Source: Arctopsyche grandis (Eukaryota > Arthropoda > Insecta > Trichoptera > Hydropsychidae). From it: 64,000 nt of DNA. Made by a program: the position numbers and the translations under genes. Shown piece by piece: positions 1 through 64,000 of this stretch (position 1 is its first letter; every line of letters begins with the position of its first letter). The stretch covers positions 13,444,501-13,508,500 of the forward strand of contig NC_135367.1 in NCBI RefSeq assembly GCF_051622035.1. Reading direction: 5' to 3'. Below the pieces are notes generated by a model, which did not search any database, was not told the DNA's origin, and saw only the letters and a list, made by a program, of their open reading frames with translations.

Positions 1-28
1 GTGTTCACATGTGTGGCACGGGTATTTG

Positions 29-216
29 GGTTCGGTGATTACTGGTCACAAAGTCACTAAAATCTCTATAACGGAACATCTGGCAGCCGAAAAGTCCATC
101 ATACTAACAATAACTATCATACTAACGAGAACTTGAGTGCCAAAGATTGTGTATTCGCAATTTTCATGGCAAAAATTGTCTTTGTGACCACGGCAAAGTG
201 ACGAATAGTCCTGTAG
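29..216. repeat. Short interspersed element, GGTTCGGTGATT family, copy 1
   Basis: Begins GGTTCGGTGATTACTGG. It shares the block ACTAAAATCTCTATAA..GGAACATCTGG and a following stretch with 3343-3531, and resembles blocks at 31909-31992 and 45334-45405 (both reverse) and 52207-52300. No coding capacity is seen. The right end is approximate. Confidence 0.6.
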
Positions 217-229
217 GAATCTCGTCATC

Positions 230-401
230 GTCATCGTCATCGAAACATTCGAGAATATTCCACAACAACTAACCACATTCCTCGCAGAACTCGCACACGT
301 AAACAACACGTGCACTTCTTGGAATCAATCGCCAAAACCTTCGAGACAGTTCCACCCCTCACACTCGAGCGGAACAAAACCAGTCGAAGCACACCTGCAG
401 C
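230..401 (+). mobile_element. Gypsy-type LTR fragment, left part, split by a hAT insertion
   Basis: The sequence resumes after the hAT element at 1788. Both parts contain variants of CGAGCGGAAC followed by CCAGTCGA and CACACC, showing that they belong to one repetitive LTR-like sequence. The left boundary is uncertain. Confidence 0.5.
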
Positions 402-1787
402 CAGTGGCGGACTGGGACTGAAATCAGTGCATGCCAGGAGTCAAAGGGGGCCCACCCAGGGTTAAAAAAAATTGTCCCCCCCCCATATAACAAAATTTTC
501 TTCTTTCCACCACGCTAAAATTCAAGGGAAAAAATAAATGAAATTTTCAAAAATGGGAATAAACAAATTTAGGTACAAGAAAAATGGCAAAAGCAAAATA
601 GATCCATAAATTTCATTGTATATTTCGTTTTAACCCTTGTCCTGGGTAAATAGAATGCGGCATAAAAGCGGCTTTTTCAGCTTTTTCTTGGGGGGGGGGG
701 GGGGGGGGCAGGCAAAGATTGGTCAAATAGAATTTTTTTTCAAAAAATCTTTTTTATATCGGAATAAAAATGGAAAATATCCTTTACTTTATTGCATTAT
801 AAAATATGAAAAAATAAGCTTATTTTTGAAAAAGTAATTATAAAAAAATATGTAAAAAAAGAAAAAAGCGCCGCCGGCGAAAATTTTTTTCCACAAATCT
901 TCACATGGTCAACATTAATCGACCATCAAACTGAGTCATCAAAAACTATCAATAAACTTAATTTCTACCAACTGTCTTTTCACTTTATCTATGTACATAC
1001 ATATGTACATACGTAATAACAATAGATAAAGTTTTTTTTTGTTTTTCTTCAAAGCACATAGCAGCGACTATTTTATTAGTTACCCAAAAGTAACATACAT
1101 AAGAAATAAACGTAGCACTCATAGATCCTTAGTATCTCATTAATCATTAAATTCAAAAAAATGCATAATACTTTCAATTAATGTCAATCGAAAATCGGGA
1201 TTTTTGGGAGGGGGCCCCTATCCTATATTTCTATTTACATGGATGTGTCTAGATTAGGAATAGATTTTATATTCGGAAACTGTTTAAATTTGTGTATTTG
1301 AATCTTACTATATCATCGAAGTATAATCAAATGTTATTTTGAAAATATGAAGTAAATTTAAATCGCTGGTTTATGATGAATCGTCGTATCAAAATTGTTT
1401 TAAGCAATTCTGTTTATATTATTCACGTAAATTTGTTTATTCCCATTTTTATTTCAGTAGTTAGTTGTTACATAGGTATTTGTATATACATAATATTGAC
1501 GTTGGAAATGGGCCCGGCAAAAGGGCCCACGCAAATGTTGAAACTTACATTTCGAGCCTAATAAAAAAAGTTAACCGATCCTTGGGCTGTTAAAGCAGGT
1601 ATTAGTTGTTTGTGTATATCGTAAGAAATTTATTTTGTTGAAATACCCAAACTTTAGGTCCCAAAGTTGCAATATCCTATAAATAGTTAAAAAGCTATTT
1701 AATTTTACTGAGGGCCCATATTTTCTAACAGATAATGGGGCCCACATGCCATCGGGCATGTTCGCTTGTATGGCCAGTCCGCCACTG
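402..1787. mobile_element. Non-autonomous hAT element, 1386 bp
   Basis: The ends are inverted: CAGTGGCGGACTGG at 402 and CCAGTCCGCCACTG ending at 1787. They are flanked by a perfect 8-bp target duplication CCTGCAGC (394-401 and 1788-1795), the hallmark of hAT transposition. There is no recognisable transposase; the interior is AT-rich with a long G run near 691-708 and GGGCCC-rich patches near 447, 1213 and 1512. It is probably mobilised in trans by a related hAT. The perfect ends and duplication suggest a fairly recent insertion. Confidence 0.9.
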
Positions 1788-2397
1788 CCTGCAGCCATTA
1801 AACTAAACTCAAGCGGAACGCCCCTACCAGTCGAGCGGAACCAAAACGGTCGAGGCACACCGCAGCCATTAAACTACATCGAGCGGAACGGCGCCAATCA
1901 TTCCAGAAAATTCTACCCCTCGACAAAAGCACATTCCTCGCTTACGCATCAACAACCACCACCATGGGTCAGGCGATACCAGAAATACTATAAAAGGAGG
2001 TACAACCCCAACAACGCCAGTCGACCCACAGCAGCAAGCGTCGACACACAGCAGCAGACCAGTCGACATCCAGCTCCTGACCTGCCACCACTACACTACG
2101 TGGACTTGGAAGATCAACCAGCCGAACGAGCCAGCAACACACTGCCGTATCCAGAGACCTTCCGAACATAGCCGAACGCCGAGCCAGCAACACACTGCCG
2201 CATCCAGAGACCTTCTGAACATAGCTGAATGCCGAGCCAGCGACACTCTACCATATCCAGAGACCGCTGAACGACATACTTTTGCCCAATTATAATACCT
2301 TTGTACAACCATAGGCAAACAATAAAACTTTATTAAAACAAGCACAACAGTGTTTCGTTAGGCTGGGATACGGTCAACACACAGTACCCCGCCTACA
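1788..2397 (+). mobile_element. Gypsy-type LTR fragment, right part
   Basis: Continues the LTR-like sequence interrupted at 401. It carries three tandem repeats (2121-2170, 2171-2223, 2224-2278), a polyadenylation signal AATAAA at 2321-2326 and an end in GCCTACA. The same kind of end is seen at 14355 and, reversed, at 20553. An open frame at 1746-2171 crosses the hAT boundary and is not a gene. Confidence 0.6.
2121..2278 (+). repeat. Three tandem 50-55 bp repeats in the LTR
   Basis: Each unit contains GAGCCAGC followed by ACAC and CATATCCAGAGACC-like sequence. The units are 50, 53 and 55 bp and progressively diverged. Such arrays are common in the U3 part of LTRs, where they often hold promoter or enhancer sites; that role is inference. 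Confidence 0.8.
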
Positions 2398-2639
2398 GTC
2401 CAATTACCAGTATTTGATACTATTGTCACATATTTGATCACTTAAGTGCGCTTTGACGTTCCGTGTCGGTTTTTTAGCGCACATCAAAGGGATAAAAGTC
2501 CAAATGTTTGTGTGCCTGCCACACTGCGCGAAGCCCAGTTGCGCGAGCCTAGTTGATCAAATCTTTGAACATATATCTGGTAGATATAACAATATGTGAC
2601 CAAATGTGTGAGCAAAGTCTTCAAAGAAGTGATCACTTG

Positions 2640-2960
2640 ATCAGTTGAGTTTTTAAGAGGGTCGTTTATTTATATTCAGTATACAAGTTTATTACAAGCA
2701 TAGTATATTCGCGGGGAAGTGGGCTAGTTGTACACTTCAGCGAAATGGCTGGCTGTACTGCTGGCTGAACTGCTCTGGATTATATACTGGTTCAGTGATG
2801 TCATAATGATTTCAGGAGTTCCTATTAGCTGAAGGTTGTCCTTTGTCTCCGAATGATGAAATCATGCTTCTGGAAGTTTCTACGGGCATGTAATTCAGGT
2901 CAGGTCATTGTGTAGCTGTACCTCGAGGTCGCTCGGTGTGCGATGGAGTAATATAGACTC
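2640..2960 (-). mobile_element. Solo-LTR-like fragment, gypsy type
   Basis: 2707-2892 aligns with 12246-12425: both have GGGGAAGTGGGCTAGTT, CTCTGGATTATA, GTGATGTCAT and CTTCTGGAAGTTTC in the same order. On the minus strand it continues into a CTCTTAAAAACTCAAC segment like that after the AATAAA at 12999. No coding sequence adjoins it. 2398-2639 holds no recognised feature. Confidence 0.6.
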
Positions 2961-3262
2961 ATATTTAAAAGAAATTTATGAATATTTTTTACTTTTAAAA
3001 ACTATTAAAAAAAAACAAAACTTCTCTATATTAGCTCTATATTACGTATATGCTTACTGCAAAATTCGCCGGAATAGCGTGTGATATGCTTTCTCAAAGA
3101 AATTGCAATCAATGTTGACTATTCTTCAGTAGGTCAGTATTTATATTAAACGGTCAGTATTTATATTAAATGGTCAGTACTTAAACATAAATGATCAGTA
3201 TTAATGTTAAATGGTAAGTTTTATTTTGAAGAATGCTCATTATTACTTTTTGGTTGGCATAT

Positions 3263-3342
3263 ATTTTTTTTTATTTTATTTTTTATTTTATTTATTGAAA
3301 AATCAACAGACAACATATATACAAGATTGATACAATCTTGAT
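3263..3342 (-). mobile_element. Severely 5'-truncated LINE tail
   Basis: On the minus strand it reads GTTGTCTGTTGATTTTTCAA followed by an (AAATAAAA)n-like tail. This matches the 3' end of the LINE at 17543-18800, so it is a tail-only insertion of that family. Confidence 0.6.
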
Positions 3343-3531
3343 GGTTCGGTGATTATTGCCCACAAAGCGCTCGCCCAACAATCACTAAAATCTCTATAAA
3401 AGAACATCTGGCAGCCAAAAAGTCCATCATACTAACAATAACTATCATACAAACGAAAACTCGAATGCCAAATATTCCGTATTCGCGATTTTCATGGAAA
3501 AAATTAGCTTTTAGGTGATCGCAATGTGCGT
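3343..3531. mobile_element. Short inverted-terminal element, GGTTCGGTGATT family, copy 2
   Basis: Starts GGTTCGGTGATTATTGCCCA; the reverse complement of its right end reads TTGGATTATTACGCACATTG, an imperfect inverted terminal repeat. Flanks ATCTTGAT and ATATTGAT look like an 8-bp target duplication with one mismatch; the unoccupied copy near 46410 has GATCTTGATAG. The right boundary is approximate. Confidence 0.6.
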
Positions 3532-3728
3532 AATAATCCAATTAACGATATTGATAGACAATTCCATTCAACAGGCATTGCTATTTGCTCTGGCGAATAG
3601 CAAAGCCTGTACGACAGATTTCAGATTTTTGTCCGTTTGTTATTTATACTAATATTTGATAATATAATACTGACCATTTTGTTAATAAAATACTGGCCGA
3701 AAACTGCTTTATATATGTACTTACCGAC

Positions 3729-3908
3729 GGTTCGGTGATTACTGGTAGTTGACCGATTTTAGGGTATGACCAGTTTTCTCGTGACTGATTTTAGGGTGTG
3801 ACCAGTTTTCTCGTGACCAGTTTTAGTGTGACAGGTGATCATGTGTGAGCGATCTAGAGCGACCGGTTGTCCTGTGACTGGTTTACATATGACTAGTAGT
3901 CGTTTACC
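3729..3908. mobile_element. 180-bp non-autonomous element with 9-bp direct flanks
   Basis: Starts GGTTCGGTGATTACTGG and ends GTCGTTTACC. Both sides carry CTTACCGAC (3720-3728 and 3909-3917), a likely target duplication. The interior repeats TTTTAGGGT.TGACCAGTTTTCTCGTGAC. It interrupts the composite repeat, so it is younger than it. Confidence 0.65.
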
Positions 3909-4117
3909 CTTACCGACATCGAATAAAATACTGGCCATTTAATTTGTTGCCCATACCTATAGCATTCCTGTAATGCTAATATTGGCAGCTTGGTTACATG
4001 TCAAGTATGTGTTCAAACGTCAGCATCGTATGTGGGACGCCGTGTAATTTGACAGATAACTGTTGTTGATTGAATATAAAAACTATATATATAGAGAAGT
4101 AAGAGACGGGAGGGAGA

Positions 4118-5651
4118 ATGGAGTGTCGTCTTTGTCTTCATACTGAACCAGCTCCGTCTTCAATTTCCATCCATACTAACAAATCATTAGTTGAAAGCAT
4201 TCATAACTGCAGTCAGCTATGGGTCAGTTGTTTAATTATGAGTGATAAATGTATAAATAAACGGTGAAAATAATAATGTTTCTATTTCAGATAAAAAAAT
4301 TCAAAGGAATGCCAAACACGATATGTCAGTCTTGTAACTCGAATATTAAAATGTTTAATAGTTTTAAAAATGCCTGCATCCGAAATGATAAAATTTCGAG
4401 AGCCAAGGCTGAGGGTAAAAATGTTAAATCAGAAGAAGTAATACTCGATGATTTAGTTTGGGAGAATGAATCTGCATGCATTGGTCTCTTATCACGTAAT
4501 AATGTAATGGTTGACATAAAGTGCTTTGAACAACAGAATTCCAGTCTAGAAGGAGAAAGGCTAAACATCAATAAATTGTTGGTAACTAATGAATCAACGC
4601 ATAATATTACCGAAGGGAGTTTAACAAAGGTAATCGCTGTTTATAATTAATAGTTCCTTATACTAAAATTGAAATTTCTTTGTGATTTCAACTTCTACAA
4701 TTATTTTCTTTTGTCACATTTCAGAGTTTAACAAGTAATTTTTCCGATAATACAGTCTGCGTTGCACCTGGTTATCAACATAATATTGATACAAAAAAAC
4801 TTATCATCGAAGTATCAAAGAAGAAATGTTTGTGGGACTCCACAGCTAACGACTTCAAAAATCGTGAAACTAGACTAACTTCCTGGTTGGAAATAGCTGC
4901 AAAACTAGTCCGAAACTATGACAGCTTAAACGAAGAAGACAAAAAGAGAATAAGTAGGGAAAATTCGTTTTATTTTCAAAAACAGTCTTTTTGGCTATAA
5001 TAAAATCAAATTGAATGTCGAATTTTATTCCGAAATCCGTAGAAAGTTGTTATATTAATTATCGATCACTCAATTACAGAAATACAAAATTTCGAAAAAT
5101 ATAAATTCATATTTGCAAAAATTTGCTAGTTTAATCGCCATAAAGTTTTCGACAGAGGATCTAAAATCTTATAACTGTGTATATACATATCTACATCCAT
5201 AGATTTTATTTTGAAATTCTAATTAGGTGTACTTTTTAATTTTTCAGTTAGTAAAGTTCAATACCAGTGGAAACATGCTCGAGACTGTTATAATAAAACT
5301 CGATTAGCGAAGAGACATTTAAAATCTGATTCAGAAACAGAATTAGCAAAAACATACATATTTTATGAGCACCTTCGATTCTTAGATAAATTAAAGGAAT
5401 CAGAAGTTCTTCCATTAACGAAAGCTTCCATTGAAAGCTCAAAAAAACTGAAGGCAAGAGAAATAAAAAGGCGAAAGTTTGAAAACGACGCAGATTTTAA
5501 AAATAAATTGTACAATAGTGATATTGAATTTTTCCAATCGACACTCCCCATAGTACGTGAACTCAATGAACAAGAGAAATTCCTGTTCAGATCGAATGTC
5601 ATTGATGAGCTACTAAAAATTAAACACAAGAAAGCTCGTTTACTAAAATAA
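4118..5651 (+). CDS. ZAD-MADF-BESS nuclear protein (four exons)
   Basis: Exons 4118-4222, 4291-4629, 4725-4953 and 5248-5651 join through GT..AG introns (phases 0, 0, 1) into a 358-residue protein. Residues 1 to about 70 form a ZAD, an arthropod zinc-binding dimerisation domain: CRLC at 3-6 and CQSC at 47-50. About 174-260 resembles MADF, a Myb-like DNA-binding domain: a basic LIIEVSKKKCLWD start, a WLEIA segment and the WKHARDCY pattern, split by intron 3. The last 45 residues, with FFQSTLPIVRELNEQEK, resemble BESS, a protein-interaction motif. There are no C2H2 fingers. It is probably a sequence-specific transcription regulator; targets are unknown. The first intron sits inside the ZAD exactly as in the two ZAD finger genes in this window, which supports the start. 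The reading frame is intact. ZAD and MADF calls are strong; BESS is weaker. Confidence 0.85.
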
Positions 5652-5756
5652 AAATTCCAATATTTTAGATAACATCACCTGATTATTTCAAAATTAATTT
5701 TAAAATCGGAACATTACAAATTTTGATCTTATTGAAATAATTCGTACAATCGTACA

Positions 5757-6284
5757 ATGGGTGATTGTTGTCTCATGTGGCGTCAACTTTGTTTCTATGC
5801 GATTAATCGCATCGAAAAAAGATTCGCTAGCTTAGAGCAGTTGCTGCGAAGCTCATCATATCCAGTACTTGCTAGAGGTGATGTGCCGCCTCCTCCTGTC
5901 TCTTCTGTTGCTGATGTAGCTGGGGTGATCGGTCACTCCAGGCATAAGAAGAGGAAGGGACGTAAGACTGGTTACCATCTTGGTGTTGGTGGGTCTGGAC
6001 AACAGATTGCCCGATCTTCTTTGGCTGAGCAACCTCCACTTCGGCGGAATTTCGAAGTGGGAACAGCGGCTGCTGGTGTTATTACTTCAGTAAAAAGACT
6101 TGTACATCTATGGAACATCTCTTTGGGCACATCGTGTGATGATGTCTTGGCACACGTTACTGCCATTTGTGGAAGTAAGGACAACATCGTTGTTCTATCC
6201 CTTAATGCTCGTGGAACTTATGCTTCCTTTAAGGTCTCAGTTCCTGCTTCTGTGGCTGATCTCTTATTTAAATCTTGTTCTTAG
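5757..6284 (+). pseudogene. LINE ORF1 protein, copy 1 (C-terminally broken)
   Basis: A 175-codon frame opening MGDCC.MWR, parallel to copy 2 at 8271. It has a basic stretch (KKRKGRK) and an RRM-like segment with ICGSKDNIVV and FKVSVPASVADLLF. It stops where copy 2 continues with GSWPAGVHFG, and the following sequence encodes PAGAHFGKY-like residues in frame after the stop. ORF1 proteins bind element RNA; that function is family knowledge. Not a host gene. Confidence 0.75.
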
Positions 6285-6609
6285 CCTGCTGGTGCCCACT
6301 TTGGGAAATATAGGGATTGGGGAAGAAGTAATAGGAATGATGGAAGTAAATCTACTACCGCCTCCACTTCTCTGTCTCCAATTGAAGATGTGTCATCGAA
6401 TGTCCTGCGCCCTAACGTCACGTTCGCGGAGGCATGTTCTGGAGCTAGTTGCTTGACGCTCTCCATGGACACTTCTGCTACTGTTGGTGATTCGACTGTG
6501 GCAGCGGTCTCTGTGGCGTCGATCCATGCCGCTTCTCTTGCATCTTCTTCATTTACCCGTTCAAGTGCATCTATTACAACAGACACCATAATTTCTGGTC
6601 CTCATAGTC

Positions 6610-8190
6610 GTGATACTGTATTGTGATACTGCATTGACTGTTGGGGTTTCTTCTCCCTCTTCTGCTTTGTCTCCGTTGGCTGATCCTGTGACTGCTAAAC
6701 AGTCATTTCTTGCAACAAAGAGACTCACGCGCCAGACGGATAAATTGAAAATTGGTGCTATATTACCAAAACGTAGTGTTTGTGACGATATGGTGGCGCT
6801 GACCGAAACATGGTTAACGCCTTCGTTTTTAGATTCGGAATTATTTGACTCATCATGGACAGTACATCGTCGGGACAAAAAAGGACGAGGGGGTTGGGGA
6901 GTTATATTTGCTTATCGTATCTGGTTGCCATCTGTCAGTATGAAGAACTGTGGAACTCCTTCTGGTGAGGACTTATGGGTGAGAGTCGATTTTGTATCTT
7001 TGTTTTTTTGTGTTTTTTACATTCCGGCCGCTGCGAATGAGGATGTATATGACTTATTGTTTACGAATATGATGAATGTACGCGATTTTATGAATGAGCG
7101 TGACATTTTGTTAATAATGGGTGATTTTAATTTGCCTAGTACTGATTATTTCTTATTGCGACTTAGTACAGGTTGGTTCATTAGTCCAAGTATACTCGAT
7201 ATTATGTAAGTGAATAAATCTAATGTGTCGGCAACGATGATCCAATGCCCAAAAGAAACTGCGATCATCCCTGAGGACCTATGTATATCATGATACATTA
7301 CAAATTGAGCTTCTGTTTTTATCTTCTGTGAGAGCGGCTTCAGCTTGTTCATCTGTGGGGATTTCATCATTGCGATAGAATTTTGCTCGTATTGATTCTG
7401 AATTAATTTTTAATGAGGTTCGTGCTATTGACTGACGCCAAATGTACCTCATGAATACTGATGATGTTGTTGAATTTATGTATGAATCACTTTATAATAT
7501 ATTTGATAGTTATGTTCCTCGGTTCATCAGTTATCCTAATTCAGAACTACCTCGTCGGGTTTTCCCACCGCGGTTTGGGTACAAACTTATAAGAGATATA
7601 TACGTGCAAAATGGTTATCTCATAGAAGATGGAAACGTAGCCAATCATTTCGTGACTATGAGAAATTCCGGATTCTTAGGAAGATCGTGAAACGTGGTGT
7701 GCGTGAGCGATATACTGTCTGTCTCAAAGAGATGGAGAGTACTATCGCGAGTAATCCTCGCCACATTTTCAGATTGATTAGGAGTCTTATATTTCACATG
7801 GCCTTGAGCATTCAGTCTCATATAGTAATACAAATTATGAAGGTCTTGAAATCGCTAATGCTTTTGCTACATTTTTTAGCTCTGTCTTTGATCAGAGAAT
7901 ACCATCCCTTGATGCTAATTTGACTTCCCAAATTGGTGCTGAGGGTGTCGATATAGACATTCCACGGGTCTCGCTTGGAGATGTTAGGATGGCAATTTTG
8001 AAGCTGAAGGGGTCTGTTGGGCCTGATGGTGTGCCCCCTGAAGTATTAAAGGCGTGTTATAATTCGCTCTTAGAACCTCTCTTTAACCTTATTCTTGGTT
8101 CTGGTAATTATCCTGAAAAATGGAAATTATCTAGAGTCATTCCTATTCATAAAAGTGGCTCTAAAAATGACGACGTTAAATTATTCTATG
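6610..8190 (+). pseudogene. LINE ORF2 remnants, copy 1: endonuclease and start of reverse transcriptase
   Basis: Pieces in shifting frames: 6781-7180 has ALTETWL, FDSSWTVHRRD, SGEDLWVRVD and the catalytic GDFNLP of apurinic-type endonucleases; 7442-7690 has a linker region; 7920-8180 has the N-terminal reverse-transcriptase pattern GPDGVPPEVLK and WKLSRVIPIHKSGSK. The catalytic YADD box is absent because the copy ends first. The join between ORF1 and ORF2 has lost the YYQNVRGLRTK segment present in copy 2. Dead. Confidence 0.75.
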
Positions 8191-8270
8191 CTGTTAAGGA
8201 TGAGAAGCAGTATAATTTTATAATATATAGCAGTATAATTATATATAGCAGTATAATTTGAATTTTCACA

Positions 8271-9305
8271 ATGGGCGATTGTTGTAACATGTGGCGTGAA
8301 CTATGTGTCAATGCAATTGATCGTATTGAGAAAAGATTTTCATCCTTAGAGCAGTTAATACGAGGCTTGAATTCTCCTGTACTTATTAGAAGTGTTGTGC
8401 CTTCTCCTTCTGTTTCTCTCGTTGCTGATGCAGCCGTGAAGATGGGCAAAAAGAAAAGAAATAGGCGTAAATCTGGTCTGCGAATTAATCATGAAAAACC
8501 TGGACAACCCGCATTACCTGACCGACCTTCGGCTGAACAACCTCCACTTAGACGTAAATTTGAGGTGGGAACAGCAGCTTCTGGAATTATTGTTTCCGTC
8601 AAAAGGAATGTCAATATACATATATGGAAGCTCTCATTGGACACTTCGTGTGACGAGGTTTTGACTCACGTTAGTGCCATCTGTGGATTAAAGGATGGCA
8701 TTGTGGTTTCCCCTCTTAATGCACGAGGATCTTATACATCCTTTAAGGTATCTGTTCCTGCTTCTGTCGCTGGCCTGTTATTTTCTGCTGGTTCTTGGCC
8801 TGCTGGTGTTCATTTTGGTAGATTTAAAGATTGGGGAATGAGCATTAAGAATATAAAATCTAATACTAATACTACTTCTATGTCTGCCACTGACGTTGTT
8901 TCATCATTAGAGCTGCGCCCAAGTGTTTCATTTGCTGATGTTTGTACGGGAGCTGCTAGATGTTTGAAGCCTGATATTAAAACTACGTCTGCAAGTATTA
9001 GTGAATCTTCTATGGAAACGGTCGCAGTGACGTCGATGTTTGCCTCTTCTCCTACATCTGCCTGCTCAAATGGTCCTGATAGTCGTGATTCTGTTGTGAC
9101 TGTGTTGGCTTCTTCTTCTGCTTCCTCTTCCGTTTCGTCTCCATTGGCTCAACCTCCGTTGGCTCAATCAAAACTGCCATTTCTTGTCTCAAAGAAAGTC
9201 ACGCGCCAAACTGGGAGACCGAAAATTGGTAATTTATTACCAAAATGTACGAGGTCTCAGGACAAAGCTGGCTGCGTTGAATTCAGCCGTTTCTACTATT
9301 TGTGA
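8271..9305 (+). CDS. LINE ORF1 protein, copy 2 (344 residues)
   Basis: An intact frame from MGDCCNMWRE. It has an N-terminal helical region, a basic KKKRNRRK stretch (about 58-66), a conserved block from EQPPLRR to GVHFGRFKDWG (about 88-190) resembling an RNA-binding fold, and a long Ser/Thr/Ala-rich C-terminal region. Its last 120 nt overlap the start of ORF2 in another frame, a layout consistent with translational coupling or frameshifting (inference). It is a transposon protein, not host. Confidence 0.7.
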   Translation: MGDCCNMWRELCVNAIDRIEKRFSSLEQLIRGLNSPVLIRSVVPSPSVSLVADAAVKMGKKKRNRRKSGLRINHEKPGQPALPDRPSAEQPPLRRKFEVGTAASGIIVSVKRNVNIHIWKLSLDTSCDEVLTHVSAICGLKDGIVVSPLNARGSYTSFKVSVPASVAGLLFSAGSWPAGVHFGRFKDWGMSIKNIKSNTNTTSMSATDVVSSLELRPSVSFADVCTGAARCLKPDIKTTSASISESSMETVAVTSMFASSPTSACSNGPDSRDSVVTVLASSSASSSVSSPLAQPPLAQSKLPFLVSKKVTRQTGRPKIGNLLPKCTRSQDKAGCVEFSRFYYL

Positions 9306-9507
9306 TGATATGGTAGCACTAACGGAAACATGGTTGACTTCATCATTTTTTGATGTTGAACTTTTTGATTCTTCCTGGAGGGTGCATCGTCGCGATAGAG
9401 TAGATCGACGTGGTGGTGGTGTATTATTTGCTTGTCTTGATTGGTTTCGGTCAGTCCGGATGACAAATTTTGAAACTCTATCTGGTGAGGACTTATGGAA
9501 TTCATAA
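9184..9507 (+). pseudogene. LINE ORF2 start, copy 2: endonuclease fragment
   Basis: Contains YYQNVRGLRTK, ALTETWL and FDSSWRVHRRDR, the start of an apurinic-type endonuclease, then GEDLW. It is cut by a deletion immediately after, before the catalytic GDFN motif, so it is inactive. Confidence 0.75.
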
Positions 9508-9693
9508 CTTGAAAATCATAATCGAGAAAGAATATTACGAAATACAAAAACCTTGTAAACATAGAATGAATTCAAGACGATAAACGATATATAATAATAA
9601 TAATAATTATTTTTAGTTGTTTGTGTATATATATGTTTTGTTTTTGTTATGTCTAATTTATTATTTTGTTTCTTGTCTTTTCTGTTATATTTT

Positions 9694-9757
9694 TGACCAT
9701 TGTGGCGCATTAGGAATTCCTGTAATGCTACAACGGTCCAAACTTTAAATAAATAAT
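9694..9757 (+). repeat. LINE 3' terminal hairpin and tail
   Basis: Stem GACCATTGTGGC (9695-9706) pairs with GCTACAACGGTC (9727-9738) with two wobble or mismatched positions. The loop contains GCATTAGGAATTCCTGTAATG. An AAATAAATAA tail follows. The same hairpin occurs at 10585-10627, 27334-27379 (reverse), 52536-52580 (reverse) and 52870-52913. Confidence 0.8.
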
Positions 9758-10650
9758 GCGATTGTGTGGAATCCGTATGAAGAAAATTACTCTCTTATGA
9801 TCGAAAAAGTGCAAAAAGCATTTCTTCGCTTTCTCTATAGGAAAGAGTTTGGGTATTACTCATATTTCTACCCTACTCCTTTCCTTTTGGGCATGCTTGG
9901 GTATAATTCCTTGAACTTCGGAGAAACTTGTCATTAATTCGTTTCGTTCTCCAGGTACGACGTGGTAATACGTCATGCCCGTTCTTGCTGGAACAGGTGG
10001 GACTTTATGTCCCTAATAACTATGTATGTGCGTGTTAGATATCATCATTTGATTGAGGTTGTACCTCTTGCTCGCACAGTTCTTTTTCGAATGGCTCTTA
10101 TTCCAAGAACTATTCGACTTCTCAATGAAATCGTTCCTGCTGTGCCTGAATGCGATATTTTCCACCTTGGTTAGCGTAGATTATCGGATTTTATTTTAAC
10201 ATTTATCTGATAAGCTGCGCTCATCATTATTTTCTTAATTTGAATGTGATGTATAAATGAAATCTTAATCTACTCTCTTCCATTTGGGCCTCGTGATTTT
10301 CTTTTATTTTTTATTTTTATTTTATTTATTTATTTTTTCTTTTGCCTTATGTACATTTTTACGTACTATTTTTCTTTTGTTCAATGTGAAACTAAGAATA
10401 GGATTTGAGGATTTTATTTATTTGATTTTTACACTTTGTTCATTTTTTTATGTATTATTTTTCTTTTGTTATTTATTTTTGTTTTTATTTTTATTTATCA
10501 TGTTTTTCTGCTTTTGCTTTTTTCTTTTTTATTTTATGTATTTTACTTATTTTTTTTTTGTTTTTCTTCTCTTTTCAAATGTAAGCCATTGTGGCGTATT
10601 AAGTTTTTCTGTAAAGCCACAATGGTCCAAAACTATAAATAAATAAATAA
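9758..10650 (+). mobile_element. LINE copy 3, 5'-truncated 3' end
   Basis: 9760-10170 encodes, with frameshifts, the C-terminal tail after the reverse transcriptase: WNPYEENY, IEKVQKAFLRFLYRK, then RTIRLLNEIVP. A T-rich 3' untranslated region follows, then the terminal hairpin (10585-10627) and a TAAATAAATAA tail. 10160-10650 matches 27309-27813 in reverse. The open frames over the T-rich part (10284-10646) are not genes. Confidence 0.75.
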
Positions 10651-10844
10651 TTAATAAAAGAAAAGATGGGTATGTTTCTTGCTAGAAACAAAACCTACTG
10701 ATTCCTGTTATCATTTAATGTAAAATAAATTGATATTTTTTTAATATATAAGTTAAGCCATTCAGAAAATGGTCATCTACATATGTTGTATTTATTTATT
10801 TATTTAAGAATACTTGGAAAAAGCGGCAAAGCTGATGGACCCAA

Positions 10845-11143
10845 GGGGTTTGTTGATACATACAGTCGTACAGAAATACAAATATCAAATAAGATAATAA
10901 TAAATAAAAAATAAAGAAAACTGAAACGAAAATATAAACACATTTTGTGAGGGGACCTTTTTTTTCTCACATCTGTTGCATTTTCAAACTTTCATCTTTA
11001 CCTCGACTCCCCCCCCCTTCCTCTCGTCGGCCCTGTCTATATTGATCAACGCCGCACTTTCAATAACTTCGTTTTTTTTTCATTCTAATTATTACGAGTA
11101 TCGTTATTAATTACAAAATTATTTTAATTCTAACTAATCGAAT
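10845..11143. repeat. 299-bp direct repeat, left copy
   Basis: Read base by base, this equals 11791-12089 in sequence and length, including runs of T, C and A. The two copies bracket a 647-bp gypsy-type gag fragment. It has no TG..CA ends as expected of a typical LTR and no coding content. Confidence 0.9.
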
Positions 11144-11790
11144 TTTTGATTTCAGCTGCCATTTCCAAAATATTGGGTTCGGGTGTGCTGGTCACTTTCT
11201 TCGCTACTTTGTAAATCTCTTGGTTGTGATACACCTCCATCAATTGATCTGCGGTAGCGGCCAATTGTTGGAGCGTTGGGTCAGGCATGGACTTTAGTAT
11301 TGCGTGCTTAGGGAGGCTTTGCATCCACAGTGTTTTGACTATTTGGGAGTCAGGGTGCTGTGGACCAGCCAATTCTCGCATCTGGTGCATTAAATGCGAT
11401 TTCTTGTCACTGAGTTGGAGACCAGTGAGAAGGCGGGTGGTGCGGCGTTCCACCAATTCGCCTAGTCTTTCAAGTAATGCAGTTTTCAATTTTTTCATAT
11501 CGTTCTCCAGTTGTGCGTGGTCACGAAGGACACGGTTTCGTAGTCCAGGACTGCGACGAGGCATCCGTATTTCGTACGGTCAGCTGTTATGCTGGCGCCA
11601 TCAAAGTGAGCCTCTGCAATTCCGATCCACAGAGTGATAATTTCCTTGAAAATCGGTGGTAGGCGTAGCGCTACGCGTGCTGTCTCCATTGGTGCTGGGG
11701 CTTCTTGTACAGGTACCGGTTCCGGATCTCCGTTCACTAACATGTTGTTCTAGGTTTGCTCCGGTTGTTCTTTGTAGGGTCAGCACTGTA
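11144..11790 (-). pseudogene. Gypsy-type gag fragment between direct repeats
   Basis: 647 bp collinear, without any indel I can find, with 19910-20556. On the minus strand it encodes two overlapping gag pieces: one with ALRLPPIF and ITADRTKYG (11495-11743) and one with RRTTRLLTGLQLSDKK and MRELAGPQHPD (11130-11564), separated by a frame change also present in the other copy. The high-coordinate end lies at the LTR/internal junction of the other copy; the low-coordinate end lies in an A-rich tract of the coding strand. Gag normally forms the particle; this fragment cannot. Confidence 0.85.
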
Positions 11791-12089
11791 GGGGTTTGTT
11801 GATACATACAGTCGTACAGAAATACAAATATCAAATAAGATAATAATAAATAAAAAATAAAGAAAACTGAAACGAAAATATAAACACATTTTGTGAGGGG
11901 ACCTTTTTTTTCTCACATCTGTTGCATTTTCAAACTTTCATCTTTACCTCGACTCCCCCCCCCTTCCTCTCGTCGGCCCTGTCTATATTGATCAACGCCG
12001 CACTTTCAATAACTTCGTTTTTTTTTCATTCTAATTATTACGAGTATCGTTATTAATTACAAAATTATTTTAATTCTAACTAATCGAAT
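11791..12089. repeat. 299-bp direct repeat, right copy
   Basis: Identical to 10845-11143. The sequence then diverges at once (CTTTACAAAT here, TTTTGATTTC at the left copy), so the boundary is sharp. Confidence 0.9.
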
Positions 12090-12239
12090 CTTTACAAATA
12101 CCGCGTTTTTCTTCATTTTGTTTTACGGATTCGATTAGTGATCCGGCATATTTTTTTATCTTCATTTAACCTAATATAGGACGCGGGAAGAAGTGTTGAC
12201 CAGTGTCCCTGCCTATGGAAAGATACTAGTATAGTACCT

Positions 12240-12540
12240 ATATATTCTCGGGGAAGTGGGCTAGTTCCCTACTTCAGCGGAAGGGCTGGCTGAACTGGCC
12301 CCTGAGTCTACCGCTCTGGATTATACATATACTGGTTGAGTGATGTCATCCTGATTTCGGAAGCTCGAGTTTATCTTTTGTCTCCGAGTGACGAATTCAT
12401 ACTTCTGGAAGTTTCCACAGGCATGGAGGTCAGGTCAATGTGCAGCTGTGCCTCAAGGTTACTCGGTGTAAAATCAAGTGATGAAATCGTCTTTCTGGAA
12501 GCTTCTACAGGCTCGCGATCGTAATTAAAAAGCGTCGAAC
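12240..12540 (-). mobile_element. LTR fragment, gypsy type
   Basis: Aligns with 2707-2892 over GGGGAAGTGGGCTAGTT..CTTCTGGAAGTTTC and extends further, with a second CTTTCTGGAAGCTTCTACAGGC. The open frame on the minus strand at 12371-12724 has no recognisable product. Confidence 0.55.
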
Positions 12541-12659
12541 TGGGTCCTTGCCCTTGAGTAGCGGATATAATTCCAGACAAGGTTAACTCTGCATATTTGT
12601 ACAGGAGCGCGATGATGCCATCGTACGACTTGTGTATTGTTGTGAAATCGATAGAATAC

Positions 12660-13060
12660 AATAATACTGTTGCGTAGGGGTGGGTGGAGGATCCAAGTAA
12701 AAGGCCAAAGTTGTGTGACAGCATTTATCGGTGATTAAGGAGATCCACGCACCACCAGTGCTCCGTCCAGAATGCCTTGATATGGTCTAAGTACCTCCTT
12801 ATAAAGGACAGGTCGCTCAGGGCATCTTCGACGTCCGGTTACTTCCCTATAGTTTAGGCATGTACCCGGATATGCATTGCCACGATATTCGGGGGTCTCT
12901 CATTGTTAGCTGACTTGCACTTAAGAATGGAGATAATCCTCGAAACCAATTATAACAGCGGCTCCTTTTAGCAAACGCTACAATACTATCCACTGAACAA
13001 TAAAGATCCTCTTAAAAACTCAACCGAGTTTCCATAAGTTGGGAATTGGTCGAAACATAA
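12660..13060 (+). mobile_element. LTR fragment with TATA-like box and polyadenylation signal
   Basis: TTGCGTAGGGGTGGGT near 12665 and CCTCCTTATAAAGGACA near 12794 recur, reversed, in 31735-31885. AATAAA lies at 12999-13004, followed by CTCTTAAAAACTCAACC, as in other LTR ends here. 13061-13272 has no recognised feature. Confidence 0.5.
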
Positions 13061-13272
13061 TCATCCGTCCCATAACTGCTGAGCCTGTCAAAGAACATCG
13101 CACCTACGCTGCTAAAATTTCATCTATTTCTCCATAAAACTCAAGCCGCAGAATGAGATCATCGAGTTCCTGTACGAACATGTGAAAGCAAGCTTGCCCG
13201 AAATATCTTCAGTCACACAAGGGCAACGACACAATTCAACTCGTTCTACATAAACAACCTCCATGTCCATAC

Positions 13273-14076
13273 CAGTGGCGTAGCCAGGATTTTTTCAAGG
13301 GGGGGGTTTTGAAAAAAGGCAAGATAATTTATATAATTTATATTTAATTAATATAAAATCACAACATATAAAAATAAAGTAAATACGTAATAAACATACG
13401 GTATGAACAAAATTCAAATAAAATAAAAATAATGAATACGAAATTGACAGATCCAATCTACGCGTATTTATCTAATATTTTTTCCGCACTAACATTTATA
13501 TCCCTATGGATATCTAATAGAGCAAGTCCATTTAATCGATTTTCCAACATCGTATTTCTTAAATATGTTTTTAGTCATCGTAGTGTGGAAAAGCTCCGTT
13601 CACTTGTGGCTGTTGTCACCGGAAGTGTTGCTAGAATTTTTAGAAGTATGTAAATATTGGGGAATATTGAAGGATTGCAAATTTCAATTGCAGCTAGTGC
13701 GTTTTTTGGTCGATTTTCACTAGTACTTATATATTGCGACCACATTTCCAACTCTCCAGTTAGAATGCAAGGCCCACAAAATATTACTTGGTTGTAAATT
13801 TCCCCCGAAGTTTTTATCTTATTTTTTAATATACTGATGGTTGAGAGCTTTTTCCATCAGGAAGCAAACATTGGAAATTTTCAAGTATATGTTTACGTTC
13901 TAAAATCTGTCATGGATTTGGGATTATGGGGGATGAACGAATGAGACGACTGGCATGTTAATGCACGTGTTTTATTTATGACAGCTGAAGGCAGAGTGAG
14001 GTGGCTAGCTCCGAACATAATCCCAGGGGGTCCAGATCCCCTGGACCCCCCCCCCCCCCCCTTCGCTACGCCACTG
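13273..14076 (-). mobile_element. hAT fragment with both termini, 804 bp
   Basis: Ends CAGTGGCGTAGC (13273) and GCTACGCCACTG (to 14076) are inverted. On the minus strand about 13440-13660 encodes the C-terminal dimerisation region of a hAT transposase: LPVTTATSERSFSTLR, a stop, then LKTYLRNTM, NRLNGLALLDIHRDI and ILDKYA before the natural stop. Flanks do not match as a target duplication (GTCCATAC and ATAGAAAC). It is an internally deleted, dead copy. The G and C runs near the ends are part of the element. Confidence 0.8.
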
Positions 14077-14355
14077 ATAGAAACTTCCAGAAGCATAATA
14101 TCATCACCCAGACACAAAGCTTAACCTCGAGCCCATAGGAACTCCCGAAACATGAAGACATTAGCCGACCAGGATACAAACCGGCGCACCAGCCTCAGAC
14201 GCCAGTGAGTTCTGCCCACTCCTCTAAAGTCAAGCAACTACCTCCTTCGTCGTACATACAAACACACTTGTATTAACTGAACAATAAAGATCTTCTTTCA
14301 AACACACGTGTTTCTATAGGCCGGGACACTAGTCAACACACCTTCCTTGCCTACA
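14077..14355 (+). mobile_element. LTR fragment, gypsy type
   Basis: Starts in GAAACTTCCAGAAGCAT (reverse of the motif near 2870), has AATAAA at 14283-14288, then GTTTCTATAGGCCGGGACACTAGTCAACACA and ends GCCTACA near 14355, like other LTR ends here. 14356-14594 holds the upstream region of the next gene, with no clear promoter element. Confidence 0.55.
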
Positions 14356-14594
14356 GAGCTAATATTATTATATTTTGTGTTGGTTGGGGGCCATTATCTT
14401 CATGCCTACCCCCTGGATCTGAAAGTTAAATAATGACGAGTGCAATAATTTATATTCAGATTACTAGTTGGCACTACTGTCAGTAGAGGCACTTATCATT
14501 TATCAGCAGCTTACAGTCTGTGGCTTGTTTGTAGCTTGTTGCTGTCACTGTCATTAGTAACTGAAAGTAACGCAGATTTTGCACAAATGCTGAA

Positions 14595-16173
14595 ATGGAA
14601 TGTCGACTATGCTTAAATTCAGAGTCGTCCGTTCCAATATGGGACACTCCGCAATCCCTAGTCCAGTGTATTTGGAGATGCTGTCAACTACAGGTTCAAA
14701 CTCACAACAAAAACTTTCATCTATATGTGATCTTGTTCCCATGTAATTTTTTTTTCAATTATCTAGTATACTTATATACATAATATAAATTCGTAAGTAC
14801 AATCTTGCATCAATCGTAGGTAATACAAATGATAGGTTATAACTACTGCAGAATATAAGATCGTTTGATATTTAAGTTACTATACATTAAATTGTAGAAT
14901 CATTGTCAACGTATGCATTCCTGTAACTTCTCCAATTTTAATTTTAATAAGGTTGGATTTCTAAAGAATGCAAAAAACTTTCTATTTGTGGCACGCACTT
15001 ACGGAACTACGTACAATACGTCACGCGTCTATGATGTCTCCAAACCATGAAATCTGTGAATTGTGCAACTCCGGCAGTAATGTGGTGTCGTAAGCAAAGA
15101 TCTCTGATTTACTTGAAAAAAGTTGCCGCAACACCGTTTGAAAAAGCCCTGCATGTACATAATCAAATAAATCTAAAAGTTTTTTTTGAAATTAAGAGTA
15201 TTTTAAATTAGCTCACCTTTCCCAGTGTCTTAGTTTGAAAAATAAGATACAAATCATATTATAATAGTTTCATATGTATTTTATTTTCAGATGGAAAAGT
15301 GTAATGGCCTACCAGATACAATATGCATAATATGCAAATCCAATCTAGAACTATTCATTCAATTTAAAAATATTTGCAAACAATCTGATGAAATTATAAG
15401 GAATAGATTATCCAGAAGCTCGAACTTCAAAGTAGAGGTGACTCACAAAAATGAAATATGGACGAATGAAAAAGATAGAGTAGACATTAAAGTAGAACAA
15501 GTGATTCTGTCCGATGATGATCGTACAACTGACGACCGCGATGATGCGAATAAGTCTTTTAACGTACATGATAATCCCTTCCTTTTTAAATTGCTGAGTC
15601 AAAACACTAAAACAAGCAATGACGAAGTTACTATTATCGAGGTAAAATATACATTTGTTTAAAATGCTTTACGCGGGGACTAAAAGTAGAATATATTTCG
15701 TTCATTTTTGTTTCGTACGAAAATTTACTTTTAGTCGCTGGTTTTGGGACATGTTTTGAATTATGTTTTTGTATCATGTATACATATTGTTTCATATTTT
15801 TTAGGACGATACGACCTACTGCAAAAAGAAAAGGTTCAAATGTAAGATTTGTTCTAAAGCGTTCATGTATCGCTCTCATCTGAAAAGACACATGATAATT
15901 CACGCAGGAAACAAGCCCTTCAAATGCGATATATGCACTAAACAGTTCGCCCTCAAATACAACATTAGTCAACATATGAAAATTCATATTGGCGATAGAC
16001 CATTCAAGTGCGAGCTCTGTCCCGCTGCCTTCATTCAAAAGTGCGATTTAAGGCATCACATGAAAATTCACACGGGCGAAAGACTCAACAAATGCAATAT
16101 ATGCTCCAAGTCATTTGTGCACAAGTGCTCTCTCGTCAGACATTTATTGATCCACAATCGAGAAAAATTATAG
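14595..16173 (+). CDS. ZAD C2H2 zinc-finger protein, four fingers
   Basis: Exons 14595-14693, 15291-15641 and 15805-16173 (GT..AG introns, both phase 0) give 272 residues. The ZAD (1 to about 75) has CRLC at 3-6 and CIIC at 45-48, with the CCQLQ segment at the exon 1 end. An acidic linker of about 75 residues follows. Exon 3 encodes four C2H2 fingers from residue 163 on: CKIC..HLKRHMIIH, CDIC..ISQHMKIH, CELC..LRHHMKIH and CNIC..LVRHLLIH, joined by linkers such as GNKPFK and GERLNK. Zinc ligands are all present. It is presumably a nuclear DNA-binding transcription factor working as a ZAD dimer. Its closest relative here is 28409-30170, with the same exon plan. Intron 1 (14694-15290) contains no recognised element. 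Confidence 0.9.
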
Positions 16174-16681
16174 ATATTTTTGTTATGTTAGGTAAGAAAA
16201 TATTTTATTACGTAAAAAAGAATTTATATTTGTAAGAATTATATATTGAAACTTTAAAATTTGTGTACACAGACGGTTATAATTGTTGATATTTATAGTT
16301 TTTGTATTGTTAAAGGATTAGTGGAAAGGTACAAAACGTTGAGTTTAGGTGTCGGCTAAAGAATTGATTTTTCTTGGTTACCCACATGTTATAATTTTGA
16401 AGATACATACAATGTATGTATATATGTATACTGCTAAATTTACATTTACTGCTAAATGAAATGCTCGGCAGGCAGTCTTTGTCAAACTGACTTTAGTTTC
16501 GGAAGTCTGAATGCATTTATATTTAGAGGCACGTTACACGTTATAGACATTACAAGAACAAATTCTTTGGTTTTTTTAAAAAGCTTTTTATTACTTTATT
16601 TGCATCCTTTTATTTTATTTTGCCACAATCATATTTTTCATATAATTTTGAAAGATACGTTTTCTCAATAGACTGCAGATT
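16174..16681. other. Intergenic, nothing recognised
   Basis: AT-rich sequence after the finger gene. The open frame at 16456-16671 lacks any recognisable domain and I do not call it. Confidence 0.5.
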
Positions 16682-16909
16682 TTATTTTATTTTACATATG
16701 TATGTACATACATATGTATATACCTGGAACGCATAACGTATTTTGCGTTGATTTTCTGATGCTAATATGAGAGCATTCTCACAATCATTAATGAATTCAT
16801 ATAATGGTAATGAACTTCCATCATATGTTTTAATAAATTTAGTGAGTTTATTAAAGTCTATTACTTCTTCAACCACCTCTTCAGCCTCGGAATCCTTTTT
16901 TGGGGGCAT
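16682..16909 (-). pseudogene. Gag-like N-terminal fragment of a retroelement
   Basis: Minus-strand frame beginning MPPKKDSEAEEVVEEV, with LTKFIKTYDGSSLPLYEFI and ALILASENQRKIRYAFQ, the pattern of the start of an LTR-retroelement gag (FI..YDG......FI..CE.A). Similarity stops at the Q, where GTATATAC repeats take over. The same junction, reading CCTTCCAG then GTATAT on the minus strand, recurs near 17300. It could be a truncated gag or an exon of a domesticated gag; truncation is more likely. Confidence 0.5.
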
Positions 16910-17440
16910 TTTATTTCAAAATTAATATATCAGCAGCTTTAAAATGCAATTTATATGTTTTTGTGTGTTTATGTAAAGTGTGAAGTATCAGAAGACTTAC
17001 ACTATTATAATCTCCATATCGATGTTGGTTGTTCTATGTGGTCTCGAAAAATCTGAGAAGGTCCTTGCGAGTGTTGTTGGATATAGAATCCGCCGTAACT
17101 TAGAATCTGCTACGTTGTTTCGCAGTTGGTTTAAAAATTTAATTATTAAAAACTGAACTGTACGTCCAAACGTCACTAATTCACACAAGAACAATAATTG
17201 CTGATTCCCTCGGGAATGATAGATACTAAGATCTAATCAATAATCAATGATCACTAATAAGTCATTGATAAGCGAGGTACATAACAGTACATACATATAT
17301 ACCTGGAAGGCATAAAAGGTAAACCCTAATGCGCCATTCTGGCTAACTAAAAACATTGATGTATGTATAAATTTGCATTTTTCGAAATACTGAAAAACTC
17401 GAAATTTGCGAGAAATAGGTCAAAGTTGAAGAAATTTTAG

Positions 17441-17478
17441 TAGGCTCTTGAGTAATTTTTCAATTACTCAAGAGCCTA
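17441..17478. repeat. Perfect 17-bp hairpin with 4-base loop
   Basis: TAGGCTCTTGAGTAATT (17441-17457), loop TTTC, and its exact reverse complement (17462-17478). It lies in non-coding sequence and its function is unknown. Confidence 0.85.
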
Positions 17479-17542
17479 AAATCGTACAACAAAATATTCT
17501 CATTTCTAGAATTATATATACTGTAAGGGCGGTTGGAGTGAA

Positions 17543-18800
17543 ACAACGGAATTGTTATTTATTTATTTTATTTGTTGAAAAATCAACAGACAACAGGATG
17601 TAGATATGTATAAAAAACAAATAGTAAATATATAATATATGTAACATCCGAGTCCAATAACAGATTTTTACAAAGATAAATATAAGGAAAACAAATGAAA
17701 AAGAAAAGAATAAAGGATAAAAAAACATGAAAAATATGTAGAACATTGCATAATTAAACTATAGTATTAAAATGGAAAAAGGTTATAAAATAGAATATAA
17801 GAAGAAATTGAAATTTACAAATATAAAACAAATGAAAAAGGAAAAGAATGAAAGCTATAACATGATTAAATAGCAAATTACATAACTAAACTAAAGTATA
17901 AAAATATTGGAAATATTGGAAAAAGGTTATAAAATAGAATAGGAGAAGAAATTAATCAATCGGTCAAGATTCTCTTGATGTTAGACCTGAATTGATGTAG
18001 GGAAATACCAATTAGATCAACCTCATTCAGCTCTCCGTTAAACATACGATAAACGCGCTGCAGATAAGAATATTTTTGGGAATTAGTATTGAAAGGATCA
18101 AGTGAAAAGAGTGCAACGTGTCTAGAGTACCGAACTGGGATTCTGAAATTAACCTTATTCAGTTAATCAGAACAATCAAGGAAACCATTTATGAGCTTAA
18201 AGAAGAATATAGCATCAGTATGTCGTCGCCTGACATAAAGATTGTTAATAGATAGGATTTTAAAAATATCGGAAACAGTAGAATGGGTATAGGTAGGAAA
18301 AAGGTAGCGTAGGGATTTAATAAATTTAAGTTGAACTTTCTCAATACAATTAATATGGGATAAATAAAAAGGTGACCAGATAATTGAGGCAAATTCAAGG
18401 TGAGACCTTACAAAGGAAAAATAAAGTAATTTAAGTACATAAGGATCATTAAAGGGTTTTGTTGAGCGGAGTAGGAATCCAAGAGATTTAAATGCTTTGT
18501 TGGTAATAAAAGAAATATGTTTAGAGAAATCTAGTTTATTATTGAGTATTACACCAAGATCCTTAATAGAAGATGACGTGTTAAGGATTGAATGATTTAA
18601 TTGATAGTGATTGGTGATAATTGACTTATTTCTAGTGAAATTTAAAATAGAGCATTTTTCTAGATTAATAAAAAGATCATTATTTAAACAATATATAGAG
18701 AATCTATCTAGATCTTCTTGTAGCTTATGACAATCGTCTATGGTGTATATTGGTTTGTAAATTTTTAAATCATCAGCGTAAAGAAGTATAAAGGAATGAA
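17543..18800 (-). mobile_element. Second LINE family, 5'-truncated
   Basis: The minus strand encodes, almost without interruption, the 3' part of a reverse transcriptase: LLYADDLKIYKPIYT (catalytic box near 18755-18790), a segment with FINLEKCSILNFTRNK, IKDLGVILNNKLDFSKHI, then IIWSPFYLSHINCIEKVQ and VRRRHTDAIFFFKLING. The 3' end is GTTGTCTGTTGATTTTTCAA followed by a TAAATAAATAA tail at 17550-17575. This differs from the LINE at 5728-10650, whose 3' end has a hairpin. The active-site aspartates survive, but the 5' half is missing and a stop interrupts the C-terminal part. Confidence 0.8.
17960..18798 (-). pseudogene. Reverse transcriptase C-terminal half (LINE)
   Basis: Coding remnant of the element above. 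The YADD box, palm and thumb regions and the C-terminal tail typical of Jockey/CR1-type elements are visible; everything upstream of the YADD box is gone. One in-frame stop follows NGFLDCSD near 18160. The open frame reported at 18189-18398 on the minus strand is in the same stretch but out of the correct frame. Confidence 0.8.
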
Positions 18801-19433
18801 TGAAGAAACACGACTATTTAATCTGACGGAAAGGAAGTAATGTAGCTCCGTCAACATCATTGAATTTGTCTTGACTCACAAGATGGCCCCAAACTGTCGT
18901 AGGGCTGCCACAATATAATGATTATGAACTGAGGAGGATTGTTTGAAAAAATTTATGGCCGTTTTTTTTTTACACCATTTGTTTTTGACGTGTTTTTCGT
19001 CTACTTGGATAGTACGCCAACATTTCGATGATAAAAGTCATTGCCAGAAATAAATTTATTGTATTGAATTACCATATATTCTGTTTGTTTTCTCTAAATA
19101 ATACAATTTATTATTGTATTCTTTCAACAATTAGTCTGTTATCTGTCCATCAAAATCCGATGATATTGTTAATACTTGGCGATTGTCGATTTTTCTTCCA
19201 TTTATTGATGCATATACGTTTTGCAGTATATTGAGACACATGTTATTGTTATCATATTCTATTTCCCTTGTTTTGCTGACGTATGTATATTTTCTAGTTA
19301 TGTTTCAACTAAAGTCTCGGTGTCCTCCTTTTTTTGTTTCGTCACGTTCCGAGCAAACCCCCGAACGTTTATCAACTGCCCTCATCTGTAGAGATGTTTC
19401 GTGCCAAGTTGCATTCAGTGCGGCTCTTTTGGT
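18801..19433. other. Unassigned sequence between two retroelements
   Basis: No convincing protein similarity on either strand. 19321-19433 is less AT-rich and may be a decayed internal part of the adjacent gypsy-like element. Confidence 0.4.
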
Positions 19434-19511
19434 CTCCTATGCGAGGCATACAAATAGTTTGTCGTCTCTGCTCGCCCCGAAATGGTGGCATCCCGGCGTC
19501 GTTCCTCTAAT

Positions 19512-19742
19512 TCAATTCCTTAATTTCATGCATGTGTCGTTAAGTTTTATGGCTTTTCTTGAAAACGATTGTTGTTGGGGTAGTGCCGAGATGTCTGAGC
19601 CGGTGTCGATGAGGTAATTGCGTGACGACAATCGGTCCCAGATGATCAGGCGACATTGTTTGTTTTGCACCCCGGTTGTCGCTACTGTGGGGGGCTTTTC
19701 TCGTTTTCTGAGTTTGGATTGAAAGTGCACGGTTTTTGGCAT
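19512..19742 (-). pseudogene. Aspartic protease start of gypsy-like pol
   Basis: The minus-strand frame contains LIDTGSDISALPQQQ, the catalytic D-T-G motif of retroelement proteases, after a segment with RLIIWDRLSSRNY. It ends soon after, so only the N-terminal part of the protease remains. Confidence 0.7.
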
Positions 19743-19865
19743 TTAAATGCCTTAGCACCATGTTTTTTGTGAAAGTACATAACATAGTATTTTCTGTGAA
19801 GCATCTCGTTCTCTTGCTTGTTTGTAAGTTGAACGGCTTTGGCTGCGGCTGCGCATTTTTAATTG

Positions 19866-20509
19866 TTACACTTCACGTTCGAGATCTGCCAGTTTTCTCT
19901 GATATTTTTTTTTGATTTCAGCTGCCATTTCCAAAATATTGGGTTCGGGTGTGCTGGTCACTTTCTTCGCTACTTTGTAAATCTCTTGGTTGTGATACAC
20001 CTCCATCAATTGATCTGCGGTAGCGGCCAATTGTTGGAGCGTTGGGTCAGGCATGGACTTTAGTATTGCGTGCTTAGGGAGGCTTTGCATCCACAGTGTT
20101 TTGACTATTTGGGAGTCAGGGTGCTGTGGACCAGCCAATTCTCGCATCTGGTGCATTAAATGCGATTTCTTGTCACTGAGTTGGAGACCAGTGAGAAGGC
20201 GGGTGGTGCGGCGTTCCACCAATTCGCCTAGTCTTTCAAGTAATGCAGTTTTCAATTTTTTCATATCGTTCTCCAGTTGTGCGTGGTCACGAAGGACACG
20301 GTTTCGTAGTCCAGGACTGCGACGAGGCATCCGTATTTCGTACGGTCAGCTGTTATGCTGGCGCCATCAAAGTGAGCCTCTGCAATTCCGATCCACAGAG
20401 TGATAATTTCCTTGAAAATCGGTGGTAGGCGTAGCGCTACGCGTGCTGTCTCCATTGGTGCTGGGGCTTCTTGTACAGGTACCGGTTCCGGATCTCCGTT
20501 CACTAACAT
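19866..20509 (-). pseudogene. Gypsy-like gag, frameshifted
   Basis: The first frame (20261-20509) begins MLVNGDPEPVPVQ and carries VALRLPPIF and ITADRTKYG. The second (19866-20330) carries MKKLKTALLERL, LLTGLQLSDKK and a basic end KKKYQRKLADLEREV. The change of frame falls around 20290 and is identical in the 11144-11790 copy, so it predates their separation. Gag would form the particle; this one is broken. Confidence 0.8.
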
Positions 20510-20552
20510 GTTGTTCTAGGTTTGCTCCGGTTGTTCTTTGTAGGGTCAGCAC

Positions 20553-20949
20553 TGTAGGCAGGTAGTGACGTTTGCAGTGACGTTGCGATGGTCGTAGTCA
20601 GTGGTCACCAGTTGTAGCCGTGAAGGTGCGATTTTCGTTGAAGGGGTCACCAGTTATAGGACGGGTGATAGGTTTCGACTGTTTCCCGGCCTATGGAAAC
20701 TCTGTTGAGTTTTGAAGTATACTTTGTTATATGTTTAGTTATTATAAGTAATACAATCGCTAGTTGCTTGTCTTCGATGGAAGGTCTGACTGAACTGCCG
20801 TCTGTGGCTGCTGCACTGGTTTATATATGGGTAAGGTGATGTCATTTTGCTCTCGGGGATTCCTTCGGGTTCAAGGGCTTCCTTTGTGTGGCTGTGTCTC
20901 AAGGTTGCTTGATGGGTGCTTACAGTGGTGTCACCCCAATTTAGGAACA
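20553..20949 (-). repeat. LTR of the gypsy-like element
   Basis: On the minus strand it starts TGTTCCTAAATTGGGG and ends CTGCCTACA, the TG..CA form of LTRs, followed by GTGCTGACCC, the expected primer-binding position. The segment CTTAGAAAC-like/GGCCGGGAAACAGTC corresponds to GGCCGGGACA at 14320. The length of about 397 bp is typical. Confidence 0.65.
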
Positions 20950-21309
20950 ACGGGTTTCCGATTATTATTCAATAAAATTATTTTGAAAATATATGTGTAC
21001 AGCAGCAGTCACATAAAACGGAACGCTAAAGCGAAACATGTTTTTGCGTGAAATTTCGGTAATCTTATATAAAACCAAAACCGAAAGTCATTTAAATGAT
21101 AGGTTATACCATAGTGCATTCTTGTAACACCAAACGTGAAAAAAAAGGTCATAAAAATGAGTTGGGGACAAATTTAATGGGGGGCAGATTTTACGACCGT
21201 GCGTTGACTTCACGGTTAAATGAAATTTGAAATGAAAATAACACTATACATATACATTTTTAATTTTATTTCAGTCACATATTATTATCTACAAATTATA
21301 AAAAATAAA
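20950..21309. other. Non-coding; probable end of the Tc1-like element
   Basis: No host gene. The part from about 21100 on is presumably the 3' untranslated region and terminal repeat of the Tc1-like element that follows, but I could not match two terminal repeats. Confidence 0.35.
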
Positions 21310-22140
21310 TTAATATTTTGTAGCGGTTCCTTTCGATTTCATAACTTCTTTTATTCGGTTTGGCATAGAATCTACTAAAGTTTTTAAATTTACGTTTGGG
21401 AAGTCTTCGTACCATATCTTTTATATTATTTCTTTCAACGATTTAAGAGTAGTAACATTGTTCTTCCTTATCCTGTACTTGATACACATCCATAAATTTT
21501 CGATTGGATTTAAATCGGGACTATTGCCAGGCCATGGTAGTGTCTTTACACCCTTTTCTTGTAAATAGTCCCAAACCTAAAAAAAGTAAAAAAAAAATAT
21601 TTCAGTTTTTTTATTGAAATTTTGTAATTTATATTCAATGCTATCAAATAAAATGAATACTCACCAATTTAGCTCGATGACAAAGGGCAGAGTCTTCTTG
21701 AAAGATTATATCATCGGAATATGAAAGGTGGTTTTCCATCGATGGGACGAAGCTTTTTTCTAAAATTTTTTTATATCTTTTTCCATCGATGGCACCTTGT
21801 AGAAACTCCAATTGTCCAATACTATGGTACGAAAAGCATCCCCAGACCATTTGACTTGGATGATGCTTAACAGTTTTAAGGGTACAATTTTCATCATACC
21901 TTTCGCCAACTTTTCTTCGGACATACGGAAAACCATCAGGACTATAGAGGTTAAATTTTGATTCGTCGGAAAATATCACTCGTTGCCAATCTGATGGACT
22001 CCAATTTTCATGTGTTTTCGCCCATTCCAATCGATTGTTTTTCATTCTCTTGGTTAGTAGTGGTTTTTTTTGCAGCTTTCCGACCGTAGAGTCCAGCTTC
22101 TCTGTAATAAGTATTTTGCTATTTCGGTTGTTCCTTTGAA
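21310..22140 (-). pseudogene. Tc1-like transposase with an apparent 88-nt intron
   Basis: Exon 1 (to 21665) includes MKNNRLEWAKTHENW, VIFSDESKF (first D), GCFSYHSIGQLEF and FQEDSALCHRAKL (second D). Reading on gives a stop, but a GTGAGT..TTTTAG intron at 21664-21577 joins AKL in phase to VWDYLQEKGVKTLPWPGNS and NPIENLW (catalytic E), then NRIKEVMKSKGTATKY and a stop (21310-21312). Catalytic DDE residues are therefore all present. Defects: an in-frame stop after LKSLKEII, and a one-base shift in an A run near 22068, upstream of which REAGLYGRKAAK continues in another frame. The N-terminal DNA-binding half is lost. Tc1-type transposases cut and paste at TA. Confidence 0.85.
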
Positions 22141-23910
22141 CTCAAGGTTTGTTTATCTGGAGTGAACCGAATTGTATATTTTCTTTTGTTATGAGCGAAT
22201 TGCCTGCTCATACAGGACGCGATGATGGTTTGCATTTATGGAGCAATAGATGATATCATCGGCCTTGCTGAAAGCTCGTACAAGCTGTATTGCATTCCTA
22301 CAGTGCAGTCATTGTCTCTGGCGCTATCATCCAACAGAAGATAATCTTCTGTTTCTGAGCTTATTTTGTTTTGGAAGTCATTGCCTTTGATAAGGCGGTA
22401 GTTGTCTTATCGTCCTCGATCCCGCGACTTGTCTCGGGTGGTACGAAAGGTAGCTTGGGTAGCCACTGGTATTTGGTGCTTTGTAGTGTCCATTATTAGG
22501 ATGTTGCTACTGAGATTCCCGGGAATACAAGGGAAGATGGTCTCCTATGCGGGGCAAACGAATAGTGTGTCGTCTCTGCTCGCCCCGCAATGTTGGCATC
22601 CCAGCGTTGCTTCTCTGATTCAATTCGTTAATTTCCAATCCATATAGTTCCAACAAGCTTAGCTACAGATATAACAAATATACCCTTGGATTTGGAAAGT
22701 TTTTCCTGCCTGCACCAGGTTGAAAGACTCCCCGTGAGGTTCATCGACCATAATCCAGTAGGGTAAACTTTGCTTGATCTTTTTGTACATTTCGTTGTGG
22801 CATATGATTTCATCTGTGTTGTTGTCATATGCCAAGTCTTTAATGTTGGACTCATTTGAAGCCATTTTGCATGCATTGAAAATGTGTCCTCTTAGTTGGT
22901 ACACCATTAACAGCAGACCAACTCACGTCGTTAATGCATGTGGCAATTAATGACCGTTCGGTGTGTGGTGATGGTGCATGACTTCGTCCCTGGCCGTCAA
23001 AGTCGCCATCTCACTCATTTTTTGCTCCATTTAGCGGTACTTGTTGTGGATAGGCTGCCATAATAGATTCCTGGTTTCCTGCATACATGTTGGTATGAGT
23101 CGTTCTGAGTAAGTTGGATAAGGTGATATTCATTGAATCTAAGTTTGTTTGCATTGTTGCGATAGTGGAGGTGGAAGACTCTTTGGCAGTTAGAGTGTAT
23201 ATACTCTTCAACTTATTAATGGCCTCCGTATTACGCTCCACTACTTGGCCGAACTTCCGGATTGTCGATACATCAATTGGTACCGACCTCTCGCCAGGTA
23301 CCTTTCTATTGAAGGAGTTACCCAATTTGACTAACATATCAATGAGGAATGCTGGTATGTTTTGATATCTAGGATCAATTCATAATTGGGGTAGGGAGAT
23401 AAGATATCGTGATCAGGGAGTTTCTTATATAATTCAGATTGCCAATAATTAGGGAGTCCTGATATTATACTATATTCCCATTAGCAGTATAAACTACAGT
23501 ATTGTAATTCTTCTCCCCGACTAATATTGTTGTTGCTCTGTTAATCTGATAATCTGTTGTCCAGAATCATTGCATCCGAGATCTACAAAAATTGTAGATC
23601 TTGGTCGCAAAAATTGACATTGGATTTATTTTTTTTGCCCATTTCTACTTTTCGATTGGATACTTCTATGAGTATCCAAGCAAAGTGGTCTTTAGATTGT
23701 GGAGAAATGTTTGCTTCCACAAGTATTGTTCGTGATGTCCCGATTTAGCTGTGTAAGAATCCCCTTGAATTTAGTAAGTTCGTTCTCCTCGAGGGCTTTC
23801 CTGGCAACTAGCTCGTACACGGTGCTCCTCCTCATTGACGTTTTAGTCCACTCACTTGAAGAGAATTTTCTAAAAATAATTTGAATATTAAGATACAAAA
23901 ACTAATACTA
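22141..23910 (-). other. Decayed coding-like region, unidentified
   Basis: Several minus-strand frames with protein-like composition: 22659-22907 (HNEMYKKIKQSLPYWIMVD), 23011-23337 (IDVSTIRKFGQVVERN, then TLSNLLRTTH) and 23692-23898 (VYELVARKALEENELTKF). They are joined by stretches that read protein-like with stops. I do not recognise the family. 22541-22633 is shared with the gypsy-like element (19434-19527), so a decayed retroelement is the simplest explanation; an inserted viral gene is possible but unsupported. Confidence 0.35.
22541..22633. repeat. About 93-bp segment shared with 19434-19527
   Basis: Both contain GGTCTCCTATGCG, GTCGTCTCTGCTCGCCCCG and a following GGCATCCC.GCGT segment before ATTCAATTC. 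The two are diverged at roughly one base in ten. Confidence 0.75.
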
Positions 23911-24523
<613 letters not shown>

Positions 24524-24720
24524 GTTAGTGATTGTTAATTTTCATGTAATAATGTTGCCATTGTAATGTTCCTTATAGAATTTATTAATAATATATTTTA
24601 TTTATATTTTTAATATTTTAATTATTTATATTTTTAATTGTTTTGTTTTATTTCAATTCCTTTATTTTGAACAGGTAGAACTAACAAATGAACTCCAATG
24701 TGCCTTTGGTCAATTAATAA

Positions 24721-24783
<63 letters not shown>

Positions 24784-24938
24784 CAGTGGCGGCTCGTCCT
24801 AATGGGCTGCCGGGCTGCAGCCCCTCCTATAAAATTCTAAGATATATATTTAATAATACATTTAATATTTTATTTATTAATGATATTTTTTTTATTAGTT
24901 GGATGGACTTAACTATTGGGGCCTTCGACAGAGTAAAT

Positions 24939-24986
24939 ATTACTTACAATATCACCCATATCCAAAAGGGTGATATTGTAAGTAAT
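24939..24986. repeat. Perfect 19-bp inverted repeat in the hAT 5' region
   Basis: ATTACTTACAATATCACCC (24939-24957) and its exact complement (24968-24986), with a 10-base loop. Subterminal inverted repeats can bind transposase; that role here is inference. Confidence 0.85.
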
Positions 24987-25108
24987 GTTGACCGTTTTGA
25001 AGACCCCACTAACTTGTATGGTGACAGATGAATTAAAATGTTGCTGTACTGGCTGTAAAGTGTTACAGCGCCGAGCTGAACGCTGCGCAGCCCGGAGTTT
25101 CGGAACGA

Positions 25109-25154
25109 GAAAGAGAAAGAGCTATTTGCAACTGCAGATAGCTCTTTCTCTTTC
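25109..25154. repeat. 16-bp inverted repeat, GAAAGAGAAAGAGCTA
   Basis: Arms 25109-25124 and 25139-25154 are exact complements with a 14-base loop. A duplicated CAGTCGGCAG.CTTCGCCT lies just downstream (25179-25235). Confidence 0.8.
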
Positions 25155-25467
25155 ACTCACTCTGCCATTTTGGGCTGGACAGTCGGCAGCCTTCGCCTGT
25201 CTGCCGTCTACAGTCGGCAGTCTTCGCCTTCGACATTCATCTGTCAGTTTGTTTAAGATTTCGCGCGCTTGATCTTACATTTGATTAGTTGAATCGCACG
25301 ATCACAGCTTTATTCGTTTTCGTTACTCTTAATTGGTTGTGTACGAGCCCTCATCAAATCTTCGGTGAGTCGTTTTCATTTTGATAACAGCAAACTTTTT
25401 TCAAATCTGTTTAACTTTTTCTCGTAATTTTTTATTTAAATATATTAAGATTTTTTTTCTTTTAAAA

Positions 25468-26265
25468 ATGGAAGAACAAAAGAATTCAGTAAAATATTTA
25501 CAAAATTTGCACTTTTCGCGACTAGAACTTACCGAAAAAGTCGCTATAAAAGCATTAGGCTGCCTCACGCCCAATTTAATTATTTCACAGCCTGCAACTA
25601 GTAGATCTTTTAGTTACTCGCGAAAATTTAATCCAGACATTTATAAAAAATACAATTGGTTAACGAGATGTACAGAAAAAAACGCGTTATTTTGTTATCC
25701 GTGTCTTTTGTTTGGAGGCGAGTCGCCAGGCGAAGCATCTTGGACGAAAACAGGAGTTATTGACTTAAAACATTTAAACGATAAATTTAAAAACACGAGG
25801 GAAGTGTCGAACACTTAAAAAATGTGTGTAATCTCACGATTTTGGGAAGCTTGTCGGCGGGAAATAGATAAGCATAACGAAAACGTCAAAAAAAAATCGG
25901 GATGTTTTATTTAAAATTATTGATTGCGTTAAATTTTGCGGTAAATTTGAAATGCCAATGAGGGGACACGATGAAACAGATAATTCAAAAAATCCAGGAG
26001 TTTTTCGGGGGCTTCTAGAATATTCACAAAATTTCGACGATTCTTTAAAAAAACATTTTCAAACTTCTTCGGTTTTTAAAGGGACATCAAAAACTATTTA
26101 AAATTAACTTTTAGATTGTATTTTGAACGTGTGTAGGGAACAAATAAGTGCTGAAATAAAAAAAAAACAACTTATCTAGCTGTTATGGCAGATGAAACAA
26201 CCGATGTATCGATGCATTGTCAACAGGTTAATGTTTTTCGTTACGAATTAGGGGGTTAAGTTTTT
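25468..26265 (+). pseudogene. hAT transposase, N-terminal part and fragments
   Basis: An intact start from MEEQKNSVKYLQNL (25468) runs to a stop at 25818. It carries the TTF/BED-like zinc-finger region of ZMYM1-like hAT proteins (YNWLTRCTEKNALFCYPC and WTKTGVIDLKHL). After frame changes, 25930-26000 and 26180-26260 still read GHDE-like and AVMADETTDVSMHCQQVNVF, the first catalytic aspartate block. The C-terminal ERSFS dimerisation part is absent. Compare the fuller relative at 35031-37178. Confidence 0.8.
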
Positions 26266-26567
26266 GAAAGGTTTTGGGGTTTTTTTTAATCCGCGTCGCG
26301 AAACCAGCAAGAACGAATTTTTTTAACAATCTTACTGGAGTACCAGCGTATTTTTCGAAATCTTCATTGCGTTTGGACGCACCCCTTTAATGGGTGGTGA
26401 ATTTTGCTAGTTTTTTTTTCAATAATACTTAAATCCACATGTAAGTGGTCGTACGCCAAAAATTGTGCTTATTTTGTCCTGTTATGACATGATAGAATAA
26501 TTATGGTGACATTTTTTAGACATATTTTCAGTGCAGCCCCGCCACTAAAAATTATCACGAGCCGCCA

Positions 26568-26570
<3 letters not shown>

Positions 26571-26652
<82 letters not shown>
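26571..26652. repeat. (TA)n microsatellite flanking the hAT element
   Basis: Continuous TA dinucleotides that begin immediately after the element. With 24729-24779 it is probably one array split by the insertion. Confidence 0.9.
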
Positions 26653-26656
<4 letters not shown>

Positions 26657-26672
26657 ACATATACTACATATA

Positions 26673-26830
26673 GTGTTTTTACCCGGCTTCCTTCGGTATT
26701 TGAAATATAAACTGCTTAAACATGGCCAATCTAATAGTAAACATTTTATTAAATTTATTTGAATATTCATTTGTTTTTTTCTACGAACCAAACAAACATA
26801 CAAAGTCTCTTTCGAAATTATATATTAGAT
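26673..26830. repeat. Interspersed repeat, ACCCGGCTTC family
   Basis: TTTTACCCGGCTTC, then GTATTTG.AATATAAAC.GCTTAAACATGGC, then ATAGTAAACATTT. The same order is found at 55703-55930, and a shorter copy at 29050-29080. The region 26831-27308 that follows has no recognised feature. Confidence 0.7.
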
Positions 26831-27308
26831 ATCTGTACATATATTAGATTTCAGAACATGAGATAGTCAGTTAATTTTTAAGCACTACATATGTATTTTA
26901 TATATACATATATCGTATATAATAATTGTCTAATGCGTGCGTGTGTACGAAATACCTTGGAATTTTATATCGTGGAAAGAGACTCGGCATAGTGTGGGCC
27001 TATTTATAATATTTGGGTTCACATTTGTAATCTTTAAATTTTTTGAAAAAAAATCGTTTTATTAATTCATTCTTTTGTTTATGTCGGCCGATCAAATAGT
27101 GGCTTCTGTTGATTCGAATTGCGATATTTTACCGAGTGCACACAGGCCAATAGTCACATATATAATATCGCTACTTTGTGTGTCTGTCTGAGATAACGCT
27201 TGCCGTACTATAATAGTCGTTTCGATTCGACATATGTACATATGTACGTCATAGCTAAACCACTGCCAAAACGTATATAAGAATACAATAAAAAAAGAAA
27301 AAACTTCT

Positions 27309-27813
27309 ATATATTTATTTATTTAATAGTTTTGGACCATTGTGGCATTACAGGAAGAACCTAATGCGCCACAATGGCCTACATTTGAAAAATATATAAA
27401 AACATGATATAAAAACAAGTAAACTGTAAATAAAGGAAAAAAGCAAAAGCAGAAAACATGGTAAAATAAAATTACAAAAAAAGTAACAAAAGGAAAATAA
27501 TACATCATTCAGAGAGAAAAAAAAAAAAATAACAAAAGTGTAAAAATTAAAAATAAAATCCATAAATCCCATTCTTTGTTTACACTGATCAAAATTAAAA
27601 TAGTATATAAAAATGTACAAAAGAGAAAGAAAAAATAAAATAAAATAAAACAAAATATGAATAAAAAATAAAATCACAGCGAGGCCCAAATGGAAGAGAG
27701 TAGATTAAGATTCCACTCATTCATCACATTCAAATTAAGAAAGTAATGATGAGCGCAGGTTACCAGATAAATATGTTAAGATAATATCCGACAATCTACG
27801 CTCCCATACTATT
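27309..27813 (-). mobile_element. LINE 3' end, reverse orientation
   Basis: Matches 10160-10650 in reverse: TAAA tail, terminal hairpin (27334-27379), A-rich stretch and the GAGGCCCAAATGGAAGAGAGTAG segment. It ends near the position corresponding to the LINE coding end. Only untranslated 3' sequence remains; open frames here are artefacts of the A-rich tract. Confidence 0.8.
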
Positions 27814-27984
27814 TGCTACCAATGTTTCCTCTTGGCAGAGAATTTACCACCATCTATTGAAATTTATTTAATTAATTAAGGTAGGTAGATAGGTTTTATC
27901 TTTTTTCTCATATTAAATAATTAAATATAAAATTTAAATTAAATATATTTAAAAGTTATTTCAAAGCTGATCGAACCGACACAT

Positions 27985-28066
27985 TTATTTTTTTATTTTT
28001 TTTATTTAATTACTTAAAATGCCAATACCCATGCGATAATATTTCATCGGGTACAACAATAGTCTA
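27985..28066 (-). repeat. Retroposon 3' tail, CCCGATGAAATA family, copy 1
   Basis: On the minus strand: ACCCGATGAAATATTATCGC, then GCATGGGTATTGGCATTTTA, then an A-rich AATAAAAAAA tail. Copies at 28188-28258 (minus) and 30840-30900 (plus). Confidence 0.65.
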
Positions 28067-28187
28067 ATATATATTTTTGAAAGAAACTTTGTATGTATAT
28101 ATACATATATATCTTTGGTTGGGAATATCGTAAACAAGTAAAAATTTCTATGACAACAAGTCGATTTTTTTTTCGATAGTGAATTTT

Positions 28188-28258
28188 GTGTATTATATTT
28201 TTTTTATTGAATAATTTAATATGCCACAACCAATGCGATGGTATTTCATCGGGCTTAT
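28188..28258 (-). repeat. Retroposon 3' tail, CCCGATGAAATA family, copy 2
   Basis: On the minus strand: GCCCGATGAAATACCATCGC, then GGTTGTGGCATATTAAATTA and an AATAAAAAAA tail. Diverged from copy 1. Confidence 0.6.
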
Positions 28259-28408
28259 TACTAATTATAATATAAACGGCATATGTTCTACATTTTTATT
28301 TCTACAGTAAATTAAAAGTTGCAATTCTAACTCACGGCAACCCCATATAGAAATTTATTTGGTTTGCAATATTGAACGTCAATTTTAAAGTTTCGCGGTC
28401 GTTCCAAG

Positions 28409-30170
28409 ATGGAGTGTCGTCTTTGCCTAAGTCTTGAATCGCAAATTCTAATTTGGGGACCTTGTGAATCGCTAGTACAACGTATCCGGAGCTGTTGTCA
28501 ACTAGAGGTATGTACATATATAGCCAATATACTACTGAAAACTAACTATAAACCAAGACTCGTAATACTGAAAATTTTACCTTACAATTACCGATTGGAT
28601 TCAACCTGAAATCATAATTTTCTAACATCAATGCTTATGCTCGACACTGGTGAATCTAAATAACACAGATACGTTTTTAACAGGTGGAAAAAGATGATGG
28701 CCTCCCGGACAAGATATGCATATTGTGCGCATTCAAACTGGAAATATTCACCCAATTTAAAAGTGTTTGCGAGCAATCTGATATATTTTTAAGGAATAGA
28801 TTAGACTCTGACATTACAGTAAAGAAAGAAGACAAGCTAAAATATATAGTTGAAGAAATTTTTCTATCTGATGAAATCTTCGATTCTCCCTCTGAAAATG
28901 AAAATAATAATTTATGTGTCGATAGTATTGATACAAATATTGTCAAGCATACTGAAGTTATTATTAAGGTATTATGGGGTGATCCGTTACTAGAACTATT
29001 ACCATTTAGCTAGATAACACTGTTTATTTTATTAAGCACAACCGCTCGATATATTTTGTAATATAAACAGCTTAAACATGGCTTATCTACATACATATGT
29101 CAGTTTAAGCATTTGTTACCATATCAAGGCAATACACATTATATTACATATTGAAATTATTGGTGGTACATATGTATGTACATATTTATTAGTCTGGTCC
29201 TTAATTTTTAATTGTTAATCGGAATAAATATTCCGATTCTTATCAAGATTATACATATGTATGTTACATTATATTTTAAATACATATTTATAATTTTATA
29301 TAGAAATGCTATCGTAATGTAGTTACATACTTCATATTATAGTTTTGTTTATAGAATGATGTGACTTTCAAGAACAAGTTATTAGAGTGTGACATTTGTT
29401 CGATGACTTTTGGTCGTAAATCAAAACTAATTAGACACTTGAAGGATCACAGCAGAGAAAAGTCAGTGAAACATGTTCAAGCCAACAAACCGTACAGATG
29501 CGATATTTGCACAAGAACGTTCACTCGAAAACACCATCTGAAAGAACATCTAAAAATCCACTTACACAGTACAGTGAGGCCATACAAATGTGATATTTGT
29601 CCGCAGACCTTTAACCACAAACGTAATTTAATATATCACACAAAGAATCATATCAGTAAAACGTTACAAACGTGTGATATATGCTCGAAGCGGTTCAGTC
29701 ACAAGAGTTCTCTAAACAAACACTTACTACTCCACAGTCGGGAAAAGCTGTATAAGTGTGAGATCTGTCTACGGTCGTTTGCTTTTAAGAGTGATTTAAG
29801 ATATCACAAGCAAAACCACACTAGCGATGGTCTGCACAAATGTTTGAGATCCTCAAAGAAGGTTGATGGTCACGAAGTTGCTCTGAACGAACATATTTCA
29901 CAATTTCATAGTGTAGAAAACTCGTACAAGTGTCGTTTTTGTTCACAGACTTTCGTTTACAAACGCGATTTAATATGTCATGCGAAACATCACACAGGTG
30001 AAAAACTATACATATGTGATATATGTTCAGCAAGGTTCGTTCATAGAACGTCTCTAAACAAACATATAGTAAAGCATCGTGGGGAAAAGCAATACAAGTG
30101 CGAAATATGTCCGAAAGAGTTTTATTATAATTATTCATTAGTCAGACATCTAAAAGTCCACATTAAATAG
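28409..30170 (+). CDS. ZAD C2H2 zinc-finger protein, eight to nine fingers
   Basis: Exons 28409-28507, 28684-28968 and 29355-30170 (GT..AG introns, phase 0) give 399 residues. The ZAD has CRLC at 3-6 and CILC in exon 2, with IRSCCQLE ending exon 1 and GLPDKIC starting exon 2. An acidic linker leads to fingers from residue 140: CDIC..LIRHLKDH, CDIC..LKEHLKIH, CDIC..LIYHTKNH, CDIC..LNKHLLLH, CEIC..LRYHKQNH, then a degenerate sixth finger lacking its second cysteine (KCLRSSKKVDGHE), then CRFC, CDIC and CEIC fingers. It is probably a nuclear transcription factor. Exon boundaries and ZAD match the gene at 14595-16173, so the two are paralogues. Intron 2 contains a short copy of the 26673 repeat. 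Confidence 0.92.
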
Positions 30171-30837
30171 TTCTACAATTGTCTTCAAACTGCTATTTTT
30201 AATTATACATTTACTATTTAAGTATATTATATACTTGAAACACGTTTATGTAGTATCGAAACATGAAGATTCAGGGTTTTTAGATAAATGACTGATAAAT
30301 AACATCTCAATAATTTATATAGGGCGTTTAAACTGACCTGTGAAATAATTAATATTACATATTTTTATATTTATAAAGAATTTTTATCGAATTCAATTAC
30401 ATATATATATAATATGTATAATAAAGACAACAGCTGTACAGACTGTAAAATAAATTAAAATTGTATTTATTTTTATTTATTGTTTCAAACATTCAATTTT
30501 ATATTATAAGAGGCATAAATCTAGCTAAGAAATAATTTAGGGTGTATCACAGATAAAACCTATTCAAATATGTAATTAACATTAAAGCAAACCCTTTGTG
30601 TGATATACGATGATGGTCAGAATCATTGCGAACGAATCTGGACCCCGGGAAAATAATTCCGGGCCCTTTTTAAGGAAGGGGGTGAAACTTATTTTAAATT
30701 CTAAGAGGACAGCACGAAATGAATTTTGTAAGAACCACAAAGTTCAACTACATATAATGTGAAAATATAATCTACTATAATTTTTACTTTATTATTATAG
30801 TTGATTTTTTTTATGAAAATATAAAAAAAAAACTAAT
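30171..30837. other. Intergenic, downstream of the finger gene
   Basis: AT-rich 3' flank with several AATAAA-like signals (for example near 30450). No other feature recognised. Confidence 0.5.
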
Positions 30838-30900
30838 GTTGTACCCGATGAAATATCGCATGAGTGTTGGCATATTAAGTCATTAAATAAAAAAAATTCG
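30838..30900 (+). repeat. Retroposon 3' tail, CCCGATGAAATA family, copy 3
   Basis: ACCCGATGAAATATCGCATG, AGTGTTGGCATATTAAGTCA, then TTAAATAAAAAAA. Same layout as the two minus-strand copies near 28 kb. Confidence 0.65.
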
Positions 30901-30917
30901 GGTGTGACCAACCCATG

Positions 30918-31250
30918 ACTTTATCTTTGTATTTGAGGAATATAAGAAGGTTACAAAACAAAATTCGATATTGAACCGTACAGATATGATAGCGAGACAA
31001 ATTGAGTGCAAATGTATGGAAACTTGCACAAGACAAAAGTTCTACTTCCGGTTATCGGATTTTGTTCAATTTTTTTTTAATACTTAAAATCACTATCAGT
31101 ATTATACACATTAAATATCAAGAAAATAAAAATAATTTAAAAGGTTAAAATAAAATAATGAAATATTGTTTAAAAAAAAATACTACTTCCGGTTTACGAA
31201 TTCTGACCAAAACGTTAGCAGCTCTAAGTTAGTACATAAAGAATACAAAT
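30918..31250. repeat. About 330-bp interspersed repeat, copy 1
   Basis: Aligns with 50345-50680: TTGAGCGCAAATGTA-like, GGAAACTTGCACAAGACAAA, GTCGGATTTTGTTCAA, AATAATGAAATATTGTTT and GTTTACGAATTCTG in the same order. No coding capacity. 31251-31684 has no recognised feature. Confidence 0.75.
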
Positions 31251-31684
31251 ATAAATTTTCAGCTTAATACCTTCAGGGGTGTGGACAGAATACAGATGAA
31301 AACATTTTTGACCTTTCTAAGTGTAAAGAATCCCACTTCCGGTTCATTAAATTTAGTGGCTTTTATAGTTGATACATTGTTTCATTGAAAATATTTGCAC
31401 ATTGATGATAGTTCACCCGAATCATAATTCAAAATCGTTATCGTGACGTGAATTTGAGTATCTTTCAGCATTTTATCTTTCAGTAAGTACTCGACAATAC
31501 GACGTAAGCAATATTGCGCCGTATCGTCATGGCCTGTAATGTATAAGTAAGCCGATTTTGCCTTGCACTCGGCCAAAGTGTGTAAACGTGACGTGACCGC
31601 GACGTGTAGGTAGATATGAATAGAAATGTAATAAAATGACATATTTGAAACGGAGTCGTGCAGTGCTGAAGCCGTGCAGTGATG

Positions 31685-31992
31685 TTAAATATGAACAGAC
31701 CTTAAATGGATCGGGGAAGCTGTGCTATGGAACTTGTCCTTTATAAGGAGGTACACACAGTAACAGTAGATCAGATAATTCTGGGGTAAGCGGTGGTTTC
31801 GTGTGAACCTCCCGAATCTTCGAATAAATGTTATGAATCGACTTAGGCCTTTCATTTGGATCCTGAACCCACCCCTACGCAATAATTTGATAATTCGCGG
31901 CGATGGTATTTTCGGGTGCCAGATGTTCCGTGATCGAGATTTTAGTGATGTGTGCGAGATCGCTTTGTGCGGAATAATCACCGAACCGAACC
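31685..31992 (-). repeat. LTR-like or composite repeat with GGTTCGGTGATT end
   Basis: On the minus strand it starts GGTTCGGTGATTATTCCGCA near 31992, followed by TTGCGTAGGGGTGGGT and CCTCCTTATAAAGGACA, both also present at 12665-12815. It links the short-element family with LTR-like sequence, so the short copies may be ends of a longer element. Confidence 0.5.
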
Positions 31993-32159
31993 ACCCAAAA
32001 CATTGTTTTTTTTTCCCGCTGACACATCTCTAGTCATGGACAGCTCAACAGTATTAGTGGTTGGCCAGCCTGGTCATCCAATTTATCAGCTGTCAAATTT
32101 AGTTGGCAGCTGATGTGGTTGTCATGTGGTAGTTTTGTTATTATTTGTTGTTTGAATTT

Positions 32160-32500
32160 ATTGCAACGATTTTCCGAATAAAGCTGCTGCTAGTTGACCA
32201 TCATAGCTAGATGTCTATGAATTTTGATATTACGAATCGCCGAATGTTGCGCGTTTCCACTTTTAAAAGGAAAGCGGCAACGAAAATTGGCAAGCGAGAA
32301 CCGGTACAGCGTGATTTTCCGCAATGGACAGTTGTTATTAATCGCGTCCTGTTGACTATCGGCAGTTGACTAATTTTTGGTGAGTAGAAAATACTCGAAT
32401 CATATAATAGATTTAAATTGAAAAAAAAGATGCGATATTCAAATTTTAATTCTTTTATTATTTACAGTTCATTATTGTATTTTCTAGTCTAAAATCTCAT
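32160..32500 (+). promoter_or_regulatory. Probable 5' untranslated exon and intron of the MADF gene
   Basis: A donor-like GTGAGTAG at 32380 and an acceptor TTATTTACAG ending at 32467 could splice an untranslated leader to the coding exon. No in-frame coding sequence lies upstream. The promoter itself is not identified. Confidence 0.35.
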
Positions 32501-33553
32501 TTGATGATGAATTCGAATATGTCGATGAATTCCAACATGTCAATGAATTCTGGTATATTGGTGAATGGTGGTACGATGATTAATTGGGCCCGTGATAAAA
32601 CCATTGTACTGATAAATGCGTATAGACAGGCAGAGTGTATATGGGACACTAATCACGTCAAGCACAAATGTAGGTTTTCCCTTAAATCCGCTTGGGATGA
32701 AATCTCAAACGCTGTGGGGTGTGATGTGTCGGAAATAAAACGTAAAGTAAAAAATTTATGCACCCAATTTTATAGAGAAAACAAAAAGTATCAAGAGCAT
32801 AGAAAAGTTGGAGCTGAATATATATCTAGGTGGTTCGCATATGACTATATGATGTTTCTAGCAAGGGACAAAAGTGAATCATATGAAGAAGACGGACTGC
32901 AAGACGAGGTGAGATATTGTTTAATTTATTTATATGGAACGGCACTTAAATTGGACCATTTTTAATTCATTTTAATTTTAAGTATTTGAAAATGTATTCA
33001 AATTATATAAAACTTTGTTTGAAGTCAATCAAAATGCCTTGGTTTTTTTATTTTATTTTAGGACGCTTTTGATATTTCTGATGATGAAATCGATGTGCAG
33101 GATGTCAAACCCCAAAATCTTCAAAATGGCAATATTGTTATTGAATTGCCTCAGTTTCCGCCTGTAGAACAGCCTTGCGAAGATCCTCTTGTAATATCAA
33201 CTTCTACTCCTATTGTAAAGCCTCCCGTAGCCTCCCCAATGAAAAAAGTCTCATCCTTTCGTAATCATCACAAACCATTAAAGAAGATAAATATTGATGA
33301 AAAGCGACGTGAAACGTACGCAATCATGAAGGGTATATATAATAAAAGAAACAGAAGGAACGACTGTGACATATTTGGAGAGCTCATTGCTGCCAAAATG
33401 AAAAATTTGAAAACGGACTATGCTAGAATGACAGTCGAGCAAAAAATATCAAAGATATTGTGGAATGCAAGTATGGGAAAGTATAACTATTCGGGACCGC
33501 CCATTTCTTCACAGTCCTCGGATAGCGACGGCGAATCGAACAATTTCCTTTAG
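32501..33553 (+). CDS. MADF-domain protein (two exons)
   Basis: Exons 32501-32908 and 33062-33553 (GTGAGA..TTTTAG, phase 0) give 299 residues. After a short MNSNMS-type repeat at the N-terminus (24-nt tandem repeats in the DNA), residues 33 to about 120 form a MADF domain: KTIVLINAYRQAECIWDTNH, SAWDEISNAV, VKNLCTQFYRENKK and WFAYDYMMFL. A Pro/Ser-rich linker follows. The last 40 residues, with FGELIAAKMKNL and EQKISKILWNASMG, resemble the conserved C-terminal segment found in many insect MADF proteins. MADF domains bind DNA, and such proteins usually act as transcriptional co-regulators; the target is unknown. Two adjacent ATGs are possible starts; I used the first. The frame is intact, and it appears to be a functional host gene. 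Confidence 0.85.
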
Positions 33554-34267
33554 TGAAATGATGTAGATTAAAATTTAACAGATTTGTTTTAAAATGTGTA
33601 AGTTTTGTACAAAATTATCCTAAGTTGCATGATTTTATAATATTTATATATAAAATGTAAAAATAGTCATTGAAACAATTTTTTTAAATATACACCATAT
33701 ACACATACAAGTATGTATGTACATATGTACATACATATGTATGTTTATACAAGTATTTTATTTGATGCAAAGTAGATAAAAAAAATCTTAATGAAACATA
33801 TGTATATACAGGGAAAAGCTCTTTCAAAATAACTTTTGCTAAACATTCTACACTATACTTGCATTTCATTACTTAATAACTGTATTTTCAGTCTTTCCTA
33901 CTATAGAGTGCCTTAGTAATTATTTTTAGAATAATAATAGTATTACAAATTATACTTTCAGTCTTGTTTTCCAGTTTCTAAATTCAAAAAAATGCATGCA
34001 TTGCATTACATGCAATGTAATATTTTATTTCATTACCTAGCTTAAGGGATAGGTCACAGAAATTAGTCGATCGAATTTATAGTAATTGGCCAATTACACT
34101 GAGCAACAAACTATCGAACTATAAAAATCGATTGAAATTTCCATCGTTGACCAAACCGCGCAAAATGGCAAAGCTTTAAAACGATCGGAAGACTACATGA
34201 ATTTTAGCTCAATCGTTTGTGAAATGAAATATAGAAAAGCCTAGTAAAAATCACGCTTTTTTTTCTT
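33554..34267. other. 3' flank of the MADF gene, no further gene
   Basis: AT-rich. A dense cluster of the palindromic ACATACATATGTATGT motif lies at 33705-33745. Nothing coding is supported. Confidence 0.5.
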
Positions 34268-34543
34268 ACTAATCAATCATTACTAATTTTGACCCACTAA
34301 ATTCGAATATGACAATAATTTTTGTTGGCTTTTTCTCGTTTATGAGATACAGGCATATAAGCGTTTAAAAACATGCAATTTTTACAGATTTTTGGCTTTT
34401 ACAGTCTTTAAATCAAAATATGGTATTGCTGTACCAAAAGTAAGTATTGGAATCAATAATCAGCGCATTCAATGAGAAAAAGCGAACAAAAATCATTGTC
34501 ATATTCGAATTTAGTGGGTCAAACTTAGTATTTATTGATTAGT
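34268..34543. mobile_element. MITE with about 74-bp terminal inverted repeats
   Basis: The left arm (34268-34341, ACTAATCAATCATTACTAAT..) and the reverse complement of the right arm (34470-34543, ACTAATCAATAAATACTAAG..) share long identical blocks such as TTTGACCCACTAAATTCGAA and TATGACAAT. The total is 276 bp with no coding capacity. A target duplication could not be fixed. Confidence 0.8.
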
Positions 34544-34587
34544 CAATATATACAAGCGCAACACAGACTTCTACATATTATGTACAT

Positions 34588-37298
34588 CAGTGGCGTATAT
34601 TGGGTGTGTGCTAGGTGTGCGGCGCACACCCGTGAAAACCAAAGACCACATAAAGTAGTATTTTAATACAAAATAATGTGTTGTTGTATAAGCAGGCATT
34701 GATGTGTATGGTGTATTTACCGCGTGCGCTAAATGTATGGTGTATGGTGTGGTGTGCAGTCTGCAGCGTGTTGTGTGATGTGTGTATGTAGTTTGTGCGC
34801 CGCGACGAGAGAATACCTATGCCGTGCAGCAAATTGGTGGGTTTGGTTGGAGTGTGCAGGCGGATATTCGCTTGTATAGGTTTGTTCGCGATATTAAGAC
34901 GTACGGTGTGCTACGACTTCAGAGCACCGCGCAACAGTCGGCAATTGACCAATGCGATGCGGCACGTGGTCTCGTACTTTTTCGCACATTCGTATTTTTA
35001 TGGTCATATTATTACCTCTAATAACTAATAATGGCTAACAGTGTTCAAGACATTTTAACTATTCCGTTTTCAAATAGAAGTTTTGAGATAAAATTAAAAA
35101 TAATTAAAGATGGGAAACCGTGTCCGTCTCTTCCAAATTTATCCAGTTTGCATAAAGAAAAAACAAAAGTTTACACTAGACATTTTTGCGTTTCAAATTA
35201 TAAAAAATTCGAATGGATTACAGGCTGTGAAATTCGATCCAAACTTTTCTGCTGGCCATGTTTATTGTTCTCCAAAGATATTAATGTGTGGAACAAAGAA
35301 GGATTTGCTGATCTCAACCATTTGACAGCAGCACTGAAGAAACACGAAGGATCGCAGGCACACGTTCAATCATTTCTTTCCATACAAATGTTTGGCAAAC
35401 AACGAATCGACGTATTAATTGACAGTCAACGTAAAGCCGAAATAAGTCGACATAATGAACAAGTAAATAAAAATAGAGATGTTTTAAAACGAATTATTAA
35501 CGCAATAATCTATCTAGGAAAACAAGAACTGTCCCTGCGAGGTCACGACGAGTCATGTAATTCCGTAAACAAAGGCAATTACATTGAATATCTAAATGCT
35601 CTTCGAGAATATGATTCTGTTTTAGATACTCATTTAAATACTGCTACTACCTTTCGTGGTACTTCTCCAAGTATACAAAATGACATAATCGAAGCAATCT
35701 CTCATGTTATTAAAGTTCATATAAAAAATGAAGTAGAGTCAGCAAGTTTTGTTGCTATTATTCTCGATGAAACTTCAGATATAATGACAAAATCACAGCT
35801 CTCAACAGTTTTACGTTTTGTATGTAAAGGCAATGTACATGAACGGTTTATTAGTTTTACAGACGTTAGTGCTGATAAAACATCTAATGGTCTATTCTAA
35901 TGGTGAACATAGTTGAAGAATTTAAAATTCAAGACAAATTGGTTGGACAGACTTATGGTGGAGCAAGTGTAATGAGTGGACACGTAAATGGTTTGCAATC
36001 CAAAGTCCTCAATGCTTATCCTTTTGCTCTTTTTACACACTGTTATGCTCATGTATTGAATTTAGTATTGCAGCAAGGTCTTTCTGATATTAAAGAAAGT
36101 AAATCATTTTTTCAAACTTTAAATGGATTGTCTACATACTTTTCAAAATCTTCCAAAAGAGTATTCGCTTTACAGGAATTTGTGACAAAAAGACTTCCCT
36201 CTGTAGCACCCACAAGGTGGAATTTTACATCTCGTTTAAGTAGCACAGTACAACAATACAGAAGTCAATTTACATATTTTTTTTCGACATGTTATAGAAA
36301 ATTGTGAATTATGGGACACAGATACTGTTATAAAAGCACGAGGGTTTTTAGGCTTTTTAGAGGATTTTCAAACAATTAAACTTCTTCAATTTTTTTCAAA
36401 ACTGTTTGGAATAACTGATGTTTTGTATAACATTCTTCAATCTAAATCTTCGGACGTTTTATATTGTTGTAAAAAAATTAATGATGTTTTGCAGCAACTG
36501 AAATACGAAAGGTATAATAATTTTGAAATGTTATGGAATAATTATTTAAATGAAAAAAATGATGATCATGATCGTAGGCCACAAAGATTAAAAAATTATT
36601 CAGAAGTAGAAGATAAAACTTCATTTCGTCAATTATATTTCAAAATAGTTGATAGCATAATCGCACAAGTCGAATGTAGATATTCTTCACTTTCCAAATT
36701 AGAATATTTCCACCTTCTTTGTAATGATAAATATGACGAATATAAAGAAAATTTTCCAAATGTTTTAATTAATAAATTAAAAGATTTTTATGGATCACTG
36801 TTTGATTATATTCGATTGAAAAACGAACTCATTGTGCTATATTCCAGCTCTGAATTTTCAGAGAAACCTGTTCATGAATTAATACAATTCATGACAAAAA
36901 ATAACCTCGAATCTGGTTTTAAAGAGGTGTTTAAGCTGGGAGAATTAATATTAACGATACCAAGCAGTACAGCTTCAGCAGAACGGTCTTTTTCGGCGCT
37001 GAAAAGAATAAAAACTTGCTATAGAGGTACGCAAGGTCAAGATAGATTATGTGGCCTTAGCTTAATTTCAATAGAAAAAAAGTTATTGGTGGAATTAAAA
37101 CAGAAAGACACATTCTATGCAGACGTGATTGAAAAGTTTATGTCTCAGAAACGTCGCATTGAACTTATGTATAAATAACTAATAAATTAAACATTTTTGT
37201 AATGCAAAACGAGTATTTTTTTTTAATTGCTAATTTTATACCCTACGCCCTACGGCATACACAGCACACCCGGTATTAACACCCACCGTCCGCCACTG
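34588..37298 (+). mobile_element. Near-complete hAT element (ZMYM1-like), 2711 bp
   Basis: It starts CAGTGGCGTATATTGGGTG and ends CACCCACCGTCCGCCACTG. It is flanked by a perfect 8-bp target duplication ATGTACAT (34580-34587 and 37299-37306). It contains a full-length but twice-frameshifted transposase. The exact duplication and largely open reading frames suggest recent activity. Confidence 0.95.
35031..37178 (+). pseudogene. hAT transposase (ZMYM1-like), two frameshifts
   Basis: Three consecutive frames make one protein of about 710 residues: 35031-35900, 35900-36307, and about 36291-37178. Domain order: N-terminal TTF/BED-like zinc finger (FEWITGCEIR, FCWPCLLFSKD, HLTAALKKHEGSQAH), linker with GHDES, first catalytic aspartate block VAIILDETSDIMTKSQL, the TYGGASVMSG and CYAHVLNLVLQQ segments of the RNase-H-like core, an insertion, then the C-terminal dimerisation block SSTASAERSFSALKRIK. 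The frame changes before MVNIVEEF (near 35898) and returns in a T run near 36277-36284. The two shifts cancel, so only the middle third is out of frame. It cuts and pastes hAT elements; this copy would not give full-length protein unless the shifts are sequencing errors. Confidence 0.9.
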
Positions 37299-37306
37299 AT
37301 GTACAT

Positions 37307-40244
37307 ACTTAAAGTAGCATTTTGTAGGGTAGCTGCTGACGAGTACATAAATATAGCAAATCTGAAAATAATATAATCTTAAGACGTTTTTAAACAAACA
37401 AAGCCAAATTTATTCGACACAGATGAAAGAATATTCAGTGTATTACGTTTTATTATTAACAAAACAAATTTAAATACATCATATTTTCATCTTAAATTCG
37501 TCACATGTGGCGATTAGGTTTGTACCAATAATCCAAACACACATCAACGATATCTAAATTTTAATTTTGATCACAATATCAAACGTTTTAACCCGCTATT
37601 ATGAGTGATATATTGATAGCAACAACAATTCACGTTTTTTGCTTTTAAAACATTTTACGTGACATAAAGAATCGTTGTTTATTTTTTTGGATTTGAATTT
37701 ATTAATGAAATTCTTTTATACCAATATATAAAAAAAACTCATCCTGATAAATATTCAAGTATTTATTATTGTGAAATAACTTTTTTTTTCATAAATCGTA
37801 TTCCGTTAACAATTTTAACATACATATGTAGTTATGTAGAATGTCCTCGTCTACTGCCTTGTCATATTATTCACTATTGAGACAAATCTTTAGAATGAAA
37901 TGAAGAAATTATCCTCGATACATATTATTAAAAAATAACTGGCAGATGTTGCAGACTTCACAGAGCGTCTACGTTTAATTCAGATAGTTAAGTTACTGAA
38001 ATTAATTGAGAAGTGTATTGTCATTGACCGCTCGGGCTAATTTTTGTTTTGTCCGTCGATTAACGTTGTCTGTCCATGAAGCAGTGTTTCTCATACATAT
38101 AATATAATAGAAATGCCGTCAACTGTTAATAAGATTTATTGTTGCACAAGTTTCTAATACAATAATATACATGGTGCTCTATACGATCTGAATGCTCATA
38201 GAAATGTAAAGGTTTGATGCTTTGTTGGAGATAATATATGTAGTATCTGTGAACATTCCGACCGCATTTACATATTTTATATCATAAATATATGTATAAT
38301 ATATTTACAAGTGTGACCTGATAATGCTAACAGAACAAACATAACTACGCTAAACAATGCTTAGTCAAAATTATAATAAAAAAAATTAACATACACTTGG
38401 AATTGAACAATTGAAATCTAAGAAACGACTAAGTTTCGACCTATTAACACGATTTTGTTAAAAAAATTACAAAGGTTGCTCGTTTACACGTGATAAAAGT
38501 TCTCCTTGAAATTCAATTATAACGTAAGTACAATATGTTTATTTAGAACATTTAACTTTAATGGTTAGTTGATATTTACAGTACTTTATTTACTATGTAT
38601 GTATTCTATGTCCCCCTTGATTTAAGTTTACATAAGTTATTTGATGTGCGTATAATACAGCTCTATTTTACTAAACAAATCAATTCGTTTGATAATACAT
38701 ATTATGTGTGGGAAACATCGATTTACAGATAGGGTAAGTTTTTATTGTACAACTAAATTTAAGACAGTGGCTTCGACAATGTTTATCTAAATCGAAATAT
38801 TAGAATATTTGGACAAGGAAGCCGCTGACATGTGATAAAGATATCTTATAAATGTAATGGACGGACTACTGACAAGTGATTTGTTTGGATTGGGTTAGCT
38901 GAAAACGAAAATGATTAATTATAGACGACAGATTTATTATTATTTAGAATATTTTATTCTTTAGATGTGTGTAAGTAGTTTTTAGAGAAATAAAGGAAAC
39001 AGAATTTAATATTCAATAGTTAGCTTGCCTTTGGCAAAACTTTTTAATTTTGAATATACATACATATGATATAGAATTTGAATATAAAGGAAAATAAATT
39101 TTAAAATATTATAAATTCACCATTAAAAATACAATTCTGTATTTGATACTTTATATAAATCAAGCGAAAACGTCTTTGAGTAAACATTTCCCTTTTCTGA
39201 GCGCTTTTCACATGACTTAATCATAATGGAAGATCTATACAATTTAAAACAAACTGCACCGCAAAAATGCAAGCTCAAGATTGGTTTTGTATTATTAAAG
39301 AAGCCACACTTGTCAACTTCACACCGATGATTCAATTTTTAACAGTTAATTTTTTATAATTAAAAAGATACAATTAGAAAATTTTTGATCTCATTTTATA
39401 CTTAAGTGTATAGATATTTATTTTCTTAAGAGTTGAATTGAAAAAAAATACAAGGAGAGAACAGTGTGATTTGTGCAAAACTTATATTAACACTTAAAAA
39501 AACTATTCGTGCCGATACAGAACTATTTTGCTTTTGACCAAAAGTGGATCTTTTGACCAAAAGGTTTACAAGTTAGAGTAACTATATTCAATATTACTCA
39601 CAGTTAATTTCAAATATAAAATACCGAATTTATTATCTGCTTGGACAATAATTCGCATAGTGAATTATGCCGTCTATAATCTGACAAACCACTAAACCAA
39701 TGTGCATATTTTACATCAAATCCAGCTAATGTAAGTACGACTTGTTCGTATATTGTTAGTAAATATTTAATTTCACGTGAAAATGTGCATATTCATAAAT
39801 AATAAAAAAAAATATCTATTCAATAAGCTATCACATGAATTCTAACAATCGGCATTTTATTTTTTGTATGTCGGTATAGATATTATATAATTTTTATAAT
39901 CATTAAATAAAAGAAATATTCTAAGCGGTATTTGTACATTAAAGTTTTAAATTTCAATTTCACACATCTATCATAATTAATCAAAGATTTTGTTTGATTT
40001 GGTAACATAAACTTATTTCAATACGTGTCTATACCGTAGTTTGGGAAAATCGTAAGATTGTATAAACAAAACTTATTCTCAGGTGAGATTTGGAAAATGT
40101 AAGGTTTAATATATATGTAAGTGGGTTTTGTATTATATTTCATCCACAATCTTCCCCATCTCGGTATAGTCAAACCTTTACATGTCAAATGCAATTATAG
40201 ATTTTGATTTCATTGTAAATAACAAGTGATATATGACATAGTAT
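37307..40244. other. Intergenic and presumed 3' untranslated region of the Ly6 gene
   Basis: AT-rich, with no credible coding frame on either strand. The part next to 40244 is presumably the 3' untranslated region of the minus-strand Ly6 gene; I cannot place its polyadenylation site with confidence. Confidence 0.45.
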
Positions 40245-40465
40245 TTATAGATATTTAACAGCCGAGTAGATAACCGAGGCTGTCGACAAGGCTGCCAACA
40301 AGGGGATGGCTGTAAGTCCATGTCCGGAGTTGCATCCTTCGGTCTCGCAGGTCTCACAAAAGACGACGCGAATCTGCTGGCTGGATGGAGTGGTGGTGCA
40401 AGTGCCCACTGGCTGATCGGGCATCTGCCACGCGCAAGATCTGATGATGGTCATGTCACCGTTGA
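40245..40465 (-). CDS. Ly6/Quiver-type surface protein, last exon
   Basis: The minus strand after an acceptor TTTTTCAG reads (V)NGDMTIIRSCAWQMPDQP, then five cysteines (SCAW, GTCTT, FCETC, GCN), ending CNSG and a hydrophobic tail (LTAIPLLAALSTASVIYSAV) followed by KYL and a stop. The tail after CN is the usual GPI-anchor signal of three-finger Ly6 proteins. It joins in phase 1 to 44305-44490 across a 3.8-kb intron. Confidence 0.88.
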
Positions 40466-43400
40466 CTGAAAAATAACATATACAACAGTTAGAACTTAAG
40501 TCAAATGCTACAAAGATAAATATAATACTGAAGGGAAAATTATTATATAAATATGTAGATATAGTAGATAGAGATTACAGTTTATGTAGGACAAGGTGGT
40601 TGGTTAATTGGGTAAATTTTTGTATTGAACTTTTGTACTAGAAGAAAGACCACCGTAATTGACGTGACCTGTAGTAGTTAAATAGCGAATTGAAGTATGT
40701 ATAGAAGAGGTTTGTAAATAAAAATAGCAATAATGGTAATGTTAAAAGAAAGTTATGTATATATATAATAATAATATTAACAATTGTCATCGAAACCGAA
40801 GTCGGTACACCTATCAGGGCCGTCGCACACTGGTTGAAATTGATAATCTATGTGTGCAAAAGTCCAAAACGAAGTTGATGTGTAAATCCCAATAGTTGTT
40901 ATATTTCTCGGTATAGAATAAACATGTGGTTCCTGAGAAAGCATAATTTTTATGTCTGCTCAATAAATAAAATACATATCGCTCACAAAAAAAAGTTTTT
41001 GTTATGGCAATATTTGTCACCTGAATTAGTCTCGTTATATACGTTAAAGTGAACGCACTGCTTTCAAAGTTCTTAAGTGTATTTTTTGTTTTAAAACTAT
41101 GGAATTTTCATCTACAGGTATGTATTATTTTTTGCATTACTTTAGTTTAATATAAATAACTATTTAGTAGTAGTATTTTTAATACAAAGTTAGAGAGTTA
41201 TGTTTGTCAATAATTTTAGATATTTTGTATTGTATTGGGCCAAAACTTTTTATATAGGCATATGTTTGGGCTGGCATATTTTTTATATATTAAAGTATGT
41301 AACACATATAAAATTAAAAAAAAAAAATTGCAACTATATAAAGTATTGTAATATATGTAAAAAAGGAATTTTATTTAATTCTCATATAAAGACAATTTAA
41401 TATATTATCCCTATTAATTTAATTCAGATTAGTGTAAATACGAATAAATACTATTACGAGCTTTTAGCTCGAAATTTTACCGATTTAAAATTCAGCACAC
41501 TTCCAATTAACACTTTTAAACAACAACAAAAAATAGTGTGGCCAGAACACTATCCCAATAAACATGTTTCAATAGAAAATACTCAATATAAAATAGTATT
41601 AACAGTGGGAAAAAATCCCAAGTGAAAATAAGTACTTTTGACTTTTGATTTGAACTGGACGACTACTTAGAGAGATTTGAAAGCTAAAAAGTACTAAAAA
41701 CGAAAGATAAAATACCTGACTGTAGATTCCAATATTCATTTTGAACAGGAAATTGACAGATTTTGAGACATCGACCGAACAACACGAAGATATAGAAAAA
41801 TCTCGCGATTTAAAAAACACATACATACATATGTATATCTCCGAATCTCGAGCCAACCAACATTTTTTATTACCAGATTCGTGTTTACTCGGCATAGATC
41901 TATAAGAAAAGTCATATCTCATCTCTGGACCATTTTTCTTGTCGACAGTGCTATTAAATGTAAATTAAAAATCAAGTGGTTTAATACTGTTGATTTTTCC
42001 CAATTTTAGCTTGCAGGAAATCTGACAACCCTATAAATAATATATACATATGTACATAACGATTATTTTGCATACTAGAATAGCAATTTATGATTACGAA
42101 ACTGAGTACGATTGTTTAAGTAATTTAAATTCATTCTAATCAAAGCTAATGTAACAGTTAACAAACACTGCACTATTCCGAGGCCTCATCGACATTGAAT
42201 ACTAATTTCATGCTAGTGAGAATTTCTCAAACGTATTTTATTGAATTCATTTATTTAGAATCATTTAATTTCTATGCATTTTTTGGTAAACTAAATACAA
42301 TATAATCTAATATGGCGATATAAATAGTATAATTGAATGTGTAAGATGGGTAGTAGGCAGGCTAAATATAGTTAATTTTATTTAACTATCTAGCTATATA
42401 TTATATAACAGGTCTATATATTATATTTACATACATATGTATATGACAATAGTATATAAAACGTGTACTACTATATATTATATATCCACTTTTCTGTCTT
42501 GAAAGAAAAATCACAAGACTCGATTAAGACCTTGTCCCAGTAGCAAAAGAAGACTTTGCTGTGGGAAACAACCATTCAACATACAACATTGTAAATAAAT
42601 ACTCACTGTTGATTTCGTTTGCGCATTTTTTTCCTCGTTTACATATTAAGTCAATGTATGTAACTATGTACATATATTGTAAATAAATCAAAAATGTATA
42701 GCAGTATTTACATACACGGTAGCACGTTTACAGTTGAGCAAACGCTATTTTTAAAAATATACGGGATGTCATAGTAAAACTATTTTCGAATTCCCTCTAA
42801 CGTGTTCTTCTTTCCTCCCCCCCCCATGATCCTCATTTTGGCTCTTCCGGCGCCTTAATCATCCAGTAATAGAATTATATATATAAACCGTAGAAAAGCG
42901 ACGAAAAAATAAAATAAACGAGACATACGAGTACCGTTTTGACAAACTGGACGAAACTCGCGTTCGTTTAAACAAACGATATTGTAATTGAACAAGCTTT
43001 GCCTCTCTCTTAATTGTTCGAAAAGAACGACTTTAATAAATATGTACAATTGGTTCGTTGAGAATGCTTAAATTCATTATACAAACATCCTGTCTTTTCA
43101 ATGTCTTCATCTTTTGTGGCCATCGTCGATGGTTCGCAACTCGAAAACTTTTCATGCCTGAAATGAACGTCCTTCGAGTCAAAAATAAACGTACTCATAA
43201 TTTATTCAAGGTGCTTTTTTTTTTTTACTTTGTTCAATCGAGGATGTCCAATTTTTACTTTTTGTCATCACTTTGAAAGAGAAGTGGGTCGTTCGATACG
43301 AAGATTGCTCGCGATAATTATTACATTGGAAGTGTTGGTGAAGTTGGCGGTCAGTTCATAAAAAAATCAATGATATGCTTTAAAGATAAGTCACAATTGA

Positions 43401-44304
43401 ATCCGAGGAGAAAATACAGTAATTTTTCTGGACTATTACATGAAGTTGGATAATTGAATTTTAAAGTAAAAAAAATTGTTATTAGGGCGAAATCACACAG
43501 GGAAAAACGGCACGTCGTGTGTTTGGCTCCCCGCTGTAGGGGTTCTCCTACATTTCTTCAAATATGGGATACACCGTTATCGATATCACTGTCAAGCAAG
43601 AATAAATACAAAGATAAAATTTTACAGAAAACACTCCAGGGGGTGATTTTGGGACTGTGTGTGCTGGGTTTTAAAGTATCTAAAAGAAACCATGTGCCGC
43701 GTTCCTTCCTGTGTGATTTCGCCATTCAAATCTTGCATCCTCATAATGATGCTCGTGGACACCACTAATAGATAGTAATCGTAGAATATGGCGAGGATCA
43801 TTATCGTGAAATGTGTAACAAAAGTTGACTAATCCCAATTTGTTTTCGCATCATCGCTTACCTCATAATTATTTATATGTTGGACTTACGTTTACTGTAA
43901 AATATTTGGGCGTGCATGGAATCAACATTTCAATAAACACCTTGGGTCAATGACAGACTAGAAATGACGCAATGAAAACAACAAACAAAACAAATAACAA
44001 AAAACAGTCTCTGGCTGGGTACTACATAGGTAACATCTGAACGAATATCGTTCAACTATTATATTATAAATATATACAATAAAAAGGTTAAGAGACATAA
44101 CAACAACATCTCCAAGGACATATGTACATTTACTATGAACCATGCAACAGTGGGAGGACAGTTGTACTATTAGAACAGGTTTGAGGTCTTGACCTCGTGA
44201 TTACACCTAACTACTATACTCTTAATTTGCATATGACCAACGATCAAAGGTATTAATCATCGATAAAAGTATTATATAGCGTGCTTAAAGAGGTCATGAC
44301 TTAC
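40466..44304 (-). other. Large intron of the Ly6 gene
   Basis: A 3.8-kb GT..AG intron in phase 1. It contains a PIF/Harbinger-like MITE at 43485-43723 and otherwise AT-rich sequence without a supported gene on either strand. Confidence 0.75.
43485..43723. mobile_element. MITE with GGGCGAAATCACACAGG ends, copy 1
   Basis: The terminal 16 bp GGCGAAATCACACAGG (43486-43501) and CCTGTGTGATTTCGCC (43708-43723) are perfectly inverted. The interior shares TTTCTTCAAATATGG, CACCGTTATCGAT, CACTCCAGGGGGTGATTTT and AAAGTATCTAAAA with 57775-58085. The open frame at 43454-43768 spans the element and is not a gene. Confidence 0.85.
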
Positions 44305-44490
44305 CCAACTGCTTGGATTTCTTGCAAACTGATCTGGCTGAAGTTATGTAGGGGTAGCTTCCACCTGAAGATTGAGCATTGCAATCGGTCAAGGAGTATC
44401 CGTGGGAACCGTATGGTACGGTGGTGTTGAACGTGTCACCACATCTTGGATCCAGATCAGACGAGCATGTCCAGCATCTGATAGCCATTC
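44305..44490 (-). CDS. Ly6/Quiver-type surface protein, penultimate exon
   Basis: Between an acceptor (TTTTTCTCAG) and a donor (GTAAGTC), the minus strand reads MAIRCWTCSSDLDPRCGDTF, then TDCN and SVCKKSKQL, giving five cysteines. With the last exon the total is ten, the full set of a three-finger Ly6/uPAR domain; CWTCSSDLDPRCGD matches the insect Quiver-like subfamily. Such proteins are small GPI-anchored surface proteins in septate-junction assembly or neuronal channel regulation. The exon begins in mid-codon, so the signal-peptide exon lies at higher coordinates and was not found. The ATG at 44507-44509 would read through the acceptor and is not the start. Confidence 0.88.
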
Positions 44491-45242
44491 CTGAGAAAAA
44501 AATGAACAATTAACATCAAAGACAACAATTAGAATATAATATATGTATTTTCATTACATTTATATTAATTATAGACTGAGCTAGAAATTTATTATTATCC
44601 ACGCGATATGTTTTTCATACTTGAGTTCGAATCTGACCTTTTTTGACCTATTAAAGAATGCAAATAGAGTTTAATCTAATGGCGAAGTATGCGATATTAT
44701 ACACTGTGAGACAATTAGCCGACTGATTAATTCACTTTATCAATCTTGATATAAACATCAGAACATTCAACGTCGAGTTGCTAGGAGATTAAAACTACGA
44801 GCAACGATATAATAACTATACATATTCTATAAAATCGAAATACGTAGTAGTTATTCTAGTTATGGTATTAGCTTGATATTTAACTACCATACATATATTT
44901 AGAACGCGGTAAAAATGAATAATTATAATGTAATTGTACGTATCTTTATCAGTGACCCAATCCTCGTCACTTTTTCTTTCAACTTTTATATACATTTTAA
45001 AATCTTTATCTTTTAAACTATGTATTATTCTAGGCTTTTTAACTAACCAACATTGCAATATGTAGGGGATAATGGGAGTAATATGCATTTTAAGGGCCAA
45101 AAAATGGTGATACGTCAAAGTTATTACTCATGTACATTTGTACATATGTATGTATGTACTCAAATAGGAGTTATTCAAACATGTATGAATGAACAATGTA
45201 TGAATGAAAATCAAACTATGATTAAAAATATGGTAAATTGTA
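44491..45242. other. Upstream part of the Ly6 gene (intron), nothing recognised
   Basis: AT-rich. No exon with a signal peptide could be supported here. Confidence 0.4.
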
Positions 45243-45270
45243 ACCAGATTATCGCAAACGATAATCTGGT
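45243..45270. repeat. Perfect 12-bp hairpin beside a repeat
   Basis: ACCAGATTATCG, loop CAAA, CGATAATCTGGT. Followed directly by CTCGAGTTCTCGTTAGTATGATA, which is also part (reversed) of the GGTTCGGTGATT elements at 29 and 3343. Confidence 0.8.
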
Positions 45271-45274
45271 ACTC

Positions 45275-45405
45275 GAGTTCTCGTTAGTATGATATTTCGC
45301 GTGGGTAAATCTCGACGGATGGAATTTTCAGGTTTCAGATGTTCCGTGTTCGAGATTTTACTGACATGTGCGAGATCGCTTTGTGCGGAATAATCACTGA
45401 ACCAA
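45275..45405 (-). repeat. GGTTCGGTGATT-family element, reverse copy
   Basis: On the minus strand it begins GGTTCAGTGATTATTCCGCA, then AAAGCGATCTCGCACATGTC and CGGAACATCTG. No coding content. Confidence 0.65.
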
Positions 45406-46020
45406 AAATATATACCACATTTTTCGCGCATTTGGAAATAAGATATATAAATTTCTAGAACCGACAATGGCGGGACGTGACGCTTTTACGACAAAATCCG
45501 TGTTTCTATCGTTGCGTAGATTCGAATTTTTTAACGACCACGTGCGTTCGCGCTCGGCCGATTTCGACGTGATTTTATTCGCTCTGACGATCAGTGAAAA
45601 TGTTGAGAATGTCCCGTTTAATCGCGCTTATGTCGCGTAACGTTGCACAATTTTTTGACTCGTGTATATTTTGTTTTCAATGTTGTTCTATACAAAATAC
45701 TAGGTGAAAGCCGAGACTCATACAGCGTGTATTGTTTTATATCATAATGAGTTGTATCATAATAAACTCATTTTTATTTTATTATACTAGGTATGTGCAT
45801 ACTATTTATTTGTTTACGAGTAAAGCAATAAATACAAATGTGTAAATAATTTTTTGTTTATTTAGAAAACGTTTACGCATTTTTTTATGTTTACAATCAC
45901 GAGCCTCCAGTGTAAGCAGTCATTGTAAAATTCACGTTTTTTTTTAATATATTAGTATTATATGAAATATTTATATTACTAAAATATAAAAGCGAAGGTT
46001 TTTATGTATTATTTTGCAGT

Positions 46021-46210
46021 AATAATGAATAGGAATAGGGACATCAAGGAGATCGCACGAAAAGAAGAGCTCAAAAATTAGATGATGATATCCTGAATGA
46101 TGGAATCAGATCGAGGAATTATCGTTGAAGATTGACTGTCCATGGTCTATAGTTCAGGATAATCTTCGTCGCATAGGAAAATTGCACAGACAGGGAATTT
46201 GGAAATATTT
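46021..46210 (+). pseudogene. Possible mariner transposase remnant
   Basis: The frame reads, with stops, EELK..DDDILND, then WSIVQDNLRRIGKLHRQGIW, which resembles the helix-turn-helix region of mariner transposases (pattern S.V...L..IGK....G.W). It is only about 60 codons and degenerate, so the call is tentative. The rest of 45406-46245 has no recognised feature. Confidence 0.4.
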
Positions 46211-46245
46211 TTTTGATTACTTTTCGGTCCCCCTAATATATTATA

Positions 46246-46625
46246 TGGCCAGTATTTATATTAAACGGCCAGTATCAATCGTTTACAAGTGGTCAGCGTA
46301 AATAATAAAAAAATCAGTATTTATATTAAATGGTCAGTATTAATGTTAAATAGTAAGTTTTATTTTGACGAATGGCCCGTATTACTTTTTGATTGGTATC
46401 AAGACGAGATTGGAACGATCTTGATAGACAATTCCATCCAACAGGAATTGCTTTTTGTTCTGGTGAATTTACATATGTACGTCAGATTGTAATACTCTCC
46501 ATTTGTTATTTATACTGACATTGATAATATAATACTGAGCATTTTATAATAAAATACTTGTCGAAAACTGATTTATATACATAACGAAATTGATTAAAAT
46601 ACTGGGCATTTAGTTTGTTGCCTAA
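46246..46625 (+). repeat. GTCAGTATTTATATTAAA element, uninterrupted copy
   Basis: Begins with repeats of GGCCAGTATTTATATTAAAC and ends ATACTGGGCATTTAGTTTGTTGCC. It is the unoccupied relative of the interrupted copy at 3131-3962, so it shows where the short elements inserted there. The open frame at 46289-46492 is not coding. Confidence 0.75.
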
Positions 46626-48724
46626 AATTTCGTAGGGTGGGGAAAACGTTTAGTTCTTAGCCAGTGTACACATATAGTCGTTGGGCATTCGAATTGAAAT
46701 AATACACTAACGTCAATTGACAACAATAATACAAGTTAGTAGTGAACAGGAATACCAACGGTGAACCAAAATATTCATATTTTTCAATTTTGAAACGTAT
46801 TTTTATTTTATATTTCATTTTTACCATACATATGTGTTGCTACAAATACAATAAATGTTGCTCCAAAGCGACACATGTGGCCAAACTTTTACATAATACT
46901 AAACACATTCTACAATATAGGGATGTACATATATTTAACAATCAACAAATTTGAGTTTGCGAGAAATGGAGAGGGGCAGGGGGTGCCGATTGGATTCGTG
47001 TCAACGATAATTAAGTTAAATAAAATTGCAAACTTTGACAGCAGACGGTTGATCGGTAAACATGATAACCATCCAGATCTTGCTTAGCAGCGTATATAAA
47101 TCGAATAATTACTCGATTCCGGCTGGGGTTGATAAAGGTGCTAGCCATTGTACAATGGCCAACAACTATATCATTATCCTAAGTTTATCATAACTTTTAA
47201 ATAGTCCAATTTTACTAGTGTTAATTTTTGTTTACTTATACTAATGTATACGCATTGCCTACACGCTTGTATAGGTAAATTCATATTTTTGCATTAACAA
47301 TGTGAATTGGCTAAATCAAAAAAATATTTATTAAATATGTAATCGTCACTACGTGCTTATTCAATAAAGAAACGCAAGATATGCATAATGTGAAAATTGT
47401 ATACATATTACCACTAGTAGGAGAACAATGAATCGTTGCGATTTGTCATTGTAATAATTCTAATTGCGTTAATCACGTAAAAAATAAAATGACAATCGAT
47501 ACAATGCCATTGTGTGACACGTAACGTACATAAATATGTATGTATGTATGCATTTAATTATGTACATACATACATATGTACATACTTACGTATGAAAATT
47601 CGTCGAGAAGCTATCAAACGAATTTTTTTATAAAATAGATTTGATTTGATTTTTTTTTATAAAATTGATTTTAGAAAAAAATTTAGTAAATAAAATCAAT
47701 TTTTTTTCATGAGAATCCGTTCAGCTATCTCTGGTTTTTATATTTACAGTAAAAAAATAACATATGTAAATTCACCAAAATGCGTTTGACGAAAGAAAAC
47801 ACTGTTGTCACAAGATAATCGAGGGCTCAAACTCTCAATGGCGTTTAAATATGTATGTAGTGCATTTATTGCATATTTAAAATGCTTTTAAATACATTAC
47901 ACAGCTCATTGTGTATGAACTAATTGGTCAATTGAATAGTTTATATGTTTGTGCGTTAGCTATAACCTAATTAGACTATTAAAAATAAGAGTTGTTATTA
48001 AAAAAAAATGCTATACCTAATATAGCATATCTAAGCAACATGTCGCAAATTTAATAGCTTCTGTTTCCTTTCAATGTTTTCATTCGAAGGTCATTCAATT
48101 ATCTTGTAGTTGTCCAGCATATTGTCCTGGAAAATTCATGGAAAATGGTGAATTTTCCATGAAAGACTATCGTCACAAATGAAACGGACGTATGTATGTA
48201 TATTCAGAGATATGTACATATATTTTGTCAATATCAATGAAATAACAATATAGTTGTGAATGAGTCTGCTTATTGTTCACAATGCATTTATGGCTCTTAC
48301 GAGTATGTGTCATAAAAAATAATAACATAATATTTAAACGAATGGCATGTTGCGACACGTAGAAATCTATAAGCGTGAGTCAGCTCCGTTTTGTAATATC
48401 CCTAATATTATATTTCAGGCGAAATTGGGAAATTTGCCAACGTGGGGCAACGCGAATTGGGAAAAATCGTGCTCAGCGCTATCTTTCCATGAGCGGATGT
48501 ATAGTAGGCGACATATGCGGTGGCGTGAGTTCAAAATTTTACAATAGTTGACTACATGTATGGCCACAATGAGGTGACAGTTCATATCTCATACTAGATG
48601 AGAATGTATATATAGGTATTTACATATAAATAAAATTCAAATCATTACTTTCGCAACGTCGAAAGTTTTATTTTTATTTGAAATAACTTGGTAACTTATA
48701 TATGTTGAAATATTTACAAATACA
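46626..48724. other. Non-coding, nothing recognised
   Basis: AT-rich, with clusters of the ACATACATATGTATGT motif (47535-47585, 48191-48220) and a 12-bp hairpin TTCATGGAAAAT/ATTTTCCATGAA near 48132-48160. No gene is supported. Confidence 0.5.
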
Positions 48725-49225
48725 GTATACACTCGATTATCCGGGCTAATGCTGGGGAGGAAGGTTACGGATAATTGAAAAACACGGATTATCAAATTTT
48801 GACTTGGTTTCGAATATAATATCATATTTACAACACAAATTTTTATTTCATAATTTTAATACTCATTATTTATTAGTAAAAACGCTCAGATAAGTGGCCG
48901 TTAGTAATTAGTACTAGTGTTGTACTGTTTTATGACTAAAGTATCCTTCACTTGTAGTGTCAATCTCATTTTCTTCCTCTTGAGAAACAAAAGAAACGAT
49001 ATTTGCATCATCCATGCGTTTAAAACCTGGATCACTTAAATCATGATTGAGTTTTCAAAGCATTTTAAATGTTTTGAAAACTAGCTGTGAATACTCTGAA
49101 TCAATCGGTGCGTCTCATAATCATATTAGAAAAAAAATTAAATTAATTTAAAAAAAATAATTAATATTTTTCAAGCACGGATAATCCGCAAACTGGATAA
49201 ACCGCGCCCGGATAAAACTCCTATG
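48725..49225 (-). pseudogene. Pogo/Tigger-like DNA transposon remnant
   Basis: One end reads ACACTCGATTATCCGGGC and the other, reversed, TTTTATCCGGGCGCGG, with several GGATAAT motifs near both. On the minus strand a stretch reads DSEYSQLVFKTFKML, a stop, then DPGFKRMDDANIVSFVSQEE and SEGYFSHKTV, like the acidic C-terminal tail of pogo-type transposases. The catalytic domain is missing. Confidence 0.5.
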
Positions 49226-50344
49226 ACAAATAAATACAAATTAAAATGTATATTTTTACTATTGTTAACCCTTTTAACATAAACATTTCTCTGGGATGCA
49301 ACAGTATAAAATATTCAACTTCATACGAGCAAACAGACCACAAAAACTACTATGGATACATATTTTGAACAATGCAAAAATTGATTATACACTTCCTTCA
49401 GGATTGCATCGAATTTTTTTAAATATTACAAATTTGGCCTTAATATGTAAATCAAACATGAAGTGTTCCATTGTTGCATATATGATATTTTAATATTCAT
49501 GTTTCAAGTAAAACAAATGAAAAAGTAATTTTTAAATTAACAATTTGAATAAAAATTCTTCATTTTTTATGCTTTTACCACTTAAAAGTATGTATGTACT
49601 TAAACCCTAAACGAAATTTTATAACTATGGGGCTTTAATTGCTAATTTAGACTGGCTTGTTTCTGTCATTTGAGAAGCCTTATCGTTAGGAAATCACAAA
49701 ATAAAAATATTTCAAGGCACGCCCACCTCCACACTTATATTATACGATTTAATTAATGTTAGTACCCACTTTCGATGTTACTATACGTTATATACAGAAG
49801 TATCATCGAAAGCGACGAAGCGTGGCCGCATGCGGGGCGTAAAATTAAAAAAAAGAGATGTAGGGGGGGCAGTTCTGCCTAAATTACAATGGTTCCATCA
49901 CAACGCTATTTCAAGGTTAAATGTATACATATAATAGTAGGAAAAAAATAATATCGTCAATATCAGTATTGCCAAACAGTCGTGGCTTTTTTTTCGAGCC
50001 GGAGCACGTCCCTCTACTTTTAAATGGAAAATGTATATTTCACGTTTCCAATATTAAGAGAGCATAAAAATATATATAGCTTTTATTTGTTGTTAATTTA
50101 ATTTTTTCAAATATAATACGACTCTCTCGGTACTCTCCACTCTTCCAACTTGCAATATCTCGAGATTTTCTCAACTTTTCATCTGCTTTAAATAGGAGCA
50201 TGTACAGATATTGTATACAAAAATGTTTTTTGTATACATGTACATATTATATATAATATCTTTAATATACGAGACATATTATGATCATTTGTAGATTTTT
50301 AAGCTACTAACACACCTTTTAAATATTAAATAAAAATTGAAAAT
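49226..50344. other. Non-coding, nothing recognised
   Basis: AT-rich; the open frame at 49296-49493 shows no domain. Confidence 0.5.
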
Positions 50345-50680
50345 GACTTTATGTATGTATCTGAGGACTATAAGAAGGGTAAAAAAAAAATTCGATAATG
50401 AAACATACATACGAATTCACACATACCGGCTATGAGAGCATTTTCCATACAAATTGAGCGCAAATGTAAGGAAACTTGCACAAGACAAAAGTTCTGCTTC
50501 TGGTAGTCGGATTTTGTTCAAATTTTTTTTATAACTTGAAATGTATTAAATATCAAAAAGATAAAAATAAAGTAAAATGTCAAAATAAAATAATGAAATA
50601 TTGTTTTAAAAAAATTATTACTTCCAGTTTACGAATTCTGGCCATAACCTTATCAACAAAGAATATAATAAGGAGGGGGG
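50345..50680. repeat. About 330-bp interspersed repeat, copy 2
   Basis: Counterpart of 30918-31250. Followed by a run of G (50674-50687). The open frame at 50476-50715 lies in the repeat and is not coding. Confidence 0.75.
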
Positions 50681-50783
50681 GGGGGGGTGGAAACATAAAT
50701 AAAAAAGAAAAATAGGAAAATCGTTCGATCTTGTTTCATTATTTCATCTGCTGTATAATAGTGAGCTTCATTCATAGTACAGT

Positions 50784-50869
50784 GTGTTGTTCATCATCAA
50801 CAATTAGTTGATGATGAACAACACATAATTAAACGATCTACATACACATGTAGATCGTTTCATTATGTG
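50784..50869. repeat. Two adjacent hairpins
   Basis: First: GTGTTGTTCATCATCAAC (50784-50801), 5-base loop, exact complement (50807-50824). Second: CACATAATTAAACGATCTACA (50822-50842) against 50849-50869, with one mismatch. They share CAC. Possibly a terminal structure of an unrecognised element. Confidence 0.8.
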
Positions 50870-52206
50870 ATTCAAGCAATCAAAAAAATCACAATGAATT
50901 GAATGATAGATTATTTGGACGGTTTTGTATTAAAAATGGTGAAGAATTTGATCGCATGTTGTTTTATACAGAAGTTTGTTGATTAATCAAGAGGTGTCTG
51001 TTTGGATCGGTTTTATAAACTGTTTGAGTCAGTGCTGGAGTTTATACAAAACAAAGATGATGCATTACGAGCCAACTTTATTGATCCCAAATATGGCATT
51101 GCTATTCGATAGACTTATGCACATATGTATGTATTTGAATATGTTACAGTCCAAGTGTTCACTACGGTTCGTTTATGATCATAGTAGTTTGTTCATACAC
51201 GAATTATTGGTTTTAGTTTAATTGCTTTAACAATCAAAACTACAATTAGACCCACCACTTTTAGCTGTAAAAACTTTTTAGCTGTCAAACCTGTGAAATG
51301 TCAAAACGCCAAGTATTTAAAATGGAAATCCCAAGGAAACCACATTACAACGTTGCTGAAATTTCCGTTTCCGCTCATTTTTAAAATATTGCGACCTTAA
51401 GTTTAAGCATACATACATATATACATATAGGATGGGATAAACGATTTAGAATACTTAAGCTTATGCCTAATAGCTTGTGCATGAACAAACTAGTACGTTT
51501 GTCAATTTTTTCTTTTGTGTACACTTTAACTGGCCAGATTTGTTCGTGTATGAATAAACTACTATGTTCATAGCTCCGACTTACCTATTGGTAAGTGGTT
51601 GTGAAAGTAGATACTTATGTACATGTAAATTTTTCCTCAAATCCTCATGTGCAGTCTAAAAGTTCACTCGGATGTAACATCAGAATTTTGAAATTAGTTT
51701 TATTATTATGTATTGCATACCGATGTGGCGATGTCTAAAAACAAGATTTTACAATCATTATTCTGTTTTATTTTCAATGTTTGAGAGCCAGTGTGTCGTG
51801 TAACCGGTTCCATGTAACCGTCCCACGTAGTGATTGTTACGTCAGCACTATAGTTCGGCACAGTTTACCTTTGCGCAAAACGCACAACCGGTTTAAAGAT
51901 CTGAGCTAGTAAGTTGTAAGTTATTCGTATCATTGTCAGTATACAGAATGGCGCCAAAACAACCGACACATACATACGCATATTCGAGGTGGAGGTTAAC
52001 GGTCACTCCATTCTTAGTCTGTAACCGAACCTTGAGGTCAAATTCAACTTTCAGCGACAAGCGATATAATGTCGCACCACAAATCTTCTCGCGCTCCCCG
52101 ACCATTGTGTCTATTCAGGCAAGCAGGTCAATACGCTATTATGATTGACCTGAAGTGCCATGTTATGTATGTTATATTAATATGTTGTTGCATATATGAT
52201 TTAATT
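50870..52206. other. Non-coding, nothing recognised
   Basis: Short open frames at 50976-51221 and 51893-52148 overlap on both strands and lack recognisable domains. Confidence 0.45.
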
Positions 52207-52300
52207 GGTTCGGTGATTATTCCACAAAAAGCGATCTCGCGCACGTCACTAAAATGTCGATCACGGAACATCTGGAACCCAAAAACTCCATCGTTATGCC
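52207..52300 (+). repeat. GGTTCGGTGATT-family element, another copy
   Basis: GGTTCGGTGATTATTCCACA, AAAGCGATCTCGCGCACGTC, then CGGAACATCTGG. Sequence beyond about 52300 does not match the other copies. Confidence 0.65.
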
Positions 52301-52502
52301 CCCCCTACAGTGACATCCCGAAGACACAGGCAGGTAAGGCAATTCCTACAGGCGGCAAATTATGGCAGAATAAAATTTATATAACACAATTTAGATGAAG
52401 ATATGAAAAACTGTATGATTTTTGAAAATACTCTCATATTTTATAACAGCTCATATTTTACATCAGACTTTTTCAAAAATCCGAAAAAACAATTAATTGT
52501 GC

Positions 52503-52760
52503 ATTTATTTATTTATTTATTTATTTAATAGTTTTGGACCATTGTGGCATTACAGGAAGAACCTAATGCGCCACAATGGCCTACATTTGAAAAATATATA
52601 AAAACATGATATAAAAACAAGTAAACTGTAAATAAAGGAAAAAAGCAAAAGCAGAAAATATGGTAAAATAAAATAATAAAAAAAAAGTAACAAAAGGAAA
52701 ATAATAAATCATTCAGAGAGAAAAAAAAATAACAAAAGTGTAAAAATTATTATTTTTTAA
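52503..52760 (-). mobile_element. LINE 3' tail, reverse orientation, severely truncated
   Basis: TTTATTTATTTATTTA tail, then the hairpin GGACCATTGTGGC..GCCACAATGGCC and an A-rich stretch nearly identical to 27334-27545. It lacks the more distal part. Confidence 0.85.
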
Positions 52761-52867
52761 AATATTTTTACTCATATTTATGAGTAAAATATATATAGTT
52801 TTTTTTAAATAAAAGTCATCTATCATCCCTCTTACCCTTATTAAACCATCTATGATATTATAATTTT

Positions 52868-52945
52868 TTGACCATTGTGGCGCTTTAGGAATTCCTGTTA
52901 TGTCACAATGGTCTGTTTAGAATAAAATAAATAAATAATTATGAA
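52868..52945 (+). mobile_element. LINE 3' tail, forward orientation, hairpin only
   Basis: GACCATTGTGGC (52870-52881) pairs with GTCACAATGGTC (52902-52913); then AATAAAATAAATAAATAA. Only the last 80 bp of the LINE. Confidence 0.75.
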
Positions 52946-53204
52946 AATAAGATTCGTTTCAACCGTATCTCTGAAGAGGACGGCACTTTGAACTACATAT
53001 GTATGTATGTCGAAGGAGGGCTCATACGTAGTCGCGGGACGTCACTGAACCCCTGAATGTCTATAGTGAAATAAAACATAGAAAAGCCTTGTAAAAATGG
53101 TCACAGCTTAAAAATGGCACGAGGATGTGGGAAGATTTATCCAATCACCGTCTCCGCAATGGAACTGCACTTTAATAATTCAGTTTGGCTTCAGATTGTC
53201 ATAA

Positions 53205-53500
53205 AGTCAGCATCATAACTCGGTGGTTGTATTAATGCTAACCACCAAGAGGTTCCCGAGTTCAAGCCCTAGGTTGGCCTCTATTGAAAATAATTTATTC
53301 AGAAGTATTTCTGTAGTAGTGATGTCAGAATTGAATATTTGTGATTTCATGTCAACCGTTTGCTATCGGAGTTTGCCAAGTTATTTGATTTCTTTGTTGA
53401 AACAGTTCCTCAAAAAATTGGCAAAACCATCCTACCCACTATTTCAGCACTATTTGAATATGATTTCAAATTTATAATCTTTAAATTTATATATGAAAAA
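53205..53500 (+). mobile_element. tRNA-derived SINE, copy 1
   Basis: An A-box-like TAACTCGGTGGTTG (53216) and a B-box-like GAGTTCAAGCC (53258) are spaced as in tRNA genes. A body with TCGGAGTTTGCCAA and TTGTTGAAACAGTTCC is shared with copy 2. No functional tRNA is implied. The open frame here is not coding. Confidence 0.65.
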
Positions 53501-53704
53501 GTTTAATACCATAGGTGTCGCTGAGGGGCAGCCCATAATATCAACATGGGAAAATATAAATTTAAAAAATATAAATATACACAAGATACCCATTAAGGCA
53601 ATCCCGAGTAACAAATAACAAGCAAAAAAACTTTATCTACGTAAAAAACCAGGTGAAACGTATAAGAGGTTAGTAAAAAAAGGGTTTATCTACGAAGCTT
53701 ATAA

Positions 53705-54163
53705 TAAGCCATATAGCCAGCAGCATAGCTCGGACGTTAAGCTTCTGCTTACTGTCAAGAAGGTGCCGGGTTCTATCCCTGAATGAAAATGAATTTTTCA
53801 GAGTATGCTGTTGGTCAGACCTGGATTTGTGACTCCAGGTTGATCGTTTCCTATCAGAGTTTGCCAATTTTCTCTGATTTCATTGTTGAAACGGTTCCCG
53901 GAAAAAAAAATTGGCTAAAAATCCTTCCTACCTACTATGTCACCACTATTTGAAATTTGATGGATGTACAATAAAATTTATGTACAATTCATAGATGTCT
54001 CGTTAATTTGCGAGTTTTTTCAGTGTCTCGCAATTCAACGACTTATAATAAAAAATGCTGCATTTGTATTTGTAATTGGCCAGGAAGGCGCATTGGGATT
54101 TTCCTGTAAGGCCTTCCTGGTATATATGTAAAATAAAAATAAATAAATAAATAAATAAATAAA
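53705..54163 (+). mobile_element. tRNA-derived SINE with LINE-like hairpin tail, copy 2
   Basis: A box TAGCTCGGACGTTAAG (53726) and B box GGGTTCTATCCC (53768), 43 bp apart. The body (TCAGAGTTTGCCAATTTT, TTGTTGAAACGGTTCC) matches copy 1. It ends with a hairpin CCAGGAAGGC (54080-54089) / GCCTTCCTGG (54111-54120) whose loop, GCATTGGGATTTTCCTGTAA, matches the LINE loop, then (AAAT)n. RNA polymerase III transcription and LINE-driven mobilisation are inferred. Confidence 0.75.
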
Positions 54164-55696
54164 ATAACAAAACAATTTTTCCCTGATGAGTATCCGTAGT
54201 CTACTCATAAGTCAATGAATAAAAATATTAATGATGTTATTATTAAATAGTAAATTAAGATGTGTATTGAGATTGTGTCACTGGCAACACTGAAAAATTA
54301 TTCATAAATAGTTAATGAATAATAAATATTAAGCAAACATAATGTATCATAGTAAATAGTTAAGGCCAGTCTTTAAACTTTGAATTAGATTTTTATGAAT
54401 TGAAGCTGTTTGATTCGTTGTATTGCAGTCCTATTCGAGGGATGCCTTCGAGCATCAGGCCTTGACTTTATTCTCATTGAAGTTCGCAATTACTCAAGCG
54501 CAACTGGGTACACACAGAATGCAATTGTTAACGATTTGTCACGCTATACAACTTAAAATATACACTGAGTGTACAATGTGTGTATAGCGCAATGTGTATT
54601 AAAATATTTATAACTTGAGATCGTGCGCGAGATTCAAAATGCTTGCTTAGATCTTAAACAATAGGGAGCAGAGGTCGCAGGACAGGAAGTACATACATAT
54701 GATGGCAAAGGTTAATATGTATGGTGTTGAATCATCAAGACAGATGGTTCACGATTCCGTGAACCCAGAAGAAAAATTGTCCAGTCGATAATTGTACAGT
54801 CAATGTTGGAACTGTACTCTGGAACATTCCACGACATCATAATCCTATTTTTCAGCTGTTGCTTGCCATATTTTTATGTATCAGGTGATTGGCCACAGAC
54901 ATGCAAGCAGATTTTTGACCATTGTATACATATTATATATTGTAATAAAATAATAACGGAGATCATATTTTTTGTACATATTTATTTTGTACAAATATTT
55001 AGGGTATTTTCAGTTTCCCAAGAAACGAAAGTTTTTGTTTGGCAAGGCTATTATTATTGTTTATATAGCATTTATCAAGCCGACACAAAACAGTTAAACG
55101 ACAAAAAAGTTTTAGCAAGTATGTATGTGAAATATCGTATCATCTTTTTTATTGTCTGTTTCATGCAGTGCTAAAAACTCTTCTATCGTGCTGAAAATAA
55201 TCTTTTTCATATAATCATTCCATAATTTACGTTAACTTACAATCATCAGACAAGAACCGAGGTCACCGCAATAGTTTTTCTCCAATGCTTATGCGAGAAT
55301 CATATCATTCGACTAGTCTTACAATATTTTTCGAAATTTAGCGAATTCGTTCAGCCAATTAGATGGCCGCATTATCTCAGAAGAAAATATATACATACAT
55401 ATGTACATATTAAAATATATACAAAAAGTACATACATATTACATCGGATTAAAAACAATTGTTACTTTATTAGGCCATTTTCAGGATGAGAGCGGCCTCC
55501 CTACGTCGTCGTGTATTTGTGCGTAAAATTGTGTCTTCTCATTTCCACTGTATGTCCATAAATCGACTTTAAATTGATTAATTAATTATTATTTATTATT
55601 TAGAATTATTATTATATGTAAATATGTTATTATTACTAGGTCATTATATTATATTTATTTATTTTATCATTCATTTTTATTATCTAAATATATATT
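54164..55696. other. Non-coding, nothing recognised
   Basis: The 123-codon open frame at 54803-55174 has low-complexity hydrophobic composition and no domain; I do not call it a gene. Confidence 0.45.
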
Positions 55697-55930
55697 ACTA
55701 GTGGTTTTACCCGGCTTCGCTCAGTATTTGTAATATAAACAGCTTAAATATGGCAAAACAATCTACATAATAGTAAACATTTATTTGTTTTTTTATTAAA
55801 TTCATTTGAATCGAAAAAAAATAATATTCAACGATATCGATATCGTCGTCATAGAAACTATGATTTGTTTTCTATGCTCCCTAAAAACCTTATATACATA
55901 GTTACAAAGTATCTCGAAATTATATATTAG
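55697..55930. repeat. Interspersed repeat, ACCCGGCTTC family, second copy
   Basis: TACTAGTGGTTTTACCCGGCTTC, then GTATTTGTAATATAAACAGC and ATAGTAAACATTTATTTG, in the same order as 26673-26830. Confidence 0.7.
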
Positions 55931-57774
55931 ATTTATATGGACGATGGGGATTGCACTAATCTCCTTATCGTCTGGAATAAAAAGTTTCTTATTATTATTG
56001 TTGTGCGTGTAACATTAAACTGCCACAGTGGTGCTGTGGTCACTCTACGTCACTTAAAAATCATAAAATGGATACTAGCGTCATATAAAATATCATTTTA
56101 TTGGCAGCCAGCGGGAGGCTTGAGTTCGATTTATCAATATTATTTCAATAACATCGAAGCTGACAGTTCATGGAGCAGTCCTAATATATGTATTGACATC
56201 GCCATATCGTGACGGCTGCACACGAACCCGATCAAAAAAAAATGGATATTTAATCATTATTTGCCTAAGATCCGGTCCGAAAACTTTTTGACCGACGTAA
56301 AAATAGCAATTTAACCTCTAAATACTTATTGTTTTTTTTAAATTTCGGTCATTACACTATAATGCTGTGCAATTTTTTGCAATAATATACATATACAAAT
56401 ATTTATCGCAAATTTGAACATCTGAATAAATATTATTCAAAAGAAAATGGTCCTCATATTTACATATATTTTGTGATTCACAATGTCACGCTCTTTATTA
56501 TTTTTATAATTTTTTTTAAATAATTTCTCACAGGTATTTTAGTTTGAGATTTTCTGCAGTTTGCCTCCGATGATTAATCGTCAATGTTATCGCATGAACA
56601 CGTCAATGAACACATTTAACGTCAATAAATACAAATTCGTTTAACTGTAAGAGCAGTCAATTGATGACAATTGTCGGTGCTATTAAAAGGAAGAAGAGAA
56701 AAAAACTGTTTAAAACTAATCGGTGACTTGTTTTAAACTTATCCACGTTCAGAACTCGTCAACTGTGAACTCGTTAATGTTTTTTTAAAGGCTTTACGCA
56801 ATTTTAATATTTGGAACGATTTAAAAAAAATTTCGAAATCAATATGAAAAGTAGACCTCGACATGAGCTTTAACGAACTGAATAGAATCGCTTGATTTGC
56901 GTTCCCTTTTATTGAATTTCATTCGACAATTGATGGTGTGAGCATATTTTTTTTGAATTAGACATCGAAATATATATTCTTGTTCGAATTCCAAAAGGTC
57001 CGAAGTCAAAGAAAGGTTTTAAAATCAAAAGATATCTAATAATTCTATATATATCATCTCAAACATGATTTCAGATCAATTTTTGGACAGCTGATACTAA
57101 ACCTAGAATTGAGTATGTAGCAAATGTAACAGTTTGTTCACATTTAAGAATCCACGTTGAGTGAAATGGTCATAGTTCGAGATACCCGCAGGGGCAAGTG
57201 TCAAATGGACAAATTATCTCCCCACAATGGGGGGGGGGGGGGAGATAATCTGAGTATATTGGGAACTTAATTAACTTGACTTAAGACACCTCAAACGACT
57301 GCTCTGACTACATAATTCCAAGTATTTTTCTAAAACTACGTTCATATATAAGCACATGTGTGATACATTATACGCGACTGCCGAAATTTATTCGACGCTT
57401 CGTAAATTAAAATACCGCATTACAAAGCGAACGAATTTGCCAAATCATGTCGACGAAATTAATAGTATTAGTTAGATGGTAAAAAATTACCATTATCAGT
57501 GTGAGCTTTTAGTGACAATGGATAATAGGGGCTGATTCATGAAATATGATGAAATTTTTTTCGGTGTGTGTGTTTTTTGAGCCATGCTATAGGTGACATG
57601 GTACGTAGTCTCGACTACTTATTGGGAAATGTATCGCTGAAAATCCGGAAAATCCAGCCGATTGCCTGCAACTAATCTTTCAACTGATAAGGCTTTTGTT
57701 CACAATGACTAGGTACAATCGGTCAGGTGATCAGAGCAAAAACCGAGTCCGCAGCTAGACCGTAGCTTGGTTTA
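55931..57774. other. Non-coding, nothing recognised
   Basis: Contains a G run at 57229-57242 within an imperfect fold-back (ATTATCTCCCC..GGGGAGATAAT). No supported gene; the open frame at 55937-56212 has no domain. Confidence 0.45.
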
Positions 57775-58085
57775 GGGTGAAAACACACTGAGTGGTATGG
57801 GACGTCACGTGTCCTAGGTTTCCCGCTGTGCACGTGCAGAATGCATATGTTTGGGAAGTTGCACGTGTATGCATATCCATATGCAACCGACAAATTTCTT
57901 CAAATATGGAATTCACCGTTATCGATCAGTCAAGCAAGGATACATAAAAGGATGAAATATCTCTGAAAACACTCCAGGGGGTGATTTTTAGGACTTTGTA
58001 CGATGAATATGGGCTGCGTTTTTTTCGCATGTTTAAAAGTATCTAAAAAAACGCGGACCACGTCCCACACAGTGTGTTTTCGCCC
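57775..58085. mobile_element. MITE of the GGGCGAAA..CACAC family, copy 2
   Basis: Ends GGGTGAAAACACACTG and CAGTGTGTTTTCGCCC are inverted with one mismatch. Flanked by TTA on both sides (57772-57774, 58086-58088), a 3-bp duplication typical of PIF/Harbinger elements. The interior is shared with 43485-43723 but longer. Confidence 0.85.
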
Positions 58086-58088
58086 TTA

Positions 58089-59847
58089 ATGAAAAAACGA
58101 CAAAGCATTTTTTTGTCAATGTGACACCACAATTACTTTTGACATAATAATCTTTGTCCGATAAAAGATTCTCAAAAACGAAGAACAGTTGCTGGGTAAA
58201 TCGCTTGTACATATGTACTTTAAAGATCTATTCATTATCGTATAGAATGTACCAAAGAATACTTTCCGTACTTGTTGGTCACGTGCAGTTGACGGTACGT
58301 GCTGTGCTAGTATGAATAGACCTTAACTCGTAGGATTGCCTGCTACGATAATCACCGTAGCATGCAATTTACAGAGCAACTTATCAGTGATAAGTTATCA
58401 CTCGATAAATGGCCGTCTCGCCTTGTCTGTGGTCTCCTAAAAATATTCACGGAGATCTGCAATTTAGATTCATGATCATTTCACCGTAAACCCTTTTCAC
58501 CGTTTTTCATTTCAACGTGAACATTGTGACTTTTCACAATACATAAATAAATTTAATGAACGGGCCCAGTTGCTGCTGACATCATTAATGATATGCTTGC
58601 ATGGTGATATTATCAAGCTAAGTTCAGATATTCAAATAGTACATTCAAATGTATCAAAAAATTTTTTGATATCCTATCTGACTTGCAGTATTACATGCAT
58701 CGACTGCTTTTGCGATTTTTATTAAATTTCGTTTTCAAGATTTAAAATTATTTCATAAAAGAAGGAAAGTAAATATGTATGAGTATTAAAAAAATGGATT
58801 CTACGTATTTGTATAAATATGCATGCTTCGCGGAATATTAAAATTATACGAAAATCTTCACCGCCATCTTACTGAATACGAACATTTTGTAATTTTATTG
58901 GTTTGGAATGTTTTAATTAGTATGTATATTTATACTATGTGTTTATTGAAGAATTTGATAAATGCATGATCATTATATGGTTTTTTGATTTTATATGAAA
59001 ATACAGAGTTGCATATTACAGCGAAGTTCTCAACCTCTTATGAATGTGCATAATACATCATATATGCTGAACAATTCTGATAACATTATCAGAAAACGAC
59101 TGTTAACTTCATAAAACAAAATTAAAATTGCATCCAATCATTTGACGATTGGATTTTATAGCATGTATTGTTATGTATGTAATTATAATATGATAATAAA
59201 TATAAGTTTACGTATGTACGTACATATATTAAGATTTTTAATACTATGAAATCACATTTAGAGGAAAAACCGAGCAGAAAAATAAAATCATTTACAGATT
59301 AACATTCATATTGCTTTTCTAGTGAACCAACTTGTCCCAATTCACACACATCCAAAATTATTATTAAATTCCAACCAAAGTTAGGCGATTTGTCACTGTA
59401 AAATCGCTAGCTACCATACACATATTGTATGAGGCGATCTCTACGACCGGTGAATCGCTTCATCTGTGTGCGTCTTTACTTTCAAAAACATGTTATATTT
59501 ATTTTAAAATGCAGAGGATATTATATCATAAGATTTACGCAACATTTGATTTTTTTATATTTATAGTATAGTAGATACCGATTCAACCGGCAATTATCGA
59601 TAACTGGTTCAACGAGAACGATTACTATTATTGTACAAGTGCAATAGTAAATTATGACCAGGCAATTATGTATGTAAAACGAATATAGGTTACTAGAAAT
59701 GGTTAAGGACTAATTAAAAAAAAAACAATTGATCAATAATTGAATATGTGACATCCCGTTCCTTATAGGCTAAAAATTGTAAAAGTATAGAAATTTATGG
59801 GGCCTCATATGAGGTGCATTTTGCTGTAGGTATGTATATGTTACATT
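58089..59847. other. Non-coding, nothing recognised
   Basis: AT-rich. A palindrome ACTTATCAGTGATAAGT lies near 58379. No gene is supported. Confidence 0.45.
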
Positions 59848-59985
59848 TGAAGTGTATCTTCCAGTTGTAATATATTTTGTCTAGTTAGAATACATTCCAT
59901 ACGACCTAGGTACCAAACTAACGTTATAGTTGAAGTGTATTTTCAGTTGTAATATATTTTGTTTAGTTGGAATGTATTCCGTCTA
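59848..59985. repeat. Direct repeat of about 55 bp, 83-bp period, two copies
   Basis: TGAAGTGTATCTTCCAGTTG and TGAAGTGTATTTTCAGTTG each lead into TAATATATTTTGT.TAGTT and GGAATGTATTCC-like ends. About ten differences between the two. Confidence 0.75.
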
Positions 59986-60104
59986 ATACACGTTATTGCA
60001 ACTGGTCAACAGATCAACTATAAGTTGATACCCGGTTAGATGGAGAGGTTAAGTAAGGTTAGGTTAGGCTTTAACGCCATAAATTCGAAACAGTTAAGAG
60101 CTGG

Positions 60105-60158
60105 GCCACACTCGGCGACTAGTGACATGAGTTCGTGTGACTAGTCGCCGAGTGTGGC
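60105..60158. repeat. Perfect 19-bp GC-rich hairpin
   Basis: GCCACACTCGGCGACTAGT (60105-60123) and its exact complement (60140-60158), with a 16-base loop. It stands out in AT-rich sequence and may be a MITE end or fused ends. Confidence 0.85.
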
Positions 60159-61892
60159 ACCCCTCAATGCAACACTATACATCTTGAGGGATCATACTGG
60201 TCACTCAAGCAATAAAATCACCACGAGGAAACCGAACGTCGGAAACTGATCTCGCTAATCAGATGATTTTATGGCTTGGGAAACCAGTAAGTTGCCCGGT
60301 GTTGCATGCTCCATACAACTGCATACATGGTCGCGCAACAAAATCACTCGATGAGGACTACCGTTTCTCATAAAAAGTGAGATTTCAACTATTGATTATT
60401 GGGATAAGATACCACCGTGAAGCGATCGCTGTGACATTGGCCTATTTGGAATGTAAAAATTTGCAATTATAAACGATTTTTTAAACATAAATTCGTCATA
60501 GTCGCCGAGTTCGTGTAATTGTCTCGATACAAATGACGCCATAATTGAGGATACATCACGCTCTTTGTAATTTTCAGCATCATATCGTTTCTGATTTTAT
60601 TACTCAATAGCAAATCATCGTCGTCGTAATTTACCCAGTACAAATCTGTTACTCATCAACATAACATAGTACAGATTTACATACATATGTATACGGAGCA
60701 ACTTCCTGTTGTGCTATTTAACATTTACAATAATTAAAACATGTTCATACAATGGTAATTTTTAGCTTTCAACTTTGATCCCATTTATCTCTACCTCTCT
60801 TCCAGATTAATCGCCAGATTTTGCGATGAACCAATTTGTTTCTCATCACTTTCAAACGATAGAAACTCGTCAAACAATAAATACTGTAACGTTTAAAGAG
60901 AAAGTTAATCGAAAGTTGTTCACTTTCGGATGTAATTTCAAATGCCTAGCCTCAAAATTTTGCGAGCGTAATTATCTACGTGTGCACATTTCCTATTGCC
61001 TCATAATAAATATGATCTAATTTTCAGTTTGAAAATCTTAATGAAAAGAATACCACTTTTATTATATGTATGTATATGCTTTCTATCATTTTTTAATTTT
61101 AATACGAGCTTTTGTATGTATGAAGTTGTAATTTCATGCCTGAAATTTCCGATTTAGTTGTCCGATCCTTTAGATTTTCCTGCATACAAATCGGCGGATG
61201 TAGTCCCAAAATTTTATTTGACAAACGATATTTTTGTTAGTAACAGTACAAATTGTGTTTGCGGTTGATCGCTAGTATACTTGAACTAATTCCGTATATT
61301 GGACCCCTCCTAAGACAGGACAACAATGAAAGTTTTGGGTGCTATCGACCAAACTATCAGTACTGCTTAGGGAAATACGCGAAGGGCTAACGACACTCGC
61401 GTGACCCAAATAGAAAAACACGCAGATACACACCTAGGTACATACATACATAGGTAGTATCAAAGTTTGTGACTTGCGCATGAATGAATCATTATAGTGA
61501 AGTGTGTTTTTGGACGACGCTAACGACTCTTTTGCACCTCGTTCCAATTATTATCACTTGACAGGTAGTCATCAAGTGTATGTACATATGTTCCGACTTT
61601 GTGATTGTCATTTTAAACTTTATTTACAGTCATCGCATATTGCCTACTTGTAGTTTACAATTTCAGAACTGCGTAGGACTTTTTAAATCGTGCAGGTACT
61701 CACTCAATTAAACCCTTCTACAATGTAGGTACATGCTTGGGCGTGGTCGAGAATTCATCAGAATGTTGTCATATTATGCAAATCATATTACGTAGTATCA
61801 TGAAAGGCTTTAAGACAAATCAAACTTCAATATCATCTACTATATAAAACACTAAAGTTTGTTCGTGTATATATGTATATATCTTCGGTCTC
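60159..61892. other. Non-coding, nothing recognised
   Basis: The open frame 60826-61020 follows a pyrimidine-rich CTCTTCCAG that could be a splice acceptor, but the 64 codons show no domain or donor context, so I do not call an exon. Confidence 0.4.
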
Positions 61893-62283
61893 CGTGACGA
61901 GCCAGAATGTTAAATTACAGAAAACGCAATTATCGGAAGGCAAAGATCGAAAATCGAAAGATCTTAAGTCGAAAGATCAAAAAAAAAGGGTGCATGGTAA
62001 ACGGTACATACTCACTTAATTTGCGCGAGCCGGATACAACAGGAACAAGAGGAACAGGCTTTTCCTCCCGTATTAATGTGCGCGCGCAGAATACGGGAGG
62101 AAAAGCCTGTTCCTCTTGTTCCTGTTGTACCCTGCTCGCGCAAATTAAGTGAGTATGTACGTGAGTATGTACCGTTTACCATGCACCCTTCTTTTTTGAT
62201 CTTTCGACTTAAGATCTTTCGATTTTTGATCTTTGCCTTCCGATATTTGTGTTTACTGTAATTTAACATTCTGGCTCGTCACG
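61893..62283. mobile_element. Large fold-back element, arms about 180-190 bp
   Basis: The left arm (61893-62074) and right arm (62090-62283) are near-perfect reverse complements around a 15-base centre TAATGTGCGCGCGCA-like. Shared blocks include CGTGACGAGCCAGAATGTTA, GGCAAAGATC, GGTGCATGGTAAACGGTACA and CCTGTTCCTCTTGTTCCTGT. The right arm has a short extra GTGAGTATGTAC duplication. The mirror-image open frames on both strands (61907-62269) simply reflect the symmetry. Confidence 0.9.
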
Positions 62284-62307
62284 TAGACCCATATATCTTG
62301 TACCTAT

Positions 62308-62400
62308 GTATTTTACGTCAACAGTCTATTGTTCTGACGTCATCGATGTATTTATGTACACACGTATTTTTCGTCAACAGTCTATTGTTCTGACGTCATC
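62308..62400. repeat. Two direct copies of a 30-bp segment
   Basis: CGTCAACAGTCTATTGTTCT followed by GACGTCATCGA occurs near 62318 and 62368. A GC-rich stretch with GCAGGGGGCG twice follows (62412-62470). Confidence 0.85.
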
Positions 62401-62470
62401 GAACAAATAATCCGCAGGGGGCGTAGCACCCATGGGGCTCTGTCGGGGGCACCGCAGGGGGCGCTGCCCC

Positions 62471-63960
62471 TAATATTTTTATTTGCAAAGCATCCGCGAC
62501 TCGCCGCCATTTACTTATAAAACGAAAAGGTGTTGAGTTAACCATATTAAATAATAAGTGCATATATTTTTGCACTTCTGTATGTAGTTTTTCTTATTTG
62601 TATGAGTTTTTTATACTGTTTAAGTAAAGTATATTTACATACATAGATACATATATGTACGTACTACTACACCAATCTCAAATAGCTAAGCTACATAGCT
62701 AGCTGTTGAAAAAACTTTAAACCACTAAAAGTATACAATGATAATGTGAGGCGAAGAAACTATTATTGAAATTTAGCACGCGATCCTGAGATGTACACTT
62801 ACATACATACATAGTTTATACATAGATTTATTCTGAAACGAAATTGAGACTCGGGTCGAAAGGGTAAACAATACAGAGAAGAACATGAAAAGATGGACGG
62901 TTAAAAATCCCACCCCCGTATTTATTAAAATCCACCCTTTCATTAGATCAATCGAATTATATCATCATAAAATTCTTCGTCTTTTGACCTTTAAATGTGT
63001 GAATATAATCGATGACGTATCGATCTTTCAATATGCAGCGTCGCTTATGATCATACCAGTATAATTGACGAAAATTTAATAAATGTCGTTAGCCCCTATC
63101 GGTAGTTAAACAATTTATCAATCGTTTATTATTTGGATTTACCTATGTATGTATATACATATGTACATATGTATGTATGCATTTACATAGTTGTAAATAT
63201 AATTGGGTAAATATATACATATTTACATATTTTTATATATGAAAAAAATAAATTAATGAATAATTTCAGCATTATTTATAAATGCGATATTTTCAATGCA
63301 TATATGTATGTATGTATGTATGACTATGTACATAAATATAGTAATCATTGAACTTACACGTCATTGATTCACTTTACATATTTATTTGATTGACTCAAAG
63401 TTCTCTTTCAATTACGTTTATAAACACGAAATATTAAATTTATTCTCTATATGTTTAAATTTAAATTGTATTTTAATAAGCACGTGTTATGTTGAGTGCA
63501 TATAGGGGCGATATAATCTGCGCTATGTTGGCTATAAATCCTTTTATTTTTTAATCAATTTCAATGATTCAACTTGCTCAACGGATCCAATGTCAAAATA
63601 CAGAATTTCAATTATTTGTACTTGAAACATCAGAGCGCGAGTATTCGACAGGCAGGTAAAGGTAAATCTAGGTATACGGGAATGAAATACCTACATATTT
63701 ACATATGTAGATATGTTCATACAATGAGTACATGGGCATTACAATAGAATGAACGAGATGCATGAGAAGGTATATGCTTGGAAAAAATGAGAAAAGATTG
63801 AAATAGGAATATGAACCTATACAATAGGTGAGAAGCACGATAAAAGTTGGCAAATATAGTGAATTGATTGAAATGATTGAAGCAATAGTGGGACACAAAT
63901 AATGGAAGACGGAAGAATTTAATATATCTATTAATAGTATCCAAGAGATTAAACCACCAA
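62471..63960. other. Non-coding, nothing recognised
   Basis: AT-rich, with frequent ACATACATATGTATGT-type motifs (63145-63183, 63300-63320). Open frames at 63668-63967 are overlapping and without domains. Confidence 0.5.
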
Positions 63961-64000
63961 CATACATAGCTCAGTGGTTAGTATTTAATGCTAACAATTG
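63961..64000 (+). mobile_element. SINE head cut by the window end (possible)
   Basis: TAGCTCAGTGGTTAG at 63967 is an A-box-like tRNA head, followed by TATTTAATGCTAAC as in the SINE at 53205 (ATTAATGCTAAC). Only the first 40 bp are in the window; it could also be part of a real tRNA gene. Confidence 0.45.

Follow-up and report, generated by a model that had tools for sequence, protein, structure and literature searches.

We analysed a window of 64,000 nt on contig NC_135367.1 of the caddisfly Arctopsyche grandis. It harbours a SINE with an older relative just upstream, and 3' hairpins of LINEs on both strands. The features are given in window coordinates.

53716-54172, + strand: SINE1 copy with tRNA-like head, central domain, AT-rich spacer, 3' hairpin and A/T repeat tail
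53806-53905, + strand: central domain common to S1 and the SINE bodies S2, S4, S5 and S6 (blastn, 75-88% over 80-112 nt)
54078-54122, + strand: SINE 3' hairpin with lower stem CCAGGAAGGC/GCCTTCCTGG, internal loop, upper stem and 3-nt loop
54123-54172, + strand: post-hairpin TATATGTA, then the A/T repeat tail of SINE1 (read from the sequence)
53203-53578, + strand: older SINE1-like copy, just upstream of the SINE1 at 53716 and on the same strand
52870-52913, + strand: LINE C-type 3' hairpin CCATTGTGGC/GTCACAATGG (type taken from copies found by protein match)
52537-52581, - strand: LINE B-type 3' hairpin, exact in both arms
27335-27379, - strand: LINE B-type 3' hairpin, exact in both arms
10584-10627, + strand: LINE D-type 3' hairpin
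9695-9738, + strand: LINE A-type 3' hairpin with two changes in the 3' arm
6592-7209, + strand: remnant of a LINE endonuclease domain (Pfam PF03372, E 2.1e-5, 24.8 bits against a cut-off of 24.5)
17300-17344, - strand: decayed CCAGGAAGGC-class hairpin (covariance model, E 8.5e-7)

A sequence-only reading of this DNA had described the SINE as ending in a CCAGGAAGGC/GCCTTCCTGG hairpin with a tip similar to that of the LINEs. Both arms are indeed exact (CCAGGAAGGC at 54080-54089, GCCTTCCTGG at 54111-54120) and form the sole exact pair of such kind in the window. The hairpin folds with -26.2 kcal/mol (z -4.35) and is found by the covariance model at E 5.8e-17, the sequence itself being among the model rows. 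Likewise, the CCATTGTGGC hairpin assigned to five LINE tails is present at 9695, 10584, 27335, 52537 and 52870, with E-values of 6e-17 to 8e-13, three of the five being identical to model rows. Both arms are exact in three of them; the inexact 3' arms read GCTACAACGG at 9697 and GTCACAATGG at 52872. The one common loop that had been ascribed to these hairpins dissolves into four loop types (A GCATTAGGAATTCCTGTAAT, B GCATTAGGTTCTTCCTGTAAT, C GCTTTAGGAATTCCTGTTAT, D GTATTAAGTTTTTCTGTAAA). Allowing up to one mismatch, GCCACAATGG matches the window 15 times against 2.2 expected, and 15 or more matches occur in 0/100 shuffles. Apart from the seven hairpins, the best remaining covariance-model match in the window has E 0.018.

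The older copy at 53203-53578 is 74% identical to S1 (L097) over 270 nt and 80% to L065 over 100 nt. Its 3' end differs from that of SINE1, is decayed and resembles L065 1091-1136; with a fold z of 0.09 the hairpin is not stable. Judged by eye, the hairpin at 17300-17344 is probably an old SINE end; the central domain was looked for upstream of it and not found. Upstream of the D-type hairpin at 10584, pieces resemble by eye the C-terminus of a LINE reverse transcriptase. A DUF4371 domain, of a kind linked to hAT-type transposases, lies at 35025-35900 on the + strand (E 3.3e-18); open frames reaching 37178 may continue it.

The genome (475.7 Mb, 189 contigs) was searched with the hairpin patterns, using reversed patterns as controls. 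There are 985 exact matches to the LINE-type loop pattern and 377 to the CCAGGAAGGC-plus-loop pattern, each with 0 matches for the reversed pattern, and 2071 matches to GGC-loop-GCC. When a motif search left the outer seven stem pairs unconstrained, another stem class emerged, TACACTCGTC/GACGAGTGTA, the third one, whose tip is GCATTGGAGCGATCTGTAAT and which has 605 exact matches. The exact tip sits on stems unlike both first classes at merely 7 and 3 places genome-wide, and further stems surfaced only after the tip was allowed to vary. Of 1711 candidate places for SINE1, 40 were scored, among them the window copy, and all of these are 99-100% identical. Viral contigs searched with the hairpin and with the LINE protein gave no match. 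A search of genome contigs gave 10 loci at 25-44% identity, which were left unused.

The predicted folds concur in a lower stem of 10-13 bp, an upper stem of 4-5 bp and a terminal loop of 3-5 nt. The internal loop consists of CAU or CUU facing UAA or UUA, and is 4x4 or 5x4 in some SINEs. The tip can be written as ~CAUU-R-G-R ... CUGUAA, whereby the upper stem opens with U.G and the CAU/UAA-like internal loop flanks it. A G.U pair drawn as the innermost pair of the lower stem lacks pairing in 11/18 rows. Fold z ranges from -3.1 to -7.6 for S1, S2, S4, S5 and LINE A, B, C and Y (LINE Y, -3.06), and the fold of LINE X is modest (z -2.55, equalled by 6/200 shuffles). In one set of eight sequences, seven have z -4.3 to -7.6; the eighth, L017, a candidate for an extra stem class, folds weakly (z -1.39) and was excluded from the counts.

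LINE C was collected using a LINE fragment as protein query, 150 of 10,709 candidates being scored. Beyond the query's own place the matches are 82-85% identical; a single stop falls within a match, and open frames reach up to 988 residues. Nineteen of 20 3' ends finish CCATTGTGGC-...-GCCACAATGG plus AAAT-type repeats, two of them with one change in the 5' arm; the remaining one (L111) lacks this ending. The LINE C ORF2 has an RVT_1 domain (E 9.2e-27). Its 939-residue stretch gave no endonuclease match, and an endonuclease domain was detected in some of the LINE C relatives listed. Among the best 120 of 454, these relatives are unnamed insect proteins of at most 49% identity over 99% of the query, with moths and butterflies among the hosts.

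A LINE family with the CCAGGAAGG stem, which the sequence-only reading had named as the element to look for, exists. The hairpin-pattern search for a CCAGGAAGGC LINE returned mostly SINEs, and the family, LINE Y, was obtained via the reverse transcriptase. The route led over L010, where an old LINE remnant with broken frames (34-45% to LINE C ORF2, E 3e-29) is followed by a CCAGGAAGGC hairpin 42 nt past its last open frame. A protein search with its own 145-residue open frame, scoring 150 of 6,507 candidates, found L010 as a single copy of its kind, and it might be a truncated SINE beside a LINE. The same search yielded two abundant families, LINE X (62-68% identity to the query, frames of up to 965 residues) and LINE Y (50-52%, many frames of 979 residues and a few longer). 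Copies of both were picked by protein match and frame length, and later stretches were positioned from the place of the hairpin in the first copy.

LINE X ends in CCACAGTGTC-ATATTGGGGTGACCTGTAAA-GACTCTGTGG in 6/6 copies. LINE Y ends in CCAGGAAGGT-GCATTGGGTTTACCTGTTAG-GCCTTCTTGG in 7/8 copies with differing flanks; for L181 the hairpin is absent from the stretch examined. AAAT-type repeats follow the hairpin in LINE C, X and Y. A covariance model that predates X and Y matches 13/14 of their ends, with E 3.5e-11 for X, whose stem was new to the model, and E 1.1e-11 for Y, whose stem class was already in it. Sampling gave tails that are 99.6-100% alike in LINE C, X and Y and 96.8% alike in the C1 sample of SINE1; because copies entered the samples as best or exact matches, these figures are biased to young copies. 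A further LINE remnant, L040, is present in one copy and seemingly (by eye) carries a reverse-oriented SINE between its coding end and a CTAGTGTGAC hairpin.

The SINEs show a modular organisation. Hairpins of the CCAGGAAGGC class terminate at least three bodies, S1 (the window copy), S2 (L074-L081) and S4 (most of L086-L095), and TACACTCGTC-stem hairpins terminate two more, S5 and S6. A word search found the central domain in 18/20 TACACTCGTC-class copies examined; L140 and L145 resemble, by eye, truncated copies. Where 330 nt or more of upstream sequence was available, for 46 class-2 hairpins, the domain is present in 38 and absent in 8, L010 being one of the 8. Four rare CCAGGAAGGC-class variants are SINE-like copies by eye. 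The five bodies have a common central domain and either a CCAGGAAGGC or a TACACTCGTC tail, so that the ~50-nt tail looks exchangeable. Moreover, S6 (L156) matches S2 (L074) over 313 nt at 75%, from -333 to -34 relative to the hairpin, with differing hairpins, and the S6 tail matches the S5 tail from -1 to +47/+48 at 90-96%. A body like S2 with a tail like S5 argues that the hairpin and a few nucleotides move as a unit. In a single copy, on the - strand of L001 (~1472-1733), 108 nt of SINE5 central domain (91%) run into a LINE A 3' end of 139-174 nt including the hairpin (88-94%); this junction has the look of a chimera made by template switching.

At least three kinds of head occur, with those of S4 and S6 clearly alike and that of S2 weakly similar to both. 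B-box-like words with up to 2 changes are found in 5/5 heads and A-box-like words in 4/5. ARAGORN reported a tRNA in 0/14 SINE loci, and Rfam none in 8 SINE loci, where the matches were unrelated models below their cut-offs. Flanks of SINE1 share a word of at least 10 nt in 9/58 cases, two being TA repeats, compared to 4.4% in controls. The mean shared word is 7.6 versus 6.2 in controls, a weak excess with no clear target-site duplications.

The covariation of the lower stem was evaluated against shuffles, which ignore the relatedness of the rows. In alignment A3 (16 tails) 94.2% of the cells are paired versus 68.9% in shuffles, 68 cells versus 23.8 carry double changes, and the score is 0.723 versus 0.245; 0/500 shuffles reach any of these values. 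Pairs with a double change (9 versus 8.6, 305/500) and pair types (22 versus 22.5, 389/500) are not above shuffles. In alignment A4 (18 family tails) 94.4% of the cells are paired versus 70.4%, with 66 versus 20.2 double-change cells and a score of 0.729 versus 0.242 (0/500 each). Pairs with a double change (9 versus 7.7, 102/500) and pair types (27 versus 25.9, 183/500) again do not exceed shuffles, and sliding the partner strand lowers the pairing to 34-54%. A4 adds LINE_X, LINE_Y, L010, L040, L020 and L002 to A3 and lacks LINE_E, S1old_b, S6_L027 and old3_L068; these four rows either nearly duplicate another row or stand for one old copy, and three of them have lower-stem cells that do not pair. 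L010 is one A4 row and carries no weight on its own. L020, L040 and L002 came from a structure model and L025 and L068 from a pairing scan, both tilted to paired rows; protein matches led to LINE C, X and Y, sequence matches to classes 2 and 3. The seven LINE tails taken separately (A5) show 5 pairs with double changes versus 1.8 in shuffles (3/500) and a score of 0.441 versus 0.225 (0/500).

The claim that both sides of the stem changed together thus holds between families, as A3, A4 and A5 show. We estimate about four independent stem replacements; since such switches are few, the row counts overstate the covariation evidence. Covariation across genomic copies, which had been proposed as a check, is not seen: within classes, 0/950 cells show a compensated two-sided change (95 copies: 33 + 38 + 24; 9 of 104 aligned rows fitted no class and were left out). 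The stem switch therefore happened between families. Individual copies are the wrong level for such a comparison, because inserted copies decay freely.

Most likely, by analogy with known elements, it is the tip that the LINE reverse transcriptase reads, and the lower stem has only to be paired. We are fairly confident that the hairpin is the 3'-terminal recognition element of an endonuclease/reverse-transcriptase LINE clade in which the tip is largely kept and the lower stem is free as long as it pairs. The LINE protein would bind the hairpin tip, whereupon target-primed reverse transcription would start. The letters of the 10-bp lower stem would not be read, pairing alone being required. Both stem sides would change jointly, giving each LINE family its own stem (A/B/C/D CCATTGTGGC, X CCACAGTGTC, Y CCAGGAAGGT), with the tip largely retained across the LINE clade. 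SINEs may have acquired their tails through template switching from LINE RNA. The sequences, the 3' ends of the LINEs found by protein, the covariation between families and the module boundaries are the observed part of this model; tip binding, stem indifference and template switching are what we infer.

A conserved terminal hairpin would also suit a role in transcript 3' end formation, stability, export or RNP packaging instead of reverse-transcriptase binding, and our own evidence on this point comes from sequence. Such a role is nevertheless unlikely. SINE RNA (presumably Pol III) and LINE RNA (presumably Pol II) have few such steps in common, and the LINE enzyme is what both must use. Moreover, ORF2 protein binds the hairpin in the same kind of system, according to the part of PMC4176376 considered here.

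The SINE had been read as reusing a LINE tail. This stands with respect to LINE Y and is not supported for the CCATTGTGGC LINEs of the window: tails of S1, S2 and S4 score 40-53 against LINE Y and 43-50 against L010, compared to 19-28 against LINE A, B, C and X. For S4 and LINE Y, 75/87 positions are identical, spanning -34 to +57 around the hairpin start. On sequence grounds, the tail in S1, S2 and S4 appears to be that of LINE Y or of a near relative, so that the earlier interpretation is partly supported, right in kind and wrong on the donor. A CCATTGTGGC LINE as the source of the SINE tail, with both stem sides altered later within the SINE lineage, is very improbable. The tip is partly common and young SINE1 shares TTCCTG with LINE A/B, but LINE Y has the SINE stem and matches beyond it, which largely refutes a CCATTGTGGC donor already. 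Furthermore, the older SINE1 copies examined, S2 and S4 carry the LINE Y tip TTTACCTG/TTACCTG and not that of LINE A/B. The S5 tail has no good LINE match (best score 22, LINE X), and a LINE bearing the TACACTCGTC tail, i.e. a partner of S5/S6, was not found among the LINEs recovered in this genome.

That the stem classes have separate origins, as unrelated palindromes, and came to have similar tips by convergence is very unlikely: the CCATTGTGGC and TACACTCGTC stems do have merely two pairs in common and tips agree in merely 9-15 of 20 letters across stem classes (LINE A versus C, 18 of 20), but the layout and the place before the A/T repeat are identical, the tips of LINE Y and SINE4 agree in 19 of 20 letters, and LINEs A-C, X and Y plus two remnants fall in one RT group.

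Recognition of a kept tip on a free but paired stem may be taken one step further. The tails could act as interchangeable addresses, with a clade-wide tip code, stems replaced wholesale, ~50-nt cassettes shuffled among SINE bodies, one LINE protein cross-mobilising several stems and SINE bodies outliving their LINE by a change of cassette. We put this forward tentatively, as a possibility rather than an expectation.

Eel UnaL2 has a SINE partner named UnaSINE1. UnaL2 and the zebrafish L2-clade elements ZfL2-1 and ZfL2-2 resemble the caddisfly elements by a 3'-terminal stem-loop followed by short repeats, as far as the part of PMC4176376 considered here goes. Swapping the ZfL2-1 stem for that of ZfL2-2 kept about half of the activity, replacing the ZfL2-1 loop cut it dramatically, and in ZfL2-2 a stem replacement worked and an unpaired stem failed (PMC4176376). 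A kept tip on a free paired stem is what this rule predicts. In contrast to those elements, to which we liken ours by the 3' end and not by clade, the caddisfly shows natural stem replacement in at least three LINE families and in other hosts. Plant L1-clade LINEs and monocot SINEs have a common terminal hairpin with conserved loop letters and compensatory stem changes, five compensatory mutations being marked in the legend of Figure 8 (PMC3747384, in the part considered). In the caddisfly, unlike in the plant case, most of the 10-bp stem is replaced between families and related SINE bodies occur with two tails. Ohshima is said to have treated the plant L1/SINE hairpin as well, in 2012. Given the ZfL2 and plant precedents, this kind of hairpin is therefore already known.

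Lepidoptera are the sister order of caddisflies. ZenoSINE/Zenon and other lepidopteran pairs are, like the caddisfly elements, insect SINEs with LINE-like 3' tails, according to the parts of PMC6685494 and PMC8010984 considered here. The main text of PMC6685494 lacks the words hairpin and secondary structure, and that of PMC8010984 the word stem. As far as our searches show, the caddisfly LINE clade with its SINE set, the stem replacement among three LINE families and the related SINE bodies with alternative tails are new. The Arctopsyche hairpin elements were not found in the literature on Trichoptera SINEs and LINEs that we covered, most subscription journals lying outside this coverage, and the part of the main text of PMC8881205 considered mentions neither Arctopsyche nor hairpin.

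As in SINE-LINE pairs of the stringent type, S1, S2 and S4 have a 3'-terminal sequence in common with LINE Y, including the hairpin, and a simple repeat follows the hairpin in both (A/T in the SINEs, AAAT-type in LINE C, X and Y); no such common sequence with a LINE was found for S5/S6. The LINEs encode, as that type implies, reverse transcriptase (RVT_1) and endonuclease (the PF03372 remnant and some relatives). CORE, V, Deu, Ceph and MetaSINE are SINE superfamilies with a conserved central domain. By layout alone the caddisfly SINEs are like them, one central domain lying beneath different tRNA-like heads, with changing tails.

To our knowledge, what a LINE reverse transcriptase reads in its template has been detailed for few elements. 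Arctopsyche offers a natural experiment: related tips on different stems are borne by five SINE bodies and by three LINE families, the sampled copies of each LINE family being nearly identical. The idea that the tip is read and the stem only paired is therefore directly testable with natural pieces. Related SINE bodies with two alternative tails suggest one way in which SINEs may survive the loss of their helper LINEs. When LINE 3' ends are annotated, the tip combined with pairing makes a useful probe in cases that sequence alone misses.

Some minor observations concern single loci. A LINE C copy (L113 126-269, - strand) has two tandem hairpins with starts 100 nt apart. Similar tips on other stems precede A/T repeats at L002 1756-1800, L020 1964-2007 and L065 1091-1136, L020 looking like an old LINE X end. 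Of the first 20 SINE1 copies in the list, 16 follow an ATA, a hint of a preferred target. Two very short insertions, a SINE2 end cut just 5' of the hairpin (L039 1081-1126, + strand) and a LINE B end cut inside the stem (L131 ~31-60, + strand), look like little beyond hairpin and tail. On contig C2 (857259-1366601), ten SINE4-type hairpins of the same variant are listed 29-79 kb apart on one strand, suggesting a large segmental array.
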